64,000 nt of DNA from Sphingomonas limnosediminicola (GTDB taxonomy: Bacteria > Pseudomonadota > Alphaproteobacteria > Sphingomonadales > Sphingomonadaceae), in the NCBI RefSeq assembly GCF_039537965.1, contig NZ_BAABBM010000001.1:558001-622000 (forward strand). The letters run 5' to 3'. Position 1 is the stretch's first letter. Every line of letters begins with the position of its first letter. Under the pieces are notes generated by a model. It was not told the origin of the DNA and searched no databases. It saw nothing but the letters and a program-made list of their open reading frames with translations. Positions 1-64,000 of the stretch are shown piece by piece. The position numbers were made by a program, and so were the translations under genes.

Positions 1-1
1 C

Positions 2-2056
2 GGACCGAACTTCCAGCAGCAGGTCGACGAAGCGCGCCAGGGTCAATTGACCGGCGTGTTCAACGGCAACGGCGCGACCATGGCGCGAATCCTGCAGACC
101 GCCGCGGTCAAGGATTCGCGGATGAAGATTCCGCTGATCTTCGCCGCTGACGTCATCCACGGCCATCGCACCATCTTCCCGGTTCCCCTCGCCGAAGTCG
201 CGAGCTTCGAGCCTGACTTGGCCCGCCGCACGGCCGAGGCCGCTGCGTTCGAGGCTGCCGGCGCAGGCATCGACTGGACCTTCTCGCCGATGGTCGACGT
301 CGCCCGCGACCAGCGCTGGGGCCGCGGGGTTGAAGGCGGCGGCGAGGATGTCCTCCTCGGCAGGCTCTTCGCAGCTGCGCGTGTGCAGGGCTTCCAGGGC
401 AGCGACCTAAAGTCGACCGAGCGCATGCTCGCCTGCATCAAGCATTTCGCTGCCTACGGCGCGGCAGAATCGGGACTCGACTACAACACCGTCGACATCT
501 CGGAAGAGCGCCTGCGCGAGGTATATTTGCAGCCGTACAAGGCCGGCTTCGATGCCGGCGCGCTATCCGCCATGGCCTCGTTCAACGAGATCAACGGCAT
601 TCCGTCCACCGGCAGCAAGTGGCTTCAGACGCAACTGCTACGCGGCGAATGGGGCTTCGAAGGCTTCGTCGTGTCCGACTACACCGGCGACGAAGAGATG
701 ATCGCGCACGGCTATGCCAAGGACGGCCGCGATGCCGCCCGCATCGCCTTCCTCGCCGGCGTCGACATGAGCATGCAGAGCGGGCTCTATCGCAAATATC
801 TGCCCGACCTCGTCCGCAGCGGCGCCGTGCCGCAGTCGGCGCTCGACACGTCCGTCCGGCGCGTTCTCGCGCTCAAGGCCATGCTCGGCCTGTTCGAGGA
901 TCCGTTCCGCCGCATCGACGTGAAGCGCGAAACTGCGCGCTCGCTGCTGCCCAAGACGCGCGCCCTTGCTCGCGAGTCTGGCCGCAAGTCGATCGTGCTT
1001 CTCAAGAACGAAAGCGACCTGTTGCCCCTGCCCCGTTCGGGAAAGAAGATCGCGCTGATCGGTCCCTTCGCCAGCGGACAGCACGATCTGGTCGGCCCGT
1101 GGGTGGTCTATGGCGACGACGCGAAGGCGATTGACCTCGCGACCGGCGTGCGTTCGCAAATTGCTGACAAGAATGGCCTCATTATTGAACAGGGTTCGGG
1201 TGTCGAAGAGCCACTCGGCGGCGGGATCGAGAAAGCAGTCGCCGCCGCGCGGGCTGCTGACGTCGTGGTGCTCGCCATTGGCGAATCGCAGGGCATGTCG
1301 GGCGAAGCGCAATCGCGAACCGAGATCGTCGTCCCAGCACCGCAACAGGCGCTGGCCGAGGCGGTCGCGGCGGTCGGCAAGCCTGTCGTCGTCGTGCTCA
1401 AACATGGGCGCGCACTGGCGCTCGAGGGAGCTGTGGCGAACGCGCCGGCGATCCTTGCAACCTGGTTCCTCGGTACCGAGACCGGCAATTCAATCGCCGA
1501 TGTCCTGTTCGGCGCTTACAGCCCGTCGGGCCGTTTGCCCGCGAGCTTTCCGCGCCGCTCCGGCCAGGAGCCATATTATTACGCGCACAAGTCGACCGGC
1601 CGGCCCAACCCGCCGGGTCCGCTGGAAGCCTACAAGGCGCATTTCCGCGGCATCCCGAACAGCGCGCTATATTCGTTCGGTCACGGCCTGACCTACGGCA
1701 AAATCGAATATTCGGGGCTGAAGCTCAGCAATCCGGCGCTCACCATGGCCGGGTCGATTGAGGTCAGCGCGACGGTCACTAACCGCGGGCGACGGGCGGC
1801 TGAAGAGGTCGTCCAGCTCTATGTTCACCAGCGCACTGGCAGCGTTACTCGCCCGGTCCGTGAACTGAAGGCGTTCCGCAAGATCGCGCTGGCGCCCGGT
1901 CAGTCCGAGACGGTCCGCTTCACGCTTCGATCGGTCGACCTAGCTTTCTACGCCAAAGGCAGCCGGCCGACGGTCGAGCCGGGCACCTTTGTTGCGTGGA
2001 TCGCGCCGTCAGCCGAGAGCGACGGAGTCAGCGGGACTTTCGAACTCACGGCCTAG
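2..2056 (+). CDS. bglX: Beta-glucosidase, glycoside hydrolase family 3 (5' truncated by window edge)
   Basis: The reading frame is open from base 2, so the N-terminus lies outside the window. The GH3 (alpha/beta)8 barrel ends in the nucleophile motif GFVVSDYTG, with the Asp codon at 677-679. The alpha/beta sandwich follows (KSIVLLKNE, then AIGESQGMSGE), and the C-terminus is a fibronectin-III-like domain (PVRELKAFRKIALAPGQSE). This is the BglX layout of periplasmic enzymes that release terminal beta-glucose or beta-xylose from oligosaccharides. The last 48 bases overlap the 3' end of the convergent sugar transporter. With that transporter and the GH31 enzyme it makes a small glycan-use locus. 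The exact substrate is not readable from sequence. Confidence 0.93.
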   Translation, partial: GPNFQQQVDEARQGQLTGVFNGNGATMARILQTAAVKDSRMKIPLIFAADVIHGHRTIFPVPLAEVASFEPDLARRTAEAAAFEAAGAGIDWTFSPMVDVARDQRWGRGVEGGGEDVLLGRLFAAARVQGFQGSDLKSTERMLACIKHFAAYGAAESGLDYNTVDISEERLREVYLQPYKAGFDAGALSAMASFNEINGIPSTGSKWLQTQLLRGEWGFEGFVVSDYTGDEEMIAHGYAKDGRDAARIAFLAGVDMSMQSGLYRKYLPDLVRSGAVPQSALDTSVRRVLALKAMLGLFEDPFRRIDVKRETARSLLPKTRALARESGRKSIVLLKNESDLLPLPRSGKKIALIGPFASGQHDLVGPWVVYGDDAKAIDLATGVRSQIADKNGLIIEQGSGVEEPLGGGIEKAVAAARAADVVVLAIGESQGMSGEAQSRTEIVVPAPQQALAEAVAAVGKPVVVVLKHGRALALEGAVANAPAILATWFLGTETGNSIADVLFGAYSPSGRLPASFPRRSGQEPYYYAHKSTGRPNPPGPLEAYKAHFRGIPNSALYSFGHGLTYGKIEYSGLKLSNPALTMAGSIEVSATVTNRGRRAAEEVVQLYVHQRTGSVTRPVRELKAFRKIALAPGQSETVRFTLRSVDLAFYAKGSRPTVEPGTFVAWIAPSAESDGVSGTFELTA

Positions 2057-3355
2057 CCGACGGCGATCCCGTCCCAACGGGTTGAGCGCCATCGCGACGC
2101 AGGACAAGGCAAGGAACGCCAGCGGGACGAGCGCGACCGTTTCGCGCATCCGACTGAGCATGTCGGCGCTTTGGTGCACGTTGGGGACGTAGCCCGCCGA
2201 CGCAAAGCTCCAGCCCAGGATCGCCGTCGCAATGCCGATCGCGATGCGCTGAAGCAGCGCGGCCAGTCCAAACACCGCGCCCTCGACGTGCACGCCCGTT
2301 TCCCGCTCGCCATATTCGATCGTGTTGGGGAGCATCGCCCAGAACACGAAATTGAGCCCAACGATCATCACCTGCATGCCAACCAGGAACAACTGCATCG
2401 ATCTGACTCCATCCAAGCTGACGGCCGCAAAGACAATGAGCCCGACTATCCCCAGGCCCGCAGCGATGAGCCACAAGGCTCGCAGGCCAACGTAGCGGCC
2501 GAGCAACATCCACAGCGGGATGGCAGTGCCGCTGACCAGCCCCATCGACGCCAGCGCGAGCTGGCCGGCATCGGGGTTCTCCAACAGATATTTGAAATAA
2601 TAGAGCACCGACTTGTTGAGCACGGTGATGGCGACGATCATCGCCATCATGGCCGCATTGAGCGCCACAAAGGCACGGTTGCCGGCAAGGCTTAGCAGCG
2701 CCGTCTTGAGGGTTCCCGGCGGCGGTCGCTGCGGCTCCGCGGTCTCGCGATAAGTCGCGCCTACGAGGATCAAGATTCCCGCAGCGATTACGGCAAATAG
2801 GATGGCCGCGCCGAAATAGGCCTCGGCTGCTGTCGATCCTGTCAGCCAATGGCCAACAGGGACGGTGCAGAGAGCGACCGTCACGGCCGCGGCAGTTCCG
2901 AACAACATTCGCATGCCGGCGATGAAGGCGCGGTCGCCGCTGTCGGCACTGATCCGCGCAGTCATTGCCAGGTAAGGCACGTTGACCCCGGCATAGGCGG
3001 TACGAAACAGCAAGTGCGCGACGAAGACGATGGCGATGGCCCAGGTGCCGCTGGCCGGCGGGGGCATATAGGTGAGCATGAAGGCCAGGCTAAGCGGCAC
3101 AGCGCCCACGATGAGCAGTCGTCCGTAGGGGAAGGAAACACGCCGACGATCGACGAGGATGCCGACGATGAAATTGGCGACGCCATCCCAGATCGACGCG
3201 ACCATGTAGGTCGTAGCCGCGACTCCGATCGGGAGATTCAGCGCATCCGTATAGTAGAATAGCAGGAAGAGCATGATGCTCTGCCAGAAGAGATTGAACG
3301 CGAAATCACCGAACGCGAACAGCAACAGCCGCGCCTTGGATGGGCGAGCGATCAC
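2009..3355 (-). CDS. MFS sugar:cation symporter (GPH family)
   Basis: This 448-residue, roughly 12-helix permease resembles the glycoside-pentoside-hexuronide symporters (MelB/XylP/YicJ type). The N-terminus FGDFAFNLFWQSIMLFLLFYY and the loop DRRRVSFPYGRL are typical. I place the start at GTG 3355, which overlaps the TGA of the upstream GH31 gene as GTGA; a longer frame to 3445 would only add a His/Pro-rich tail. The overlap implies translational coupling, so it probably imports the sugar released by the two glucosidases. Its 3' end runs 48 bases antisense into the GH3 gene. Confidence 0.88.
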   Translation of the reverse strand: MIARPSKARLLLFAFGDFAFNLFWQSIMLFLLFYYTDALNLPIGVAATTYMVASIWDGVANFIVGILVDRRRVSFPYGRLLIVGAVPLSLAFMLTYMPPPASGTWAIAIVFVAHLLFRTAYAGVNVPYLAMTARISADSGDRAFIAGMRMLFGTAAAVTVALCTVPVGHWLTGSTAAEAYFGAAILFAVIAAGILILVGATYRETAEPQRPPPGTLKTALLSLAGNRAFVALNAAMMAMIVAITVLNKSVLYYFKYLLENPDAGQLALASMGLVSGTAIPLWMLLGRYVGLRALWLIAAGLGIVGLIVFAAVSLDGVRSMQLFLVGMQVMIVGLNFVFWAMLPNTIEYGERETGVHVEGAVFGLAALLQRIAIGIATAILGWSFASAGYVPNVHQSADMLSRMRETVALVPLAFLALSCVAMALNPLGRDRRRLGREFESPADSVALG

Positions 3356-5688
3356 TGGAGCGTGATCGTTGCCGCGCGGGGCTGATCGGTGATCGTGCGG
3401 GTGATCGGGGTTGGGGTGTGCACGGTAACTGCAATCTGCTTCCACCAGGGTCTGAAACTGCCCCTACGCGCCGCGAAGTGCAAAGCGATCCCCCTGGTGG
3501 TCATCGTGCAGCTGATCGCCTGGCGCAGGCTTGGCCCTGAGATGCTCACCCCGTCGTCGAAGAAGAGCTCGCCGCTGCAATCTTCGCCCGGATAAATGTC
3601 GAGTTGAAGCGCGCCCTTAGGCGTCTCCGTGGTGCTCTGGATGAGCGGCTGCTTCGCGATGATCGCACCGGGGCGTACGAAAACGGGCAGTCGATCGAGC
3701 GTCGGCGTCTCTTTGATCTTCTGGGCGGTAAGCTGGGCGCCGGTCCAATAATCGTACCACCCGTTCGCCGGCAGGCAGATATCGTACGCCCTAGCTGAAT
3801 CGGGTTGCGGCGATGCGGCGACAAGGAGGTCGCGGCCGACCGTGAACGCCATCGACTGATTGCACGGTGCGGCCGCCATCTGCGGATAGTCGTAGAAGGT
3901 TGGACGCATGACCGGGTCGCCAGTTCGCGCACTCTGCTCTCCAACCGCGTAGAGATACGGGAGAAGGCGGTAGCGCTCCTCGATGAAGCGGCGGCGGATT
4001 GCGAGATGGTCGGGTCCGTCTACCCACGGTTCGGCGCGCGGCGCATCGTTGGCTGCGTGAGCGCGGAAGATGGGGGTAAAGGCGCCAATCTCGAACCAGC
4101 GGGTCGCCAGCTCGGGGCTCGCGCCGCCGATGAAGCCGGGAATGTCGGCCCCGGACCAGGGGACACCGGACAAGCCGAGAGTCAGCATCTGCTGCACCGC
4201 CAGCTTGAGATGATCCCAAGTCGAGCTGTTGTCCCCCGTCCATGTCACCGCATATTTCTGGCCGCCGGCAAAAGTGGCGCGGGTCATGACGAACGGCCTG
4301 ACGTTCGGGCGCAACCTGAGCAGCCCCTCATAGGTCGCGCGGCTGTTCTCCATGCCAAAGACATTGTGCACCTCCGCGTGGGTCGCGGTGCGTGGCGCGA
4401 AGCCGTTGCCGTCGATGCGATGGACGGTGTCGAGCGGCATGGTCTTGGTCGGGGTTTCGAAGATCGCCGGCTCGTTCATGTCGTTCCAGAAGCCGGCGAC
4501 GCCGTCGTCGGTCAGCTTCTTGTAGAGACTGCCCCACCAGGCGCGGCTCGCGGTGCGGGTGAAGTCGGGGAATACCGAAGGGCCCGGCCACACCGGCGCT
4601 ACATATGTGGTGCCGCCCGGTTTCTTCAGGAAATGATCGCCCGCCGCCCCGCTGTCGTAGGGTGCATAGCCCTGGTCCGGGGCGTAGGCGACATGGAGGT
4701 CGGTGATCGCGACCAGCTTGATGCCCTGCGCGCCGACCTCCCGCACCAGCCCCTTAATGTCCGAATAGGTCGTCCTGTTGGTCGAGAACGGCCGGTTGCG
4801 GTCCTGATAGTCGATGTCGAGCCAAATGACGTCGGCAGGGATGCGATCGCTGCGGAGGCGCGTGGCGATCTGCCTGACCTCGTCCGCGCTCATGTAGCTG
4901 TAGCGCGATTGCTGGAAGCCGAGCGACCAGAGCGGCGGCAGCGGCGCCTTGCCGGTGAGGTCGCTGTATCGCCTCACCACATCGCGTACCGCCGGCCCGG
5001 CGATGATGTAATAATCGATCGGCCCGCCTTCAGATCCGATCTCGATCGTCTTCGCGTCGCGATGACCGAAGTCGAACCAGCTACGCCAGCTGTTGTCGAG
5101 GAACAGGCCGTAGGCGCCTCCTGCCCTGCCGCTCGCGATGTAAAAGGGTATCGACTTGTAGACCGGGTCGGTATCGCGCTGGAAACCCCAGGCGTCGGTG
5201 GTCCAATCGACGAAGCTCTCCCCACGGCGGTCGAAATTGCCCGTCTTGTCGCCCAGCGCAAAGATGTGCTCGCCAGCGCTGAGCGCCTTGCGCAGCGCAA
5301 AGCCTTTGCCGTCGAAACGCAATGCGTCGGAGGCGTCAGCGATGATCGGCCGGCCCTGCAGGTCGCTGACGCTGAGCTGCATGGTTTGCGGGTTCAGCGC
5401 GACCGCCAGAGAGCGTGTTGTGAATCCGTTCGCCGTCGGGCTTACGGGCACCGACCGGCGCCGCTCTGCTTCCGCTACGGCCCAGCTCGCGTCCTCCGGC
5501 AGCGCGCCGCGGCCAACGCGTATGCGCAGGATGTTGTCTGTAATTGCGATCACGCGGATCTGAGTCGAGCCGTCGCGAAGCTCGGCTCCGCCGGCGACCG
5601 GGGATATCGTGCCTTGCGCCGTCGCAACGGCGTGCAGTGACGAGGAGATCAACGCAGCGGCGAGCGCACGGCGGAGGCGAGGAGTCAT
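3352..5688 (-). CDS. Alpha-glucosidase / alpha-xylosidase, glycoside hydrolase family 31
   Basis: The protein has 778 residues and begins with a signal peptide (about residues 1-25, ending near ATAQG), so it should act in the periplasm or outside. The GH31 N-terminal beta domain is followed by the barrel. The nucleophile motif WNDMNEPAIF carries Asp403, and the region RAHAANDAPRAEPW holds the acid/base side. A C-terminal beta domain (YWTGAQLTAQKIKETPTL, PGEDCSGELFFDDG) completes it. Family members release alpha-glucose or alpha-xylose from non-reducing ends. It is co-transcribed with the MFS symporter through a GTGA overlap and lies next to a GH3 enzyme, which suggests joint breakdown of a mixed-linkage oligosaccharide. 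Confidence 0.93.
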   Translation of the reverse strand: MTPRLRRALAAALISSSLHAVATAQGTISPVAGGAELRDGSTQIRVIAITDNILRIRVGRGALPEDASWAVAEAERRRSVPVSPTANGFTTRSLAVALNPQTMQLSVSDLQGRPIIADASDALRFDGKGFALRKALSAGEHIFALGDKTGNFDRRGESFVDWTTDAWGFQRDTDPVYKSIPFYIASGRAGGAYGLFLDNSWRSWFDFGHRDAKTIEIGSEGGPIDYYIIAGPAVRDVVRRYSDLTGKAPLPPLWSLGFQQSRYSYMSADEVRQIATRLRSDRIPADVIWLDIDYQDRNRPFSTNRTTYSDIKGLVREVGAQGIKLVAITDLHVAYAPDQGYAPYDSGAAGDHFLKKPGGTTYVAPVWPGPSVFPDFTRTASRAWWGSLYKKLTDDGVAGFWNDMNEPAIFETPTKTMPLDTVHRIDGNGFAPRTATHAEVHNVFGMENSRATYEGLLRLRPNVRPFVMTRATFAGGQKYAVTWTGDNSSTWDHLKLAVQQMLTLGLSGVPWSGADIPGFIGGASPELATRWFEIGAFTPIFRAHAANDAPRAEPWVDGPDHLAIRRRFIEERYRLLPYLYAVGEQSARTGDPVMRPTFYDYPQMAAAPCNQSMAFTVGRDLLVAASPQPDSARAYDICLPANGWYDYWTGAQLTAQKIKETPTLDRLPVFVRPGAIIAKQPLIQSTTETPKGALQLDIYPGEDCSGELFFDDGVSISGPSLRQAISCTMTTRGIALHFAARRGSFRPWWKQIAVTVHTPTPITRTITDQPRAATITLQ

Positions 5689-5735
5689 CCGGCGACGTTA
5701 GCCGACCGGTGCGCCTCCGCAATACTTCGTGATGC

Positions 5736-8027
5736 CTAGAATTTCAGCGAGAAACGGATCGCCGATCCGACGTCCGGCCGGGCGCTCGCGACGTGTCCCG
5801 GATCCTTGCGAACATAAAGGTTGGCGCTGAGCCAACCCGCATCGCCGATGACGCTGCTCGAATAGCTGAGCTCGCCGTCGACCTCGCGGCCGCTCGGGCG
5901 CATCGAGAAATGCTGCCAGCTGTCGGTCGCGGTAAGCGCGTCATAATCGAAGCTGATCGGCAGCAGTAAGTTGAACCCGCCGCTGTCGACCCGTAGCGGC
6001 TGTGAGAATCGGAGACCGATGCGGTCGTTCACATTCAGGATCCCGAGCTTGCTGACGTCCATGGCGTAAGCGGCCGTCTGAAACTTGCCCCCGGCAAAAC
6101 TTGTGCTGCCACGACGGGCGGACAGGCCGGCGCTAACCCCGCTGCCGAACCGACGGCGGAAATCGACGTCGAGGAAAATGCTGGAAGCGCCACCGCCGCC
6201 AAGCACCTGGTTCATGCGGCCGCCGAGGACGGTATCGGTTTCCTGGAGGCGGCTAAGGCCAGCGAACAGCCAGGTGCGGCCGAAGTCTCGATCGATGCCG
6301 ACGCTGGCCCAACGATAGGGAGAACCAAGGGCGTTGGCCTTGATGGTGTTGCGGACCTCGCCGGTTTCGCCCGCGGCGAACAGGCCAAAGCGCCCGGCCT
6401 GACGCCGAAGCGCCATGCTGCCCTTGGTGTTGCCCCAGGAGCCAGTCGTCGACGTCCCGTCTTTGGCGATCAGGAATGCGGAAGATTCGGCACCGGACAG
6501 CCGCTGACGCAGGGAGGTCGCGCTCTCACTGATGCCGAACGCGGCAAGGGTCTTGCTGTTGAGATGGGCTACAGCCGATCCGGCAACCAGCCGCGCTTTG
6601 CGCGCGTCCTCGGGACCGATGCCGAGCCGATCGACCGAAAAGCCAAGTCCGGCGCCCGGCCGTGCCGCGACCGTCATCGCGATACTGATCGGTCCGGCGT
6701 CGAGGCTCGTGTTCTGAAGGTTGCCGTCGAGGGCGCAGGACAGCGGATAGTCCTGCGCGGCCTGACGCATAGTGGCCGCGAGGTTCATCACATAGGCACG
6801 CGAGAACCCGTCGAGGATGACGGCGCCGAGCGAGCCGGTCGATGCCGCGTCGCCGGCAGCGGCCGGAAGCTGGGAGATGGTGCTGCTGTCGACGACCATC
6901 GTTGTCTTTGCCAACATCGTCGTGCCCTTCGGCGCGAACGCCTTGGCGAGGTTCAGCCGTCCGTTTCCGTATACTGCATCGACCCCCGCCACGCCGAGGT
7001 CGTCCGCGCTGGAAAACAGGAGCTGGACGATCTGCTGGCCCGTAAGGTTCGGAAACGCCTGTGCGAGCAGGGCGACCGCCCCTGAAATCGATGGCGCGGC
7101 GACATCCGCACCGAACCACAGATAGTCCTCGCCCGTCGCGTCCGGGGCGAGCACGTCAAGACCGCGCGCCGTCAGGAATGACGAAGCGCTGGTACCCGCC
7201 TTGTTGGAAAAGTCGGAGATGCTGTCGAGGTTGATCCCGCCCTTGCCATCGTCGACGCCGACCGAGCCGGCGATGATGACCTTGCCCGCGAAATTCTGCG
7301 CCACAGTGCGGGCGAAAATGTCGGGACTGGTTCCGATGTCGTAGCCGGCGGCCATGACGATCACGATCCCGGCGTCCACCGCTCGTTGCACCGCAGCGAG
7401 CGTGTCCGTAGTCGGCGCTTCGCCTGCCAGTGACAGGTTGATGACCTTGGCGCCTGCAGTGCGCGCGGCGTCGATACCCTTCGCAATCGCGGCCTGGTCG
7501 AAGGAGCAGCCGTCGGTCGTGGTGCAGGAACGCGGCGTGTCGGCGCGGACCGCGACGATCGTCGAATCGAAGGCGACGCCGTGCATGTCGACGTCATTCT
7601 TCGCAGCGGCGGCGATCGCGCTGACCATGGTGCCATGGCCGTCGTCGTCACCCATGCCGCGGGTGCCGGAGATGTCGACGCTCCCCGCATCGAGCTTACC
7701 GCTGAATTCGCTGAGCGAGGCGTTCAGGCCCGTGTCGATAATGCCGATCTTGACGCCCTTGCCGGTCGCACCGGCGTTGTAGGCAGACATCGCGCTTGCC
7801 GCGACGGCTGCGGTAGAGGCCCGGTATTCCGCCGTGTCGAACGAGGTCGACGGAGTGGGAGTCGGGGTCGGTGACGGGGTCGGAGTCGGTGTTGGTGTCG
7901 GGGACGGCGTTGGAGTCGACGTTGGCGGAGCAGGCGTAGAACTTACGCCACCACCAGCACCGCCACATGCGCTCAACGCAAATGCGAGACCGAAAACGCT
8001 GCTCGAAACCAGATAACGCTTACTCAT
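5736..8027 (-). CDS. Subtilase-like (S8) surface lipoprotein, probable autotransporter, active site degenerate
   Basis: The protein has 763 residues from ATG 8027; GTG 8030 is an alternative. A lipoprotein signal ends at the lipobox LSAC, then a Thr/Pro repeat linker (about residues 30-62) leads into a subtilisin fold. The triad Asp98 (IGIIDTG) and His131 (DDGHGT) are present. The usual GTSxAAP serine motif reads GADVAAP, giving Asp308 in place of Ser, and the oxyanion Asn in AAGN is Tyr229 (AAGYD). The C-terminal 300 residues are rich in beta-strand patterns and end in Phe, like an outer-membrane barrel. SphB1 of Bordetella is a known lipoprotein subtilisin autotransporter with this outline. 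I infer a non-proteolytic surface protein. Confidence 0.85.
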   Translation of the reverse strand: MSKRYLVSSSVFGLAFALSACGGAGGGVSSTPAPPTSTPTPSPTPTPTPTPSPTPTPTPSTSFDTAEYRASTAAVAASAMSAYNAGATGKGVKIGIIDTGLNASLSEFSGKLDAGSVDISGTRGMGDDDGHGTMVSAIAAAAKNDVDMHGVAFDSTIVAVRADTPRSCTTTDGCSFDQAAIAKGIDAARTAGAKVINLSLAGEAPTTDTLAAVQRAVDAGIVIVMAAGYDIGTSPDIFARTVAQNFAGKVIIAGSVGVDDGKGGINLDSISDFSNKAGTSASSFLTARGLDVLAPDATGEDYLWFGADVAAPSISGAVALLAQAFPNLTGQQIVQLLFSSADDLGVAGVDAVYGNGRLNLAKAFAPKGTTMLAKTTMVVDSSTISQLPAAAGDAASTGSLGAVILDGFSRAYVMNLAATMRQAAQDYPLSCALDGNLQNTSLDAGPISIAMTVAARPGAGLGFSVDRLGIGPEDARKARLVAGSAVAHLNSKTLAAFGISESATSLRQRLSGAESSAFLIAKDGTSTTGSWGNTKGSMALRRQAGRFGLFAAGETGEVRNTIKANALGSPYRWASVGIDRDFGRTWLFAGLSRLQETDTVLGGRMNQVLGGGGASSIFLDVDFRRRFGSGVSAGLSARRGSTSFAGGKFQTAAYAMDVSKLGILNVNDRIGLRFSQPLRVDSGGFNLLLPISFDYDALTATDSWQHFSMRPSGREVDGELSYSSSVIGDAGWLSANLYVRKDPGHVASARPDVGSAIRFSLKF

Positions 8028-8096
8028 CACACGCCCTGCAAACTGAAATTGAAAGCAGGCGATCAGTCGCAGAACATGGTTTCGATCTTCTTAACC

Positions 8097-8516
8097 CTAA
8101 ACGGGCGATTCAGTCCGCCGTGGAGGAAAAGCCTCACGCGTGACGTTTGCCTCTAGCGCCGCCCGAACCAGATCCTTGAAGGCTGCCTCGTCGATCTTGT
8201 CGCCTTCTCGAAAATCGATCGCCCGGCGAGTGTTGCCGTCAAGGCTGGAGTTGAAGAGCTTCTTCGGATCGTCGACCGAGGCGCCCTTCGCGAATGTAAT
8301 CTTGACCTTATCCTTATAGGTTTCGCCCGTGCAGATGATACCGCGGTGCGACCAGACCGGCACGCCGGATGGGTTCGTCGGTTTGCGCCACTTTACCTCT
8401 TCGACGACCTCCGGATCGGCGTCCCTGATCAGTTGCCGAAGGCGCCCGAGCATCTCGCCGCGCCAGCCGCCAAGTTCGGCGATCTTGGCATCGATCAGAT
8501 CTGAATCCGAAGCCAT
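8097..8516 (-). CDS. DUF1801 domain protein
   Basis: This is a 139-residue soluble protein of the DUF1801/YdhG-like fold. Typical stretches are EVVEEVKWRKPTNPSGVPVW and GETYKDKVKITFAKGA. The family has a TBP-like/frataxin-like fold and its biochemical role is not settled. The gene stands alone between the S8 lipoprotein and kup, all on the same strand. Nothing in the sequence gives a partner or a regulator. Confidence 0.8.
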   Translation of the reverse strand: MASDSDLIDAKIAELGGWRGEMLGRLRQLIRDADPEVVEEVKWRKPTNPSGVPVWSHRGIICTGETYKDKVKITFAKGASVDDPKKLFNSSLDGNTRRAIDFREGDKIDEAAFKDLVRAALEANVTREAFPPRRTESPV

Positions 8517-8560
8517 CTTCCATTCCCCATTTGCTTGCTTCGGGGCATGCGAAAGGAGCG

Positions 8561-10480
8561 TCAGATTTGCAACTGGCTTCCGAGCTCGATCACACGGTTG
8601 GTCGGCAGTTTAAAGAATTCCATCGCGCTTTCGGAACTCTTCAACATCCAGGCGAACAGGCGCTCGCGCCACAGCGCCATCCCTTCATGTTTCTTTGACG
8701 CGATCAGCTTCTGGCGTCCGAGGAAGAAGCTGGTGCTCATCATGTCGAATGGCGCGCCGCACGTCTTGATGAGGGCGAGATCGCGCGGAATGTCGACTTC
8801 TTCCATGAAGCCGTAGTGGAGGATGACGCGATAGAAGCCGCTGCCGGCGTCATGAATTTCGAGCCGCTTTTTCACCGGCACGTGAGGCACCTCTTCCACC
8901 TTCACGTTGAGGATGAGAACGCGCTCATGGAGCACTTGGTTGTGCTTGAGATTGTGCAGCAGTGCTGCGGGAACGACCTCGGCCGAAGTCGACAGGAAGA
9001 CAGACGTTCCTCGCACCCGGTGCACTGACGCGCTTACCGATTTGATGAACACCTCGAGCGGAAGCGCCGCTTCCTGAAGCCGCTCGCGCATCAACTGGCG
9101 GCCCTTGGCCCAGGTCGTCAGCACGGTGAAGCTGATCGCGGCGATGAGCAGCGGGAACCAGCCGCCGTCGGGGATCTTGGTGATGTTGGAAGCGAAATAA
9201 GCGCCGTCGACGAGCAGGAAGAGACCGGTCAGGCCAAACGCCACCAGCCGGTTCCACTTCCACACCGACACCATCATGACGCCCAGCATGGCGGTGGTAA
9301 TCAGCATCGTGCCGGTGACCGCGATGCCGTATGCCGATGCGAGGTTCGAGGATTCGCGGAAGCCTAGGACCAGCAGGATTACCATCACCAGCAGGCCCCA
9401 GTTGACCGCGGGGATGTAGATTTGCCCGGCGGCCTTCTCGCTCGTGTGCTCGGTGCGAAGCCGCGGCAGGAAGCCGAGCTGAACCGCCTGGTGCGTGACC
9501 GAGAAGGCGCCCGAGATCACGGCCTGACTAGCGATGATCGTCGCGACGGTGGCAAGGATCACGAGCGGCAGACGAGCCCAGTCCGGTGCCAGTAGGTAGA
9601 AAGGGTTGATCGCCGCGTGCGGGTTGCCGAGCAGGAGCGCGCCCTGCCCCATGTAGTTGAGCACCAGGCACGGATAGACGAGGGTCAGCCAGGAGAAGTT
9701 GATCGCCTTGCGCCCGAAGTGGCCCATGTCGGCGTAGAGCGCCTCAGCGCCGGTGACGCAGAGGAACACGGAGCCGAGCGCCAGGAAGGCGAGCTTCGGG
9801 TTGTAGGCGAAGAACTTTACCGCCCACACCGGATTGACGATCCCGATGATATCCGGGTGCTTCACGATGTTCACGATGCCGAGAAAGGCGATCACCGCGA
9901 AGTACAGCAGCATCACGGGCCCGAAAATCAGGCCGACGCGCGCCGTCCCTCTCGCCTGCACAAGGAAAAGCGCGACCAGGATCCCGATGGAGATGGGGAG
10001 CACGAGCGGCTGGAGCCCGGCTTGGACGATCGTCAGGCCCTCCACCGCCGAAAGCACAGAAATCGCCGGCGTGATCATCGCGTCGCCGTAAAAAAGGCAG
10101 GTCGCGAGAACACCCATGACGACGAGGCCCGCTGTCCACCTCTTTCCGGCCAAGTTGCGCGCAATCAGCGAAAGCAAGGCGAACGACCCACCCTCGCCCT
10201 TGTTATCTGCCCGCATTGCAACGCCGACATATTTGAACGTGACGATCATCATCAGCGTCCAGAAAATGAGGCTGAGCACACCGAAGATGTGCAGCGGGTC
10301 CACCGCCAGCGGGTGCGGACCGAGGAAGCTTTCCTTCATCGTATAAAGCGGCGACGTCCCGATATCACCGTAAACGACCCCGACCGCGCCGAGCATCAGC
10401 TTCGGCAGCGTTTCCCTGGGTCCGTGATGCGCAGGCGCGTTGTCGCCCGAGAGCGCGATGTCGGCAGTCGCTGTAGCCAT
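8561..10480 (-). CDS. kup: Low-affinity potassium uptake protein Kup
   Basis: The protein has 639 residues with about 12 membrane helices followed by a cytosolic C-terminal domain, the normal KUP length. The family signature GVVYGDIGTSPLYTMKE lies near residue 34, and FKYVGVAMRADNKGEGG is also typical. Kup takes up K+ with H+ across the inner membrane. It is transcribed divergently from a KdpD/KdpE-like hybrid regulator 126 bases away, and I infer that regulator controls it. The upstream region carries a CATAAAG repeat at 33-base spacing. Confidence 0.96.
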   Translation of the reverse strand: MATATADIALSGDNAPAHHGPRETLPKLMLGAVGVVYGDIGTSPLYTMKESFLGPHPLAVDPLHIFGVLSLIFWTLMMIVTFKYVGVAMRADNKGEGGSFALLSLIARNLAGKRWTAGLVVMGVLATCLFYGDAMITPAISVLSAVEGLTIVQAGLQPLVLPISIGILVALFLVQARGTARVGLIFGPVMLLYFAVIAFLGIVNIVKHPDIIGIVNPVWAVKFFAYNPKLAFLALGSVFLCVTGAEALYADMGHFGRKAINFSWLTLVYPCLVLNYMGQGALLLGNPHAAINPFYLLAPDWARLPLVILATVATIIASQAVISGAFSVTHQAVQLGFLPRLRTEHTSEKAAGQIYIPAVNWGLLVMVILLVLGFRESSNLASAYGIAVTGTMLITTAMLGVMMVSVWKWNRLVAFGLTGLFLLVDGAYFASNITKIPDGGWFPLLIAAISFTVLTTWAKGRQLMRERLQEAALPLEVFIKSVSASVHRVRGTSVFLSTSAEVVPAALLHNLKHNQVLHERVLILNVKVEEVPHVPVKKRLEIHDAGSGFYRVILHYGFMEEVDIPRDLALIKTCGAPFDMMSTSFFLGRQKLIASKKHEGMALWRERLFAWMLKSSESAMEFFKLPTNRVIELGSQLQI

Positions 10481-10503
10481 GGCGCCGATGTGGGCTTCGG
10501 GGG

Positions 10504-10543
10504 CATAAAGATTCTATGTGGTTTTCGTGATGGCCCCATAAAG
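10504..10543. promoter_or_regulatory. Candidate operator between kup and the KdpD/KdpE-like regulator
   Basis: CATAAAG occurs at 10504-10510 and again at 10537-10543, exactly 33 bases (three helical turns) apart, in the shared upstream region of kup and the divergent regulator. Winged-helix proteins of the OmpR/KdpE class bind direct repeats spaced by multiples of about one turn. The link to the neighbouring regulator is inference; a 7-base repeat can occur by chance. Confidence 0.25.
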
Positions 10544-10606
10544 GAATGGCTGCGAATTGGCCGTCAAATACTCGACGAACGGCGATCCAAGGCGCACCTA
10601 GGCGCT

Positions 10607-11929
10607 ATGTTCAACGACCTGAGCCAATCCAGTGCGGGAGGCTTCCGCGGTTATGCGGCGGCGCTGCTGATGGTTGGCGCGTCGACAGCCGTGGGCATGT
10701 TGATGGCCCCTCGTTGGGGCAATTCGGCGGTCGATCTTCTTTACCTGCCCGCGGTGCTCGGCGCAGCGGTCCTGGCCGGCCTCGGCCCGGCGCTAATCGC
10801 CGCGGTCTGCTCAGTCCTCGCATATAATTTCTTCTTCACCGAACCGGTCCACACCTTCCGCATCCACAGCGGCAGCGACATCGTGACAGTGGTCGTCTTG
10901 TTCCTGGTGGCCGTCGTTACCAGCCACCTCGCCGCATCGATCCGGCAGCAGGCCCAATTCGCGGAGGCGCATGCGGAGCGCAGTGCGACCACCGCTGGGC
11001 TTGCGCGGAAGCTCCTGTCTTGCACCAGCCTGCAGGAAATCGCGCAGATCAGCGTGAGTGAACTGGGCGCAATTTTCTATTGCAACGCCATACTCCTAGC
11101 CGGACGCCCCCAAGCACGGGTCATTGCTTCCGCTCCTGATTCCGTGACGTTGACGCCCGGCGACATCGCTGCCGCAGCCACGGTGTTCGCGACCGGTGAG
11201 CGGACGGGCCGAGGAATAACGCGCGTCACGACCGTGGAGTGGCAGCTCCACGCCGTGCGTGGAGAGTCGGCCGTGACGGCAGTAGTCGGTCTGGCGCGGG
11301 ACAATGGCAGCGCTCCTGTCCTGCCCGAGCAATTCTCTCTGCTCGAGAGCCTGCTCGACCAGATCGCCTTGGCGATGGAACGTGCGCGCCTGGAAGGCGA
11401 AACGCGTCAATTCGCTACGCTGCGGGAGCGCGACGCGGTCCGCTCAAGCCTGTTGTCGTCGATCGGCGAGGATTTGAAGCCGCCGATCGCCGCGATCGGA
11501 ACAGCCATTGCCGAGTTGCGGCGAACGGGCTCGGGCGAGAAGGCGCTTGTTTCTGAAGTCGCATCGGAGACGGCGAAGCTGCAGCGCTATCTCTCCAATC
11601 TCCTAGACCTTGGCTCCGACGCAGAAAGCGAACCTGTCGAGGTCGCGGGCGTCAAGATCGACCTCTTCCACCGTCTCGTGTCACGCGATGGCGAGGACGT
11701 CCACCTGACGCCGAAGGAATATGCCGTGCTTGCTGAGCTCGCGAAATATCCCGGGCGCGTGCTCCCCCACGCGCATCTGCTCAAGGCCGTTTGGGGCCCG
11801 GCGCAGGAGCGTCAAACCGAGTATCTCCGCGTCGCCGTCCGCGCCCTTCGTCAAAAGCTGGAACGGGATCCGACGAACCCGAAGATCATCATCAACGAGC
11901 CGGCAGTGGGTTATCGGCTCGCAGGGTGA
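10607..11929 (+). CDS. KdpD/KdpE-like hybrid: membrane sensor fused to OmpR-type DNA-binding domain
   Basis: The protein has 440 residues in one uninterrupted frame. Residues 15-112 form a KdpD-type four-helix membrane domain (DUF4118; LAYNFFFTEPVHTFRI is characteristic). Residues 130-262 look like the KdpD GAF domain. Residues 266-335 align with the KdpD dimerisation helix, but the phospho-His site reads SSIGEDLKPP, with Glu288 instead of His. No ATP-binding kinase domain and no receiver domain follow. Residues 350-440 are a KdpE-like winged helix (HLTPKEYAVLAELAKYPGRV, then YLRVAVRALRQKLE). It lacks the N-terminal KdpD/USP part. I infer a membrane-tethered one-component transcription factor controlling the divergent kup gene, working like ToxR or CadC rather than by phosphotransfer. 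Confidence 0.88.
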   Translation: MFNDLSQSSAGGFRGYAAALLMVGASTAVGMLMAPRWGNSAVDLLYLPAVLGAAVLAGLGPALIAAVCSVLAYNFFFTEPVHTFRIHSGSDIVTVVVLFLVAVVTSHLAASIRQQAQFAEAHAERSATTAGLARKLLSCTSLQEIAQISVSELGAIFYCNAILLAGRPQARVIASAPDSVTLTPGDIAAAATVFATGERTGRGITRVTTVEWQLHAVRGESAVTAVVGLARDNGSAPVLPEQFSLLESLLDQIALAMERARLEGETRQFATLRERDAVRSSLLSSIGEDLKPPIAAIGTAIAELRRTGSGEKALVSEVASETAKLQRYLSNLLDLGSDAESEPVEVAGVKIDLFHRLVSRDGEDVHLTPKEYAVLAELAKYPGRVLPHAHLLKAVWGPAQERQTEYLRVAVRALRQKLERDPTNPKIIINEPAVGYRLAG

Positions 11930-11956
11930 TGCCGAGCGGTGCTACAGCGCCACCGT

Positions 11957-12208
11957 ATGCCGCAGCTCCCTGCCCCTTCTGCACGTCCATTGGCCGGAAT
12001 CGCCCTGATTCTGTTGCTGATCGTCGTTTGGGCGACGTTCGTCGCAAGCCTGGCGCGGACTGTCGGACAATGGTCTATACCCGTTCAGGCCATTTACTAT
12101 CTCATTATGGGAATAGTCTGGATTATCCCATTGAAACCATTGGTGAGATGGGTCCAGACAGGGTCGTTCCGGAAGGTTTCGAAAGACGCATCCGCCGGCC
12201 AAGATTGA
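11957..12208 (+). CDS. DUF2842 small membrane protein
   Basis: This 83-residue protein has two predicted membrane helices (about 17-36 and 45-64). The motif IYYLIMGIVWIIPLKPLVRWV is the hallmark of alphaproteobacterial DUF2842 proteins, whose function is unknown. I chose ATG 11957; a GTG at 11939 would add six residues and neither start has a clear ribosome-binding site. It begins 27 bases after the hybrid regulator and could share its transcript. Confidence 0.8.
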   Translation: MPQLPAPSARPLAGIALILLLIVVWATFVASLARTVGQWSIPVQAIYYLIMGIVWIIPLKPLVRWVQTGSFRKVSKDASAGQD

Positions 12209-12243
12209 ACTGACTGTATTACGCCATTATATCACCGAGGGGC

Positions 12244-13359
12244 ATGCAACAGCTGGTCACCATTTCTCGCCCGGCAGACGGGTTGAAGCGCACCGCGGCG
12301 CAGCTGAAGCTGCGCGCGCGCCAGCTTCTGCGCGACTATCCGCGTGAGACGATCGGTGCCGGCGTGCTTTCCCTGACAATTGCCGGCGCCATTGGCGGAG
12401 CGGCGATATCGGGCTCAGGCAATCAGCCCGCCCCGGCGGCGGCACCCCCGGTGCCACCGCCCTTGCTCGTCCGCCAGCTGGCGCCCGACCAGGCGCTCGA
12501 GGTCAATCGCGAAATTCCGCTCGTGAAGGGCCCGAACCCGGCCGCCGCGGCTTTCGTCTTCAAAGGCGACTCCTCGGCGCGGCGACAGGCGCTCGATTGC
12601 CTCACCAGCGCCGTCTACTACGAGGCAGGCAGCCAGGACGATGACGGCGAACGCGCTGTCGCGCAGGTCGTCCTCAACCGAGTCCGCCACCCCGCCTTCC
12701 CCGGTAGTGTCTGTGGCGTCGTATACCAGGGATCGACGCGGCCGACGGGCTGTCAGTTCACTTTCACGTGCGACGGCTCTCTTCTTCGACAGCCGGATGC
12801 CGAAGGCTGGAAGCGCGCGCGCGGGATTGCCGAGGCAGCGCTGTCGGGCTCGGTCTACTCGCCGGTCGGCTACGCCACCCACTATCACGCCGATTACGTC
12901 GTACCTTATTGGGCTTCGACGCTCGCCAAGAATGCGATCGTCGGAGCGCATATCTTTTATCGCTGGGCCGGAGCCTGGGGGAGGCCCACCGCATTCGTGA
13001 AAGCCTATTCGGGCCACGAAGCGAGTGCGAGCGCGCTCCGCAGCGCGGCGCTCGCGGCGGAAGCGACATTTGCGAGCCAGGTTCAGCCCGGCAGCGTCGC
13101 CGAGGCAATCGAGGATATTCCCGGCGCGGAACCGCTGAAGCCGTCGATGCGCGGCGATAAGCGGGTCGCCATTCGCTTCAACCTCACCGCCCGCAAGGCA
13201 TCGGACGAGGCGGTGCATGAGGATTATGCGAAGAAGTTCGAAGCCTCGGACAACCTCAAGTTCGCATTGGGAGGCGATACGGTCGCGGAGAACCAGGCAC
13301 CGCTTGGCAAATCTGCTCCCGCGAACCCGCCGGCGGGCGGCGCAGCGAACCAGCGCTAG
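12244..13359 (+). CDS. SleB-type cell wall hydrolase
   Basis: The protein has 371 residues. An N-terminal cytoplasmic segment is followed by one membrane helix (about residues 38-57), a Pro/Ala-rich linker and a Hydrolase_2 (SleB) domain at about 115-240. The conserved start of that domain, CLTSAVYYEAGSQ, carries the catalytic Glu; QVVLNRVRHPAFPGSVCGVVYQ and THYHADYVVPYW follow. SleB enzymes are lytic transglycosylase-like peptidoglycan hydrolases, so this one should act on the wall from the periplasmic face. Its stop codon overlaps the convergent J-domain gene by 4 bases. Confidence 0.9.
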   Translation: MQQLVTISRPADGLKRTAAQLKLRARQLLRDYPRETIGAGVLSLTIAGAIGGAAISGSGNQPAPAAAPPVPPPLLVRQLAPDQALEVNREIPLVKGPNPAAAAFVFKGDSSARRQALDCLTSAVYYEAGSQDDDGERAVAQVVLNRVRHPAFPGSVCGVVYQGSTRPTGCQFTFTCDGSLLRQPDAEGWKRARGIAEAALSGSVYSPVGYATHYHADYVVPYWASTLAKNAIVGAHIFYRWAGAWGRPTAFVKAYSGHEASASALRSAALAAEATFASQVQPGSVAEAIEDIPGAEPLKPSMRGDKRVAIRFNLTARKASDEAVHEDYAKKFEASDNLKFALGGDTVAENQAPLGKSAPANPPAGGAANQR

Positions 13360-14177
13360 TTCGCCTCGACCTCGTTCACAGTTAAGTGGTCCGGTTCGGT
13401 AGCGACCGACGGCAAGGCGGTAGCCGGCGCGATGGGCGCTGGCGCTGTTGGAGCTAGCGAAAGCTCAACATGCACCCGGATCCGGTCGAGACGACTGTCG
13501 ATCGCCAGATAATCGTTCGACAGTGCCGAGGCCGCGCTCCACTGGCGGTTGGTCACCGACAATTCGCTGAATGGCCCGCGGGCCCACATCGGATCGCGGT
13601 TCTGCAGTTCGACCACGGCATCGTCGAACGCCGCGCAGCGGTCGAGCTGGATAACGCTCGGTTCGAGCCGCAGCTGGCGATGGCATTCCCGGCTTTGGTT
13701 GAGGATTGCGCTGTCGTTATGCCCGGTTCGCACCGCTTGTCGTACGGCCGTGACGATCGCCGCAACATGGAGGGGCTGATCCATCACGTCGGTCGCGGAT
13801 GCCGTGGATGTAAATTGGTTCCGATCGATCACAGGTGTCGTCGAAGGCAGAAGCGCCCGGATATAGGCCGCAACGGGACCCGTGATCGCCAGCAGGGCGG
13901 CAACGGCAATGATCAGACCCATGGCAGCCCTGACCCAGCCGTTCTGCTCGTCGGCGACCGCGTCGTCGTCGGCGAGGATCAGCGTGTCGGTCTCCGGAAG
14001 GAACCGCCCGCGAAGCTCGCGATAGGCGCGGTTGATCTCCGCCGCTCGCTTGGCGTCGCCGCCTTCGCGATTGGGATGGTGACGCTTGATGAGCTTCCTG
14101 TAGGCGCGATCGATCGCCGCGGCGTCGGCTCCGGGCTCAAGCCCATGCGCGGAATAAGCAGATGTGTCGCCAGCCAT
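13356..14177 (-). CDS. J-domain-like membrane protein with HPN instead of HPD
   Basis: The protein has 273 residues. Residues 7-58 match a DnaJ J-domain (HGLEPGADAAAIDRAYRKLI, then AAEINRAYRELRG), but the HPD tripeptide reads His34-Pro35-Asn36. The Asp of HPD is normally essential for stimulating DnaK ATPase. One membrane helix follows (about 83-103), then a periplasmic or soluble region of roughly 165 residues with no recognised domain. It therefore looks like a J-like scaffold rather than an active DnaK co-chaperone. It ends against the convergent cell-wall hydrolase gene. Confidence 0.75.
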   Translation of the reverse strand: MAGDTSAYSAHGLEPGADAAAIDRAYRKLIKRHHPNREGGDAKRAAEINRAYRELRGRFLPETDTLILADDDAVADEQNGWVRAAMGLIIAVAALLAITGPVAAYIRALLPSTTPVIDRNQFTSTASATDVMDQPLHVAAIVTAVRQAVRTGHNDSAILNQSRECHRQLRLEPSVIQLDRCAAFDDAVVELQNRDPMWARGPFSELSVTNRQWSAASALSNDYLAIDSRLDRIRVHVELSLAPTAPAPIAPATALPSVATEPDHLTVNEVEAN

Positions 14178-14216
14178 CGGCTGACGGTCTAATCCACTCG
14201 ACGGATAAGTGAATAG

Positions 14217-14293
<77 letters not shown>

Positions 14294-14313
14294 GTTTTTG
14301 GCGTGGCGGCGAC

Positions 14314-15546
14314 CTAGGTGGGGCGCTTGGAGGTGTCAACCATCGCAGGAGCGATTTCCTGACGTTCCTCCACTTCCTCTTCGTCAGGATCGCCGATGTG
14401 GGTCAACGTTCCATGCTCGAACAGGAAGCCGGCAATGTCCGGCGTTCCCGCCGCGGAGAAGATCGTCTTCATGATGATCAGCAGTGGGACGGCAAGCAGC
14501 GCGCCGGTCGTCCCCCACACCCACGCCCAGAATGAAAGCGAGACGAGGATCGAAAGCGGGCTGATCGTCAGGCGGTGCCCGACCACCATCGGCGTGAAAA
14601 AATTCGCTTCTACAAGATGAAAGCCGATGAAGGCGGCCGGCGGCAGCATCGCCCCCCAGACGTCGGGGTAGGTCATCAACCCGCCCAGGAACAGCAGCAG
14701 GGCGCAGACGATGGGGCCCAGATACGGGATATAATTGGCCACTGCGACGATACCGCCCCACATGACCGGCGATGGCATGCCAAGCATCCAGAGGACGCCA
14801 GCGGTCAGCGTACCGAGGCCGATATTGATGAGCGTGATCGTGCCCAGATAAGTCGAGGTTGCGTCCACGACCTGCTGGATCACGCGCGCCGTGGTCAGCG
14901 CGCCTTCGAAGCTGCCGCGGCTGACGATCGTCTTCTTCCGCATGCTCGTCCAACCAGCGAGGAAGAAGAAGATCACGAGAAGCGCGAAAAACAGCTGGAT
15001 GAGTAGGTGCGGCGCCGAACTGATGAGCAAGCTCGACATCGAATTGGGTGTCTCGATCCGGACTGCACGCGTCTGGTTCTGCGTGACCGCGATCTGCGCC
15101 GCCGTCTTGTCGATGAACTTGTCGAGGTTCTTGTAGAGATCGAAGATCGGCTCGAGTTCGGATCGCACCTTCGGGATCTTGCCTGGAACCTGCGAGACCC
15201 AATCGGTCGCCGGGACGACGATCGACCCGATCGCGAACACCGCCATCAGAAGGAAGATGATCACGCACAGTCCGGCGGCAGGCTTGGACGGGATGCCGCG
15301 CCGTTCGAACCATTCCAGAAGTGGCACAAGTGCGATGGCGACGACCAGCGCGGCCGTGACCGGCATGAAGAACTCGGCGCCATATCGCAGCGCGAAAGGG
15401 AGCGCGATGATGAGGCCGATCCCGGCAAGCAGTGTCAATGATGCGAGCAGGCGATCACGTTTCACGGTGATCGTTTCGGCGATCACTCGAGCATCGTCGC
15501 TGGCGTCGTCGTCTTGCGCCTGATTTTTCCGGGTGCGCGCGTCCAT
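14314..15546 (-). CDS. AI-2E family transporter (PerM/TqsA-like)
   Basis: The protein has 410 residues from ATG 15546; GTG 15549 is one codon upstream. About eight membrane helices are arranged in the AI-2E exporter/PerM pattern: two N-terminal pairs, a long periplasmic loop (about 110-160), then the conserved C-terminal block with GGIVAVANYIPYLGP and LTISPLSILVSLSFWAWVWG. Family members include the AI-2 exporter TqsA and Na+/H+ antiporters, so the substrate cannot be told. It is flanked by tRNA-Asp and tRNA-Leu on the same strand. Confidence 0.88.
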   Translation of the reverse strand: MDARTRKNQAQDDDASDDARVIAETITVKRDRLLASLTLLAGIGLIIALPFALRYGAEFFMPVTAALVVAIALVPLLEWFERRGIPSKPAAGLCVIIFLLMAVFAIGSIVVPATDWVSQVPGKIPKVRSELEPIFDLYKNLDKFIDKTAAQIAVTQNQTRAVRIETPNSMSSLLISSAPHLLIQLFFALLVIFFFLAGWTSMRKKTIVSRGSFEGALTTARVIQQVVDATSTYLGTITLINIGLGTLTAGVLWMLGMPSPVMWGGIVAVANYIPYLGPIVCALLLFLGGLMTYPDVWGAMLPPAAFIGFHLVEANFFTPMVVGHRLTISPLSILVSLSFWAWVWGTTGALLAVPLLIIMKTIFSAAGTPDIAGFLFEHGTLTHIGDPDEEEVEERQEIAPAMVDTSKRPT

Positions 15547-15632
15547 CACTGCTCAATACCGCCGAGCTTTCCGGGCCGCCAGTAGCAGTCCGTTCGGTGT
15601 CGATGTCCTATCCGCGGCTTATTGAGCTGCAG

Positions 15633-15717
15633 TGGTGCCCCTGGTCCGACTCGAACGGACACTCCGGTTAGGAACTCGATTTTGAGTCGAGCGCGTCTAC
15701 CATTCCGCCACAGGGGC
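15633..15717 (-). tRNA. tRNA-Leu (CAA)
   Basis: The minus strand gives an 85-base class II tRNA with encoded CCA. The acceptor GCCCCTG pairs with CAGGGGC. The anticodon stem CTCGA-CTCAAAA-TCGAG carries CAA, a long variable arm (TTCCTAACCGGAGTGT) is present, and the T arm reads CCGTTCGAGTCGG. Confidence 0.96.
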
Positions 15718-15763
15718 TTCCGCAGCATCGCTTAGCTAGCGGCGACCGCCGCCAGCGGCAACC

Positions 15764-16270
15764 TCAGGCGAACACCTCTTCGAGCTCCGACGGTCCATAT
15801 GGGTTGGGGCCATATCTGTTCGGCCCCTCGGTTCCGGGAAGAATCGCGAAGACGAACAGGGTCACTACAGTGCCTAGAAGGGCCAAGATCATCAGCATAC
15901 CGACTGTCACCGTTGCTGCTGTTCCGTCATTTCGAGTCCCGACTACGGCAGTTACAATAACTGCAACGGCGAGAATCGCGACGAGGATAGCGAGCCACCA
16001 GCCGGTCCGATTGATGTCGTGGAGTCGCCTCACCGTTACGGCGAGGTACGGCAGCGCGAGCGCAAGGCCGAAGATGCTCGATAGCCAATCGTCCGCGCCT
16101 ACAGCTTTCTCGCCCCACTCGAGGAGAGCGCTAGCGATAAACCAGGCTCCATAGAACCGCCAATATTCGGCGCGCGGCGCTCGGCCTGCAAACACCGCAT
16201 ATTTCCTGAGCGGGCGGATCGCCCAGTCTAGCGGGCTGAAATCCTCCAGCGATCCCTCACCTGTCCGCAC
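15764..16270 (-). CDS. DUF805 membrane protein
   Basis: This 168-residue protein has four predicted helices. The DUF805 pattern is complete: FAGRAPRAEYWRFYGAWF near the N-terminus, then LPYLAVTVRRLHDINRTGWW, and the C-terminal LPGTEGPNRYGPNPYG. I chose GTG 16270, which has a GGAG 8 bases upstream and starts 10 bases after the stop of the truncated DUF805 paralogue; a frame to 16405 would read through that gene. The function of the family is unknown. Confidence 0.82.
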   Translation of the reverse strand: MRTGEGSLEDFSPLDWAIRPLRKYAVFAGRAPRAEYWRFYGAWFIASALLEWGEKAVGADDWLSSIFGLALALPYLAVTVRRLHDINRTGWWLAILVAILAVAVIVTAVVGTRNDGTAATVTVGMLMILALLGTVVTLFVFAILPGTEGPNRYGPNPYGPSELEEVFA

Positions 16271-16280
16271 TGTAGCGCTC

Positions 16281-16567
16281 CTACGCAAACACTTCTTCGA
16301 TATCGGCCCCATAGGGATCCTCGCCGAAGCGGTTCGGACCCCTGGTGCCAGCGAGGCAGAAGAAGACGAGCAGAAGGATCGAATAGCCGAACATTGCAAG
16401 TGCAAGGACCAGCATGATGCCTGCTCCGGCTATTCCGGATGTCGAACCCGCGCCTGCGGCCGCCATCAGGACAACCATATACAAGACATAGACGAGCCAA
16501 AATCCACCGAGCCACCAGCCCGATCGGTCTGTGTCGTGGAGCCGCCGGAACTGGACCGCCAAGAAGC
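16281..16567 (-). pseudogene. DUF805 gene remnant (C-terminal part only)
   Basis: From about 16567 the minus strand encodes LAVQFRRLHDTDRSGWWLGG and runs through two helices to the typical end GTRGPNRFGEDPYG. This corresponds to the second half of a DUF805 protein and parallels the intact copy just downstream. The first half, with the RAPRAEYW motif and the first helices, is missing. The frame stays open upstream to 16724, but that part is out-of-frame comM sequence. I infer that a deletion joined the 3' half of this gene to the comM remnant. Confidence 0.7.
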
Positions 16568-17043
16568 TCGCCGTCGGCCTCCGCGTTCGTGCGAGCGCCG
16601 GAGCCGTTGCAGCGGTCCGATTGAACCTGACGGGCGCCCGCGACACGGCTGGCGACTTCAGCGCTCCCTTCGGTCGGTAGCGGCAAGGTAAGGTCCGCGG
16701 CGGAGACGCCGGGCATTTCGACATGAAGATCGATGCGATCGAGCAACGGCCCGGAAACGCGCGCCTGGTAATCGGCTGCGCAGCGCAGCGCGCGACTGCA
16801 AGCGAGCGCCGGGTCCGAAAGGTGCCCGCAGCGACATGGGTTCATTGCCGCAACGAGCTGAGCACGAGCCGGAAACGTGACATGGGTGTTCGCCCGCGCG
16901 ATACTGACATTACCGGTTTCGAGCGGCTGCCGCAGGGAATCCAGCACGGCACGCTGGAACTCGGGCAGTTCGTCAAGAAACAGTGCGCCGAGATGCACGA
17001 GGCTGATTTCGCCGGGCCGCACCCTGAGGCCGCAGAATTCCCC
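16561..17043 (-). pseudogene. comM: comM (YifB) remnant, both ends missing
   Basis: About 160 residues match the middle of the Mg-chelatase-like helicase ComM: RPGEISLVHLGALFLDELPE (Walker B region), SLRQPLETGNVSIARAN, LVAAMNPCRCGHL, GPLLDRIDLHVEMPG and ARTNAEADGELL. The Walker A motif and the N-terminal domain are absent, with a stop at 17044-17046. The C-terminal Mg_chelatase_C domain is cut off at about 16561, where DUF805 sequence begins in another frame. Full ComM is about 500 residues. ComM normally drives branch migration of incoming DNA during natural transformation; this copy cannot be functional. Confidence 0.85.
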
Positions 17044-17112
17044 CTAGCTCGGCGGCATCGACCTAGCGCGGCACGGCGCCGGACCGCAAGCGGGTTGCGT
17101 CGGCGCCCTTGC

Positions 17113-17463
17113 ATGGCCACATCGCATCGCATGATCACCCGCGATCAGTGGCGTAAATTCATCGATCATCCGGTCGTCGAATGGAGCATGTTCGGTATTG
17201 GCCTGGTGCTGTTGGCGCTGGCGCCGATCGTCGGCGCACTTCCCGGGCCGGGTGGAATCATCGTCGCGGGCATCGGCCTTGCGCTCGTCCTTCGCACCAG
17301 CATGTGGGCAAAACGTCACTATGTCCGCTTCAAGCGCTGGCAGCCCAAGGCGGGCCGCTGGACGGATTGGGCGCTGAGGCGGAAATCGGCTAAACGGCGC
17401 GAGGAAATCCGCAAGGCGGAGAAGGACCAGGCGCAGCTTCCGGAAACGGGCGGCGCAAGTTGA
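17113..17463 (+). CDS. PGPGW-like small membrane protein
   Basis: This 116-residue protein has a helix-PGPG-helix core (LLALAPIVGALPGPGGIIVAGI) followed by a very basic cytosolic tail with a helical C-terminus. It resembles the putative transmembrane PGPGW family, here with PGPGG. ATG 17113 was chosen; ATG 17131 is a possible second start. A rho-independent terminator follows at 17502. It is the last gene before the rpmH cluster, and its function is unknown. Confidence 0.78.
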   Translation: MATSHRMITRDQWRKFIDHPVVEWSMFGIGLVLLALAPIVGALPGPGGIIVAGIGLALVLRTSMWAKRHYVRFKRWQPKAGRWTDWALRRKSAKRREEIRKAEKDQAQLPETGGAS

Positions 17464-17501
17464 CTTTGCGGCGCCCCTCGCCTATCGGCTCCCACGACAG
17501 C

Positions 17502-17526
17502 GGCTGCCTTCGGGGCAGCCCTTTTT
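17502..17526 (+). terminator. Rho-independent terminator upstream of rpmH
   Basis: GGCTGCC at 17502-17508 pairs perfectly with GGCAGCC at 17514-17520 across a TTCGG loop, followed by CTTTTT. It ends transcription of the PGPGW-like gene and insulates the rpmH cluster. Confidence 0.85.
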
Positions 17527-17555
17527 CTTTGTATTCGAACTTAAAGGCATGAGCG

Positions 17556-17690
17556 ATGAAGCGCACCTTCCAGCCCAGCAATCTCGTCCGCAAGCGTCGG
17601 CACGGGTTCCGGTCTCGCATGGCGACCGTCGGCGGCCGCAAGGTCCTGAATGCCCGCCGCGCCCGCGGCCGCAAGAAGCTCAGCGCCTAA
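17556..17690 (+). CDS. rpmH: 50S ribosomal protein L34
   Basis: A 44-residue frame reads [20 protein letters not shown] and ends GRKKLSA, a canonical L34. AAAGG ends 8 bases before ATG 17556, the expected spacing. Its TAA stop (17688-17690) shares a base with the proposed ATT start of rnpA. It heads the cluster rpmH-rnpA-yidD-yidC-engB that couples ribosome, RNase P and membrane insertion genes in many bacteria. Confidence 0.97.
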
Positions 17691-18013
17691 TTACCTTACG
17701 GAAACGGGCTGACTTCCTCGCCGCAAATGGCGGGAAGCGCACGACCACCCCAGGCTTCATCCTGCTCGTTCGCGACCGCAAGGACGCGGACTTGTCGATG
17801 CGTGTCGGCTTTACCGTCACCAAGAAGATCGGCGGCGCCGTGGTCCGCAACCGTATGAAGCGCCGCTTCCGTGCCCTCGCACGCGAGATCATGCCCCAGA
17901 AGGGCATCCCCGGTTCAGATCACGTGATGATCGGCCGGGCGCGCGGGATCGAGCGTGATTTCTCTCTTCTCCGCTCGGAGTTCGTGACGGCGCTCGAGGG
18001 TGTCCGCAAATGA
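17690..18013 (+). CDS. rnpA: Ribonuclease P protein component, unusual start
   Basis: The conserved protein begins at [17 protein letters not shown] and includes the RnpA signature AVVRNRMKRRFRALAR; from ATT 17690 it has 107 residues, the usual length. RnpA binds the RNase P RNA and helps mature tRNA 5' ends. No ATG, GTG or TTG lies at the conserved N-terminus. The only canonical in-frame start upstream is ATG 17549, before rpmH, which would overlay the whole of rpmH with a 47-residue low-complexity extension. The ribosome-binding site at 17543-17547 suits rpmH but is too close to 17549. I therefore favour ATT at 17690, overlapping the rpmH TAA (TAATT). The stop overlaps yidD as ATGA. Confidence 0.9.
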   Translation: MTLRKRADFLAANGGKRTTTPGFILLVRDRKDADLSMRVGFTVTKKIGGAVVRNRMKRRFRALAREIMPQKGIPGSDHVMIGRARGIERDFSLLRSEFVTALEGVRK

Positions 18014-18222
18014 TCGCTCGCCTCATGATCCTGATCGCCAAGGCTTGGCAAAAGGGGCCGTCGCAGGTGCTTCCGCCAAGCTGCCGCTATCAGCCAAGCT
18101 GCTCGGCCTATGCGATCACCGCAATAGAACGCTATGGGGCCGCGCGTGGGGGCTGGATGGCGTTGAAACGCATCGGCCGCTGCCATCCCTGGGGCGGCCA
18201 GGGGCTCGACCCGGTACCGTGA
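18010..18222 (+). CDS. yidD: Membrane protein insertion efficiency factor YidD
   Basis: This 70-residue protein shows the full YidD pattern, with PSCRYQPSCSAYAITAIERYG and a C-terminal RCHPWGGQGLDPVP. An amphipathic N-terminal helix should place it on the inner face of the inner membrane, where it assists YidC. ATG 18010 overlaps the rnpA stop (ATGA), and yidC starts 14 bases after its stop. Confidence 0.96.
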   Translation: MIARLMILIAKAWQKGPSQVLPPSCRYQPSCSAYAITAIERYGAARGGWMALKRIGRCHPWGGQGLDPVP

Positions 18223-18236
18223 GGATCTGAAGCCAA

Positions 18237-19931
18237 GTGAACGACAGCAAGAACATGATCCTAGCGGTGGTGCTGAGCGCGCTCGTGCTGCTCGGCTGGA
18301 CCTGGGCGTCGAACAAATATTTCCCGCCGGCGACCCCGCCGAGCACCAAGGTCGAGTATGGCAAGCAGGTCGCCCTGCCCCAGCCGGTGCCGCAGCCCCC
18401 GAAGACCTTGCAGACGCGCGCGCAGGTCCTGAGCGCGAGCCCTCGCGTGCAAATCCGCACATCCTCGTTGATCGGCTCGATCAACCTCAAGGGCGCGCAA
18501 ATCGACGACTTGTTGCTCGTTCGCCAGAAGCAGACGATCGGTCGCGCCTCCATGCCGGTGCGGCTGATGTCGCCGCTCGGCGCGCCGGGGGCCTACGTCG
18601 CCGAGTTCGGCTGGACCGCGCAGGGCACGGCGGCGCCGGATCTCAACACCGTGTGGACGGCGGATTCGAGCGACCTGACTCCCGGCCATCCAGTCACGCT
18701 GAGCACGCAGATGCCGGACGGCGTGCGTTACCAGCTCAAGATTGCGGTAGACGACGGATATCTTTTCACCGTTCGGCAGAGCGCGTTGAACGCCTCGGGC
18801 AAACCAATCGTGCTTCGTGCAGTGGGCTTGGTAAGCCGTGCCACCAAGTCGACGGACCCGACAACCTGGACCAATCACGTCGGCCCCATCAGCGTCTTCA
18901 ACGACGCGGCCAATTACAAGGTCGATTACAAGACCCTCGATGAAGAGAACCAGCGATCGTTCAATAATGTGAACGGCTGGCTGGGCTTCACCGACAAATA
19001 TTGGCTGACTGCCCTAGCGCCGAGCGGCGGGGCAATGAGCGCCGATTTCCGCCGGTCGCCGAGCGGCGGATATCAGGGCGATTACGCGCTCGCACCGCAG
19101 ACCGTCGCGCCCGGCCAGACCGTCACGACCCAAGCCCGCCTGTTCGCCGGTGCGAAGGAGAAGGCGTACCTCGACCGCTACGAGGATGCGGGCATCTCCA
19201 AGCTGTCCAAGTCGATCGACTGGGGCTGGTTCGAGTTCTTCATGCGGCCGATTTTCAAGCTGCTGCTGTTCCTTTTCCACCTGACCGGCAATTTCGGGTT
19301 CGCCATCATCGGGCTGACCCTGATCGTCCGCACGATCCTGTTCCCGGTCGCGCAAAAACAGTTCGCCTCCATGGCGGCGATGCGCAAGGTGCAGCCGAAG
19401 CTTAAGGCGATCCAGGCGCGCTTCAAGGACGACAAGGCGCGTCAGCAGCAGGAGATCCTGAAGCTCTACCAGGCGGAGAAGATCAATCCAGCCGCGGGCT
19501 GCCTTCCGATCGTGCTGCAGATCCCGGTCTTCTACGCGCTCTACAAGGTGCTTCTGGTCAGCGTCGAAATGCGCCATCAGCCCTTCATCCTGTGGATCAA
19601 GGATTTGTCGGCGCCTGACCCGCTGACGCCGCTGAACCTGTTCGGTCTGCTGAACTTCAACCCGCCGACGGCGCTCCACATCGGCATCCTGCCGATCCTG
19701 GTGGGCTTCACGCAGTGGTTGTCGATGAAGCTGAATCCGCAGCCGATGGACCCGGCCCAGGCGCAAGTGTTCGCGATAATGCCGTGGGTGCTGATCTTCG
19801 TGTTCGCGCCGTTTGCGGCAGGCTTGCAGCTCTACTGGATCACCAACAACGTGCTGACCTTGCTCCAACAATGGTGGCTATACCGGAAATTCGGTCTCCA
19901 CTTGGCGGACACGCACCCGGTCCATTCATGA
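18237..19931 (+). CDS. yidC: Membrane protein insertase YidC
   Basis: The protein has 564 residues from GTG 18237. An N-terminal helix ([21 protein letters not shown]), a large periplasmic beta domain (about 60-340) and the conserved five-helix insertase core (about 345-555, with KPQPKLKA-like [16 protein letters not shown] and [20 protein letters not shown]) match Gram-negative YidC. It inserts and folds inner-membrane proteins with or without SecYEG. The stop overlaps engB as ATGA, so the two are coupled. Confidence 0.97.
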
Positions 19932-20572
19932 GCGAGGAAGCGGACGAGGTTCTGGCCGAAAGGGCGCGAAAGCTCTTCGCGGGCCCGATCCAGTTTCTGA
20001 AGTCCGCGCCCGAGCTTCAGTTCCTGCCGGATCCGGACGTTCCAGAGATCGCGTTCGCCGGTCGCTCCAACGTCGGCAAGAGCTCGCTGCTCAACGCGCT
20101 GACCAATCGCAACAAGCTGGCGCGCACGTCGAACACGCCGGGCCGCACGCAGGAGCTGAACCTGTTCAACGTTGGCGAGCCGCCGCAGATCAGGCTGGTC
20201 GACATGCCGGGCTATGGCTTCGCCGAAGCGCCAAAGGACATGGTCAGGCGTTGGCGCTTCCTGGTGAACGACTATCTGCGCGGCCGTCTGGTGTTGAAGC
20301 GCGTACTCGTGCTCGTCGATTCCCGGCACGGCCTGAAGGAAGTCGACCGCGAAGTCATGAAGATGCTCGACAACGCCGCGGTCAGCTATCACCTCGTCCT
20401 GACAAAGGGTGACAAGGTGAAACCTTCGGCGCTCGGCGCGTTGTACGAGACGACGGCGATCGAGGCGGCAAAGCACCCTGCTGCCCACCCCTCCATCTTC
20501 ACGACGTCGAGCGAAACGGGTAGCGGGATCGCCGAGTTGCGCACCGCCATCCTCCAAGCCGCGACATCCTAG
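19928..20572 (+). CDS. engB: Ribosome biogenesis GTPase EngB (YihA/YsxC)
   Basis: This 214-residue GTPase has the G1 motif [16 protein letters not shown]3 [11 protein letters not shown] and G4 TKGDKV. These identify EngB, which assists 50S subunit assembly. It starts at ATG 19928 inside the yidC stop (ATGA) and closes the rpmH-to-engB cluster. Confidence 0.96.
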
Positions 20573-20582
20573 GGAGCCTTCC

Positions 20583-21245
20583 TTGTTCAAGCTGATCATC
20601 GGCAACCGTGCTTATTCGAGCTGGTCGATGCGCGGCTGGCTCGCTGCCAAGCAGTCCGGCGAAGAGTTCGAGGAATATGTTGTCCCGATGTTCGATGCCG
20701 ACTGGGAAAAGCGCCGCCAGGGCGATGAATTCGCGCCGTCGCTCGGCAAGGTGCCGATCCTGTGGGACGGCGACTGCGTCGTCTGGGACAGCCTGGCGAT
20801 CATCGAATTCCTGGCTGACCGCGTCGGCCACGCGCTTTACTGGCCTGAGGACGTGACAGCGCGCGCTGTTGCGCGCTCGATGTCGGCTGAAATGCACTCC
20901 GGCTTCGCGAACCTGCGCCGCGAACTGCCGATGAACGTGCGCAAGAGCTTCCCCCCCAAGGACCTTACCGACGAGGTGCGCGACGAGATCGACCGCATCA
21001 TGCAATTGTGGGCGCAGGCCCGCGCACGCTTCGGCGGCACGGGCGACTTCCTGTTCGGCGAATGGTGCGCGGCTGACATGATGTACGCGCCCGTCGTGAC
21101 GCGTTTCATCACTTATGGGGTCGCCGTGCCGAATTTCGCCGGTGTCTACATGAAGGCAGTGCTGTCGCATCCGCACGTCGCGGAGTGGATCGACAAGGCC
21201 CAGGACGAGCCCTGGGTCATCGAGCAGTACGAGGCTGCCGCCTAG
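20583..21245 (+). CDS. Glutathione S-transferase family protein
   Basis: The protein has 220 residues. The thioredoxin-like N-terminal domain (LIIGNRAYSSWSMRGWLAAK; PSLGKVPILWDGDCVVWDSLAIIEFLA, with the cis-Pro VPIL and the glutathione-contacting DS) is followed by an all-helical C-terminal domain. The TTG start at 20583 follows AGGGAG 7 bases upstream. The specific substrate is unknown. It lies 10 bases after engB and ends against a convergent cupin gene. Confidence 0.88.
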   Translation: MFKLIIGNRAYSSWSMRGWLAAKQSGEEFEEYVVPMFDADWEKRRQGDEFAPSLGKVPILWDGDCVVWDSLAIIEFLADRVGHALYWPEDVTARAVARSMSAEMHSGFANLRRELPMNVRKSFPPKDLTDEVRDEIDRIMQLWAQARARFGGTGDFLFGEWCAADMMYAPVVTRFITYGVAVPNFAGVYMKAVLSHPHVAEWIDKAQDEPWVIEQYEAAA

Positions 21246-21713
21246 CTACTTCAGGCGGCCAGCGCTTTCGTATGGCGTTCCATCTTTGTGGACGTACGAA
21301 CCCTCTCCAGTAAACGCGAGATCGATGTCGGAATAGCCGCCGCCGGTGTTCGTACCGCCGCCGACGACAACGAAGCTGCAATCTTGGCCGCTCTCATTCC
21401 GAAGGTGATGGCCGTTCGTGCTGCCCTTCGGCCACACCGCAATATCGCCCGGGCGCAGGAGGATGCGACCGTCATCCTCAACCAGAATCGCCTCGCCCGA
21501 CAGCATGACGAGGAACTCATCTTCCCCATCGTGCCAATGACGCTGGGAAGACCATGCGCCAGGCTTCAGCACTACGTGACTGACGCCGAAATCGGTGAGC
21601 CCAGTTGCTGGGCCAAGGCGTCGGTACCATCGCCCCCGAACATCCTCATTAAACGGCGATGGGTAGCCGGTGCGGTTCACCTGCTCGATGCTTTCCAATT
21701 CCACCTTGGGCAC
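21246..21713 (-). CDS. Cupin domain protein
   Basis: This 155-residue protein is a single beta-barrel cupin. Motif 1 is GAWSSQRHWHDGEDEFLVMLSG, with His-His-Glu metal ligands, and motif 2 is LRPGDIAVWPKGSTNGHHL. GTG 21713 with AAAGGA 8 bases upstream was preferred over the longer frame to 21770, which would run into dapE. Small cupins may be sugar isomerases, oxygenases or binding proteins, and no specific role can be assigned. It is divergent from dapE, 27 bases away. Confidence 0.82.
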   Translation of the reverse strand: MPKVELESIEQVNRTGYPSPFNEDVRGRWYRRLGPATGLTDFGVSHVVLKPGAWSSQRHWHDGEDEFLVMLSGEAILVEDDGRILLRPGDIAVWPKGSTNGHHLRNESGQDCSFVVVGGGTNTGGGYSDIDLAFTGEGSYVHKDGTPYESAGRLK

Positions 21714-21740
21714 GCCGATTTCCTTTGCTAGGCCGCAATC

Positions 21741-22865
21741 ATGTCGCTCGACCCCATCGCGCTTGCGCAACAGCTGATCAACTGTCCGAGCATCACGCCA
21801 GCGCGGGGCGAGGTGTTCGATGCCCTGGAATCAGCGCTGAAGCCGCTGGGTTTCGAGGTTCACCGCTGGGTAATGGGTGAAGCGCCCGACGGTCCGACCG
21901 AGAACATGGTCGCCATGCGTGGTTCAGGCGCGCCGCACTTCGGCTTCGCGGGGCACCTCGACGTTGTCCCTGCCGGCGAGGGCTGGACCGGCGACGCGTT
22001 CGAGGGCCGGATCGAGGACGGGATACTCGTCGGCCGCGGCGCCAACGATATGAAGAGCGCCATTGCCGCCTTCGTCGCCGCGATCAGCCGCGTCGAGCAG
22101 TCCGGTGGAACGGTCTCGCTGCTCATCACCGGCGACGAGGAAGGCTATGCGACCTACGGCACGCCACGCATCATCGACTGGCTGAACGAGCGGCAGATCC
22201 GCCCCGACATGATCCTGATCGGCGAGCCGACCTCCGTGGATCGTCTGGGCGACACCGTGAAAATCGGGCGACGTGGGTCGGTCAACATGTGGATCGAGGT
22301 GCCGGGCGTTCAGGGCCACGTGGCCTACCCCGATCGCGCGACCAACCCGATCCCCGAGCTAGCCCGCGTCGTCGCGGCGCTGAGCGCGGTCCATCTCGAC
22401 GACGGCACTCGGCAATTCCCGCCGTCAAACCTCGAATTCACCGCCATTTCGACGCCGACGAGTGCGAGCAATGTCATTCCCGGGTCCGCGACCGCCCAGC
22501 TCAACATCCGTTTCAACAACCTTCAACGCGGCGCCGACCTGGTGAAGATGGTCGAGAAAATTACGGCGCGCGAGGCGCCGGGAAGCGAGGTCCGCGCTCG
22601 TATCTCTGGCGAAGCATTTCTTACGCCGCCCGGCCAACTCTACGACGTCATCGTCGAGGCAATTGAAGAAGAAACGGGGGCGAAGCCCGAACTGTCGACC
22701 AGTGGCGGCACGTCCGACGGACGCTTCCTTATCCAGCTTTGCCCGGTGGTCGATTTCGGCCTGCCCAACGCGACCATGCATAAGGTTGGCGAGTGCGCAG
22801 CGGTCGAGGACATTTTGGCCCTCTCGCGGATTTATGAGCGAATCCTAAGCAAGGTCGTCGGCTGA
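21741..22865 (+). CDS. dapE: Succinyl-diaminopimelate desuccinylase
   Basis: This 374-residue M20-family hydrolase shows metal site motifs FAGHLDVVPAGEGW and GRGANDMKSAIAAFV, the catalytic Glu in LITGDEEGYA, and the family-specific TSGGTSDGRFL near the C-terminus. It hydrolyses N-succinyl-LL-DAP to LL-DAP in lysine and peptidoglycan synthesis. A DUF486 gene starts 27 bases later on the same strand. Confidence 0.95.
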   Translation: MSLDPIALAQQLINCPSITPARGEVFDALESALKPLGFEVHRWVMGEAPDGPTENMVAMRGSGAPHFGFAGHLDVVPAGEGWTGDAFEGRIEDGILVGRGANDMKSAIAAFVAAISRVEQSGGTVSLLITGDEEGYATYGTPRIIDWLNERQIRPDMILIGEPTSVDRLGDTVKIGRRGSVNMWIEVPGVQGHVAYPDRATNPIPELARVVAALSAVHLDDGTRQFPPSNLEFTAISTPTSASNVIPGSATAQLNIRFNNLQRGADLVKMVEKITAREAPGSEVRARISGEAFLTPPGQLYDVIVEAIEEETGAKPELSTSGGTSDGRFLIQLCPVVDFGLPNATMHKVGECAAVEDILALSRIYERILSKVVG

Positions 22866-22892
22866 GCGTCAGTCGGCAATCAAGGGACGAGC

Positions 22893-23228
22893 ATGACCAC
22901 GATCATCCTGCTGACGCTGTCGAACATCTTCATGACAATGGCTTGGTACGGCCAGCTCAAGTTTCCAAACTGGACGATCCCGATGGCGATTATCGTTGGC
23001 TGGGGCATCGCATTATTCGAATATTGCCTCGCCGTGCCGGCCAACCGCATCGGCTATGCGCAAGGCTTCACCGGCGGGCAGCTCAAGATCATCCAGGAAT
23101 TGATCACGCTGATCGTGTTCGCGATCTTCGCGACGGTGGTGCTCAAGGAGCCGATTGGCTGGCGCTACTTGGGCGCCGTCCTTTGCATCGCAGGCGCCGC
23201 GATGTTTATGTTCGTGGGGCGGAGTTAG
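22893..23228 (+). CDS. DUF486 (DMT-like) small membrane protein
   Basis: This 111-residue protein has four membrane helices and the DUF486 signature FEYCLAVPANRIGYAQGFTG, with FMTMAWYGQLKF near the start. The family belongs to the drug/metabolite transporter superfamily; its substrate is unknown. The stop overlaps the convergent GGDEF-EAL gene by 4 bases. Confidence 0.88.
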   Translation: MTTIILLTLSNIFMTMAWYGQLKFPNWTIPMAIIVGWGIALFEYCLAVPANRIGYAQGFTGGQLKIIQELITLIVFAIFATVVLKEPIGWRYLGAVLCIAGAAMFMFVGRS

Positions 23229-24907
23229 GCAACCGACCTCGCGCCGCGGTCGGCGTTGCCGACCCATGCCACGAACTCCTCCTCGAACATCGGTTCGGCG
23301 AAGACGAAGCCCTGCACCGTGTCGCAGCCCATGGCGCGCAGAATGTCGGCCTGCGCGACCGTTTCGACGGCCTCGGCGACGACCTCGCAATCGACGCCCT
23401 TGATGAGCTGGATCACGGCCTGAACGACAACGCGCGCCTTCTCCGAAGTCTCGATGTCGGCAATCAGCGACGGATCGAGCTTCACGCGGTCGAGCGGCAT
23501 CGCGCGCAGGCGAGCAAGGTTCGAATAGCCGGTCCCGAAATCGTCGATCGCTATCCTCGCACCATCGTCGCGGAGCGACGCAATTTCAGCCAGCACCGCT
23601 TCGCTGACTTCCATGGCTGCGCTCTCGGTAAACTCCAGCTCGATAAGCGACAGAGGAACGTCGGCATCCGCGAAGGCCTGGCGAACCTTCAGGAAGAAGT
23701 CGGCGCGGTCCACCTGGCGCGGGCTGATGTTAAAAGCGAGCCGCCCGCGGAAGCCGTTGCGGTGCCAGTTGCCGAGAATCGACGCGACCTCCCCGATGAC
23801 CCAGTCGCCAATCTCGGCAATGATGCCGGTCTTCTCCGCAATCGGAATGAAGCTGTTGGGCATCCGCAGCCCGTCGCGCGGATGGTTCCAGCGAAGCAGC
23901 GCTTCGGCCCCGCAGACCTCACCGGTGACGAGACTCATTTGCGGCTGGAACGCCATCACGAAATCGCCGCGCTGGACGGCTTCGGTCAGCGCCTTTTCGG
24001 TGTCCACCTTTTCCTGATGCTCGGCGGCGAGGCCGGCGTTGAACAGGAAGTGCTGTCCCCCACCCCTCGACTTTGCGTGGTACATCGCAATGTCGGCGGC
24101 CCGCATCAGCGCTTCGATACTCGAGCCGTGGTCAGGCGAAATGGCGACGCCGATTGAGGCGCCAATCTCGACACTGTGTGCGCACAGTTCGAACGGCTCG
24201 GCGATCGCGACGACCACGCGACGCGCGATTCGCTCGATCTCTTCGGACGATCCGATCTCCGAGAAGAACATCGTGAATTCGTCGCCCGCCAGACGCGCAA
24301 GCAAGGGACGCGTCTTGGCGTCACCATTATGCTCCGCATTGACGACGACCCGCAGGCGGTTCGCCACCATAATCAGTAGCTGATCTCCGCGAGCGTGGCC
24401 GAGGCTGTCATTGACCATCTTGAAGCGGTCGAGGTCGACGAACAGCATCGCCGACTTCATGCCCTCGGATGCACCGCTCAGCATCTTGTCTGCTTCGGAC
24501 CGGAAATGCAGCCTATTCGGCAGCGACGTGACCGGATCGTACATGCCGAGCGAATGGGCGTTCTCAATCGACGTGCGCACCTCCGCAAAGAGCGAATCCA
24601 CGGCGGCGGCAAGCTTCGGCATCGAGCGGCGGAGGCTCGCTGGTGCCGGTGAAACGAGATCGCCATCCTCGACGGCGAGGAGACGGTCGCTCAACGCGGC
24701 AAGGGCCCGCGCGCTTTCGCTGTTCGGTCGTTCGGACGCCACGTAGCTGATCAGGAGGCAGAAGACGCCTGCGGCAAGCGCGGCGACGATCTTCTGGTCG
24801 AACTCCGTGATGTAGAGGAGCGCGGCCAGCGAGAAGACGAAGGAGGCGAAGCCAGCGGCACACGACAGGATCGCGTTGCTGATCTTCTGGGCCGTGCCTG
24901 CTTTCAT
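23225..24907 (-). CDS. Membrane GGDEF-EAL protein (c-di-GMP turnover)
   Basis: The protein has 560 residues. Two N-terminal helices (about 10-32 and 38-57) anchor it. The GGDEF domain (about 120-290) has the variant AGDEF at 207-211. The EAL domain (about 305-545) keeps EALLRW at 335, NISPRQ at 394, the metal site DDFGTGYS at 455-462 and the late AEAVET Glu. The phosphodiesterase site looks intact. The A-G-D-E-F variant often remains active, so it may be bifunctional. It would act at the inner membrane on cyclic di-GMP, which a tandem PilZ protein at 63 kb could sense. Confidence 0.93.
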   Translation of the reverse strand: MKAGTAQKISNAILSCAAGFASFVFSLAALLYITEFDQKIVAALAAGVFCLLISYVASERPNSESARALAALSDRLLAVEDGDLVSPAPASLRRSMPKLAAAVDSLFAEVRTSIENAHSLGMYDPVTSLPNRLHFRSEADKMLSGASEGMKSAMLFVDLDRFKMVNDSLGHARGDQLLIMVANRLRVVVNAEHNGDAKTRPLLARLAGDEFTMFFSEIGSSEEIERIARRVVVAIAEPFELCAHSVEIGASIGVAISPDHGSSIEALMRAADIAMYHAKSRGGGQHFLFNAGLAAEHQEKVDTEKALTEAVQRGDFVMAFQPQMSLVTGEVCGAEALLRWNHPRDGLRMPNSFIPIAEKTGIIAEIGDWVIGEVASILGNWHRNGFRGRLAFNISPRQVDRADFFLKVRQAFADADVPLSLIELEFTESAAMEVSEAVLAEIASLRDDGARIAIDDFGTGYSNLARLRAMPLDRVKLDPSLIADIETSEKARVVVQAVIQLIKGVDCEVVAEAVETVAQADILRAMGCDTVQGFVFAEPMFEEEFVAWVGNADRGARSVA

Positions 24908-24984
24908 CTTTGCTGTGCGCCCTGCACGGCGGCCATTTCCGCCTGACGCACCCGCGTTAAAGAATAGGGGTTAAGAAAATGTCA

Positions 24985-25515
24985 TCAGCGCTCAGATTTG
25001 CGGCGGAGAATCAGGTAGAGGCTCCCGCCCCCGCCGTGCCGCCGATGAGCGCCGCGAACCGCGGCGATTTTCGCTGCGTGACGGGAGTGCGCGAGCCAGT
25101 CGTGAACCGCGGCGCGAATCCGGCCGCGCTGCACCGGCGGATCGCCCGGGCGGTGGTGGCCGGTGATCAGCAATAACACGCGGTCACCACGGTTAATGGC
25201 CCGCTCCAATTCGCTGTCGATCGCCTGCCATGCCTGAGCGAGGTTCATCCCGTGAAGGTCGAGCACGTGGTCAGGCGCTATCGATCCCGAGCGCAATTTC
25301 TTGTCCCACGTGCCGTCAAGCGTGGTTCCCGGCCTGACCGACGGCGGGGTAAGGGTGACAGGCTTGGGACGAACGGGCTGGACGACACGATTGGCCGGCG
25401 CCGGTTGCGGCGCCTTTTCAGCGCGTTGCGGCTGAACCTTCTCTCGCGATAGCGGGGCGATCGTCGCGGTTACGCGCGCCCAGAGCTCCGCCTCTTCAGG
25501 GCTGAGCTTGCGCAC
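24985..25515 (-). CDS. Smr domain protein
   Basis: This 176-residue protein has a disordered Pro/Arg-rich N-terminal half and a C-terminal Smr domain (about 90-176). The conserved motifs are LDLHGMNLAQAWQAID, VLLLITGHHRPGDP (the GxGxH-type site reads TGHH here) and GGGGSLYLILRR. Smr domains are small nucleases related to the MutS2 C-terminus. GTG 25515 overlaps the mltA 3' end by 20 bases, so the two are co-transcribed. Confidence 0.88.
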   Translation of the reverse strand: MRKLSPEEAELWARVTATIAPLSREKVQPQRAEKAPQPAPANRVVQPVRPKPVTLTPPSVRPGTTLDGTWDKKLRSGSIAPDHVLDLHGMNLAQAWQAIDSELERAINRGDRVLLLITGHHRPGDPPVQRGRIRAAVHDWLAHSRHAAKIAAVRGAHRRHGGGGSLYLILRRKSER

Positions 25516-26689
25516 GGGCAGCCGTGCCCTTCGGCAACAGGATCAGCGATTCTCCGGAGCCCGACATGCCGCCGGCGATCGCCACGGCTTCGGCGCCGGC
25601 GCCCCAGAAGGTGTCGAACCGGTTCGGGCCCTTGATCGCGCCACCGGTATCCTGCGCCACCCATAGGCCATTCGCCTCGTTGCGATCGAGCATGAGGTAG
25701 ATGGGCGCGCCGAGCGGGACATAGTTGGGGTCGGCCGCGACGCTCGCGTGCGGAGTCACTGGAACGCTCAAGGCGCCGAGGGGACCTGGCCCGGTCAGCT
25801 CCTTGAAGAATACGTAGGACGAATTCTCCCGCATCAGCGCTCTGCCCTGGTCGGGATTGGCGCGGATCCAGTCCTTGATTGCCTGCATGTTGGCACCGCC
25901 TGGCGGAAGCAGGCCCCGGTCGCGAAGCAGTCGCCCAATCGCGACATAATCACGGCCGTTCTGCCCCGCGTAGCCGACGCGCATCACCGTCCCGTCGTCG
26001 AGATGAATGCGTCCCGAGCCCTGGATTTCGAGGAAGAAGAGGTCGACCGGATCCTTCGCCCAGACCAGTTCCAGACCCTTCCCGTTGAGAGCCCCGTCCT
26101 CGATCTCGGCGCGCGTGAAATAAAGGACGCAGGTGCCGGTTTGGTCGACGCGGCCGCGGCCTGTCGTGCCATCCGCCTTGGTGCAGCGAATTAGATCGGG
26201 CGGCACGCGATAGATCGGGATGTAACCCGGCTGCTGCGTGCGTGAGCCTTCGATCTCCGGCTCATAGTAGCCTGTGGCGAACGCCTTGCCGTCGCCGACC
26301 CTCACCCAATCGAAGCCATAGTAGAAGAAGCCCGGCGCATATTCCCCGCTGAGCGTCGCCGCCTGTGCGCATAGCGCCGACCAATCGACGGGCTGCGTGA
26401 GCCCCGACTGATCCTGGCGACGGGTGAGCACGGGGCAACTCGTCTTGAACGCGGCCAGCGCGCGTTCAGCCTCGTCCGCCTTCAACGTGCGAGGCGCTTC
26501 CGCCTTGATCCCAATCTGCCGCGCCGTCGGCGGCACCGGGGGCGCTGGCGGAGGAGTCGGAGCTGGAGCAGGGGTGGTAACGGGCGCCGGAACAGGCGTC
26601 GGCGCTTCAGGCGGCGGGAGCGGCCTCGAGGCGCAAGCGGAAAGCAGAGCGAAAGTCAGGAGGGCTAGCGCCCGGCGCGAAGAACTCAC
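25496..26689 (-). CDS. mltA: Membrane-bound lytic murein transglycosylase A
   Basis: The protein has 397 residues from GTG 26689, whose GTGA overlaps the stop of the timA-like gene. A lipoprotein signal ends at LLSACAS. A Pro-rich linker leads to the MltA barrel (ATGYYEPEIEGSR, DLFFLEIQGSGRI) and the 3D domain (VAQDTGGAIKGPNRFDTFWG) with its catalytic Asp residues. It cleaves glycan strands to 1,6-anhydro-MurNAc at the outer membrane. It sits in the run timA-mltA-smr, which is common in sphingomonads. Confidence 0.94.
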   Translation of the reverse strand: MSSSRRALALLTFALLSACASRPLPPPEAPTPVPAPVTTPAPAPTPPPAPPVPPTARQIGIKAEAPRTLKADEAERALAAFKTSCPVLTRRQDQSGLTQPVDWSALCAQAATLSGEYAPGFFYYGFDWVRVGDGKAFATGYYEPEIEGSRTQQPGYIPIYRVPPDLIRCTKADGTTGRGRVDQTGTCVLYFTRAEIEDGALNGKGLELVWAKDPVDLFFLEIQGSGRIHLDDGTVMRVGYAGQNGRDYVAIGRLLRDRGLLPPGGANMQAIKDWIRANPDQGRALMRENSSYVFFKELTGPGPLGALSVPVTPHASVAADPNYVPLGAPIYLMLDRNEANGLWVAQDTGGAIKGPNRFDTFWGAGAEAVAIAGGMSGSGESLILLPKGTAARAQAQP

Positions 26690-27339
26690 TCTTCCTCGTC
26701 GGTCTCGATCAGCAGCCAGTTCGGATCGCGCGACGACGTATCGCGGCGGAAGGTCCAAAGGTCGCGGGTCTGCACAGCATCGCTCATTGAGCCGGCGACC
26801 ACCTGCCCGTCCGAATTCCGCGTAACGGCGGCTATATCGGCCTCAAAGCGAACCGTAAGGATCGCAACACTCTTCTCGACCAGCGCTTCCGAAATGACAG
26901 CCTGATCAATCGCAACCAGCCGGTTGTCGAGCTTCAGTCCGTCCTTGTCGCGCTGCTCAACGGCACTGGCGAAGGTCTCATAAACGTGATCATCGACATG
27001 GCTGCGAAGCGCCTGGAGATCGCCCTTCCAGAAGGATTCGAGGATCAGGCGGTAAGCCGCCTTCGCACCTTCGAGGAAGCGCGCGACGTCGAAGCTTGGA
27101 TCGGCGGCAAGAATGGCCCGGACACCGGGTCCCGCCGTCGGCACGAATGCCATATCACCGGCATCGGCGGGCGTCGCGGCAGGCGGCGAAGGCTGGCTGA
27201 CGCGCGGTTCTACCTGGGCTTCGCGGTCGACGGGCTTCAAGATCGGCTGCTGCTCATGTCCCGTACGTTCGCCGAGCACGCTGTAGAGGCGTAGGCCGAC
27301 AAACAGGGCAACAAGGGCGAGAATGACGATAACGGTCAA
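26686..27339 (-). CDS. Tim44/TimA family protein
   Basis: This 217-residue protein has one N-terminal membrane helix (TVIVILALVALFVGLRLYSVLG), a Pro-rich linker and a Tim44-like domain (about 85-215: FLEGAKAAYRLILESFWKGD, then VQTRDLWTFRRD). Alphaproteobacterial TimA is the proposed ancestor of mitochondrial Tim44. TTG 27339 is the start. The gene is divergent from secB, 198 bases away, and translationally coupled to mltA by GTGA. Confidence 0.87.
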   Translation of the reverse strand: MTVIVILALVALFVGLRLYSVLGERTGHEQQPILKPVDREAQVEPRVSQPSPPAATPADAGDMAFVPTAGPGVRAILAADPSFDVARFLEGAKAAYRLILESFWKGDLQALRSHVDDHVYETFASAVEQRDKDGLKLDNRLVAIDQAVISEALVEKSVAILTVRFEADIAAVTRNSDGQVVAGSMSDAVQTRDLWTFRRDTSSRDPNWLLIETDEEE

Positions 27340-27537
27340 CTTGCAGTCCTATTTCTTGCCGGGACGAGACCCGGCGGAAAACTCAACATAGTGCGCGACG
27401 CGTAAATATTCCAACACCATGCAACGCACGACCCGCCATTGCGCCTCAAATGTGCGACTGCTAGGCGCTCAGCCGCAACGCGCCGCTGCCCAAGCGGCTC
27501 TCATCACATCACAACGACTTGCAAGGAAATAGGTAAA

Positions 27538-28068
27538 ATGGCGGACCAGGAACCGACCAACGGCGGCAATGGCTCGACTGAAGGCGGCACCGAGCCTCAG
27601 GTCGGCATTCTCGCGCAGTACATCAAGGATCTGTCGGTCGAGAACCCGAGCGCGCCGCAGGTATTCCAGTGGCAGGTCCAGCCGAGCATCGACGTGCAGT
27701 TCAACATCAGCGTGGCTGGCGCTGGCGAGAGCGTGCACGAGGTCGGCCTGAAGATCGAGGTTACCGCCCGTTCGGACAACGGCGTCCATTTCGTCGTCGA
27801 CCTGACGTACGCGGGCCTGTTCGGCCTCCGGAATATTCCGGACGAAGCGCTTCAGCCCTTCCTTCTAATCGAAGCTCCGCGCCTGCTCTTCCCGTTCGCA
27901 CGGCAGATCGTCAGCGAAGCGGTCAGCAACAGCGGCTTCCCGCCCCTGATGCTCGATCCGATCGACTTCACGCAGGCCTATATGGCGCAGCTCAACGCGG
28001 GCCAGAATTTCGCGAACGGTAACGGCGGCGGGGAACCAGCCTCGTCCGAAACGCCGAGCGAAGCCTGA
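27538..28068 (+). CDS. secB: Protein-export chaperone SecB
   Basis: This 176-residue protein matches SecB throughout: QYIKDLSVENPSAPQVFQWQ, then YAGLFGLRNIP and EAPRLLFPFARQIVSEAVSN. A glycine-rich acidic tail follows. ATG 27538 has AAGGAAATAGG just upstream. It keeps preproteins unfolded and hands them to SecA. murJ begins 23 bases downstream. Confidence 0.97.
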   Translation: MADQEPTNGGNGSTEGGTEPQVGILAQYIKDLSVENPSAPQVFQWQVQPSIDVQFNISVAGAGESVHEVGLKIEVTARSDNGVHFVVDLTYAGLFGLRNIPDEALQPFLLIEAPRLLFPFARQIVSEAVSNSGFPPLMLDPIDFTQAYMAQLNAGQNFANGNGGGEPASSETPSEA

Positions 28069-28091
28069 CCCTTTAACGCCCGGGCGGCTCA

Positions 28092-29651
28092 ATGAACCTC
28101 ATCAAGTCGACCGGAACGATCGGCGGCCTGACGCTCGTCAGCCGCGTCGCCGGCTTCGCGCGCGAAATGCTGATGTCGCGCGTGATGGGCGCGAGCTGGC
28201 AGGCCGACGCCTTCTTCGTCGCTTTCCGGCTACCCAACACATTCCGGCGCCTGTTCGGCGAGGGCGCCTTCTCGGCGGGTTTCGTCCCGCTCTATGCGCA
28301 GCGTCTTCACGGGCCGGGCGGCAACGAGGACGCCAAGCATTTCTCCGAAGAAGTGCTGGCCGTGTTCGCGCCGACGCTGGTGCTGTTCACGTTGGTCTTC
28401 GAGATCATCATGAGCCCCTTCGTCTTCGCGATCTCTGGCTACCACCAGGAAAAGCTGGCGCTCGCGACTTTGCTGACGCGGCTAACCTTCCCGTACCTGA
28501 TCCTCATCAGCCTGGTCTCGCTGTTCTCGGGCATCCTCAATTCTCTGGCGAAGTTCACGGCGGCGGCGTTCGCCCCTGCCCTGCTCAACCTCGCAATGCT
28601 CTCGGCGCTGATTTTCGTGCCCGTCGGCGGCACGACTACGGCGATTGCCTTGTCGATCGCCGTCTCGCTCGGCGGCGTGCTTCAGCTTGGCCTTTTGCTT
28701 GCAGCCTGCGCTCGGGCCGGGATTGTCCTTAAATGGCGGAAGCCGAAAATGACGCCCGGCGTGCGGCAATTCGTGCGCGTCGTCGTGCCCGCCACGCTCG
28801 GCGCTGGCGTTTACCAGATCAGCGCCTTCATCGACACGTTCTTCCTGACGCGCATCGGCACCGGAGCGATGAGCTACTTCAACTACGCCGACCGACTGAA
28901 CCAGCTGCCGCTCGGCGTGATCGGCGCGGCGCTCGGCACAGCGATCCTTCCGCAGGTGAGCCGGCATGTTGGCGCCAATGAGCCGGACAAGGCGGCGCAC
29001 GTCCAAGGCCAGGCGGCCGAGCTTGCCATGTTGCTTTGCCTGCCTGCGGCACTAGCACTGGCGGTTAGCGCATTCCCGCTTGTCTCCGCCTTGTTCCAGG
29101 GCGGCCGCTTCCATACTGAGGACGCGCAGCTGACAGCGCTGACGCTTTCGATCATCGTGCTCGGGCTTCCCGCCTACGTGCTGGTGAAGGTGCTCACCCC
29201 GGGCTTCTACGCGCGACAGGACACAGCGACGCCGGTGAAGGTTGCCGTCCTCGTGCTGGTCGCGACCGTCGTCCTCAACTTCCTGCTTATTCCGCCTTTC
29301 GGCATCGCCGGCCTCGCGTCCGCGATTGCAATCTGCTCGTGGCTGAACTGCATCATCCTTTACGCCATCCTCCATCGGCGCGGGCATTTCCGCATCCAGG
29401 GCTGGCTCGCCTCGCGGATCGCCCGTCAGTTGATCGCTGCTGCGGCGATGGCTGCTGCACTTGTCGGCATCCGCATGCTGCTCAGCGGTTGGTTCGAAGG
29501 CTCGGTCGGCCACCGGATGGCGGGCGTGCTCGCGATCGTCGGCGGCGGCATGGCCGTCTATTTCCCGCTCGTATGGATTCTGGGTGGCACCGACCGGGAG
29601 GAACTGAAGGTACTCCTTCGGCGGCGCCGGAAATACACCGATGTCGGCTGA
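28092..29651 (+). CDS. murJ: Lipid II flippase MurJ
   Basis: This 519-residue protein has about 14 membrane helices of the MVF/MurJ family. Diagnostic stretches are [41 protein letters not shown] and [20 protein letters not shown]. It flips lipid II for peptidoglycan synthesis. Its last 11 bases overlap trpS. Confidence 0.96.
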
Positions 29652-30654
29652 TCGTGCGATGCGCGTCGTCTCCGGAATTCAACCGACCGGCGGCCTGCAC
29701 CTGGGAAACTTGCTGGGCGCCATTCTGCGCTGGGTCCGAATGCAGGACGAGGCGGAATGCCTGTTCTTCCTTGCAGATCTTCACTCCCTTTCGGAGCATA
29801 TGGACCCTGCAGAGCGGCGCTCGAGCGTTCGTGAGATGGCTGCAGCACTGATCGCAAGCGGCATCGACCCTGCCAAGTCCATCCTCTTCGCCCAGAGCGC
29901 GGTCCCGGCGCATGCCGAGCTGTGCTGGATTCTCAACGGCACCGCCCGGATGGGTTGGCTCAGCCGAATGACTCAGTGGAAGGACAAGGCGGGTAAGGAT
30001 CGCGAAGGCAAGTCTGTTGCGCTGTTCGACTATCCGGTTCTCCAGGCCGCGGATATTCTCCTTTATCAAGCGACCCATGTGCCCGTCGGCGAGGACCAGA
30101 AGCAGCATATCGAACTGACCCGCGACATTGCGCTCAAGTTCAACAATGACTTTGAAACGGAGCTGTTCGTGGTTCCGGAACCGTTTATCGGCGGCGGTAC
30201 GGCAGCGCGCGTCATGAGCCTTAGGGACGGCTCCTCAAAAATGTCCAAGTCGGATCCGTCGGACATGAGCCGGATCAACCTGACCGACAGCGACGACACG
30301 ATCGCGCAGAAGATCCGCAAGGCAAAAACCGACCCAGAACCGCTGCCCGACAACGAGGCTGCGCTCGAAGGCCGCAGCGAAGCGAAGAACCTTGTCGGCA
30401 TCTACGCCGCGGTAACGGGCGAGAGCGTCGACCAGGTGCTGCAGCGCTTCGCCGGCCAGGGCTTCGGCTCGTTCAAGCCCGCGCTTGCCGATGCGCTGAT
30501 CGCGTTGCTTTCTCCCCTCCGCACGCGACTTGAGCAATTCCGCAAGGATCCGGCCGAGCTCGACCGCCTTCTCGCCGAAGGCGCGGCACGTGCTTCCGCC
30601 ATGGGTGCTCCCACGCTCGCAGAGGCTTACCGGGCGGTCGGCCTGGCCCACTGA
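29641..30654 (+). CDS. trpS: Tryptophanyl-tRNA synthetase
   Basis: This 337-residue class I synthetase has the HIGH-type motif [13 protein letters not shown], the KMSKS motif KMSKSDPSD, and [18 protein letters not shown] 29641 lies within the murJ 3' end; ATG 29659 ([11 protein letters not shown]) is an equally plausible start that would avoid the overlap. It charges tRNA-Trp. Confidence 0.96.
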
Positions 30655-30741
30655 CACAACGCTTCATCGCCGGTTCACGGCAGTTTGTGTTATAGTGCCG
30701 AATATCCTGAGTTTTCCCATATTCCCGTCTGAGGGGGAGTA

Positions 30742-31401
30742 ATGATGCGTATTACCAAGATGTCCGCGGCGGTCGTGCTCGCCGTTGCCTCCCTTGCTCT
30801 CTCTGCCTGCGCCACCGCGCTCGATACGCGCGTCACGCGCTATCAGGCCATGCCCGCTCCGCAGGGCCAGACATTCCTCATCATTCCCGGCGAAGGAATG
30901 GCACGTAATGGCGGCCTAGAGTTTCAGCGCTATGCGGGCATCGTCGCGCAACAGCTGCAGGCCCACGGCTACGTGCCGGCGACGAGCAACACCAACGCCA
31001 ATATGATCGTGTCGCTTGGCTACATCATCGACAATGGTCAGGTCCGGTACGTGTCCGACCCATTCCCGCCCAGCTATGGCTTCGGTCCGTACTGGGGTCG
31101 AGGTGGGCGCTACGGCTACTGGGGCGCGCCCTTCTATTATGGGTGGAACGACCCGTTCTGGTACGGCGGCGGCGTCGACTCCTACGTCGAATATCACAGC
31201 CAGATCGACGTCCACATCCGACAGGCCGGCACGAACGCGCCGCTATTCGACGGCCGCGCGCAGGCGCGTTCTTCGACGAACCAGCTGGACGCCGTTATCC
31301 CGAGCTTGGTCGAAGCGATGTTCACCGGCTTCCCCGGCCGCAATGGCGAGACGGTGAAGATCACCATCCCGACCCGCCCGAACGGGCAGCCGAGGGGCTA
31401 A
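30742..31401 (+). CDS. DUF4136 lipoprotein
   Basis: This 219-residue protein starts with a lipoprotein signal (VASLALSACA, Cys near 23) and has a DUF4136-type domain with a Gly/Tyr/Trp-rich insert (YWGRGGRYGYWGAPFYYGWN). A strong GAGGGGGAG lies just before the paired ATGs at 30742 and 30745. It ends before a terminator shared with dnaA. The family is envelope-associated and of unknown function. Confidence 0.85.
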   Translation: MMRITKMSAAVVLAVASLALSACATALDTRVTRYQAMPAPQGQTFLIIPGEGMARNGGLEFQRYAGIVAQQLQAHGYVPATSNTNANMIVSLGYIIDNGQVRYVSDPFPPSYGFGPYWGRGGRYGYWGAPFYYGWNDPFWYGGGVDSYVEYHSQIDVHIRQAGTNAPLFDGRAQARSSTNQLDAVIPSLVEAMFTGFPGRNGETVKITIPTRPNGQPRG

Positions 31402-31415
31402 GGGAAGAGACAAAG

Positions 31416-31452
31416 AAAAGGCCCGCCGGAGATGATCCGGCGGGCCTTTTTC
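31416..31452. terminator. Bidirectional terminator between DUF4136 gene and dnaA
   Basis: A perfect 15-base stem (31416-31430 with 31436-31450) around the loop GATGA is bounded by A and T runs on either side. It can stop transcription of the convergent DUF4136 and dnaA genes in both directions. Confidence 0.93.
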
Positions 31453-31470
31453 TTTTACCTGCGTTCGCTG

Positions 31471-32862
31471 TCAGCCCTCGAGCTGTCTCGTCAACAGGCG
31501 GATGTCGGCGTCGAGCTCGGCATCGCTCGCGCGAAGCTTCTCGATCTGCCGCACGGCATGGATCACGGTGGTGTGATCGCGCCCACCGAACCGGCGGCCG
31601 ATGTCGGGCAACGACTTGGGCGTCAGTTGCTTCGACAGATACATGGCCACCTGGCGCGGGCGAGCCACTTCACGAGCACGGCGCGCCGAGGTCATCTCCG
31701 CCTTGCGAATGCGGTAATGCTCGGCGACCTGCGTCTGTATCTCGTCAATCGAGATGCGGCGCTGGTTGGCGCGAAGAACGTTGGCGAGCACTTCCTCGAC
31801 GAAGGCTACGTCGATCTGCCGCCCCGTCATCATCGCATAGGCGCCGATGCGATTAAGCGCGCCTTCGAGCTCACGGATCGAGCTGGTGACCCGGCGGGCA
31901 AGGAAGTCGATTACCGGCCGCTGCATCTCGACGCCTGGAAGCGCCTCCAGCTTTGCGACGATGATGTTGAAGCGAAGCTCGTAATCCGCCGAGTTGATGT
32001 CGGCGACCAGCCCCCAGGACAGGCGCGACAGGATGCGCGGGGCGATTCCGTCGAGGTCCTGCGGTGCACGGTCCGAAGTGATCACCAGGCGGCGACCGGC
32101 CGTGATGATCTCGTTCATCGTGTGGAAGAATTCTTCCTGCGTCGAATCCTTGCCGGCGATGAACTGGACGTCGTCGATCAGAAGCAGGTCGGCGCTGCGC
32201 AGCCGCTGCTTGAAACCGATGGTGTCGTTTTCCTTCAGCGCACGGATGAACTCGACCATAAACTTCTCGGCCGACATCGACACGACGCGGGCGCCGCGGT
32301 TGTTCGCGAGGAAAGCGTGGCCGGTCGCGTGAAGCAAGTGGGTCTTGCCGCGTCCCGTACCGCCATGGATGAATAGTGGGTTGAAGCCGACCGTCTTCGA
32401 TGTTGCGAGCGTCCGCGCGGCAGTCGCCGCAACTTCATTTGCCTTGCCGACAATGAAGGTCTCGAAGCGATAGCGCGGGTCGAAGTTCGGCGCGTTCGGA
32501 TCGCGTTCCGACGGAGCCGGCGCATCCTCGAGGATCAGCAACGGTGCCGGACGCGGCGCATCGGATGCAGCAACCATACGGACGCTGCGGACGATTGGAA
32601 GGACCGTCTTCCACGCGAGCGTCAGGCGCTCGCCAAAGTGCGAGCGGACCCAGTCGGCCATGAACTGGCTCGGCATGATGATGTCGAGCGTGCCGCTGTC
32701 CGGCTCAAAATTGCCGAGCTCGGCAGGCTTCAGCCAGCCGTCGAACGTGCGGGCGCCAAGATCGCGGCGAAGTCCGCTTCGGATCGACTCCCACGCTGCT
32801 TCCAGCGGCGCTGTAACCGTCCCCCCAGACGAATCGACAGCCGAATTCACAGCCCCTTGCAC
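31471..32862 (-). CDS. dnaA: Chromosomal replication initiator DnaA
   Basis: The protein has 463 residues from GTG 32862; TTG 32892 would add ten. Domain I (EAAWESIRSGLRRDLGARTF) is followed by a linker, then the AAA+ domain with Walker A GGTGRGKTHLLHATGH and Walker B LLIDDVQFIAGK. The C-terminal domain IV carries the DnaA-box reader helix (FGGRDHTTVIHAVRQIEKL). It unwinds the origin. No rpmH or dnaN lies next to it; the neighbour rpsT is the usual alphaproteobacterial arrangement. The upstream region is described separately. Confidence 0.96.
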   Translation of the reverse strand: MQGAVNSAVDSSGGTVTAPLEAAWESIRSGLRRDLGARTFDGWLKPAELGNFEPDSGTLDIIMPSQFMADWVRSHFGERLTLAWKTVLPIVRSVRMVAASDAPRPAPLLILEDAPAPSERDPNAPNFDPRYRFETFIVGKANEVAATAARTLATSKTVGFNPLFIHGGTGRGKTHLLHATGHAFLANNRGARVVSMSAEKFMVEFIRALKENDTIGFKQRLRSADLLLIDDVQFIAGKDSTQEEFFHTMNEIITAGRRLVITSDRAPQDLDGIAPRILSRLSWGLVADINSADYELRFNIIVAKLEALPGVEMQRPVIDFLARRVTSSIRELEGALNRIGAYAMMTGRQIDVAFVEEVLANVLRANQRRISIDEIQTQVAEHYRIRKAEMTSARRAREVARPRQVAMYLSKQLTPKSLPDIGRRFGGRDHTTVIHAVRQIEKLRASDAELDADIRLLTRQLEG

Positions 32863-33231
32863 TGGCTCTCGCTCCCTCTTCCCGACCCCCAAACAGGAGA
32901 CAAAAGTACCCTGTCACGCCGCGACCGAGTCGCGCGCCCGAGGTTTCTTTTCTCTCAAGCACCGGCGCGGATTCGCAGCCGGAGGAACGTTTCTGAAACC
33001 GTAAGCGGCAGCTTTCAAGTGCCGTTTTTTCATCGAATTGAAATAATGAGACTTGACATCGGAAAGCTGCCGAAAGTTGGCATAATTGGCAGTAAACCGC
33101 CATTTTCTTGGTTAGCAGTGCGTTAACTACCTCGCGAATCGCGGGAATTGCTGCGTTTTTTTGACAGTCTCAAAACGAAACGGGCCGCCGGTCACCCGAC
33201 GGCCCGAATTAAGGCACACTCTTGCGATTTT
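32863..33231. other. dnaA-rpsT intergenic region
   Basis: No gene was seen in this 369-base stretch. It holds the rpsT terminator, three GANTC sites (32927-32931, 32970-32974, 33136-33140), and an 11-base inverted repeat (CGGCAGCTTTC at 33006-33016, GAAAGCTGCCG at 33062-33072). It must contain the dnaA promoter on the minus strand, but I could not pick a convincing -35/-10 pair. There is no cluster of DnaA boxes, so I do not call an origin. Confidence 0.6.
33170..33205 (-). terminator. Terminator of rpsT
   Basis: Read on the minus strand, GGGCCG at one side pairs with CGGCCC at the other (33182-33205, one internal C-A mismatch and a short loop), followed by TTTCGTTTTG. It lies just past the rpsT stop. 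Confidence 0.7.
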
Positions 33232-33495
33232 TTAGCCGAGCGACGCAACCCTCTTTGAAAGCCGCGAAATTTTGCGAGCGGCCGTATTCTTGTGGATAAC
33301 TCCGCGAGCGACGCCGCGTGCGAGCTCCGGCTGAACCTTCTTCAACGCCTCGGCAGCATCCGCCTTCTTGCCGGTGGCAAGCGCCGACTCGACAGCCTTG
33401 ATGAAGGTACGGATGCGGCTGACCCGCGAGTGGTTGATCACCGTGCGCTTCGCGTTGCGGCGGATGCGCTTCTTGGCCTGCGGCGTATTCGCCAT
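33232..33495 (-). CDS. rpsT: 30S ribosomal protein S20
   Basis: The 87-residue basic protein begins [20 protein letters not shown] and ends with the conserved [17 protein letters not shown]. This is canonical S20, which binds 16S rRNA early in 30S assembly. It lies between mutM and dnaA on the same strand. Confidence 0.97.
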
Positions 33496-33600
33496 GAAGT
33501 TACCTCGTTATCCCTGCGGCAGAATGAAAAAGCGGCGCAAAGCCAAACGGCTGCGCCGACACGAGCGCTCCCCTACTGAGAGAGGCGCCGAAGGTCAACC

Positions 33601-34407
33601 TTAGTGCTGACATTTGGGGCAGTAAAAGGTCGATCGCCCGCCTTGGACGATTCGCTTCACCGTCCCGCCGCACGAACAGGGCTGCCCTTCCCGGTCATAA
33701 ACCGAGAAGCGCTTGGAAAAATAGCCGAGCTCGCCGTCCGGACTGGCGAAGTCGCGAAGGGTCGATCCCCCCGCCTCGATCGCCTCGGCGAGAACGTCGT
33801 GGATCGCCGGCACCAGCCGCTGCAGTCTTTCAAGCGTCACGGACCCACCCGCGCGTTTGGGATGAATGCCCGCCCGGAACAGGGCCTCGCAGACATAGAT
33901 GTTGCCCAGGCCGGCGACGATGCTTTGATCGAGGAGCAGCAGTTTGATCGACGCGCTGCGGCCCGCGAGACGGCGCTTCAGCTCCGGCGCATCGAGATCG
34001 AACGGCTCCGGCCCAAGCGCCTTGAACGGCGGCCAGTCCGCAAGCTCGTCCGTTCGAAACAAGTCGAGCGAGCCGAACCGCCGGGCGTCGTTCAGCGCCA
34101 GCCGCCTGCCCTCGTCGGTCTCGACGATGAAGTGATCGTGTTTCTCGATCTCGGATGGATCGACGCGCCACCGTCCCGACATGCCGAGATGAAACACGAG
34201 CGTATCACCGCGGTCGGTATCGATCAGGCCGTACTTGGCCCGCCGCCCCAGATCTACAACCCGTGCGCCCGTCAGCCGCTGGCCAAGATCGACCGGCAAT
34301 GCTCTGCGCAAATCCGGACGCCGTGCCTCCACGCTCTGGATGCGATGGCCCTTCAGCACGCGCGTCAGGCCGCGGACCGTGGTCTCGACTTCTGGAAGTT
34401 CAGGCAT
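33601..34407 (-). CDS. mutM: Formamidopyrimidine-DNA glycosylase
   Basis: This 268-residue Fpg enzyme starts PELPEVETTVRGL after Met; the catalytic Pro2 and Glu3 are present. The H2TH region and the C-terminal zinc finger (CSCGG then FYCPKCQH) are complete. It excises 8-oxoguanine and nicks the strand. It is divergent from ubiE with a 50-base shared upstream region. Confidence 0.97.
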   Translation of the reverse strand: MPELPEVETTVRGLTRVLKGHRIQSVEARRPDLRRALPVDLGQRLTGARVVDLGRRAKYGLIDTDRGDTLVFHLGMSGRWRVDPSEIEKHDHFIVETDEGRRLALNDARRFGSLDLFRTDELADWPPFKALGPEPFDLDAPELKRRLAGRSASIKLLLLDQSIVAGLGNIYVCEALFRAGIHPKRAGGSVTLERLQRLVPAIHDVLAEAIEAGGSTLRDFASPDGELGYFSKRFSVYDREGQPCSCGGTVKRIVQGGRSTFYCPKCQH

Positions 34408-34457
34408 TGCGGCGCGATATGGCGGACGGCGCCCAAGGCCGCTAGAGGCGCAGCCCT

Positions 34458-35189
34458 ATGACCGATCAGGTGAATTTCGGCGACGAGCTCGTCAGCCCCG
34501 CGGAGAAGACGCGGCGCGTCGGCGCCGTCTTCAGCTCGGTCGCCCGCCGCTACGACATGATGAATGACCTGATGTCGGGCGGCATGCACCGGCTGTGGAA
34601 GGACCGTTTCGTCAATCGCGTGAAACCGCTCGCCGGCGAGGACATCCTAGATATGGCCGGCGGCACCGGGGACATTGCCTTCCGAATGGCCAAGCGCGGG
34701 GCGAACATTACCGTGTCCGACATCAATGCGGACATGCTGGCCGTCGGCGAAGAACGTGCGCGTCAGCGTGGCCTGACCGGCCTCACCTGGAAGGTACAGA
34801 ATGCGGAGAAACTTACCTTCGCCGACGGGCGCTTCGACGCCTACACCATTGTATTCGGCATTCGGAACGTAACCGACATCCCCGCCGCGCTTCGGGAGGC
34901 ACACCGGGTACTTAAGCGCGGCGGCCGCTTCTACTGCATGGAATTCTCGTCGAGCGATTGGCCGGGCTTCGCGACCCTTTACGATGCTTGGGCATCCAAC
35001 ATGATCCCGCGCATCGGCAAGGTCGTCGCCGACGACGAGGAAAGCTATCGCTACCTCGTCGAAAGCATCCGCCGCTTCCCGCGCCCCGAGGCGTTCAGGA
35101 AGATGGTGGCGGACGCGGGTTTCGTTCGCGCCGCCGCGGAGCCGATGCTCGGCGGCCTCGTGACGATCCATTCGGGCTGGAAGATTTGA
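34458..35189 (+). CDS. ubiE: Ubiquinone/menaquinone methyltransferase UbiE
   Basis: This 243-residue SAM enzyme has the UbiE signatures RYDMMNDLMSGGMHRLWKD, the SAM-binding DMAGGTGDIAFRMA, and RVLKRGGRFYCMEFS. It performs the C-methylation step in ubiquinone synthesis. The TGA overlaps the TTG of ubiB, coupling the two quinone genes. Confidence 0.97.
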   Translation: MTDQVNFGDELVSPAEKTRRVGAVFSSVARRYDMMNDLMSGGMHRLWKDRFVNRVKPLAGEDILDMAGGTGDIAFRMAKRGANITVSDINADMLAVGEERARQRGLTGLTWKVQNAEKLTFADGRFDAYTIVFGIRNVTDIPAALREAHRVLKRGGRFYCMEFSSSDWPGFATLYDAWASNMIPRIGKVVADDEESYRYLVESIRRFPRPEAFRKMVADAGFVRAAAEPMLGGLVTIHSGWKI

Positions 35190-36718
35190 CCTCTTCCGTC
35201 ACCCATCTGTGGCGTTTGCTGAAGTGGGGCCGAACGCTGGCTCGACACGGCGCCTTGCGCGGTATCGAAGAAGACCCGCTCACGCCGCCGCCGGTTCGCC
35301 GGCTGGTCCGGATCGCTCGTTTTGGCGCGCGTGTTCCGGACTCGCCCGACTATGCCGCCGCGATGGTTGCCATCGGTCCTGCGGCCGTGAAGCTCGGCCA
35401 GGCTCTGTCGACGCGCCCGGACCTTGTCGGCGATAAAGCCGCCGCCAACCTTTCGCTGCTTCAGGACGACGTTCCGCCCGCGCCGTTCGAGGACATCAAG
35501 CGAACGATCGAATCCTCCTTCGGCGCGCCGCTCGAAAACCTGTTCTCGCAATTCGATGTGAAACCTGTCGGCGCGGCTTCCATCGCACAGGTCCACCATG
35601 CCGTGACGACCGAGGGCCGCGAAGTCGCGGTCAAGGTGCTTCGCCCGGGGATTGAGGAAGCGCTCGCGGACGCCATCGAAACCTATGAATGGGCGGCTGC
35701 ACACGCCGAGCGATACGGCGGCGAGATCCAGCGCCTGCGCCCCCGCCTCGTCGTTGCACAATTCCGCCAGTGGACGGCGCGGGAATTGGACCTACAACGC
35801 GAGGCGGCCTCCGCGTCGGAGCTTCGCGAGAACATGGTCGCAGAGCCGGGCTATTACGTGCCGGAAATCGACTGGCGGCGCACGGCGCGCCGGGTCCTCA
35901 CGCTGGAATGGCTCGACGGTATCAAGCTCAACGACCGCGACGCGTTGATCGCGGCCGGTCAGGATTGCCACGCACTGGGACAAATCCTCGTCCGGGCATT
36001 TCTTCGGCAGGCGGTGATCGATGGTTTCTTCCACGCCGACCTCCACCACGGAAATCTCTTCGCGCTGAACGACGGGCGGATCGCGGCAATCGACTTTGGC
36101 ATCATGGGGCGGATCGATCGCCGCGCCCGGGTCTGGCTGGCAGAGATTCTCTATGGCCTCATCACCGGTAATTATGCGCGCGTGGCGGAAATCCACTTCG
36201 AGGCTCAATACGTTCCCGCCCACCACAGCGTGCAGGAATTCACGACCGCGCTGCGGGCGGCGGGCGAGCCAATCCGTGGGCTTCCGGTCAAGGATATCTC
36301 GGTTGGCCGGATGCTGGAAAGCCTGTTCTCGATCACCCGCGACTTCGACATGCCGACGCAGCCGCATCTGCTGCTGCTCCAGAAGACCATGGTCATGAAC
36401 GAGGGCGTGGCGAGCGCGCTCGATCCCGACCTTAACATGTGGGAGACGGCCGAACCGTTCATCAAGGATTGGATCCGCGGCGAGCTGGGCCCGGAAGCCT
36501 ATTATGCCGACCGCATTATCGAGACGGTGCGCGCCTTTAAGAAGATCCCCGACCTGATCGACCGGCTCGACCAATATTACCCGCCGCGCGGTGCCGCACC
36601 GCCACCGCCGCCGCTTCCGGACATTTCCTTGATCGAAGGGCGCGCTTGGTGGGGTTACGCGCTTGCAGGCGTCGTTGGCGCGGTGGTCGGCGCCGGGCTG
36701 CTTCTTGTGCTAGGCTAG
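35186..36718 (+). CDS. ubiB: Ubiquinone biosynthesis kinase-like protein UbiB
   Basis: The protein has 510 residues from TTG 35186 (TTGA overlap with ubiE). The ADCK/UbiB family motifs are present: AAVKLGQALSTRPDL (KxGQ), PVGAASIAQVHHAV (Ala-rich loop), ADLHHGNLFALNDGR and AIDFGIMGR. Two C-terminal hydrophobic segments anchor it. It is an atypical ATPase needed for ubiquinone synthesis. It precedes coaC by 4 bases. Confidence 0.95.
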   Translation: MTSSVTHLWRLLKWGRTLARHGALRGIEEDPLTPPPVRRLVRIARFGARVPDSPDYAAAMVAIGPAAVKLGQALSTRPDLVGDKAAANLSLLQDDVPPAPFEDIKRTIESSFGAPLENLFSQFDVKPVGAASIAQVHHAVTTEGREVAVKVLRPGIEEALADAIETYEWAAAHAERYGGEIQRLRPRLVVAQFRQWTARELDLQREAASASELRENMVAEPGYYVPEIDWRRTARRVLTLEWLDGIKLNDRDALIAAGQDCHALGQILVRAFLRQAVIDGFFHADLHHGNLFALNDGRIAAIDFGIMGRIDRRARVWLAEILYGLITGNYARVAEIHFEAQYVPAHHSVQEFTTALRAAGEPIRGLPVKDISVGRMLESLFSITRDFDMPTQPHLLLLQKTMVMNEGVASALDPDLNMWETAEPFIKDWIRGELGPEAYYADRIIETVRAFKKIPDLIDRLDQYYPPRGAAPPPPPLPDISLIEGRAWWGYALAGVVGAVVGAGLLLVLG

Positions 36719-36722
36719 GCCG

Positions 36723-37256
36723 ATGGCGCGGGTTCTCCTCATCGTCGGCGGCGGGATCGCTGCCTACAAGTCGCTGGAGCTGGTTCGCTTGCTCAAGAAG
36801 GCAGGCCATCAGGTCACGCCGGTCCTGACCAAAAGCGGCGAGCATTTCGTCACGACAATGAGCCTTGGCACGTTGGCAGAGAGCCAGGTGCATACCTCGC
36901 TGTGGGAGCTGAAGGACGAGGTCGAGATCGGCCACATTCAGCTTTCGCGGTCGGCGGATTTCGTGCTCGTCTGCCCGGCCACGGCGGATCTGCTTGCAAA
37001 GATGGCAGCAGGGATCGCCGACGATCTCGCGACAACGCTCCTGCTGGCGACCGACAAGCCGGTCGTGGCCGCGCCCGCGATGAACGTGCGCATGTGGCAG
37101 CACAAGGCGACGCGGCGGAATCTCGCGCAGCTGAAGGCTGACGGTGTGCGCATCATCGAGCCGGCGGAAGGCGAGATGGCCTGTGGCGAATATGGACCGG
37201 GGCGCCTGCCGGAGCCGCAGAACATCGTGGACCAGCTCGCTGACCTGCTGAAGTGA
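36723..37256 (+). CDS. coaC: Phosphopantothenoylcysteine decarboxylase (stand-alone CoaC)
   Basis: This 177-residue flavoprotein has GGIAAYKSLELVRLLKKAG, the active-site His in IGHIQLSR, the PAMNVRMW motif and the Cys-containing GEMACGEYGPGRL. It decarboxylates 4'-phospho-N-pantothenoylcysteine in CoA synthesis. In most bacteria it is the N-terminal half of a fused CoaBC protein. Here it ends with a TGA that overlaps the GTG of a separate coaB (GTGA), in a different frame. Confidence 0.93.
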   Translation: MARVLLIVGGGIAAYKSLELVRLLKKAGHQVTPVLTKSGEHFVTTMSLGTLAESQVHTSLWELKDEVEIGHIQLSRSADFVLVCPATADLLAKMAAGIADDLATTLLLATDKPVVAAPAMNVRMWQHKATRRNLAQLKADGVRIIEPAEGEMACGEYGPGRLPEPQNIVDQLADLLK

Positions 37257-37888
37257 CGCTCCAGGGCAAGCACATCCTCGTCACGGCCGGCCCGACGCAC
37301 GAGCCGATCGACCCGGTTCGCGTCATCGCCAATCGCTCGTCGGGTCGCCAAGGCTATGCCATCGCCGCCGCGGCCGCCGAAGCCGGTGCTCGCGTGACTC
37401 TGGTTTCCGGTCCGGTCGCGCTGAAGACGCCGCCCGGCGTGAGCCGGGTCCACGTGGAAACTGCCGAGCAGATGGCCGATGCCGTCATGGCGTCACTCCC
37501 CGCCGACGTGGCCATCCTCGTGGCCGCCGTCGCAGATTGGCGCGTCGAGCCTTCGGGCACCAAGCTCAAGAAGGGCGACGGCCCGCCGAAACTGAAATTT
37601 GTCGCGACCCGCGACATCCTTGCCGAACTCGGCTTGAACGAGCAGCGTCCCGGCCTTCTCATCGGCTTCGCGGCAGAGACTGAACGGGTTGTCGAGCATG
37701 CCATCGCTAAGCAGACTTCCAAGCGCGCCGACTGGATCGTCGCCAACGACGTGTCCGGCGACGTGATGGGCGGCCACCGCAATCGCGTTCATCTGGTCAC
37801 CGCAGACGGTGTCGAGGACTGGCCGGAGACGAGCAAAGAAGAAGTGGCGCGCCACTTGATCGCGCGCGTGGAACAGGTCCTAGGCTGA
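37253..37888 (+). CDS. coaB: Phosphopantothenate-cysteine ligase (stand-alone CoaB)
   Basis: This 211-residue protein carries the CoaB motifs HILVTAGPTHEPIDPVRVIA, NRSSGRQGYAIA and the substrate loop KLKKGDGPPKL. It joins phosphopantothenate to Cys using CTP. It starts at GTG 37253 inside the coaC stop, so the usually fused enzyme is split but coupled. Its last 9 bases overlap the convergent MoeB/ThiF-like gene. Confidence 0.93.
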   Translation: MTLQGKHILVTAGPTHEPIDPVRVIANRSSGRQGYAIAAAAAEAGARVTLVSGPVALKTPPGVSRVHVETAEQMADAVMASLPADVAILVAAVADWRVEPSGTKLKKGDGPPKLKFVATRDILAELGLNEQRPGLLIGFAAETERVVEHAIAKQTSKRADWIVANDVSGDVMGGHRNRVHLVTADGVEDWPETSKEEVARHLIARVEQVLG

Positions 37889-38626
37889 CCCGCAGGCCCG
37901 GCAATTGCGGTCCGCCGGAATGCGGATCGGGCGCCAGCTAAGCTTTTCGCCGTCGAAGACGTGCACGTGACCGGCCTGATCCTCGCCAACGCCCGCAATC
38001 GAGTTGAGCGCGAGAAGCGCGGCGAAACTGCCCACGGTGCCGGTCAGCGCCCCTAGCACACCAAGCTCCGCGCAATTGTCGCAATCCTCGGCATCGAAAG
38101 CATTGCCGACAAAGCAACGATAACAGGGCTTGGACCGGAACAGCCCGACTTGACCCTGGAACTGCACAGCCGCAGCCGAAATCAACCTGATTCCAAGTTT
38201 CACGCAAGCGTCGCTGACGGCCAACCGGGTGGCGAAATTGTCGCTGCCGTCGATGACGAGATCGTGATCCGCCAAAAGCTCCGCGGCATTTTCGGCGTCG
38301 ATGCGCTTCAGCACCGGCGTCGCCTTCACGTGATGGTTCAGCCGCTGCACGAATTGCAGCGCGAGGTCGGCCTTCGAATAGCCGACGTCGCGCTCGCGAA
38401 AGAGCGGCTGCCGATGAAGGTTGCCGAGCTCCACCACGTCATCGTCGATGATCGTGATCTGCCCAATGCCTGCGCCGGCGAAAGCGGGAATGACGGCGCT
38501 GCCGATCCCGCCGGCCCCAACCACGACGATCCGTGACTGCCAGAACTTGCGCTGTCCCACGCCGCCGACCTGCGGCAGGACGATGTGCCGGGCGTAACGG
38601 CCGAGCTCCGCGTCGGAGAGGCTCAC
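37880..38626 (-). CDS. MoeB/ThiF-family adenylyltransferase
   Basis: This 248-residue E1-like enzyme has the nucleotide site [45 protein letters not shown] and two zinc CxxC pairs (CYRC, CRAC). It lacks a rhodanese domain. Such proteins adenylate the C-terminus of MoaD, ThiS or related sulfur carriers; which one is not clear here. GTG 38626 overlaps the dut stop (GTGA). Confidence 0.88.
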
Positions 38627-39060
38627 CGGCCCGTGGAGCCGAAGCCCCCTGCCCCGCGGCTCGTCTCGCTCAGCTCAGCGACTTCGCGGAACGCCGCCTT
38701 TTGAACGGGCGCGGGCACCAGCTGCGCGACGCGCTCGCCCCGCCGAACCTCGAAAGGCTCCGCGCCTAGATTGGCAAGAATTACCTTCACCTCGCCGCGA
38801 TAATCGTGGTCGATCGTGCCGGGCGTGTTGAGGCAGGTGATGCCGTGTTTGAGCGCAAGCCCGGACCGTGGGCGAACCTGGACCTCGTAGCCCTCGGGGA
38901 TGGCGATCGCGAAGCCGGTTGCGACCGCATGCCGCTGGCCCGGCGCCAGCGTCACATCCTCCGCAGCGACGACATCCATGCCCGCTGCGCCTTCAGTCGC
39001 GTAGGTTGGGGCTGGTAAACCTTTCCCGTGCGGTAACCATTGCAGTTGGATATCGATCAC
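38623..39060 (-). CDS. dut: Deoxyuridine 5'-triphosphate nucleotidohydrolase
   Basis: This 145-residue trimeric dUTPase has the five motifs in order: [51 protein letters not shown] and the C-terminal [11 protein letters not shown]. It hydrolyses dUTP to dUMP. GTG 39060 overlaps the topA stop as GTGA, so topA-dut-moeB-like form one coupled run. Confidence 0.96.
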
Positions 39061-41531
39061 TTGGACTTCTTCCTCGCGGGCTTGCGGCCGCCCTTTTTCT
39101 TGGCGGGCCCTTTCGCCGCGCGCTCATTGATCAAGCGGACGGCTTCGTCCAGTGTCACTGCTTTCGGGTCGGCGCCTTTCGACAACGTCGCATGGGTCGT
39201 CCCGTCACTGACATAAGGACCGTAGCGGCCCTCCATCACCTTGACGTCCTTGCCGTTCGGGTGCTGGCCGAGAACCGCAATGGGCTCGCGTGCTGCCCCG
39301 CGACCGCGACCGGCGCCGGAAGCTGCATCGGCCAATTTGGACACGGCCGCATTCATGCCGGTTTCGAACACTTCCGCGGTCGAGCCGAGCTTTGCATACT
39401 TCCCGTCGTGCGCGAGATAAGGGCCATAGCGCCCGATCGATGCCGTGATCGGCTTGCCGGTTTCAGGGTGCGGGCCGATCTCGCGCGGAAGCGACAGCAA
39501 CCGCTCGGCAACCTCCAGGTCGACATCGGAAGCCGAAATATCCTTCGGGATCGACGCACGCTTGTCGCCGCGCTCGACGTATGGGCCGAACCGCCCAGTT
39601 TTCAGCAAGATACCTTCGCCGAGCTCCTGCGGCCCATCGCCTGCCGCGCCCTCGGCGCCGCCTTGCCCGAACTTCTGCGTATAGCGGCATTCCGGATAGT
39701 TGGAGCAGGCGACGAACGCGCCGAACTTGCCGCCGCGAAGCGACAGCCGTCCATTGCCGCACTGCGGGCAGACGCGCGGATCCGACCCGTCCTCGCGCGG
39801 CGGATATAGCCACGGCGCAAGGAACTCGTCGAGCGCTTGCGTGATCTCGCTTGGCTTCTGGTCCATGACCTCGCCGGCTTTCGGCTTGAAGTCGCGCCAG
39901 AACGCATCGAGCAATTTCTGCCAGTTGAGCCGCCCGCCGGACACATCGTCCAGCTCTTCCTCGAGCTCGGCGGTGTAATCGTAGCTGACGTAGCGTTCGA
40001 AGAAGCGCTCGAGGAACGCCGTCACCAGCCGGCCGCTCTCCTCGGGGATGAAGCGGTTCTTGTCGACGCGGACATATTCGCGGTCCTTCAACGTCTGAAG
40101 CGTCGCCGCATAGGTCGAAGGCCGCCCGATCCCGAGCTCCTCGAGCCGCTTGACCAGGCTCGCTTCCGAATAGCGGGGCGGCGGCTGAGTAAATGACTGG
40201 GTCGCATCGACGCTCGTCTTTGCAGGCACGTCGCCCTCGCGCAGGTTCGGCATGCGGGCGCCTTCTTCGTCATCAGCCTTCTCGTCGCGGCCTTCCTCGT
40301 AGAGCGCGAGATAGCCGGGGAAGAGCACGACTTGCCCCGTCGCCCGAAGCACCGCTTTGCCCGTTCCGTCGGTCAGTTCGACCGTCGTCCGCTCAAGCCG
40401 GGCCGAGGCCATCTGGCTAGCCAGCGCACGGTTGTAGACAAGCTCATATAGCCGCGCGTGATCGCCCGAAGCGGCGCACGCCTTGTCGAAGTTGGTCGGC
40501 CGGATCGCCTCGTGCGCTTCCTGCGCGTTCTTGATCTTGCTCTGATACTGGCGCGGCTTGTCTGGGACGTAGCCGGCGTCGTAGCGGTTCTGGATCGCTC
40601 GGCGCGCGGCGCTGACCGCTTCGGGCGCCATGTCGACGCCGTCGGTCCGCATGTAGGTGATCAACCCGTCTTCATAGAGGCTCTGCGCCACGCGCATCGT
40701 GTGGCTGGCCGAGAAGCCGAGCTTGCGCGCCGCCTCCTGCTGCAGCGTCGAGGTCGTGAACGGCGGCGGCGGATTTTTGGCGAAGGGCTTGGTCTCGACC
40801 GACGCGACGGTGAAGCGGCCCGCTTCGACCGCGGCCTTGGCCGCATCGGCATCGCCCTTGTTGCCGATCGTCAGCCGCTCGATCTTCTTGCCTTCGAACT
40901 GGACAAGCCGGCCGACGAAGCTCTGTCCGTCCTTTTCGAACGTCGCGCTGACCGACCAATATTCCTGCGGCTTGAAAATCTCGATTTCGCGTTCGCGGTC
41001 CACGATGAGACGCAATGCGACCGACTGCACGCGACCGGCGGACTTCGCCCCCGGCAGTTTGCGCCACAGGATTGGCGAGAGAGTGAAGCCGACCAGATAG
41101 TCGAGTGCGCGCCGCGCCCGATAGGCGTCGATGAGATTCTCATCGAGCTCACGCGGCTTCTTCATCGCCTCGGTGACGGCCGAGTTGGTGATCGCGTTGA
41201 ACGTGACGCGCTGAACGTTCTTCGGCAGTGCCTTCTTCTGGCGAAGCACTTCCTGCACGTGCCAGCTGATCGCCTCGCCCTCACGATCGGGGTCGGTGGC
41301 GAGGATCAGGGTGTCCGCCATCTTCGCCTCGTCGGCGATGGCCTTCAACTGTTTCGAGCGGTCAGGCGAGACCTGCCATTGCATGCTGAAGCCCTCGTCC
41401 GGATCGACCGACCCATCCTTGGGCGGCAAATCGCGCACGTGGCCGAACGAAGCCAGCACCCGATGCCCGCTTCCCAGATATTTCTCGATGGTTTTCGCCT
41501 TTGCAGGCGATTCTACGACGACCAGTTTCAA
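39057..41531 (-). CDS. topA: DNA topoisomerase I
   Basis: The protein has 824 residues from TTG 41531. The Toprim domain ([19 protein letters not shown]) is followed by the type IA core with active-site Tyr293 ([11 protein letters not shown]). There is one Cys4 zinc ribbon ([20 protein letters not shown], then CSNYPEC), and then three basic GRYGPY-type repeats and a Lys-rich tail. It relaxes negative supercoils. It heads the operon with dut and the MoeB-like gene. Confidence 0.97.
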
Positions 41532-41607
41532 GTGTGTTTCATTCCTATACGTACGTACGCGCGATGGTGGGGACCCGCTTTCCGCGGCGTCAAGAGATGG
41601 TGGCCCT

Positions 41608-42207
41608 ATGACAGAGCCGAGTTACGATGAATCTATTGTCGAAGCCGAATTGAGAGCCCGCGCTGCCTACGCACAGCCAGGTCGGCACTATCACGACGAG
41701 CGGCATCTGGACGATTGCCTTCGCCAGCTGGAAGATAGTCATCCCCTTGAAGAAAGCGAGCGCCGGCTGCTGCGCTGGGCAATCCTCTGGCACGACGCGA
41801 TCTACGATCCCGGCCTTCCCGGCAATGAGGAGCAAAGCGCCGAGCTGGCGCAGCGGGAGCTGGCCGCGTGCGGTGTTGCTTACGCCGATGCGGCCGAGGT
41901 TGCGCGACTGATCCGGCTGACGGAGACTCACCGCGCGCCACCCGGCGACCCGCTCGCCGCGCTGCTCATCTCGATCGACCTTTCGATCCTCGGCAGCGAT
42001 CCGGGCCGATATCGCGAATATGCGGAGGATGTGCGTAAGGAATATGCGCACGTGCCCGAGCCGCTCTGGCAGACTGGCCGGACGGCGGTGCTGGAGCGCT
42101 TGCTGGATGCCAATCCGCTCTTTCCGGACGAGCGTTTCCAGCACGAATTCGGTGAACAGGCGCGGCACAACATGACAGCCGAAATCAGGCTTCTGAGCGG
42201 AGGCTGA
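41608..42207 (+). CDS. Predicted HD-superfamily metal-dependent phosphohydrolase
   Basis: This 199-residue protein shows the HD-like pattern PGRHYHDERHLDDCL, LLRWAILWHDAIYDPG and LISIDLSILG of the COG4339-type family. ATG 41608 was chosen over the long upstream frame, which is antisense to topA. Substrate unknown. Its 3' end overlaps the convergent dprA pseudogene by 23 bases. Confidence 0.82.
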   Translation: MTEPSYDESIVEAELRARAAYAQPGRHYHDERHLDDCLRQLEDSHPLEESERRLLRWAILWHDAIYDPGLPGNEEQSAELAQRELAACGVAYADAAEVARLIRLTETHRAPPGDPLAALLISIDLSILGSDPGRYREYAEDVRKEYAHVPEPLWQTGRTAVLERLLDANPLFPDERFQHEFGEQARHNMTAEIRLLSGG

Positions 42208-43265
42208 CCTTGCCGCTGGCATGCCGGCCAAGTCGGCCTGCCAAATCCAACTCGAGCAACGCCATCTGCAACGCGCCCGAGCTCGCGCCTGAAAGCCTGA
42301 TGATTTCATCCACCGGCACCGTTGATGGACCGAGCAAATCCTCGATGACGTCGAGCGCGCCGTCGTCGCCGTTGAGATGCTTGGGCTCGGCACGGTAGGG
42401 CGACGTTGCGGAACGGACGCGGGCCTCCATTGGCCGCAGCTCCTCGACCACGTCGCGGGCGTTCTGGATCAGGGTCGCACCATCGCGGATGAGCTGATTG
42501 CAGCCTTGGGCGCGAGGATCGAGCGGCGACCCGGGGACGGCCATCACTTCACGACCAGCTTCTGCCGCCAGGCGCGCGGTAATCAGTGAGCCGGAGCGCG
42601 GCGCGGCTTCGACGACGACGGTTCCCGCGCTGATGCCTGCGATGATGCGATTCCGGTATGGGAAGTGCCGCGCGCGAGGATCGGTGCCCGGCGGCATTTC
42701 CGCGATCACCAGTCCGCGCTCGAACATCGCCCGCTGCCGCGCTACGTTCTCCGGCGGGTAGAAAACGTCCACGCCGCCCGCGACGACGCCGAGGTTCCAC
42801 TCTCGAGCGACCCGTCATGCTCCGCGCTGTCGACGCCGCGCACCAGTCCCGAGACGACCGCTAGCTCGTTCTGCCCAAGGTCGTGCGCCAAGCCGCGCGC
42901 AAAACGGCAGGCGGCTGCCGAGTAATTGCGTGCGCCAACGATGGCGACGCCCATCCGGTCCAGAACGTTCAAATCTCCCTTCACCACCAGCAGCGGGGGC
43001 GCGTCCTCCAGCTCTGCCAACAGGCGCGGATACAGACCTTCCCCGAGTGTCAAACCGAGCTTTTCGACCCGGACGATCTCCCGCTCAACCTCGCTGAGCT
43101 CACAAAGCCGCGGCGCCTTGCCGCCGCCACGCCGCGCGAGGTCCGGGACGGCCTCGAGCGCGGCGGCGGCAGTGCCGAACCGGCGAAAAAGCTGGCGAAA
43201 AGTAACAGGCCCGATGCCCCGGGCGAACGGAGCAGCCTGAGGCGATCGACTAAATCGTCATTCAA
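42185..43265 (-). pseudogene. dprA: dprA (DNA processing protein) with two frameshifts
   Basis: Three frames together spell one DprA. TTG 43265 gives MNDDLVDRLRLLRSPG; after a GGGG run near 43216 the frame changes to IGPVTFRQLFRRFGTAAAAL and on to GVAIVGARNYSAAACRFARG and LVRGVDSAEHDGSLESGT. A second shift near 42794 moves to VDVFYPPENVARQRAMFERG, then PYRNRIIAGISAG and the C-terminal winged helix. Both shifts are of the -1 (or +2) kind. DprA loads RecA on incoming single strands during transformation. The gene is coupled to plsY by TTGA. Sequencing error at short homopolymers cannot be excluded. Confidence 0.85.
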
Positions 43266-43852
43266 GTCTCAGCTCTCCCAACGCGGGGCTCGGTCCCGTC
43301 CTTCAATCGAAGGATGTTCTCGCGATGCTTCCATAGGATGAGCACCGCGAAACCGAGCAGCATTGGGAAGAGCGACGAGTGTAGCAGGTAGGCGGAGAGC
43401 GGCGCGCTGAGCGCTGCCCCCATCCCCGAAACGGACGAGATTCGGATCGTCAGCAACAGGACAATCCAGACGAGGGCATAGGCAATCGCTGCGATCGGCA
43501 GCAGCGGGATGAGCACGCCAAGCAAGGTCGCAACGCCCTTGCCGCCGCGGAACTTGAGCCACACCGGGTAGAGGTGGCCGATGAAGGCGCCTGCACCCGC
43601 GGTCGCGCCGAAGGCCTCCCCAAAAATCCGCTGGGCGAGCAGCACCGCCGCGGTCGCCTTCAGGCAGTCGAGGATCAGCGTCAGAGCTGCGAGCGGCTTG
43701 CTGCCGGTCCTCAGCACATTGGTCGCGCCAATATTCCCCGAACCGATGTCGCGCACGTCGCCCTTGCCGGCGAGGCGTGTCAGGACCAACCCAAATGGGA
43801 TCGACCCGAGCAGATAGCCAAGGGCAATGGCGAGGAGAAGCTCACGAGTCAT
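43262..43852 (-). CDS. plsY: Acyl-phosphate glycerol-3-phosphate acyltransferase
   Basis: This 196-residue membrane enzyme has the PlsY motifs GYLLGSIPFGLVLTRLAG, DIRDIGSGNIGATNVLRTG-type DIGSGNIGATN, and KFRGGKGVATLLGVL. It makes lysophosphatidic acid from acyl phosphate. ATG 43852 was chosen; the longer frame to 44020 runs through the murI promoter and start. Its TGA overlaps the dprA TTG. Confidence 0.95.
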   Translation of the reverse strand: MTRELLLAIALGYLLGSIPFGLVLTRLAGKGDVRDIGSGNIGATNVLRTGSKPLAALTLILDCLKATAAVLLAQRIFGEAFGATAGAGAFIGHLYPVWLKFRGGKGVATLLGVLIPLLPIAAIAYALVWIVLLLTIRISSVSGMGAALSAPLSAYLLHSSLFPMLLGFAVLILWKHRENILRLKDGTEPRVGRAET

Positions 43853-43925
43853 CGGGTGGCGTGAGTAGCAAACGCGTTCGCCGGCGCAACTTGCTAGCGG
43901 CAATTCTCCACGCCACAGAGCCGGC

Positions 43926-44714
43926 GTGGATCCGAGCGCGCCCATCCTCTTCTTCGATTCCGGCGTCGGCGGGCTGTCGGTGCTTGGGCCGACGCTCGAG
44001 CTGCTCCCCAACGCGCCCATCGTCTATGCGGCAGACAGCGCCGGTTTCCCTTACGGGAAGCGCACCGAGGCGGAGATCGCGAGCCGCGTGCCTGCGCTGC
44101 TTGGCCGCCTCGTGGAGCGCTACCACCCGCGCCTTGCCGTGATTGCGTGCAACACGGCCTCGACCATCGCGCTGGAACATGTGCGCTCAGCGCTCGACCT
44201 GCCCGTCGTCGGGACCGTGCCCGCGATCAAGCCGGCGGCGGAAATGTCGCAGAGCCGCGTGATCGGCGTGCTCGGCACCGAAGCCACGGTGCGCCAGCCG
44301 TATGTCGATGACCTGGCCGCCAAATTCGCAGCCGACTGCACCATCATCCGTCATGGCTCGCCCGAGCTGGTGGAGCTCGCGGAAACGAAGCTGGCCGGCG
44401 AGGACGTCAGCGTGGAGGCGGTCAAGGCGGCCGCAAAGCCTATGTTCGATGCCCCGAACGGCGACCGGCTCGACACGGTCGTACTCGCCTGTACGCACTT
44501 CCCGCTTCTCGCCGACGAGCTTCGGGAAGCCTTTGCACACATCAGCTATGTCGATGGCGGGCCGGGCATCGCGCGGCGCATTGCCTATCTCACCCGCGAC
44601 CAGGTTTGGCCGATTGCCCCATCTCCCGGCCTCATGCTGTTCACCGGCCCGACCCGTGGTCCCTCGCTCAAAGCGCTCAACCGTTACGGAATCGGGGAGA
44701 TGAAAAGTCTGTAA
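43926..44714 (+). CDS. murI: Glutamate racemase
   Basis: This 262-residue enzyme has the two catalytic Cys motifs AVIACNTASTIAL and VLACTHFPLLADEL, plus FFDSGVGGLSVL and YGKRTEAEI. It supplies D-Glu for peptidoglycan. GTG 43926 is the start. It is divergent from plsY and followed by the candidate hemA operator. Confidence 0.95.
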   Translation: MDPSAPILFFDSGVGGLSVLGPTLELLPNAPIVYAADSAGFPYGKRTEAEIASRVPALLGRLVERYHPRLAVIACNTASTIALEHVRSALDLPVVGTVPAIKPAAEMSQSRVIGVLGTEATVRQPYVDDLAAKFAADCTIIRHGSPELVELAETKLAGEDVSVEAVKAAAKPMFDAPNGDRLDTVVLACTHFPLLADELREAFAHISYVDGGPGIARRIAYLTRDQVWPIAPSPGLMLFTGPTRGPSLKALNRYGIGEMKSL

Positions 44715-44724
44715 CCCCCTCTAG

Positions 44725-44753
44725 TTGCGAGTCGTTCGCAATGGCGTTGCGAA
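44725..44753. promoter_or_regulatory. Candidate iron-responsive operator upstream of hemA
   Basis: Three half-sites alternate in orientation with an exact 11-base period: TTGCGA at 44725-44730, TCGCAA at 44736-44741, TTGCGA at 44747-44752. TTCGCAATGGCGTTGCGAA is a 7-base perfect inverted repeat. It ends 41 bases before the hemA start. The half-sites resemble GC-rich Fur-type boxes. Binding by Fur or another regulator is inference. Confidence 0.5.
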
Positions 44754-44793
44754 AGTCGCTTGGTTAAAGGGCTCCAAAGCGAGAGTTCGGGCC

Positions 44794-46005
44794 TTGGATT
44801 ACAACCGCATCTTCAAGTCGGCGATCGAGCGGCTTCACGACGAAGGCCGCTATCGCGTTTTCATCGACATACTGCGCACCAAAGGCCAGTTCCCGAATGC
44901 GCATTGCTTCGGCGGCAACGGCCCCAAGCCGATCACCGTCTGGTGCTCCAACGACTATCTTTGCATGGGCCAGCATCCGGCCGTCGTCGAGGCGATGGAG
45001 ACCGCGCTTCACGAGGTCGGGGCCGGGTCCGGTGGCACTCGCAACATCAGCGGCAACACCCACTATCACACCGAGCTCGAAGCCGAGCTTGCCGGCCTTC
45101 ACGGCAAGGATGGCGCGTTGCTATTTACCTCGGGCTACGTCTCGAACGAGGCGGCGCTGTCGACGCTCGGCAAGCTGCTTCCCGGCTGCGTGATCTTCTC
45201 GGACGAACTCAACCACGCCTCGATGATCGCCGGCATCAAGAATTCGGGCTGCGACAAGCGCGTGTTCCGTCACAACGATTTGGAGCATCTCGAGGAACTG
45301 CTGGCTGCCGAGGATTCCGAGACGCCGAAGCTTATCGCGTTCGAAAGCGTCTATTCGATGGACGGCGACATCGCCCCGATCGCCGCGATTTGCGATCTCG
45401 CCGACAAGTACAACGCCCTCACCTACCTCGACGAGGTGCATGCGGTCGGCATGTACGGCGCGCATGGCGGCGGCATCTCGGAACGCGACGATGTCGCCGG
45501 ACGTCTGACCATCATCGAGGGCACGCTCGGTAAGGCGTTTGGCGTGATGGGCGGCTATATCGCGACCGACCGAACGATCATCGATTGCATCCGCAGCTAT
45601 GCGCCCGGTTTTATCTTCACCACGTCGCTGTCGCCGGTGCTGGTCGCCGGCGCGCTGGCTAGTGTCCGCCATCTGAAGCACTCGCAGGACGAGCGTCGCG
45701 ACCAGCAGGAAGCGGCAGCGACGCTGAAGGCGAAGTTCAGCGCTGCCGGCCTGCCGCTGATGCCGAGCGTCACGCACATCGTGCCGCTGCTCGTCGGCTG
45801 CCCGATGAAGGCCAAGCGCGTCAGCGACATTCTTCTCGCCGAATACGGGCTCTACGTGCAGCCGATCAATTTCCCGACGGTCCCGCGCGGCACCGAGCGG
45901 CTCCGCTTCACGCCGGGCCCGCATCACAGCACCGACATGATGGATGAGCTGACCGCCGCCCTCGTCGAGATCTGGAGCCGCGAAGAAATCCGCCTCGCCG
46001 CTTAA
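44794..46005 (+). CDS. hemA: 5-aminolevulinate synthase
   Basis: The protein has 403 residues from TTG 44794; a GAGAG lies about 12 bases upstream. A longer frame to 44725 would start inside the palindromic operator. ALAS motifs are present: [43 protein letters not shown] and the PLP Lys247 in EGTLGKAFG. It condenses glycine and succinyl-CoA, the C4 haem route of alphaproteobacteria. Downstream lies an orphan sensor-like gene. Confidence 0.96.
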
Positions 46006-46050
46006 TTTCCTCTTCACCGACTGCTGAAATCGCCTGACGCTGCTGCTACT

Positions 46051-47865
46051 TTGACAGCGGGGGTAACGATTCGTGGTGCGGGGGCGCTAAGGGTGGAGGC
46101 AGTTTCGGCGAGGACGCTGTTTCGTCCGCCCTTGCGGTTGCGCCAGATTCCCGCGCTCTTCGTCCGTTATCTCCGCCCCCTATGGTTGATCGTTTTCCTG
46201 GCATCGCTGGGGATCGTGGTGGCCGGCACGGTCATGGCCTTCCGCGACACCTACGAAGCGCGTCCCCAATTTAAGGCGCTGGGCCTCGATTATGATATCG
46301 AGGTCGATGGGCGGCTCACCGTCGAGCTGGTGAAAAATGTGCCGAAATCGATACCGGCGGGCACCAGGTTCCAGATTGCCGCGATCAACGGGTCCTCTGT
46401 CGATCCCCGCATTCACAGCGCCGATCTCGCTCGCCGTCTGCAGGCGGCTCAAGGGGATAGCGTAGCGCTCACACTGAGAGCTCCTGACGGCAAGTTAGTC
46501 AGCATCCAGCAAAAGCGTGACATAGTTGGTCCAACGCCCGACGCCAGGCGAGCACGCGACCTTCGCGCCGCCGCCCGCCTTGCCTCCGGCCTGCTCGCGT
46601 GCGGAGCGCTTTTGCTTTGTTCGCTGCTGCTGGCGCGGCGCCGTCCAGACGATCCGGTGGCGATGCTGTTCGCCTTCGCCTTCGCGGGAATGGCTTCGAC
46701 CATCGACCCGCCGCTTGCCCTGTGGATGGCGTTCGGCTGGCCCATTGCCTACGACATCATCTCGGCAATCTGGTTCTATCTGCTTCTTATTGCGCTCGCC
46801 GTCTTTCCCGATGGCATCTTCGTCCCGAAGCTCTTCCGCTGGATCATTCCGGTCGGCGTCCTGCTGTCCATTCTGGTCGAGCATCCGCTTGTTCCGGCGA
46901 GTGCGCAGGCGCTGCTCGGCATCGGTGCGCTCCTCGCAATGCTAATCGGGCAGGTCCGGCGCTTTCGCCGTCTTCAGCCCGGAATCGAGCGCCAGCAGAT
47001 CAAGTGGGCCGGGTTCGGCTTTGCATCGGGCCTCGTGCTGGTCGGCCTCGCTTTCACGCTCCTCCTTTTCCAGCCGGAAAGCGCGGTCGAGCAAAGCATG
47101 ATCGTCAACATGATCGTGGTGCTGATGTTCAGCCTCGGCATGGCGTGCATCCCGCTCGGCCTGCTCGTCGCGCTGACGCGCTTCCGGCTTTGGGAAGCCG
47201 ATACGGTGATCAGCCGGTCCGCAGCCTATGCCGTCGTGACGTTGATCGTCGGCGTCGTGTGGGCGGCGAGCGCCGACCTCGTGAAGTTGATCGTCGAGCA
47301 AATCATCGGTCGCGAGAGCCAGGCTGGTGCCACCACCCTCAGCGCTATCATCGCCGCGGGCGTCTTTGCGCCCACCCAGTCCGTCGTCCTTGGCTGGACC
47401 AAGCGTCGCTGGGGCAGCCCGGTCGAGCGCATCCATGAGTCTGCCCAGCGCCTGAAGAGCTGGGGCATGACCGAGCCGCCCGCTGAGGTCGCGACCCGCG
47501 CTCTCGCTATCATCGACCAGGCGATCCATCCCGCTGCGTCGGCGATCGTCCTCGATATGCCGCTGAGTCAGGAATTGATCGCAGCGCGCGGGGTCTCATC
47601 GGAGAAGGACCCGCGCCTCGTCGAAAAGCTGGTCCTTGCCGACGAGGAAAGCTCGGTCGGCACGCTTCTCCTTGGCCGGCGCTCGGACGGGAACCGCTAC
47701 AACCAGCTTGAGCTCGAAGCCGTAAGGGAAATCATCCCGCCGCTCGCCGAGGCCCTCCGCGTCGCCCGCAGCCATTATTCGCGTGAGAATATGATGCAGC
47801 AGCGGCTCGAGGAAATGGCGAGCCGTCTCGCGCAGCTCGAAGGCGGCGCGCCGAAGCCGGCCTGA
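46051..47865 (+). CDS. ComP-like multi-helix sensor protein without kinase domain
   Basis: The protein has 604 residues; TTG 46051 is used, with GTG 46093 as an alternative. One helix (about 43-64) is followed by a PDZ-like periplasmic segment (about 75-155), then about eight helices (173-415). Three stretches typical of ComP-like sensor kinases are seen: VFPDGIFVPK, ERQQIKWAGFG and RLWEADTVISRSAAYAVVT. The C-terminal 150 residues look GAF-like and end in a coiled coil. No phospho-His, no HATPase domain and no output domain follow. I infer a signal-sensing membrane protein of unknown partner. It lies 45 bases after hemA, possibly on the same transcript. Confidence 0.75.
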   Translation: MTAGVTIRGAGALRVEAVSARTLFRPPLRLRQIPALFVRYLRPLWLIVFLASLGIVVAGTVMAFRDTYEARPQFKALGLDYDIEVDGRLTVELVKNVPKSIPAGTRFQIAAINGSSVDPRIHSADLARRLQAAQGDSVALTLRAPDGKLVSIQQKRDIVGPTPDARRARDLRAAARLASGLLACGALLLCSLLLARRRPDDPVAMLFAFAFAGMASTIDPPLALWMAFGWPIAYDIISAIWFYLLLIALAVFPDGIFVPKLFRWIIPVGVLLSILVEHPLVPASAQALLGIGALLAMLIGQVRRFRRLQPGIERQQIKWAGFGFASGLVLVGLAFTLLLFQPESAVEQSMIVNMIVVLMFSLGMACIPLGLLVALTRFRLWEADTVISRSAAYAVVTLIVGVVWAASADLVKLIVEQIIGRESQAGATTLSAIIAAGVFAPTQSVVLGWTKRRWGSPVERIHESAQRLKSWGMTEPPAEVATRALAIIDQAIHPAASAIVLDMPLSQELIAARGVSSEKDPRLVEKLVLADEESSVGTLLLGRRSDGNRYNQLELEAVREIIPPLAEALRVARSHYSRENMMQQRLEEMASRLAQLEGGAPKPA

Positions 47866-48021
47866 GCAGGTCTGTCCTACAGGCCCTTGGGCAAGTAGTT
47901 TCGGCTCAAGTTCGAGATGCCTTCTCCAAAGGTCACTGCCAAAGCGCCGCTCTCCGTGGCTTTAGTGACTTTAAGTCGCCGCGCGGTGGCGCTGCGCCGA
48001 CTTCATCGCTAGGTATCGCCC

Positions 48022-48468
48022 ATGCGCATCGCCCTCGCCGCCGACCATGCCGGATACCAGCTCAAGGACGAGCTCGTGCACTGGCTGCGCGAACAGGGTC
48101 ATGATGCGATCGACCTCGGCACGACCGGGCCAGAAAGCGTCGATTATCCGGAATATGGGCGCAAGCTCGCGACCGCGATCGCCTCGGGTGAGGCCGAGCG
48201 CGGCATTGCCGTGTGTGGTTCGGGCATTGGCATTTCCATCGCCGTGAACCGCGAGCCGCGCTGCCGCTGCGCCCGCGTAGACGACCCGCTGTCGGCCCAG
48301 CTCGCTCGCGAGCACAATGACGCCAATGCCATCGCGCTCGGGGCGCGGCTTATAGGCAGCGACATGGCCAAGGCCTGCGTCGCCGCATTTATCGACACCG
48401 ATTTCGCTGGCGGACGCCACCAGCGCCGCATCGATCAACTCTCTCAAATCTTGCAGGATAGCGACTGA
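48022..48468 (+). CDS. rpiB: Ribose-5-phosphate isomerase B
   Basis: This 148-residue RpiB/LacAB protein starts [18 protein letters not shown] and has the active-site Cys in [15 protein letters not shown]. It interconverts ribose-5-P and ribulose-5-P. Its stop overlaps the glyA start (TGATG). Confidence 0.95.
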
Positions 48469-49787
48469 TGGCCACCGCACCCGAGCTCGACCGCGACGAA
48501 AATTACCGCGTGCCGCAAGGTTTCTTCACCAGCGGTCTCAGCGAGAAGGACTCAGCCGTCCAGAACGGAATACGCGCCGAACTTCATCGCGAGCAGACGC
48601 AGATCGAGCTGATCGCGTCGGAGAATATCGTCAGCAAAGCGGTGCTCGAAGCGCAGGGCTCCGTCCTCACCAACAAATATGCGGAAGGCTATCCGGGCCG
48701 CCGCTATTACCAGGGTTGCGCGCCGTCGGACACGGTCGAGACGCTGGCGATCGAGCGGGCGAAGAAATTGTTCAACTGCGGCTTCGCCAACGTTCAGCCG
48801 CACTCGGGTGCCCAGGCGAACGGCGCCGTGATGATGGCGCTGTTGAAGCCCGGCGATACGATCATGGGACTCAGCCTTGCCGCTGGCGGGCACCTCACGC
48901 ACGGGGCACCGCCGGCGCAGTCGGGCAAATGGTTCAACGCGGTTCAGTACGGCGTTCGCCAGGACGACCACCTCGTCGATTTCGACGAGGTCGAGCGGCT
49001 CGCCAAGGAGCATCGCCCGAAGATGATCATCGCGGGCGGGTCAGCCTATCCACGGCACTTCGACTTCAAGCGCTTTCGCGAGATTTGCGACGAGGTCGGT
49101 GCGCTCCTGTTCGTCGACATGGCGCACTTTGCGGGCCTGGTCGCGGCGGGCGAGCATCCGACGCCGTTCGGCTTTGCCGATGTCGTCACGACGACCACCC
49201 ACAAGACCCTGCGCGGTCCGCGCGGCGGCATGGTGCTGACCGACAATGAGGAGATCGCGAAGAAGATCAATTCAGCGGTCTTCCCCGGCCTCCAGGGCGG
49301 CCCCCTGATGCATGTCATCGCCGCCAAGGCGGTCGCGTTCGGGGAAGCGTTGCAGCCCGAGTTCAAGACCTATGCGAAGGCGGTAATCGCCAATGCGCAG
49401 ACCCTCGCCAACCGCCTGAAGGAACGCGGCGCTGACCTTGTCGCCGGCGGCACCGACACGCACCTCGCGCTTGTCGACCTTCGCCCGCTCGGCCTGACCG
49501 GCAAGGACGCCGACGAAAGCCTCGAGCGTGCCGGCATTACCTGCAACAAGAACGGCGTGCCATTCGACCCGCTGCCGCCGGTCAAGACCAGCGGCATCCG
49601 CGTCGGGTCGCCGGCCGGCACAACCCGCGGCTTCGGCGAACGCGAATTCCACGACATCGCCGACATGGTTGCCGACGTGCTCGATGGCCTCGGCAAGAAT
49701 GGTCTCGAAAACAACGGCTCGACCGAGCGGCAGGTGAATGAGCGGGTGCGTGAACTTTGCGCGCGCTTCCCCATCTATCAGGGATGA
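48468..49787 (+). CDS. glyA: Serine hydroxymethyltransferase
   Basis: This 439-residue PLP enzyme has [30 protein letters not shown] and the PLP Lys motif [14 protein letters not shown]. It interconverts serine and glycine with tetrahydrofolate. The ATG 48468 overlaps the rpiB stop, and nrdR follows after 14 bases. Confidence 0.97.
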
Positions 49788-49801
49788 GGTTCGCTTAACG
49801 C

Positions 49802-50281
49802 ATGCGCTGCCCGTTCTGCGCTCACGAAGACAGCCAGGTTAAGGACAGTCGCCCGAGCGAGGATGGCGCCGCCATCCGCCGCCGGCGGCAGTGCGAGGCT
49901 TGCGGCGCGCGCTTCACGACTTTCGAGCGTGTGCAGCTGCGCGACCTAACCGTCGTCAAGAAGGACAGCAAGCGCGAGCCGTTCGAACGCGACAAGCTCG
50001 CCCGCGCCATCGGCCACGCCTGCCGCAAACGCGAGATCGACGCGGCCAAGATCGACCGGCTCGTCAGCGGCATCCAGCGCCAAATGGAAACGCTCGGCGA
50101 CGAAGTGAAGTCGTCGCGGATCGGCGAGGCCGTGATGGCCGGGCTCAAGTCGCTCGACCACGTTGCCTACATTCGCTTCGCGAGCATCTACAAGGACTTC
50201 AGCGATCCCGGCGACTTTGCGGAAATCGCCGAGCGCGTCGAAAAGGAAGCCACGCCTCCCGACCACGACAAGCTGCTGTGA
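49802..50281 (+). CDS. nrdR: Transcriptional repressor NrdR
   Basis: This 159-residue protein has the zinc ribbon [20 protein letters not shown] and the second Cys pair [15 protein letters not shown], followed by the ATP-cone domain. It represses ribonucleotide reductase genes in response to dATP/ATP. The stop overlaps trmJ as GTGA. Confidence 0.97.
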
Positions 50282-51006
50282 CGGAGCCCGCCAGGCCCGT
50301 CATCGTCCTCGTCCGCCCACAGCTCGGCCAGAATATCGGCAAGGCGGCGCGGGCGATGCTCAACTTCGGCCTGACCGAGATGCGGCTCGTCGCGCCGCGC
50401 GATGGCTGGCCGAACCCGGACGCCGGTCCTTCCGCAAGCGGCGCTGACGTGGTGCTGAAAAAGGCGCAGGTCTTCGATACGGTCGAGGCGGCAATCGCCG
50501 ATTGCTCGACGGTCTTCGCCTCGACGGTCCGCCGCCGCGATCTCATCATGCCGGTGATCGGCCCGCAGGAGATGGCCGACCAGATTTCCGGTTCGCCCGG
50601 CCAGACCGCAATCCTGTTCGGACCCGAACGGTCGGGTCTCGAGACGGAAGATGTCGCCCTCGCCCATTCGATCGTCACGGTGCCGATCAACCCGGAGTTC
50701 GGCTCGCTTAACCTCGCGCAGGCGGTCATCCTCCTCGCCTACGAATGGTCGAAGCGCAGCGCACTGGTACAACCGCCAGCCAAGGACCTTGAGACGACAG
50801 CTCCCCACGGCGAGGTCGACGGACTCATCCGGCAACTGGACGAAGAGCTGGTGGCCAAGGGCTATTTCCACCCGCCGTCTCGCCAGCAGGCGACGCGCAA
50901 CACGATCCGCACCATCTTCACCAAGACCGGCTGGTCGTCACGGGAGGTCAAAGCGGTGCGCGGGATCATCCGTGCCCTGGTCAATCCGCCGCGCCAGCGT
51001 TCCTGA
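50278..51006 (+). CDS. trmJ: tRNA (cytidine/uridine-2'-O-)-methyltransferase TrmJ
   Basis: This 242-residue SPOUT enzyme has the N-terminal [37 protein letters not shown] and [15 protein letters not shown] knot motifs, plus the TrmJ C-terminal tail. It methylates position 32 of certain tRNAs. GTG 50278 overlaps the nrdR stop. Confidence 0.93.
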
Positions 51007-51060
51007 TTGCTCTCGACCGCCTGGCGGAGCATCATCGCCGTTCCAGAAGGAGTCCAGCCG

Positions 51061-51609
51061 ATGTTGAGCTTCCTGGCGTTCGCCGCCGCATTCGTTGTCC
51101 AGGACCAGGGTCCGATTGTCACCACCGTTGATCCGTCGCAGGGCGCGATGCCCGGCGAAAACAGTGCACTCGCGCCGCCCCACAAGGGATCGGACGATCG
51201 CATGTTTCCGGACATCGAGATTGGCGCGCTGCGGATCGACGGCGACACGCTATATGTGCAGGTTCGTAACATCGGGAAATCGCCGTCCCAGGGCTCGGTC
51301 CTGGTCTCCGCGCGTGCAAGCGATAGCCGGATGCGCAGCGAACCGGTCCAGGCTCGAACCGCGCGGCTCCAGCCCGGCAAAACGCGCTGGGTGTCCCTGC
51401 GCGGCTTCTCGGTGAAGACGGCGTCCAACACATCCCCGGTTTTCGCCCTCGCCAGCGCGACGAGCATCGCAGCGAGCGCACAGTTGCTACCGGTCAGCGC
51501 GCAGCTCGATCGCAGCGGCCAGGCCCGGCAAGAGACCGCGGATGGCGACGAGAACAATAACAGCCTTGTTGTCGAAGGCAGCGCGATCGGTCGCGGCGCG
51601 CCGCAATAG
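51061..51609 (+). CDS. Hypothetical exported protein
   Basis: This 182-residue protein begins with a short hydrophobic segment (LSFLAFAAAFVV) that may be a signal peptide. The middle (IEIGALRIDGDTLYVQVRNI) has the beta-sandwich look of a CARDB/FlgD-like fold, and SVLVSARASDSRMRSEPVQA follows. ATG 51061 has AGAAGGAG 10 bases upstream; a frame from 51007 is less likely. I do not recognise the family. It lies between trmJ and rpsD. Confidence 0.7.
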   Translation: MLSFLAFAAAFVVQDQGPIVTTVDPSQGAMPGENSALAPPHKGSDDRMFPDIEIGALRIDGDTLYVQVRNIGKSPSQGSVLVSARASDSRMRSEPVQARTARLQPGKTRWVSLRGFSVKTASNTSPVFALASATSIAASAQLLPVSAQLDRSGQARQETADGDENNNSLVVEGSAIGRGAPQ

Positions 51610-51619
51610 GCTGCGAAAC

Positions 51620-51648
51620 TTGACCTTCGGGGCTCATCCCCCTAGGTG
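51620..51648 (+). promoter_or_regulatory. Candidate sigma-70-type promoter for rpsD
   Basis: TTGACC (51620-51625) and TAGGTG (51643-51648) are separated by exactly 17 bases, 112 bases before the rpsD start. The -10 box is a poor match, so this is tentative. Confidence 0.3.
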
Positions 51649-51759
51649 CGCCGCTCGCAATTGATCCCGCATGCCCGGTGAAGCGGTGATCGCGTTGGAT
51701 GCTTTGGTCCAGCGGTGCGGTCCCGGGCGCTTTGCAGACACGCGAATTGGAGAACGACA

Positions 51760-52374
51760 GTGACGAAGCGCACCAGCGCCAAATACAAGCTCGACCGCCG
51801 CATGGGCGAAAACGTCTTCGGACGTCCCAAAAGCCCCGTAAACCGCCGCGAGTATGGCCCCGGCCAGCACGGCCAGCGCCGCAAGAGCAAGATCAGCGAC
51901 TACGGCATCCAGCTGCGCGCCAAGCAGAAGCTAAAGGGCTATTACGGCGACATCACCGAAAAGCAGTTCAAGAAGAACTATGTCGAAGCCACCCGCATGA
52001 AGGGCGACGCTTCGCAGAACCTGATCGGCCTGCTTGAGCGCCGCCTCGATATGGTCGTCTTCCGCGCCAAGTTCGCCCCGACCATCTGGGCTGCCCGTCA
52101 AATCGTCAGCCATGGCCACATCCGCGTCAACGGCGTGAAGTGCAACATCGCCAGCCGCCGCGTGAACGTCGGCGATGTGATCGAGCTCGGTCCGAAGGCG
52201 CAGGAAATGGCGCTGGTCATCGAAGCGCAGGGCCTCGCCGAGCGTGACGTGCCCGACTACGTGGCGCCCGACGGCAACACTAAGGTCAGCTTCACCCGCG
52301 TGCCCAAGCTCGACGAGGTGCCTTATCCCGTCCGCATGGAACCGAACCTCGTGATCGAGTTCTACTCGCGCTAA
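51760..52374 (+). CDS. rpsD: 30S ribosomal protein S4
   Basis: This 204-residue protein has the S4 N-terminal domain and the S4 RNA-binding motif [20 protein letters not shown], then [23 protein letters not shown] 51760 has GGAG 8 bases upstream; upstream in-frame codons are not conserved. It binds 16S rRNA and in many bacteria represses its own operon. A strong terminator follows. Confidence 0.96.
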
Positions 52375-52398
52375 GCGAACCTCGCACGAAAGAAAGAA

Positions 52399-52425
52399 GG
52401 GCGGTCCGTTACGGCCGCCCTTTTT
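52399..52425 (+). terminator. Rho-independent terminator of rpsD
   Basis: GGGCGGTC (52399-52406) pairs with GGCCGCCC (52413-52420, one G-U) across a six-base loop, followed by TTTTT. Confidence 0.92.
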
Positions 52426-52469
52426 CGTTTAGTGGCCGATCGTAGTGTCCAGCAGTTCGCCGATCTTGG

Positions 52470-54398
52470 TTAGCTCTGAGCCCGGGCATCCGAATCCCTG
52501 AGCTGGTGATCGAGGCCGGCGAAAGTCACCAATTCGCTCTGATGGCCTGCCGCCTTCAGCGCCGCGTCCATCTTTTGCGAATGCGTGATCTTGACGTTCG
52601 TATCCATGTCGCCGTGAACGAGAAGAACCGGCACTCGGATCTCGGCGGCATGTCGTAACGGGGATCCGTCAGCGACGTGCGGCCCTGTCCCGATTTCCTT
52701 GTCGACGATCCGGCTGATCGTAAAGTCGCGGAAATCGTCCTTGAGCATGGCGAGGTCAGTCACCGGGGCCACGGCCACCACGGCCTTGTAAAGACCGGGT
52801 TGCGTCGCCGCGGACTGGAGAGCTGCATAGCCGCCATATGACCAACCGAGAATGGCGGTGCGATCCGGATCCGCGATCCCTTGCGCTGCGAGCCACTTCG
52901 TCGACGCCGTGATGTCGCCAATCGACGTGCGCCAATTCCTAAAACCATTCTCATTTAGCCACGCGTCGCCGAACCCGGCCGAACCGCGATATTCGGGCTG
53001 CAACACCGCGTAGCCTCGAGCGGCCAGGAATTGGGACAGCCAGTCGAAACCCCATTCGTCACGAGAGCTGGGGCCGCCGTGCGGGAGAATGACGGCCGGC
53101 AAACCCTTTGCAGCCTTCCCGGGTGGCAGCGTCAGATAGGCGGGGATAGGCGTTCCGTCGGGCGCCGTGATGGTGACCGGCTTGACTGAGGCAAGCGCGC
53201 GGCCTTCCAACTCCGGCCGATCGACCATGGCGGGCGTCAACGTCTTCTTGTCGCGATCGAAAACGTAATAGCGGCCGGGGTCGCTATCGCTGCCCGCGTG
53301 AATGAGCAGCTTCCTGCCATCATGACTGGCATCGACAAAGCCGACGAGCGGCAATTGCGGAAGAACGCGCGATAGCGAGTCGGCGAGCGCCTTGAACTCC
53401 GGATCGAAGTAGACAGTCGTCCGCTTGTCCTCGACGTAGGTGTATCCGATGACACGTTGGCCATCGCCGAAGCGGACCACGTCGTCGATGTCGACCCGCG
53501 GATTCTCGGCGACTAGAGTTTCCACCATGCTTCCGTCCATGCGGATGCCGTAAAGCGCGAACCGGCCGCTCTTCTTCTTGAGTACGTAGAGCTGGTTTGA
53601 ATCCGTATCGACGGCCAGCGGCTGGAACTGATCGTCCTCGAACATCCCGAGCGTTTTCCAGTCGCGCGAGTCCGCTGTGCGATACGAATAACGGGTCTTG
53701 CCCGAAAGCATCCCGCCGCTCGAAATGTCGGGACTCGACATCAGCCGGACGTGCCCGCGGCCGTCGCTCATGTAATTCGAGACGCCGTCGCGCGGCGACT
53801 CCACTGCGTCGCTTCGGAGCGTGCGCACATCGATCCGGTCGACGCCGACACCCTTCTTCGTGCGTACGAAGTGAGTCCCCATCTTGCCTTCCTCAGGGAC
53901 GTACTCACGTTCGACCAGCACCTTGTTGTCGGTGCCGTCCAGCCAGTCGACGACTTGCGCGTCGACCTGCCGCAGCCACGCGTCATAGACGCTGTCGGTC
54001 TGTCCCAGTAGCTTGGGATCACTTCCGTCATTGTTCAGCGACACGAGCCGGCTGAAGCTCAAGACCTCAAAGAGGTTATTTTTGACGCCGCCGCCGATCT
54101 GGCAGACCGAGCGAGTCGCCGAAACGAAATTGCACCAGCGCAGCTGCTCCGGATTTCCGTCCGAGCTTGCGATTGTGCTGAATTTTCCTGCGTCGAGATT
54201 CCCGATGACGGCGATGGACTTCCGGCCTGGCCCGGGCGTGACGTAAATTACTTGAGATCCATCGGCGGAAAGATCGGGACCGATGACTGCATCCCGCGCC
54301 CCAAACGACTTTGCATCCGTTGCAAGATCGGTCGCCCAAGTCGGAGCAGCCATATACAAACCGATCGCCGAAGCGAGCAGCACATTACGCATCTTCAT
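52470..54398 (-). CDS. S9 family prolyl oligopeptidase-like serine peptidase
   Basis: This 642-residue protein has a signal peptide (LLASAIGLYMAAPTWA), a beta-propeller half and a C-terminal alpha/beta hydrolase domain. The catalytic Ser is in GWSYGGYAALQSA, Asp in VHGDMDTNVKI and His in FAGLDHQLRD. It is likely a periplasmic dipeptidyl or oligopeptidase taking up peptide nutrients. It is divergent from aguA, with 101 bases between. Confidence 0.92.
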   Translation of the reverse strand: MKMRNVLLASAIGLYMAAPTWATDLATDAKSFGARDAVIGPDLSADGSQVIYVTPGPGRKSIAVIGNLDAGKFSTIASSDGNPEQLRWCNFVSATRSVCQIGGGVKNNLFEVLSFSRLVSLNNDGSDPKLLGQTDSVYDAWLRQVDAQVVDWLDGTDNKVLVEREYVPEEGKMGTHFVRTKKGVGVDRIDVRTLRSDAVESPRDGVSNYMSDGRGHVRLMSSPDISSGGMLSGKTRYSYRTADSRDWKTLGMFEDDQFQPLAVDTDSNQLYVLKKKSGRFALYGIRMDGSMVETLVAENPRVDIDDVVRFGDGQRVIGYTYVEDKRTTVYFDPEFKALADSLSRVLPQLPLVGFVDASHDGRKLLIHAGSDSDPGRYYVFDRDKKTLTPAMVDRPELEGRALASVKPVTITAPDGTPIPAYLTLPPGKAAKGLPAVILPHGGPSSRDEWGFDWLSQFLAARGYAVLQPEYRGSAGFGDAWLNENGFRNWRTSIGDITASTKWLAAQGIADPDRTAILGWSYGGYAALQSAATQPGLYKAVVAVAPVTDLAMLKDDFRDFTISRIVDKEIGTGPHVADGSPLRHAAEIRVPVLLVHGDMDTNVKITHSQKMDAALKAAGHQSELVTFAGLDHQLRDSDARAQS

Positions 54399-54499
54399 TT
54401 AAATTCCCCCTTACCCGGCAAGCACATAGTGCATGTTGCACAGCGCCATGCAAGCCCATGGCTTGGCGCTTTTCGATGCGCCTGTTAGCGGGCGGCGTC

Positions 54500-55474
54500 A
54501 TGACGTTGCTTCCGCTTCCGGAATGGGCGCCGCACGAAGCGGTGTGGATCGGTTTCCCGAGCGATCCCGAACTGTGGCTCGGCGACCTGAAGGAAGCTGA
54601 ACGCGAAGTGGCGGCGTTCGCGAAAGCCGTTCACGCCAACGGCAAGGGCGAGACGGTGCGGCTGGTCGCCGCGCACGAAGGCGCTGCCGAGGCAGCGGCG
54701 AGACTGGCACCGTTCGCCGAAGTCATCGTTGAACCGTTTGGCGACATCTGGCTGCGCGACACCGGGCCAGTAATCGTCGGTTCCGGCAAGCAGCGCCGCG
54801 CACAAGGCTTCGGCTTCAACGGCTGGGGCGGCAAATACGATCTCGACGGTGACGGCGATGTCGGAGAGCGGCTCGCGGGGCGCGCTTCGATGCCGTTCGC
54901 CAAGGCTGATTGGGTTCTCGAAGGCGGCGCCATCGACGGCGACGGATCGGGCACCGTCGTTACGACCGAGCAGTGTCTCCTCAACCCGAACCGGAACAGT
55001 CTGTCGCGTGAGGAGGTCGAAGAGCGGCTGTTACGCGACCTAGGGTTCGAGCGCGTGATCTGGCTGGGCGACGGGTTGATGAACGACCATACCGACGGGC
55101 ATGTCGACAATCTGGCGCGCTTCGTGGCGCCCGGGCGCATCGCCATTCCGACCTCGGCCAAGGACGACCCGAACGACGCGGTCTATCGCGACGCGGCTCG
55201 GCGGCTCCGTTCGACCAAGCTCGACGTCGTCACCCTGCCCTCGCCCGGCGGCGTCTTCGGCGAAGACGGGGACATCGTCCCCGCGAGCTACATGAACTTC
55301 TACATCGGCAATGCCGCGGTCGTCGTGCCGCAATATGGCGCGCCGAACGACCGCAACGCCGTCGATGTCGTCCAGGCGCTGTTCCCGGGCCGCGTTGCAA
55401 TCGGCCTTCGCGCCGACCACATCCTGACCGGGGGCGGAAGCTTCCACTGCATCTCCCAACAGGTTCCCGCATGA
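54500..55474 (+). CDS. aguA: Agmatine deiminase
   Basis: The 324-residue guanidino-deiminase has PLPEWAPHEAVWIGFPSDP, DIWLRDTGPVIV, the LEGGAIDGDG loop, NDHTDGHVDN and the catalytic Cys317 in GGGSFHCISQ. It converts agmatine to N-carbamoylputrescine. ATG 54500 begins the conserved region; the frame is open further upstream but that part is not conserved. It overlaps aguB as ATGA. Confidence 0.95.
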   Translation: MTLLPLPEWAPHEAVWIGFPSDPELWLGDLKEAEREVAAFAKAVHANGKGETVRLVAAHEGAAEAAARLAPFAEVIVEPFGDIWLRDTGPVIVGSGKQRRAQGFGFNGWGGKYDLDGDGDVGERLAGRASMPFAKADWVLEGGAIDGDGSGTVVTTEQCLLNPNRNSLSREEVEERLLRDLGFERVIWLGDGLMNDHTDGHVDNLARFVAPGRIAIPTSAKDDPNDAVYRDAARRLRSTKLDVVTLPSPGGVFGEDGDIVPASYMNFYIGNAAVVVPQYGAPNDRNAVDVVQALFPGRVAIGLRADHILTGGGSFHCISQQVPA

Positions 55475-56322
55475 CCAAGCTCACCGTTGCCGCGCTTCAG
55501 CTCGCCTTCTCAGGCGACACCGACGCGAACATCCGCGCAGTGGGCGAGCTCGTGCGTGAGGCAGCCGGCAAGGGCGCCGAGGTCGTGCTCCCGCCCGAAC
55601 TGTTCGATGGCCCCTATTTCTGCCGTGTCGAGGACGAGAGCCTGTTCGCGACCGCGCGCCCGACTTCCGAGCATCCGTCCGTCCTCGCCATGCAGAAGCT
55701 GGCGGAGGAGCTGAAGATCTGGATCCCGACGAGCTTCTTCGAGCTCGACGGCCCGCATCATTACAACAGCCTCGCGATGATCGGACCAGATGGGAAGATC
55801 GCCGGCGTCTATCGCAAGAGTCACATCCCCGACGGGCCGGGCTACGAAGAGAAGTTCTACTTTCGCCCCGGCAATACGGGCTTCAAGGTCTGGAATGGTC
55901 CGCATCGATCGACGCTCGGCGTGGGCGTATGCTGGGACCAATGGTATCCGGAAACCGCGCGGGCGATGATGCTGATGGGGGCGGACATCCTCTTCTACCC
56001 GACTGCCATCGGCACTGAGCCGCACGATCCCGACCTCGACACGTCACGCTTGTGGCGGCGCGCCATGATCGGCCATGCGGTCTCAAATGTAGTCCCCGTC
56101 GTCGCCGCCAACCGTATCGGCATCGAACACGGCCAGCGTTTCTACGGCCACAGCTTCATCTGCGATGAGCGCGGCGACATCCAGGCGGAGTTCGGCGCGA
56201 ACGAGACCGGCGTTTTGGTGGCGACACTAGACCTTGCGCAGGCCAAGAAGCACCGCGCCGCCTTCGGCTTTTTCCGTGATCGCCGGCCCGAGCTTTACGG
56301 GCGGCTCACCCAGGACATCTGA
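55471..56322 (+). CDS. aguB: N-carbamoylputrescine amidase
   Basis: This 283-residue nitrilase-family enzyme has catalytic Glu in VLPPELFDGPYF, Lys in YRKSHIPDGPGYEEKFYF and Cys in VGVCWDQWYPE. It hydrolyses N-carbamoylputrescine to putrescine, completing the arginine decarboxylase route with AguA. The last 17 bases overlap the convergent UDG gene. Confidence 0.95.
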   Translation: MTKLTVAALQLAFSGDTDANIRAVGELVREAAGKGAEVVLPPELFDGPYFCRVEDESLFATARPTSEHPSVLAMQKLAEELKIWIPTSFFELDGPHHYNSLAMIGPDGKIAGVYRKSHIPDGPGYEEKFYFRPGNTGFKVWNGPHRSTLGVGVCWDQWYPETARAMMLMGADILFYPTAIGTEPHDPDLDTSRLWRRAMIGHAVSNVVPVVAANRIGIEHGQRFYGHSFICDERGDIQAEFGANETGVLVATLDLAQAKKHRAAFGFFRDRRPELYGRLTQDI

Positions 56323-56980
56323 GGGCGAGCGCGCGTTCGAATACGCTCTCGAACTTCTTCGCATCAAGCCGGCCCGTATTCTGATTGTACCGCGAGCAGT
56401 GATAGCTTGAGAGCAGGATACGGCCGTCCGCCGCAGTCGCCTCCGCCCCATGGCCGAACTTGGTGGCGGCCGGCTTCAGGCCCATCGCGCGCGCTGCGGC
56501 GACATGCGCGATCTGGCCCAGCGCGATGACCACGCGGACACTGGGCAAGGCGCCGAGCGCGACTTCGAAATAGCTCCGGCACGTCGCGATCTCGCGCGGT
56601 TCCGGCTTGTTCGCGGGCGGCAGGCATTTGACGGCGTTGAGGATGACCGCCCCGTCGAGCTGCAAGCCGTCGCCCGGATCGGCGCCGTAGGTGCCGTTAG
56701 CGAGCCCGAATTTCAGCAGCGTCGCATAAAGCAGCTCGCCGGCGAAATCCCCGGTGAAGGGTCTACCCGTGCGATTGGCCCCGTGCTTGCCGGGCGCCAG
56801 TCCGACGATCGCAAGCCAGGCGTCGCGGTCGCCGAACGCGGGCACCGGCGCGTTCCACCATTGCGGAAACTCGATCCGGCATTCCTCGCGAAACGCGACA
56901 AGCCGCGGGCACAAGGGGCAATCCCGCGGTGCCTCTGCCTCGGGCACGGGCGAAAGCTCGGCTGGGGTAGCGATCCTCAT
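56306..56980 (-). CDS. Uracil-DNA glycosylase, family 5 (UDGb)-like
   Basis: This 224-residue protein has an iron-sulfur cluster set of Cys (CPLCPRL, KCLPP, ATCRSYF) and the UDGb signature VGLAPGKHGANRTGRPFTGD, with the later SSYHCSRYNQNTGR. These enzymes remove uracil and some other deaminated bases. ATG 56980 is the start. It is divergent from folK. Confidence 0.9.
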   Translation of the reverse strand: MRIATPAELSPVPEAEAPRDCPLCPRLVAFREECRIEFPQWWNAPVPAFGDRDAWLAIVGLAPGKHGANRTGRPFTGDFAGELLYATLLKFGLANGTYGADPGDGLQLDGAVILNAVKCLPPANKPEPREIATCRSYFEVALGALPSVRVVIALGQIAHVAAARAMGLKPAATKFGHGAEATAADGRILLSSYHCSRYNQNTGRLDAKKFESVFERALALRCPG

Positions 56981-57003
56981 CGTCCTGACCTAGGCGAGCC
57001 GGA

Positions 57004-57495
57004 GTGGCAGGCGCAACGCACCTCTATGCGATCGCAATCGGGTCGAACCGCGCCCACGGCCGGTTCGGACGCCCGCAAGGCGTCGTCGAAGCCGCGATCG
57101 CGCGTCTAGACGAGGAATTCGGCCTGTTCGACGCCTCACCGATCATCCTCAACGCCGCGCATGGCCCAGCCGGACGCGATTTCGCCAATGCGGTGGCGCT
57201 GGTCGAAAGCGATGACAGCCCGCTGGACGTGCTCCGCAAGCTCAAGGGGATGGAGCGCGACTTCGGCCGGCGAGGCGGCATGCGGTGGGGACCTCGCGTT
57301 CTCGACCTCGATCTCGTGCTGTGGAGTGGCGGCCGCTTTCGTTCCCGCCAGCTGAACGTGCCTCATGCGCAACTCGTCAGGCGCAGCTTCGTCCTTCAGC
57401 CGCTCGCGGCGATCGCGCCCGGCTGGCGGATCAAAGGCAGTCTAACTGCCAGACATCTCGCAGAGCGCCTTGCCCGCCGCGCGCCTAGGCGGTAA
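57004..57495 (+). CDS. folK: 2-amino-4-hydroxy-6-hydroxymethyldihydropteridine pyrophosphokinase
   Basis: This 163-residue HPPK has AIAIGSNRAHGRFG, GPAGRDFANAVALVESDDSP and the catalytic RWGPRVLDLDLVLW. It pyrophosphorylates the pterin precursor of folate. It starts at GTG 57004 and is followed by tRNA-Lys. Confidence 0.92.
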   Translation: MAGATHLYAIAIGSNRAHGRFGRPQGVVEAAIARLDEEFGLFDASPIILNAAHGPAGRDFANAVALVESDDSPLDVLRKLKGMERDFGRRGGMRWGPRVLDLDLVLWSGGRFRSRQLNVPHAQLVRRSFVLQPLAAIAPGWRIKGSLTARHLAERLARRAPRR

Positions 57496-57509
57496 CCGCC
57501 GCCGCAGTG

Positions 57510-57585
57510 GGGCCCATAGCTCAGTCGGTAGAGCAACTGACTTTTAATCAGTAGGTCGCTGGTTCGAATCCAGCTGGGCTCACCA
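57510..57585 (+). tRNA. tRNA-Lys (UUU)
   Basis: The 76-base sequence with encoded CCA folds normally: acceptor GGGCCCA pairs with TGGGCTC, and the anticodon stem-loop CTGA-CTTTTAA-TCAG carries TTT. The T arm reads GCTGGTTCGAATCCAGC. No repeat of its 3' end was found downstream, so I see no sign of an integrated element here. Confidence 0.97.
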
Positions 57586-57662
57586 CTACTTAGCTTAAGA
57601 TTGCAATTGGACGGGAAGGCAAAAGCAATCACCGGGCAATCACCTAAATGCTTGGCATTGCT

Positions 57663-57692
57663 GGCAGCATTCGACCAAACCTGCCGCTAGCT
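57663..57692. repeat. Dispersed repeat, copy 1
   Basis: GGCAGCATTCGACC followed by a CTGCCGCTA segment. It shares the core GCAGC-N-TTCGACC with copies at 58199, 58651 and 59250 and lies between tRNA-Lys and a hypothetical gene. Confidence 0.6.
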
Positions 57693-57699
57693 GCACAGG

Positions 57700-58056
57700 T
57701 CACCCTTCGCTGTTACCGGGCCGAGACGGCGGAGGCCCGGTTCGATCGCAAAAGAAATTGTCACGTTCCTCGTAGGACACTTCCCAGCCCAGCTCGCGTA
57801 ACTTCTCGGCGATTAGGTCTGCTGCCATGCGTTTGGGATCTGGCGCATCGAGGTCCGAGCGCCGCCGACCCTCCTTCTTTAGCTTGGCATGGCCCGGTTC
57901 TTCACCCCACGCCCATTTGGGAAGTACACGCAGCCAGCCTGCAATAACGATAGCGAGCTGCTGTCCTTCGATCGTGAATCGGCGCGGCATTGGCGCGAGA
58001 TACGCCCGTAAGAACATTTCAGGAACATGGCCTTTCGGACTGTCCCCGATATCCAC
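57700..58056 (-). CDS. Hypothetical protein
   Basis: This 118-residue protein is possible but not certain. It has basic and acidic helical stretches (DPKRMAADLIAEKLRELGWE) and no recognised domain. GTG 58056 is the first start; ATG 57990 would give a shorter version. It lies in the accessory patch between repeat copies. Confidence 0.45.
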   Translation of the reverse strand: MDIGDSPKGHVPEMFLRAYLAPMPRRFTIEGQQLAIVIAGWLRVLPKWAWGEEPGHAKLKKEGRRRSDLDAPDPKRMAADLIAEKLRELGWEVSYEERDNFFCDRTGPPPSRPGNSEG

Positions 58057-58198
58057 ATGCGGCCAAGGCCATCTGCAGCTCCAGTGCTCCGAAAAGGCGA
58101 CCGCGTAGTCCAGGTCTACAAGGCGTCCTGCCGTGGAGTGTTACGATTACCGACGAAAGCCGTTTCCGCCTTTGGCCGGTAGCGGATCGTCCGCTTGT

Positions 58199-58226
58199 GG
58201 CAGCTTTCGACCCAAAGCGGCCGTTC
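58199..58226. repeat. Dispersed repeat, copy 2
   Basis: GGCAGCTTTCGACCC followed by AAAGCGGCCGTTC. It overlaps the very end of the hypothetical gene at 58225. Confidence 0.6.
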
Positions 58227-58626
58227 AGGTGCAGGTGCGCGCCAATTTCGAGCGCGTCTCGCTGCTCCAGCGTTGGATGGAACGGATTGTGTAGGTCCGG
58301 TCGTTGCGTGGCTGGAGGACAAGCAGATATTGCTGGCCGCGAGCGAAAGCCCGGTAAGTGTGGTCGGAATATCTTGCATAAACTGATGCACGAGCCCCGT
58401 TTCCCCTGAGAACATGCTTGATCCTCACGTAGGCCGTCGCCCAACCGTGACCCAGAAAGTCGCCCTCGATCTCGACATGTTCCCAGACGCCTTCGACGTT
58501 CCGAACCGCGCCTACCACGACGACGTCGCCACAGCCGTAGGCAATGGATTTCATTCCATCGGCGGTCACGCCGGAGCTTGCAGTGGCCAGGGTCGACAAA
58601 GCCACAGCGAAAAACGGACCGCTCAT
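58225..58626 (-). CDS. Hypothetical exported protein
   Basis: This 133-residue protein begins with a likely signal peptide (MSGPFFAVALSTLATASSG). The rest has a beta-rich look (GDFLGHGWATAYVRIKHVLR, then HTYRAFARGQQYLLVLQPR). I do not recognise the family. It is divergent from the gene at 58700, with repeat copy 3 between. Confidence 0.5.
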   Translation of the reverse strand: MSGPFFAVALSTLATASSGVTADGMKSIAYGCGDVVVVGAVRNVEGVWEHVEIEGDFLGHGWATAYVRIKHVLRGNGARASVYARYSDHTYRAFARGQQYLLVLQPRNDRTYTIRSIQRWSSETRSKLARTCT

Positions 58627-58650
58627 TCTTGGGGAGGTAACGCAGAAAGG

Positions 58651-58676
58651 GTCAGCTTTCGACCCGTTGCGGATAT
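58651..58676. repeat. Dispersed repeat, copy 3
   Basis: GTCAGCTTTCGACCC followed by GTTGCGGATAT. It lies between two divergent hypothetical genes. Confidence 0.6.
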
Positions 58677-58699
58677 TAGGCCAACGGCTAAGCTTGAGT

Positions 58700-59215
58700 A
58701 TGCTCTCGCTCCACGATCCCGAATGGTCACGCCTGTCTCACGCGTATGGACTTGCGAGCGATACGCCTCGGCTACTGACCGAACTGGCCGGTTCAACGGC
58801 TCCTCATACCGATTATGAGAGCGAACCGTGGTTCAGCCTTTGGTCCAGCCTTTGCCACCAGGGGGATGTTTTTACGGCGTCCTACGCCGCAGTACCGCAC
58901 ATCGTTGAGATCGCCTGCAAGACCGAGGGGGTGATTGACTTTAGCTTCTTCCAGCTGCCGGCCTCCATCGAGGTTGCGCGGCTAAATGGGAAAGGCCCGG
59001 CGATCCCAGAGGAACTCGAAGAACCATATCAACGCGCCATCTCCGGCCTGACCGAATGCGTCTCACTTCATCGCGACGACCCCTGGGACGAGGCTACAGC
59101 CTTATCCGCGCTGGCTGCGCTAGCCGTGGCCAAAGGTCATGCTCATGTTGCGGAGGCCATTCTGAACCTCGACGGTGACCTTATCGCGAAGCTCAGAAGT
59201 CTCGACTTCGATTGA
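58700..59215 (+). CDS. Hypothetical protein
   Basis: This 171-residue soluble protein has WSRLSHAYGLASDTPRLL, EPWFSLWSSLCHQGDVFTAS and an Ala-rich helical C-terminus (ALSALAALAVAKGHAHVAEA) that could be HEAT-like. I do not recognise a named family. ATG 58700 was chosen; a frame to 58544 would read through repeat copy 3. It looks like accessory content. Confidence 0.6.
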   Translation: MLSLHDPEWSRLSHAYGLASDTPRLLTELAGSTAPHTDYESEPWFSLWSSLCHQGDVFTASYAAVPHIVEIACKTEGVIDFSFFQLPASIEVARLNGKGPAIPEELEEPYQRAISGLTECVSLHRDDPWDEATALSALAALAVAKGHAHVAEAILNLDGDLIAKLRSLDFD

Positions 59216-59561
59216 ATCGCAGCGTCCGCGTTCCACCCGAACCGGCCGCGGCAGCGTTCGACCCATTCCTGCCGCTATAAATTGGCGCGGAGTGCGTCTG
59301 GCTTCGAGATCGGATCGGATTGCGCGGTACTGGACTTTTCGATCTGCGCGGCTGCTTGGACCCCGCCACCAAGCTTTCACATACAAGGGCCACGTCGATC
59401 CCTGCGCGTATTTATGGCACGGCGCGGGAAACCTCTACGTCCTAGAAGATGGCGGCCATATGACTCTCGTCGGCTACACCGATAATGACTGGACCCCGGA
59501 CATTCTTATCAACCTGAGCGCGCCGCTCGAGCCATCGTCATTAGCGGTTGCCAACCTCTTT
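59216..59561. other. Sparse region with a possible gene remnant
   Basis: This 346-base stretch has no intact gene. It holds repeat copy 4 and, at 59364-59561, the possible C-terminal fragment listed separately. Confidence 0.5.
59250..59280. repeat. Dispersed repeat, copy 4
   Basis: GGCAGCGTTCGACCC followed by ATTCCTGCCGCTA, the closest match to copy 1. It lies just after the 58700 gene. Confidence 0.6.
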
Positions 59562-59567
59562 CTATAA
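59364..59567 (+). pseudogene. Possible C-terminal gene fragment
   Basis: The frame reads RHQAFTYKGHVDPCAYLWHG and GGHMTLVGYTDNDWTP before stopping. It has protein-like composition, but no start or N-terminal part is seen upstream, where frames change. It may be a decayed gene; the family is not recognised. Confidence 0.3.
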
Positions 59568-61133
59568 GCGCGGTGGCTTGGCTGCATCCATACGAACATA
59601 ATCAGGTTTCACGCCCCGCCTTTGCCAATATTCGACAAGGCCGATGCCATGGCAAAGCGGGATGAATCTGGGGTCCGCCCGCATTTCCTTACACGGCGGT
59701 GCGAACAGCCACGAGGTGTTGATCCGATGCATGGCATCGGTCGGTTCGCGTTCATATGCCGGCTTCCGGGCCTGCACGATCGCGCTTCGGGAAAGCAAAT
59801 GGCCGGTGGCGACCTCAAACGCCGAGTCCACCTCCCGGAGCGCGCTCAGTATCACCATCGCGTAGCCCGCGAGCTCGCCCGATACTTGGGCAGCGGCGAA
59901 GCATGCCTCGCGGGCGCGGGCGATGTTGGTGACGGATGGGTCTTCCAGTGCGTGTAGGCCGGTGCGCCACATGTCCGTCTCGGGGCCCTTACGAAGCATT
60001 CCAGGATCGGCGCCCAACATCGTTTCCGCCGCTCGGGCGCGGCCCGTGAAAGCATAGAGTCTGAACCGAACCGACCAGATCCAGCGACTCGTCGGAAAAG
60101 ACGTGCGCAGCTGATTGATGACGTTGTCCGCGTCTGCCACCAAGCCGGACATCCAGAGCCGTGTCGCGCGGCCGGCCAATGCGTTCTGCGAAAGCGGCAA
60201 CAAAGAGATGTTTCGTTCCCCCCAGAGTGATGATTCCCGCGTCATGCCAGCGGCAAGAAGCAAGGCGGCGAGCTCGCCAGTCGCGAGCTCGTTCCTTGAA
60301 TCAATCGTTATCACTTTGCGGAGAAGGCGATCGCGTCCCCACCAGTCGAGCGTCGCCCCCTCCAGCTCGAACATTGCCATCAGCGCGTTCGGCTCTTTTG
60401 GATCGATCGCGAGCGCCTGCTGTGCGATCTGCGCAGCATTTGCGACGCTCGTCGCAGAATGCTCCTCCGGTGCAGTCTGTGCGAAGTAGCTCTTCGTCAG
60501 CGCCAACCAGCCCAGCGCACGCGGATTGTCGGGATGAATGTCTGTCGCTTCCTGGAAAGCCCGCAGCGCGACATCCGGCCTGAACTGGTTGTCGTCACCG
60601 GCGAGAGCAGCATGCCCCTGACGCAGCAACGCCTCGAACCGGCGGTCCCGCGATGAGTTGGAAGCCGCCCACGCTCCCAGCCCTCCCAGGACAACGAAGG
60701 CAATCGCCGCCTTCGCAAGGTTTCGGCGATCGAGGCCGATTGCCGCCTTGCCAATGTCGTCGGGAACTTTCGCTAAGCTGCCGCTGAGGCGATAGCCTGC
60801 CTTGCGGATCGTCTCGATCTCGAAGCCCTCGCCGCCAAGTTGGCCAATTACCTTTCGCAAAGCCAAAACCACGCGGTTCAAGCTATCGTCGCCGACGTAG
60901 ACGTCGCCCCAACAGCGCTCGAACAAAGTCTCCCGAGTGACGACGCGTCCCGCCTCGTCGGCAAGAGCGACCAGCACTTGCATCACGCGCGGCTGGACCT
61001 CCGTCGTGCCGAGCGGACCCGTCATCTGCCGCCGCGGCGGCGAGACAAAAACATTGCCTATTCGAAAGGCGTCCGCGCTCGCCAGATCAGCAATGGAAAT
61101 CGCTTGGCGCGATTGTTTGCGTGACACATCCAA
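59562..61133 (-). CDS. Membrane-bound winged-helix transcription regulator with TPR-like domain (CadC-type)
   Basis: This 523-residue protein has an OmpR/PhoB-type winged helix at about 22-118 (QPRVMQVLVALADEAGRVVT, then SLNRVVLALRKVIG and TIRKAGYRLSG). One membrane helix (about 139-157) is followed by a periplasmic region of about 360 residues with TPR-like helices (ALRAFQEATDIHPDNPRALG). This is the CadC/ToxR one-component layout. TTG 61133 or GTG 61127 may be the start. It is divergent from urcA, and an 11-base-period repeat lies between them. Confidence 0.87.
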   Translation of the reverse strand: MDVSRKQSRQAISIADLASADAFRIGNVFVSPPRRQMTGPLGTTEVQPRVMQVLVALADEAGRVVTRETLFERCWGDVYVGDDSLNRVVLALRKVIGQLGGEGFEIETIRKAGYRLSGSLAKVPDDIGKAAIGLDRRNLAKAAIAFVVLGGLGAWAASNSSRDRRFEALLRQGHAALAGDDNQFRPDVALRAFQEATDIHPDNPRALGWLALTKSYFAQTAPEEHSATSVANAAQIAQQALAIDPKEPNALMAMFELEGATLDWWGRDRLLRKVITIDSRNELATGELAALLLAAGMTRESSLWGERNISLLPLSQNALAGRATRLWMSGLVADADNVINQLRTSFPTSRWIWSVRFRLYAFTGRARAAETMLGADPGMLRKGPETDMWRTGLHALEDPSVTNIARAREACFAAAQVSGELAGYAMVILSALREVDSAFEVATGHLLSRSAIVQARKPAYEREPTDAMHRINTSWLFAPPCKEMRADPRFIPLCHGIGLVEYWQRRGVKPDYVRMDAAKPPRL

Positions 61134-61311
61134 CGCCGGACATACCCCCCGGATCTAACCCGTCGGCTTAGGGTGTGGCGCATTCATCTCATAACGGCAG
61201 GACGTTGCGCAAGATTCGGTTCAAATGCCCGAACAAGAACCTACAATTTAGGCAGGTCGCTAAAGGTTAGCAGCCAGAGCTCCGATTCATCATCGCCGAG
61301 CCGCATCCAAA

Positions 61312-61344
61312 ATCGGCAAATTATCGGCAAATGATCAGGTGGCG
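61312..61344. promoter_or_regulatory. Candidate operator with 11-base direct repeats
   Basis: ATCGGCAAAT occurs at 61312-61321 and 61323-61332, 11 bases apart, and ATC recurs in phase at 61334 and 61345. PhoB/OmpR-class winged helices bind direct repeats with this period. It lies between the CadC-type regulator and urcA, about 63 bases before the urcA start. Confidence 0.45.
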
Positions 61345-61406
61345 ATCATCCCAGAGGGCTCACGAAATAGGCAAGCTCCCCACAGCTTCTAAGAGTGGAG
61401 GTAGCG

Positions 61407-61739
61407 ATGATCGGTCTTTCGATAATCTCGGTAGCACTGGGTCTCAGCGCCGGCGAGCCGGTGATCGTTTATGACGAGCAACCGGCCTTGCGCGTCCAGC
61501 TGGTAGGTTACGATCTCAGCAAACCAGATGATCAGCGCCGCCTGCACGCCAAGCTACTCAGCGCGGCCGATAGAGTTTGCAGGGCAGCGATTCCCGATGC
61601 GATTCAGATCGAACTTTTTGCGTGCGAGAGAGATACGTTGGCCCGTGCTGATCGTGAGATCCAAGCAATCGTCGCGGCGCGTTCACTCGGGAAGCGCTTA
61701 GTCACCGCGATCGCAATTACCGCCGTCTTCAGTAAGTAA
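61407..61739 (+). CDS. UrcA family protein
   Basis: This 110-residue exported protein has the UrcA pattern VQLVGYDLSKPDDQRRLHAK, then LLSAADRVCRAA and ELFACERDTL with two conserved Cys. ATG 61407 has GGAGG 7 bases upstream; GTG 61395 would lie over that site. The family is widespread in sphingomonads and caulobacters with no known function. Confidence 0.82.
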   Translation: MIGLSIISVALGLSAGEPVIVYDEQPALRVQLVGYDLSKPDDQRRLHAKLLSAADRVCRAAIPDAIQIELFACERDTLARADREIQAIVAARSLGKRLVTAIAITAVFSK

Positions 61740-61806
61740 CTCGCGGCTAACCGCAGCCCGCGCCGTGGCATCCGACTGACTTGAATTTGCAAAGGAGATT
61801 CGGCTC

Positions 61807-62982
61807 ATGAACGCAGGGAAGACCTGCCTAACCTTGGTTGGTGCTGTTGCGCTCTCCATCGGGTCGCCCGCGTCTGCTGTCACCTACGTGGGCGAAGTCG
61901 TCGCATCGGGACTGTACAATCCGCGCGGACTTGCTTTCGGGCCTGATGGTAGCCTCTACATCGCAGAGTCCGGCTACTACGTGCCCGGCTCACCTACTAC
62001 CGTGAATGGCCGGGGAGTTGCGTACTCTTACTCCACGACGGGCTCGATCACGCAGCTAAGTAGCGGCGTTCAGACGCGGATTCTCACAGGCTTACCGTCC
62101 ATTGGTTCTGTCGCGGATGTCAGTGGGCCCAACGACATAGCCTTCAGTGCCGATGGCGCCGGCTACGTGGTTATCGGTCTGGGCTTAAACCCAACCGTTC
62201 GCACAAGTGATCTGGCAGGGACGGGCGCCTGGCAGCTGGGGCAACTTTACACCTTTACTCCCGGTGGAATCACGTCCGTCGCCGATATATCCGCCTATGA
62301 GGCCGGCCATAATCCAGCTGGTGGGCCGCTCGATAGCAACCCGTTCCATATCGCTTCCAGCGCCAGCGGAATGTTGGTTACAGACGCCGGTGGGAATGAC
62401 CTGCTCCGCGTAAGTCCTGACGCCGCCGTCGGCCTAGTAGATGCCTTTCCCCCGGCCGCCGCAGGCGCGCCCGAGAGGGTTCCGACCGGGATCGCAGTCG
62501 CAGCCGACGGGTCCTATTGGCTTTCCGAGTTGACCGGAGCACCGTTCATCCCGGGCACGGCGCGCATCTTTCACATCTTGCCTGATGGCTCGATCGCGGA
62601 CGTTTTTAGCGGTTTTACGATGCTCACGGATTTAGCTTTTGGAGTGGATGGAGCTCTCTATGGCCTCGAGTATGACACGAACGGCCTGTTCGCGCCGGGC
62701 GGTCCCGGCGCGCTTCTTCGCATCAACGGCGATGGTTCCAGCGAGACTCTGTTCACCGATCTCACCAACCCTACGGGCCTGACGATTGGTTCCGACGGCG
62801 CATTCTATGCAACCAATTTCAGCGCGTCGGCTGGCGGAGGTCAGGTTGTTCGAATCGCCGCTGTACCAGAAGCGTCGACCTGGGCGCTGATGCTGGTTGG
62901 CTTCGGTATGGTTGGCGTCGGGTTGCGCCGGTCTCGTAGATGCCTGCTGACGCCTGCCTCAATAGGTATAGAGAATTCGTGA
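61807..62982 (+). CDS. ScyD/ScyE-like exported protein with PEPxxWA-CTERM signal
   Basis: This 391-residue protein has a signal peptide (LTLVGAVALSIGSPASA), a beta-propeller-like body with repeats such as NPRGLAFGPDGSLYIAESGY, and a C-terminal sorting signal VPEASTWALMLVGFGMVGVG followed by an Arg patch. This targets it to an exosortase pathway at the cell surface. An unusual 13-residue tail continues after the Arg patch. AAAGGAG precedes ATG 61807 by about 8 bases. Confidence 0.85.
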   Translation: MNAGKTCLTLVGAVALSIGSPASAVTYVGEVVASGLYNPRGLAFGPDGSLYIAESGYYVPGSPTTVNGRGVAYSYSTTGSITQLSSGVQTRILTGLPSIGSVADVSGPNDIAFSADGAGYVVIGLGLNPTVRTSDLAGTGAWQLGQLYTFTPGGITSVADISAYEAGHNPAGGPLDSNPFHIASSASGMLVTDAGGNDLLRVSPDAAVGLVDAFPPAAAGAPERVPTGIAVAADGSYWLSELTGAPFIPGTARIFHILPDGSIADVFSGFTMLTDLAFGVDGALYGLEYDTNGLFAPGGPGALLRINGDGSSETLFTDLTNPTGLTIGSDGAFYATNFSASAGGGQVVRIAAVPEASTWALMLVGFGMVGVGLRRSRRCLLTPASIGIENS

Positions 62983-63084
62983 CATGCCCCACTGGCAGCT
63001 TCGACACAAAGCGACCAGTATTGAATGTCTGCGTTCCGTCCCAGCCAGCTTGCCGCGGCAGGTTTGGGTGGGAAACGGGCGCGG

Positions 63085-63972
63085 TCAGCGCTTGAGAAAT
63101 CCCTCGAGCTGGGTTTGGAGTTCACCCAAGGACATCGGGTTCCAAACGCCCTCGGACGCCGGGTCAAGAGCATGATCGGCTTCAAGGTACGCCGGTCGCA
63201 ACCAATCAGGTGTTGCCACCCGGGGCTTAGACTTCGACAACCAATTGAGGTCAAAAGGATCGCGGAAGTGAAGCCCGGCGTGGTCCCCATGTACCCAGCT
63301 GACACACGCGTCAAAGCAGCCAGCATCGCCGAGGTCTAGGACCACGTCCGAACCGTTACGAACGGCGCCGGCGCATTCGATCATGACCCCCGTCTCGGAA
63401 ACGTTGCGCAATCTTACCGCCCAGGCGTGCGACCGGTATCGAAGTGTACCAGACCAAATTAGGGGATGCCTTTCTCCCCGGCGATGCTCGGCCGGGAGGG
63501 GCTGCACCTTCGCCATTTTCAGCTCGTCTGCCGAGAAGCGTTCATTGAGCACCTCTTGCAGGACCGCCACTTTCTTCTCTTCCGAACAGCGGAGTTGAGT
63601 CTCGTGAGCGAACTCTAGGCCCAAACGGCCGTCTTTGGCCCAACGCACTACGCATTCAACGGCGTGATCGGTGCCGAGGTGCAGCTCGATATGCTCGAAA
63701 ATGTCAGGCTGCACTGCGGTTGCGACCATGGCGCCGCCGCGCGAGAGATTGACCAGCTCAACTTCATGAGACCGCTCCCGGAATATCATCCGGGCAAACG
63801 CGCCGGAAGCATAGGGCCGATCCTCGCTGCGCATATCCGTACGACGGGTTTCCTGCCGGGGGATGACCATGTCAGTGAGAGCTAGGACGGTAGGGCCGGA
63901 CCGGATCTTCTTAGCCAGGAGGCGTGCTTTCCGCGCATCCGGTCCACCGAAGATTTCTTCTCGAAGGCTCAT
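63085..63972 (-). CDS. Tandem PilZ domain protein
   Basis: This 295-residue protein has two PilZ domains. The first keeps RSEDR (48-52) and NLSRGG (75-80); the second keeps RRGER (164-168) and NVSETG (190-195). Both c-di-GMP-binding motif pairs are intact. ATG 63972 with GAGG 5 bases upstream was preferred over GTG 63978. It may act as a receptor for the c-di-GMP made or degraded by the GGDEF-EAL protein at 23 kb. Confidence 0.88.
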   Translation of the reverse strand: MSLREEIFGGPDARKARLLAKKIRSGPTVLALTDMVIPRQETRRTDMRSEDRPYASGAFARMIFRERSHEVELVNLSRGGAMVATAVQPDIFEHIELHLGTDHAVECVVRWAKDGRLGLEFAHETQLRCSEEKKVAVLQEVLNERFSADELKMAKVQPLPAEHRRGERHPLIWSGTLRYRSHAWAVRLRNVSETGVMIECAGAVRNGSDVVLDLGDAGCFDACVSWVHGDHAGLHFRDPFDLNWLSKSKPRVATPDWLRPAYLEADHALDPASEGVWNPMSLGELQTQLEGFLKR

Positions 63973-64000
63973 ACTCACCTCGTACGCGCAAATCCGGCAT

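Follow-up and report, generated by a model that had tools for sequence, protein, structure and literature searches.

Described systems related to the locus

The sensor kinase KdpD and the response regulator KdpE form the described system closest to the locus analyzed here. What KdpD perceives was debated for a long time (PMC5936718); the protein is described as sensing external K+ through a site accessible from outside and internal K+ through its C-terminal cytoplasmic part (PMC5936718; PMC11018627). KdpE is an activator (PMC5458449; PMC3264566). Its site in E. coli reads TTTATA-N5-TTTACA, its DNA contacts include R193, R200, and T215, and its isolated DNA-binding domain binds both half-sites and cannot activate (PMC3264566). 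A survey of KdpD variants, drawn from species with an annotated Kdp pump, reports that nearly all versions retain the N-terminal domain and that some have lost the kinase part (PMC11018627). In E. coli, expression of the potassium permease Kup is described as constitutive (PMC5458449).

Sensing and DNA binding may also reside on one chain. Proteins of the ToxR family carry an N-terminal DNA-binding domain, one membrane helix, and a C-terminal periplasmic sensor, and two-component systems are regarded as having arisen later than one-component systems (PMC5936718). Transmembrane transcription regulators are defined more broadly, by a DNA-binding domain and at least one membrane region, and their hybrid class, in which parts of two-component systems and a DNA-binding domain meet in a membrane protein, holds at least one of the receiver, HATPase, and HisKA domains (PMC10269533). 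A word search of the main text of that paper returned no occurrence of KdpD.

The window analyzed here, a 64,000-nucleotide stretch of the Sphingomonas limnosediminicola genome, contains a gene that quite likely encodes a membrane-tethered one-component regulator of K+ uptake, derived from a KdpD-KdpE pair, independent of phosphorylation, and most likely an activator of kup. The reading of this protein as a tethered one-component regulator was put forward in an original prediction made from the sequence. Support for it comes from 24 sequences of one clade, each with both parts in a single frame, and from a conserved linkage to kup. The present analysis adds a candidate operator, the recognition of the linked kup as a second paralogue, and a two-component form of the locus.

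Domain organization and structure of the fusion protein

The fusion gene lies at 10607..11929 on the forward strand (open frame 10607–11926, with the stop codon extending to 11929) and encodes 440 amino acids in a frame that is open throughout, as originally predicted. A longer start at 9617, which appears in a mechanical list of open reading frames and runs antisense to kup, is disfavored relative to the ATG at 10607, since conserved promoter-like elements lie directly upstream of the latter.

A Pfam search of the protein returned DUF4118, GAF_3, a sub-threshold HisKA, and Trans_reg_C, which together with NCBIfam and structure matches bears out the proposed order of KdpD membrane and GAF domains followed by a KdpE-like winged helix. 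On the forward strand these correspond to a four-helix membrane domain (residues 16–120, 10652..10966; DUF4118, E 6e-28) that aligns with its counterpart in E. coli KdpD (2ksf); a GAF domain (residues 141–259, 11027..11383; GAF_3, E 5e-6) with a structural match to that of KdpD; a degenerate DHp hairpin (residues 279–336, 11441..11614), where HisKA scores E 1.9e-4 and 21.9 bits, below the cut-off of 26.9; and a KdpE-type winged helix (residues 344–438, 11636..11920), identified by Trans_reg_C at residues 362–438 (E 4e-21) and by structure matches. Searched up to E 1, Pfam gave neither a HATPase nor a receiver (Response_reg) match, in agreement with the predicted loss of the kinase ATPase domain and the receiver, and PF02702, the N-terminal KdpD domain, was likewise without a Pfam match. 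The top NCBIfam matches divide the chain between KdpD (residues 13–336) and KdpE (residues 338–438), both far under the equivalog cut-offs, and a sequence search against solved structures similarly returned the membrane domain of KdpD (2ksf) and KdpE, the latter best represented by its DNA-binding domain, 3zq7.

An AlphaFold2 model based on 66 sequences (mean pLDDT 83) places four N-terminal helices (residues 12–37, 40–57, 59–77, and 89–137) before a GAF fold and a long helical hairpin, which leads into a short low-confidence hinge (residues 337–339) and then the winged helix. The pTM of 0.48 is low, so the individual folds are credible and their placement relative to one another is not. Foldseek ranked DNA-bound KdpE (4kfc, 4kny) at the top, matched the KdpE DNA-binding domain 3zq7 with a TMt of 0.92, and found the KdpD GAF domain (4y2f, 4qpr) at ranks 18 and 25 with a TMt of 0.75–0.79.

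Alignment of the DHp-like segment confirmed that Glu288 (11468–11470) occupies the column of the phosphorylated histidine. None of the 21 other fusions from genomes and contigs has His there, and the 22 sequences including that of the window show E, Q, D, T, A, or R. In a larger set of 142 sequences, 136 have a residue other than His and 124 have Q, E, or D; His is retained in 6 of 120 database homologues, these being the 120 listed of 2380. Mean column conservation is highest in the winged helix (0.83) and the membrane domain (0.79), followed by the DHp (0.69) and GAF (0.68) domains, while residues 337–345 reach 0.60, with only the N-terminus lower. R408, R415, and N430, which are invariant in 24 of 24 fusions, align with the DNA-contacting R193, R200, and T215 of KdpE; the position of N430 is occupied by T in E. 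coli KdpE and by N in 17 of 27 KdpE-type rows.

Distribution and phylogeny of the fusion

Full-length fusions are present in 20 of the 298 genomes sampled from the family, including that of the window, and the other 19 are 51–62% identical to its copy. The fusion query matched 80 further family genomes, none across the full length. Two named Sphingomonas metagenome-assembled genomes (L003 and L004) also carry the fusion. A sample of 236 genomes from the order (E <= 1e-70) yielded 13 fusions, all within the family and 11 of them already in the family sample, which adds the genomes G429 and G438. Of 210 genomes sampled from the class, 26 matched at E <= 1e-30, namely the window's own fusion and 25 others with frames of 669–1261 residues and E-values no better than 4e-44; these 25 matches stop by query residue 353, short of the winged helix proper, and the frames are taken as KdpD. 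The database search found 2380 homologues, and all 120 of those listed carry DUF4118 and Trans_reg_C. Among 72,556 plasmid records there was no match to the fusion at E 1e-40.

A tree of the sensor domain was built from 24 fusions, 16 long KdpD proteins, and 11 KdpD proteins of under 650 residues. The 24 fusions form one clade with support of 100/100, whose sister, with moderate support (93/86), is the short KdpD of genome G003. The original prediction named a frameshift or misassembly at the junction as a finding that would refute it; in all 24 sequences of this single clade, the KdpD and KdpE parts share one uninterrupted frame. The fusion is no artifact, since it recurs in 20 of the 298 family genomes, and chance or misassembly is rejected.

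The linked kup and the inventory of potassium transporters

The presumed target gene, kup, encodes a K+ uptake permease (8561..10480, reverse strand; K_trans E 7e-187, K_trans_C E 7e-52) and diverges from the fusion across a gap of 126 bp. The divergent arrangement, already noted in the original prediction, is found in 22 of 22 other loci (21 with a full fusion, the contig of L008 ending inside the fusion and that of L003 within kup) and in two of two loci added later. The fusion is thus conserved beside kup in relatives.

The genome of the window holds two Kup genes, and the copy linked to the fusion is a second paralogue. Two Kup matches occur in 20 of 20 fusion genomes, compared with two or more in 41 of 278 others, by a hand count that includes fragments. 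A Kup tree of 58 rows places all 22 copies linked to the fusion on the same side of one branch, itself weakly supported (52/96), close to kdp-linked copies and the copy belonging to the pair of G003, while eight of nine first copies from fusion genomes fall in a different group. Genome G081 (L080), for which the fusion query gave no match at E 1e-30, also has a second kup, placed on a long branch; this genome may have lost the regulator.

No KdpA, PF02702, or TrkH match was found in the genome of the window. KdpA is matched in 1 of 20 fusion genomes vs. 76 of 278 others (p 0.03, kinship ignored) and PF02702 in 1 of 20 vs. 77 of 278. The original prediction proposed a check for the absence of kdpFABC, and the search for kdpA found none in the window's genome or in 18 of the 19 other fusion genomes, one of these kdpA-negative genomes (G022) being only 67% complete. 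The exception, G149, has the fusion, kdpA, and a separate KdpD-KdpE pair of its own, and therefore the fusion is not simply a replacement. Based on the searches for KdpA, PF02702, TrkH, and Kup, potassium uptake in the window's genome may rest on Kup alone. The same genome contains nine Trans_reg_C matches.

On the other side of the fusion, a DUF2842 frame (11939–12205, forward strand) starts nine bases past its stop codon; no match to this frame was found at E 1e-6 in the 22 other fusion loci.

A candidate operator between kup and the fusion

The stretch that separates the two genes differs in both length and sequence across 23 loci, yet it contains a candidate operator (10504..10524, forward strand; 28.7 bits over the 23 loci) composed of two tandem 11-bp half-sites (CATAAAGATTC / TATGTGGTTT). 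Mean pairwise identity reaches 0.895 within the operator but only 0.39 over the adjoining 10 bp toward kup and 0.29 over the 12 bp of the opposite flank. The 21-bp consensus, CATAAAGATTCCATGTGGATT, is matched at 17–21 of 21 positions in 22 of the 23 loci; the 14 matching positions in L008 are within the range of shuffled sequences (maximum 15). Two later loci, outside the set used for motif discovery, both carry the operator. Direct reading reveals an additional half-site-like 11-mer (CATAAAGGAAT; 10537..10547, forward strand) in 11-bp register with the operator, and comparable 11-mers are present at this position in some but not all of the other loci, L055 and L057 being examples.

With up to two mismatches allowed and a pattern written to cover the window's own variant base, the operator core occurs once in the window's genome. 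Of 20 fusion genomes, 19 carry it next to the fusion, compared with a match, at two mismatches, in 2 of 278 others; this co-distribution has a Fisher p of 9e-27 when kinship is ignored. The copy in G200 has three mismatches. Operator-like sites with two mismatches occur in G242 (L122) and G150 (L123), which belong to the same genus and carry the site away from kup, and in G091. By eye, the extra site of L122 lies near SPFH and CoA-lyase-like genes.

The operator is a tandem repeat of period 11 that resembles the E. coli KdpE site on the other strand, with a diverged distal half-site. Because the distal half-site CATGTGGATT deviates from the CATAAAGATT half-site, the specificity of the fusion may differ from that of KdpE. 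KdpE-type repeats were also scanned at periods of 6–18 in 65 loci that lack the fusion, chosen for KdpD, KdpE, or Kup similarity. Pairs matching at least 16 of 20 positions numbered 18 at period 11, in 13 of the 65 loci, and 0–3 at each other period; with the laxer threshold of at least 15 in 47 family loci, there were 10 at period 11 and 0–5 at other periods. Of 16 retrieved family kdpD/kdpE loci without the fusion (L077–L079, L081–L085, and L092–L099), only 4 have a strong repeat (at least 16 of 20), namely L077, L084, L092, and L099; the repeat of L084 precedes its kup, and that of L077 is ~1.7 kb from kdpA. Judged on its sequence, the element in the gap is probably a KdpE-like operator for the fusion protein.

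Promoter-like elements on both strands

The position of the operator is fixed with respect to kup. On the kup strand, exactly 10 bp separate its end from a [CG]CA hexamer in all 23 loci, and in both later loci a CCA hexamer has the same spacing. In the window this putative −10 element of the kup promoter reads CCACAT (10488..10493, reverse strand) and lies 7 nt upstream of the kup start codon. An in-frame kup start is found 6–8 nt past the hexamer in 22 of 23 loci (21 ATG and one GTG), with L008 as the exception, and 7–8 nt past it in the two later loci. The place expected for a kup −35 element, 17 bp upstream of the hexamer, falls inside the operator and has the consensus TGGAAT. OmpR/PhoB-family activators usually bind in the −35 region, 10 bp from the −10 element. 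By analogy, the operator would take the place of the kup −35 element.

Upstream of the fusion, the pattern CTCGAC-N17-nCAnnn is found in 22 of 23 loci. The putative −35 element, CTCGAC (10571..10576, forward strand), occurs in all 23 and in both later loci, and the putative −10 element, GCACCT (10594..10599, forward strand), begins 17 bp past it and ends 7 nt before the ATG. The fusion ATG is in frame 7–8 nt past the hexamer in 21 of 23 loci, the distance being 11 nt in L054 and 16 nt in L008. Both later loci have CTCGAC-N17-GCAYCT; in L126 the fusion ATG is 8 nt past the hexamer, and in L125 that position lacks an ATG, and the earliest in-frame start is a GTG located 25 nt further along. Given these short distances, transcripts of both kup and the fusion would start at or near the start codons and be leaderless.

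The gap from the operator to CTCGAC falls into four classes, of 12 bp (5 loci), 22–24 bp (6 loci), 33 bp (1 locus), and 44–47 bp (11 loci), and measures 46 and 22 bp in the later loci. The near-11-bp stepping of these classes (p 0.004) is a hint only, since the period was picked after seeing the data and kinship is ignored.

A two-component form of the locus and a possible origin

Genome G003 (L073) has the same layout, in which a short KdpD with both HisKA and ATPase, and a receiver-bearing KdpE, are encoded divergently from kup. Its KdpD matches the fusion along residues 26–345 (fusion residues 13–335, 43% identity) and its KdpE along residues 128–223 (fusion residues 344–439, 63% identity), and eight fusion residues lie between the two matches. 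The kup gap of G003 contains a tandem repeat with a strong pair. A single in-frame deletion across the kdpD/kdpE border would yield the fusion, and the G003 locus is a possible surviving two-component form. On balance it seems probable that a kdpDE-kup locus collapsed by one such deletion into a phosphorylation-free, tethered activator with a single genomic site, and that both versions of the locus are alive in the family. The fusion would then look like a reverse step, from a two-component to a one-component system, with a possible two-component form persisting in a relative.

Another arrangement occurs in G075, G241, and G127 (L074, L075, and L076), where kup, a short kdpD, and kdpE run in one direction with no KdpA match. 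This is a two-component kup module, whose Kup proteins are far from the others in the tree.

Proposed mechanism and alternatives

In the mechanism that we favor, the membrane and GAF domains would sense potassium supply, and the signal would pass through a dimeric, non-phosphorylatable DHp-like hairpin and the short hinge to paired KdpE-type winged helices, which would bind the tandem 11-bp operator at 10504–10524 while tethered to the membrane. Since a lone KdpE DNA-binding domain does not activate, something must join two such domains, and the GAF/DHp part could pair them in place of the receiver. At low K+, the winged helices would occupy the operator and bring RNA polymerase to kup, and the fusion may also control its own promoter. 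The location of the operator in the kup −35 region, 10 bp from the −10-like element in the layout of OmpR/PhoB activators, suggests that kup is most likely activated when K+ is scarce. We infer K+ as the signal, as well as dimerization, DNA binding, and the direction of control.

The same one-component protein might instead repress kup, and perhaps itself, by blocking RNA polymerase at high K+. Its operator is situated within the promoter region and is flanked by two divergent promoter-like arrays, and one complex shared by the two promoters would agree with the distances to CTCGAC, which fall near 11-bp steps. Direct reading of the kup −35 place inside the operator gives TGGAAT, however, unlike TTGACA, and the exact 10-bp spacing is that of an OmpR/PhoB-family activator. 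With KdpE itself being an activator (PMC5458449; PMC3264566), repression appears rather unlikely. It would be surprising if the protein were a membrane-anchored precursor from which a protease, cutting the hinge (~residues 336–343), freed a soluble winged helix: residues 337–339 form a low-confidence hinge in the AlphaFold2 model, but the poor conservation of residues 337–345 makes a conserved cut site unlikely, and release would lose dimerization, as the isolated KdpE DNA-binding domain binds but cannot activate.

The view that the gene is a functionless, eroded KdpDE remnant draws on the combined loss of the phosphorylated histidine, the ATPase domain, the receiver, and the KdpD N-terminal domain. 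It is hardly credible for a gene that persists as one clade over many genomes, whose winged helix and membrane domain are its best-conserved parts, whose contact residues are invariant in 24 of 24 fusions, and whose operator is conserved and co-distributed with it. The original prediction had also preferred a working protein over erosion, and this preference is strengthened by the long conservation of the fusion and of its operator. If the favored mechanism of phosphorylation-free activation is correct, the locus would offer a direct test of phosphate-free signal passage by a KdpD sensor; joined to a DNA-binding domain, the signal of such a sensor would become readable as DNA binding, with no need to separate kinase from phosphatase activity. 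The locus also suggests that Kup is regulated in sphingomonads without Kdp and TrkH, and it provides what may be a one-site regulon, one that could be tested easily.

Comparison with described regulators

The fusion shares with E. coli-type KdpD/KdpE the four-helix membrane domain, the GAF domain, the DHp position, the winged helix with its contact arginines, and, at the sequence level, an operator of tandem 11-bp half-sites. It differs in being a single chain without the N-terminal KdpD domain, ATPase domain, receiver, or phosphorylated histidine, and in its linkage to kup rather than kdpFABC. The pair of G003 has the same locus layout but remains two proteins with HisKA, ATPase, and receiver. 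Some variants surveyed in PMC11018627 resemble the fusion in having lost the kinase part, whereas the fusion also lacks the N-terminal KdpD domain, and 19 of 20 fusion genomes have no KdpA match.

Like the ToxR/CadC family, the fusion combines a membrane sensor and a winged helix on one chain with no phosphoacceptor, in the reverse order, as its winged helix is C-terminal and follows four membrane helices and a GAF domain. It lacks defining features of KdpD, KdpE, and the ToxR family, and it fits the broad definition of a transmembrane transcription regulator (PMC10269533) as far as its predicted domains indicate. It also brings two-component parts and a DNA-binding domain together in a membrane protein, as the hybrid class does, but of the domains named for that class in PMC10269533 it has only a HisKA match, at 21.9 vs. 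a cut-off of 26.9 bits and with the His missing. No published description of the fusion was found in the literature searched, a partial set with most subscription papers and preprints outside it.

Elsewhere in the window, a frame of 523 residues (59562–61133, reverse strand) begins with an OmpR-type winged helix and continues into a long C-terminal part. Judged by eye, this is the ordinary CadC/ToxR layout, which contrasts with that of the fusion.
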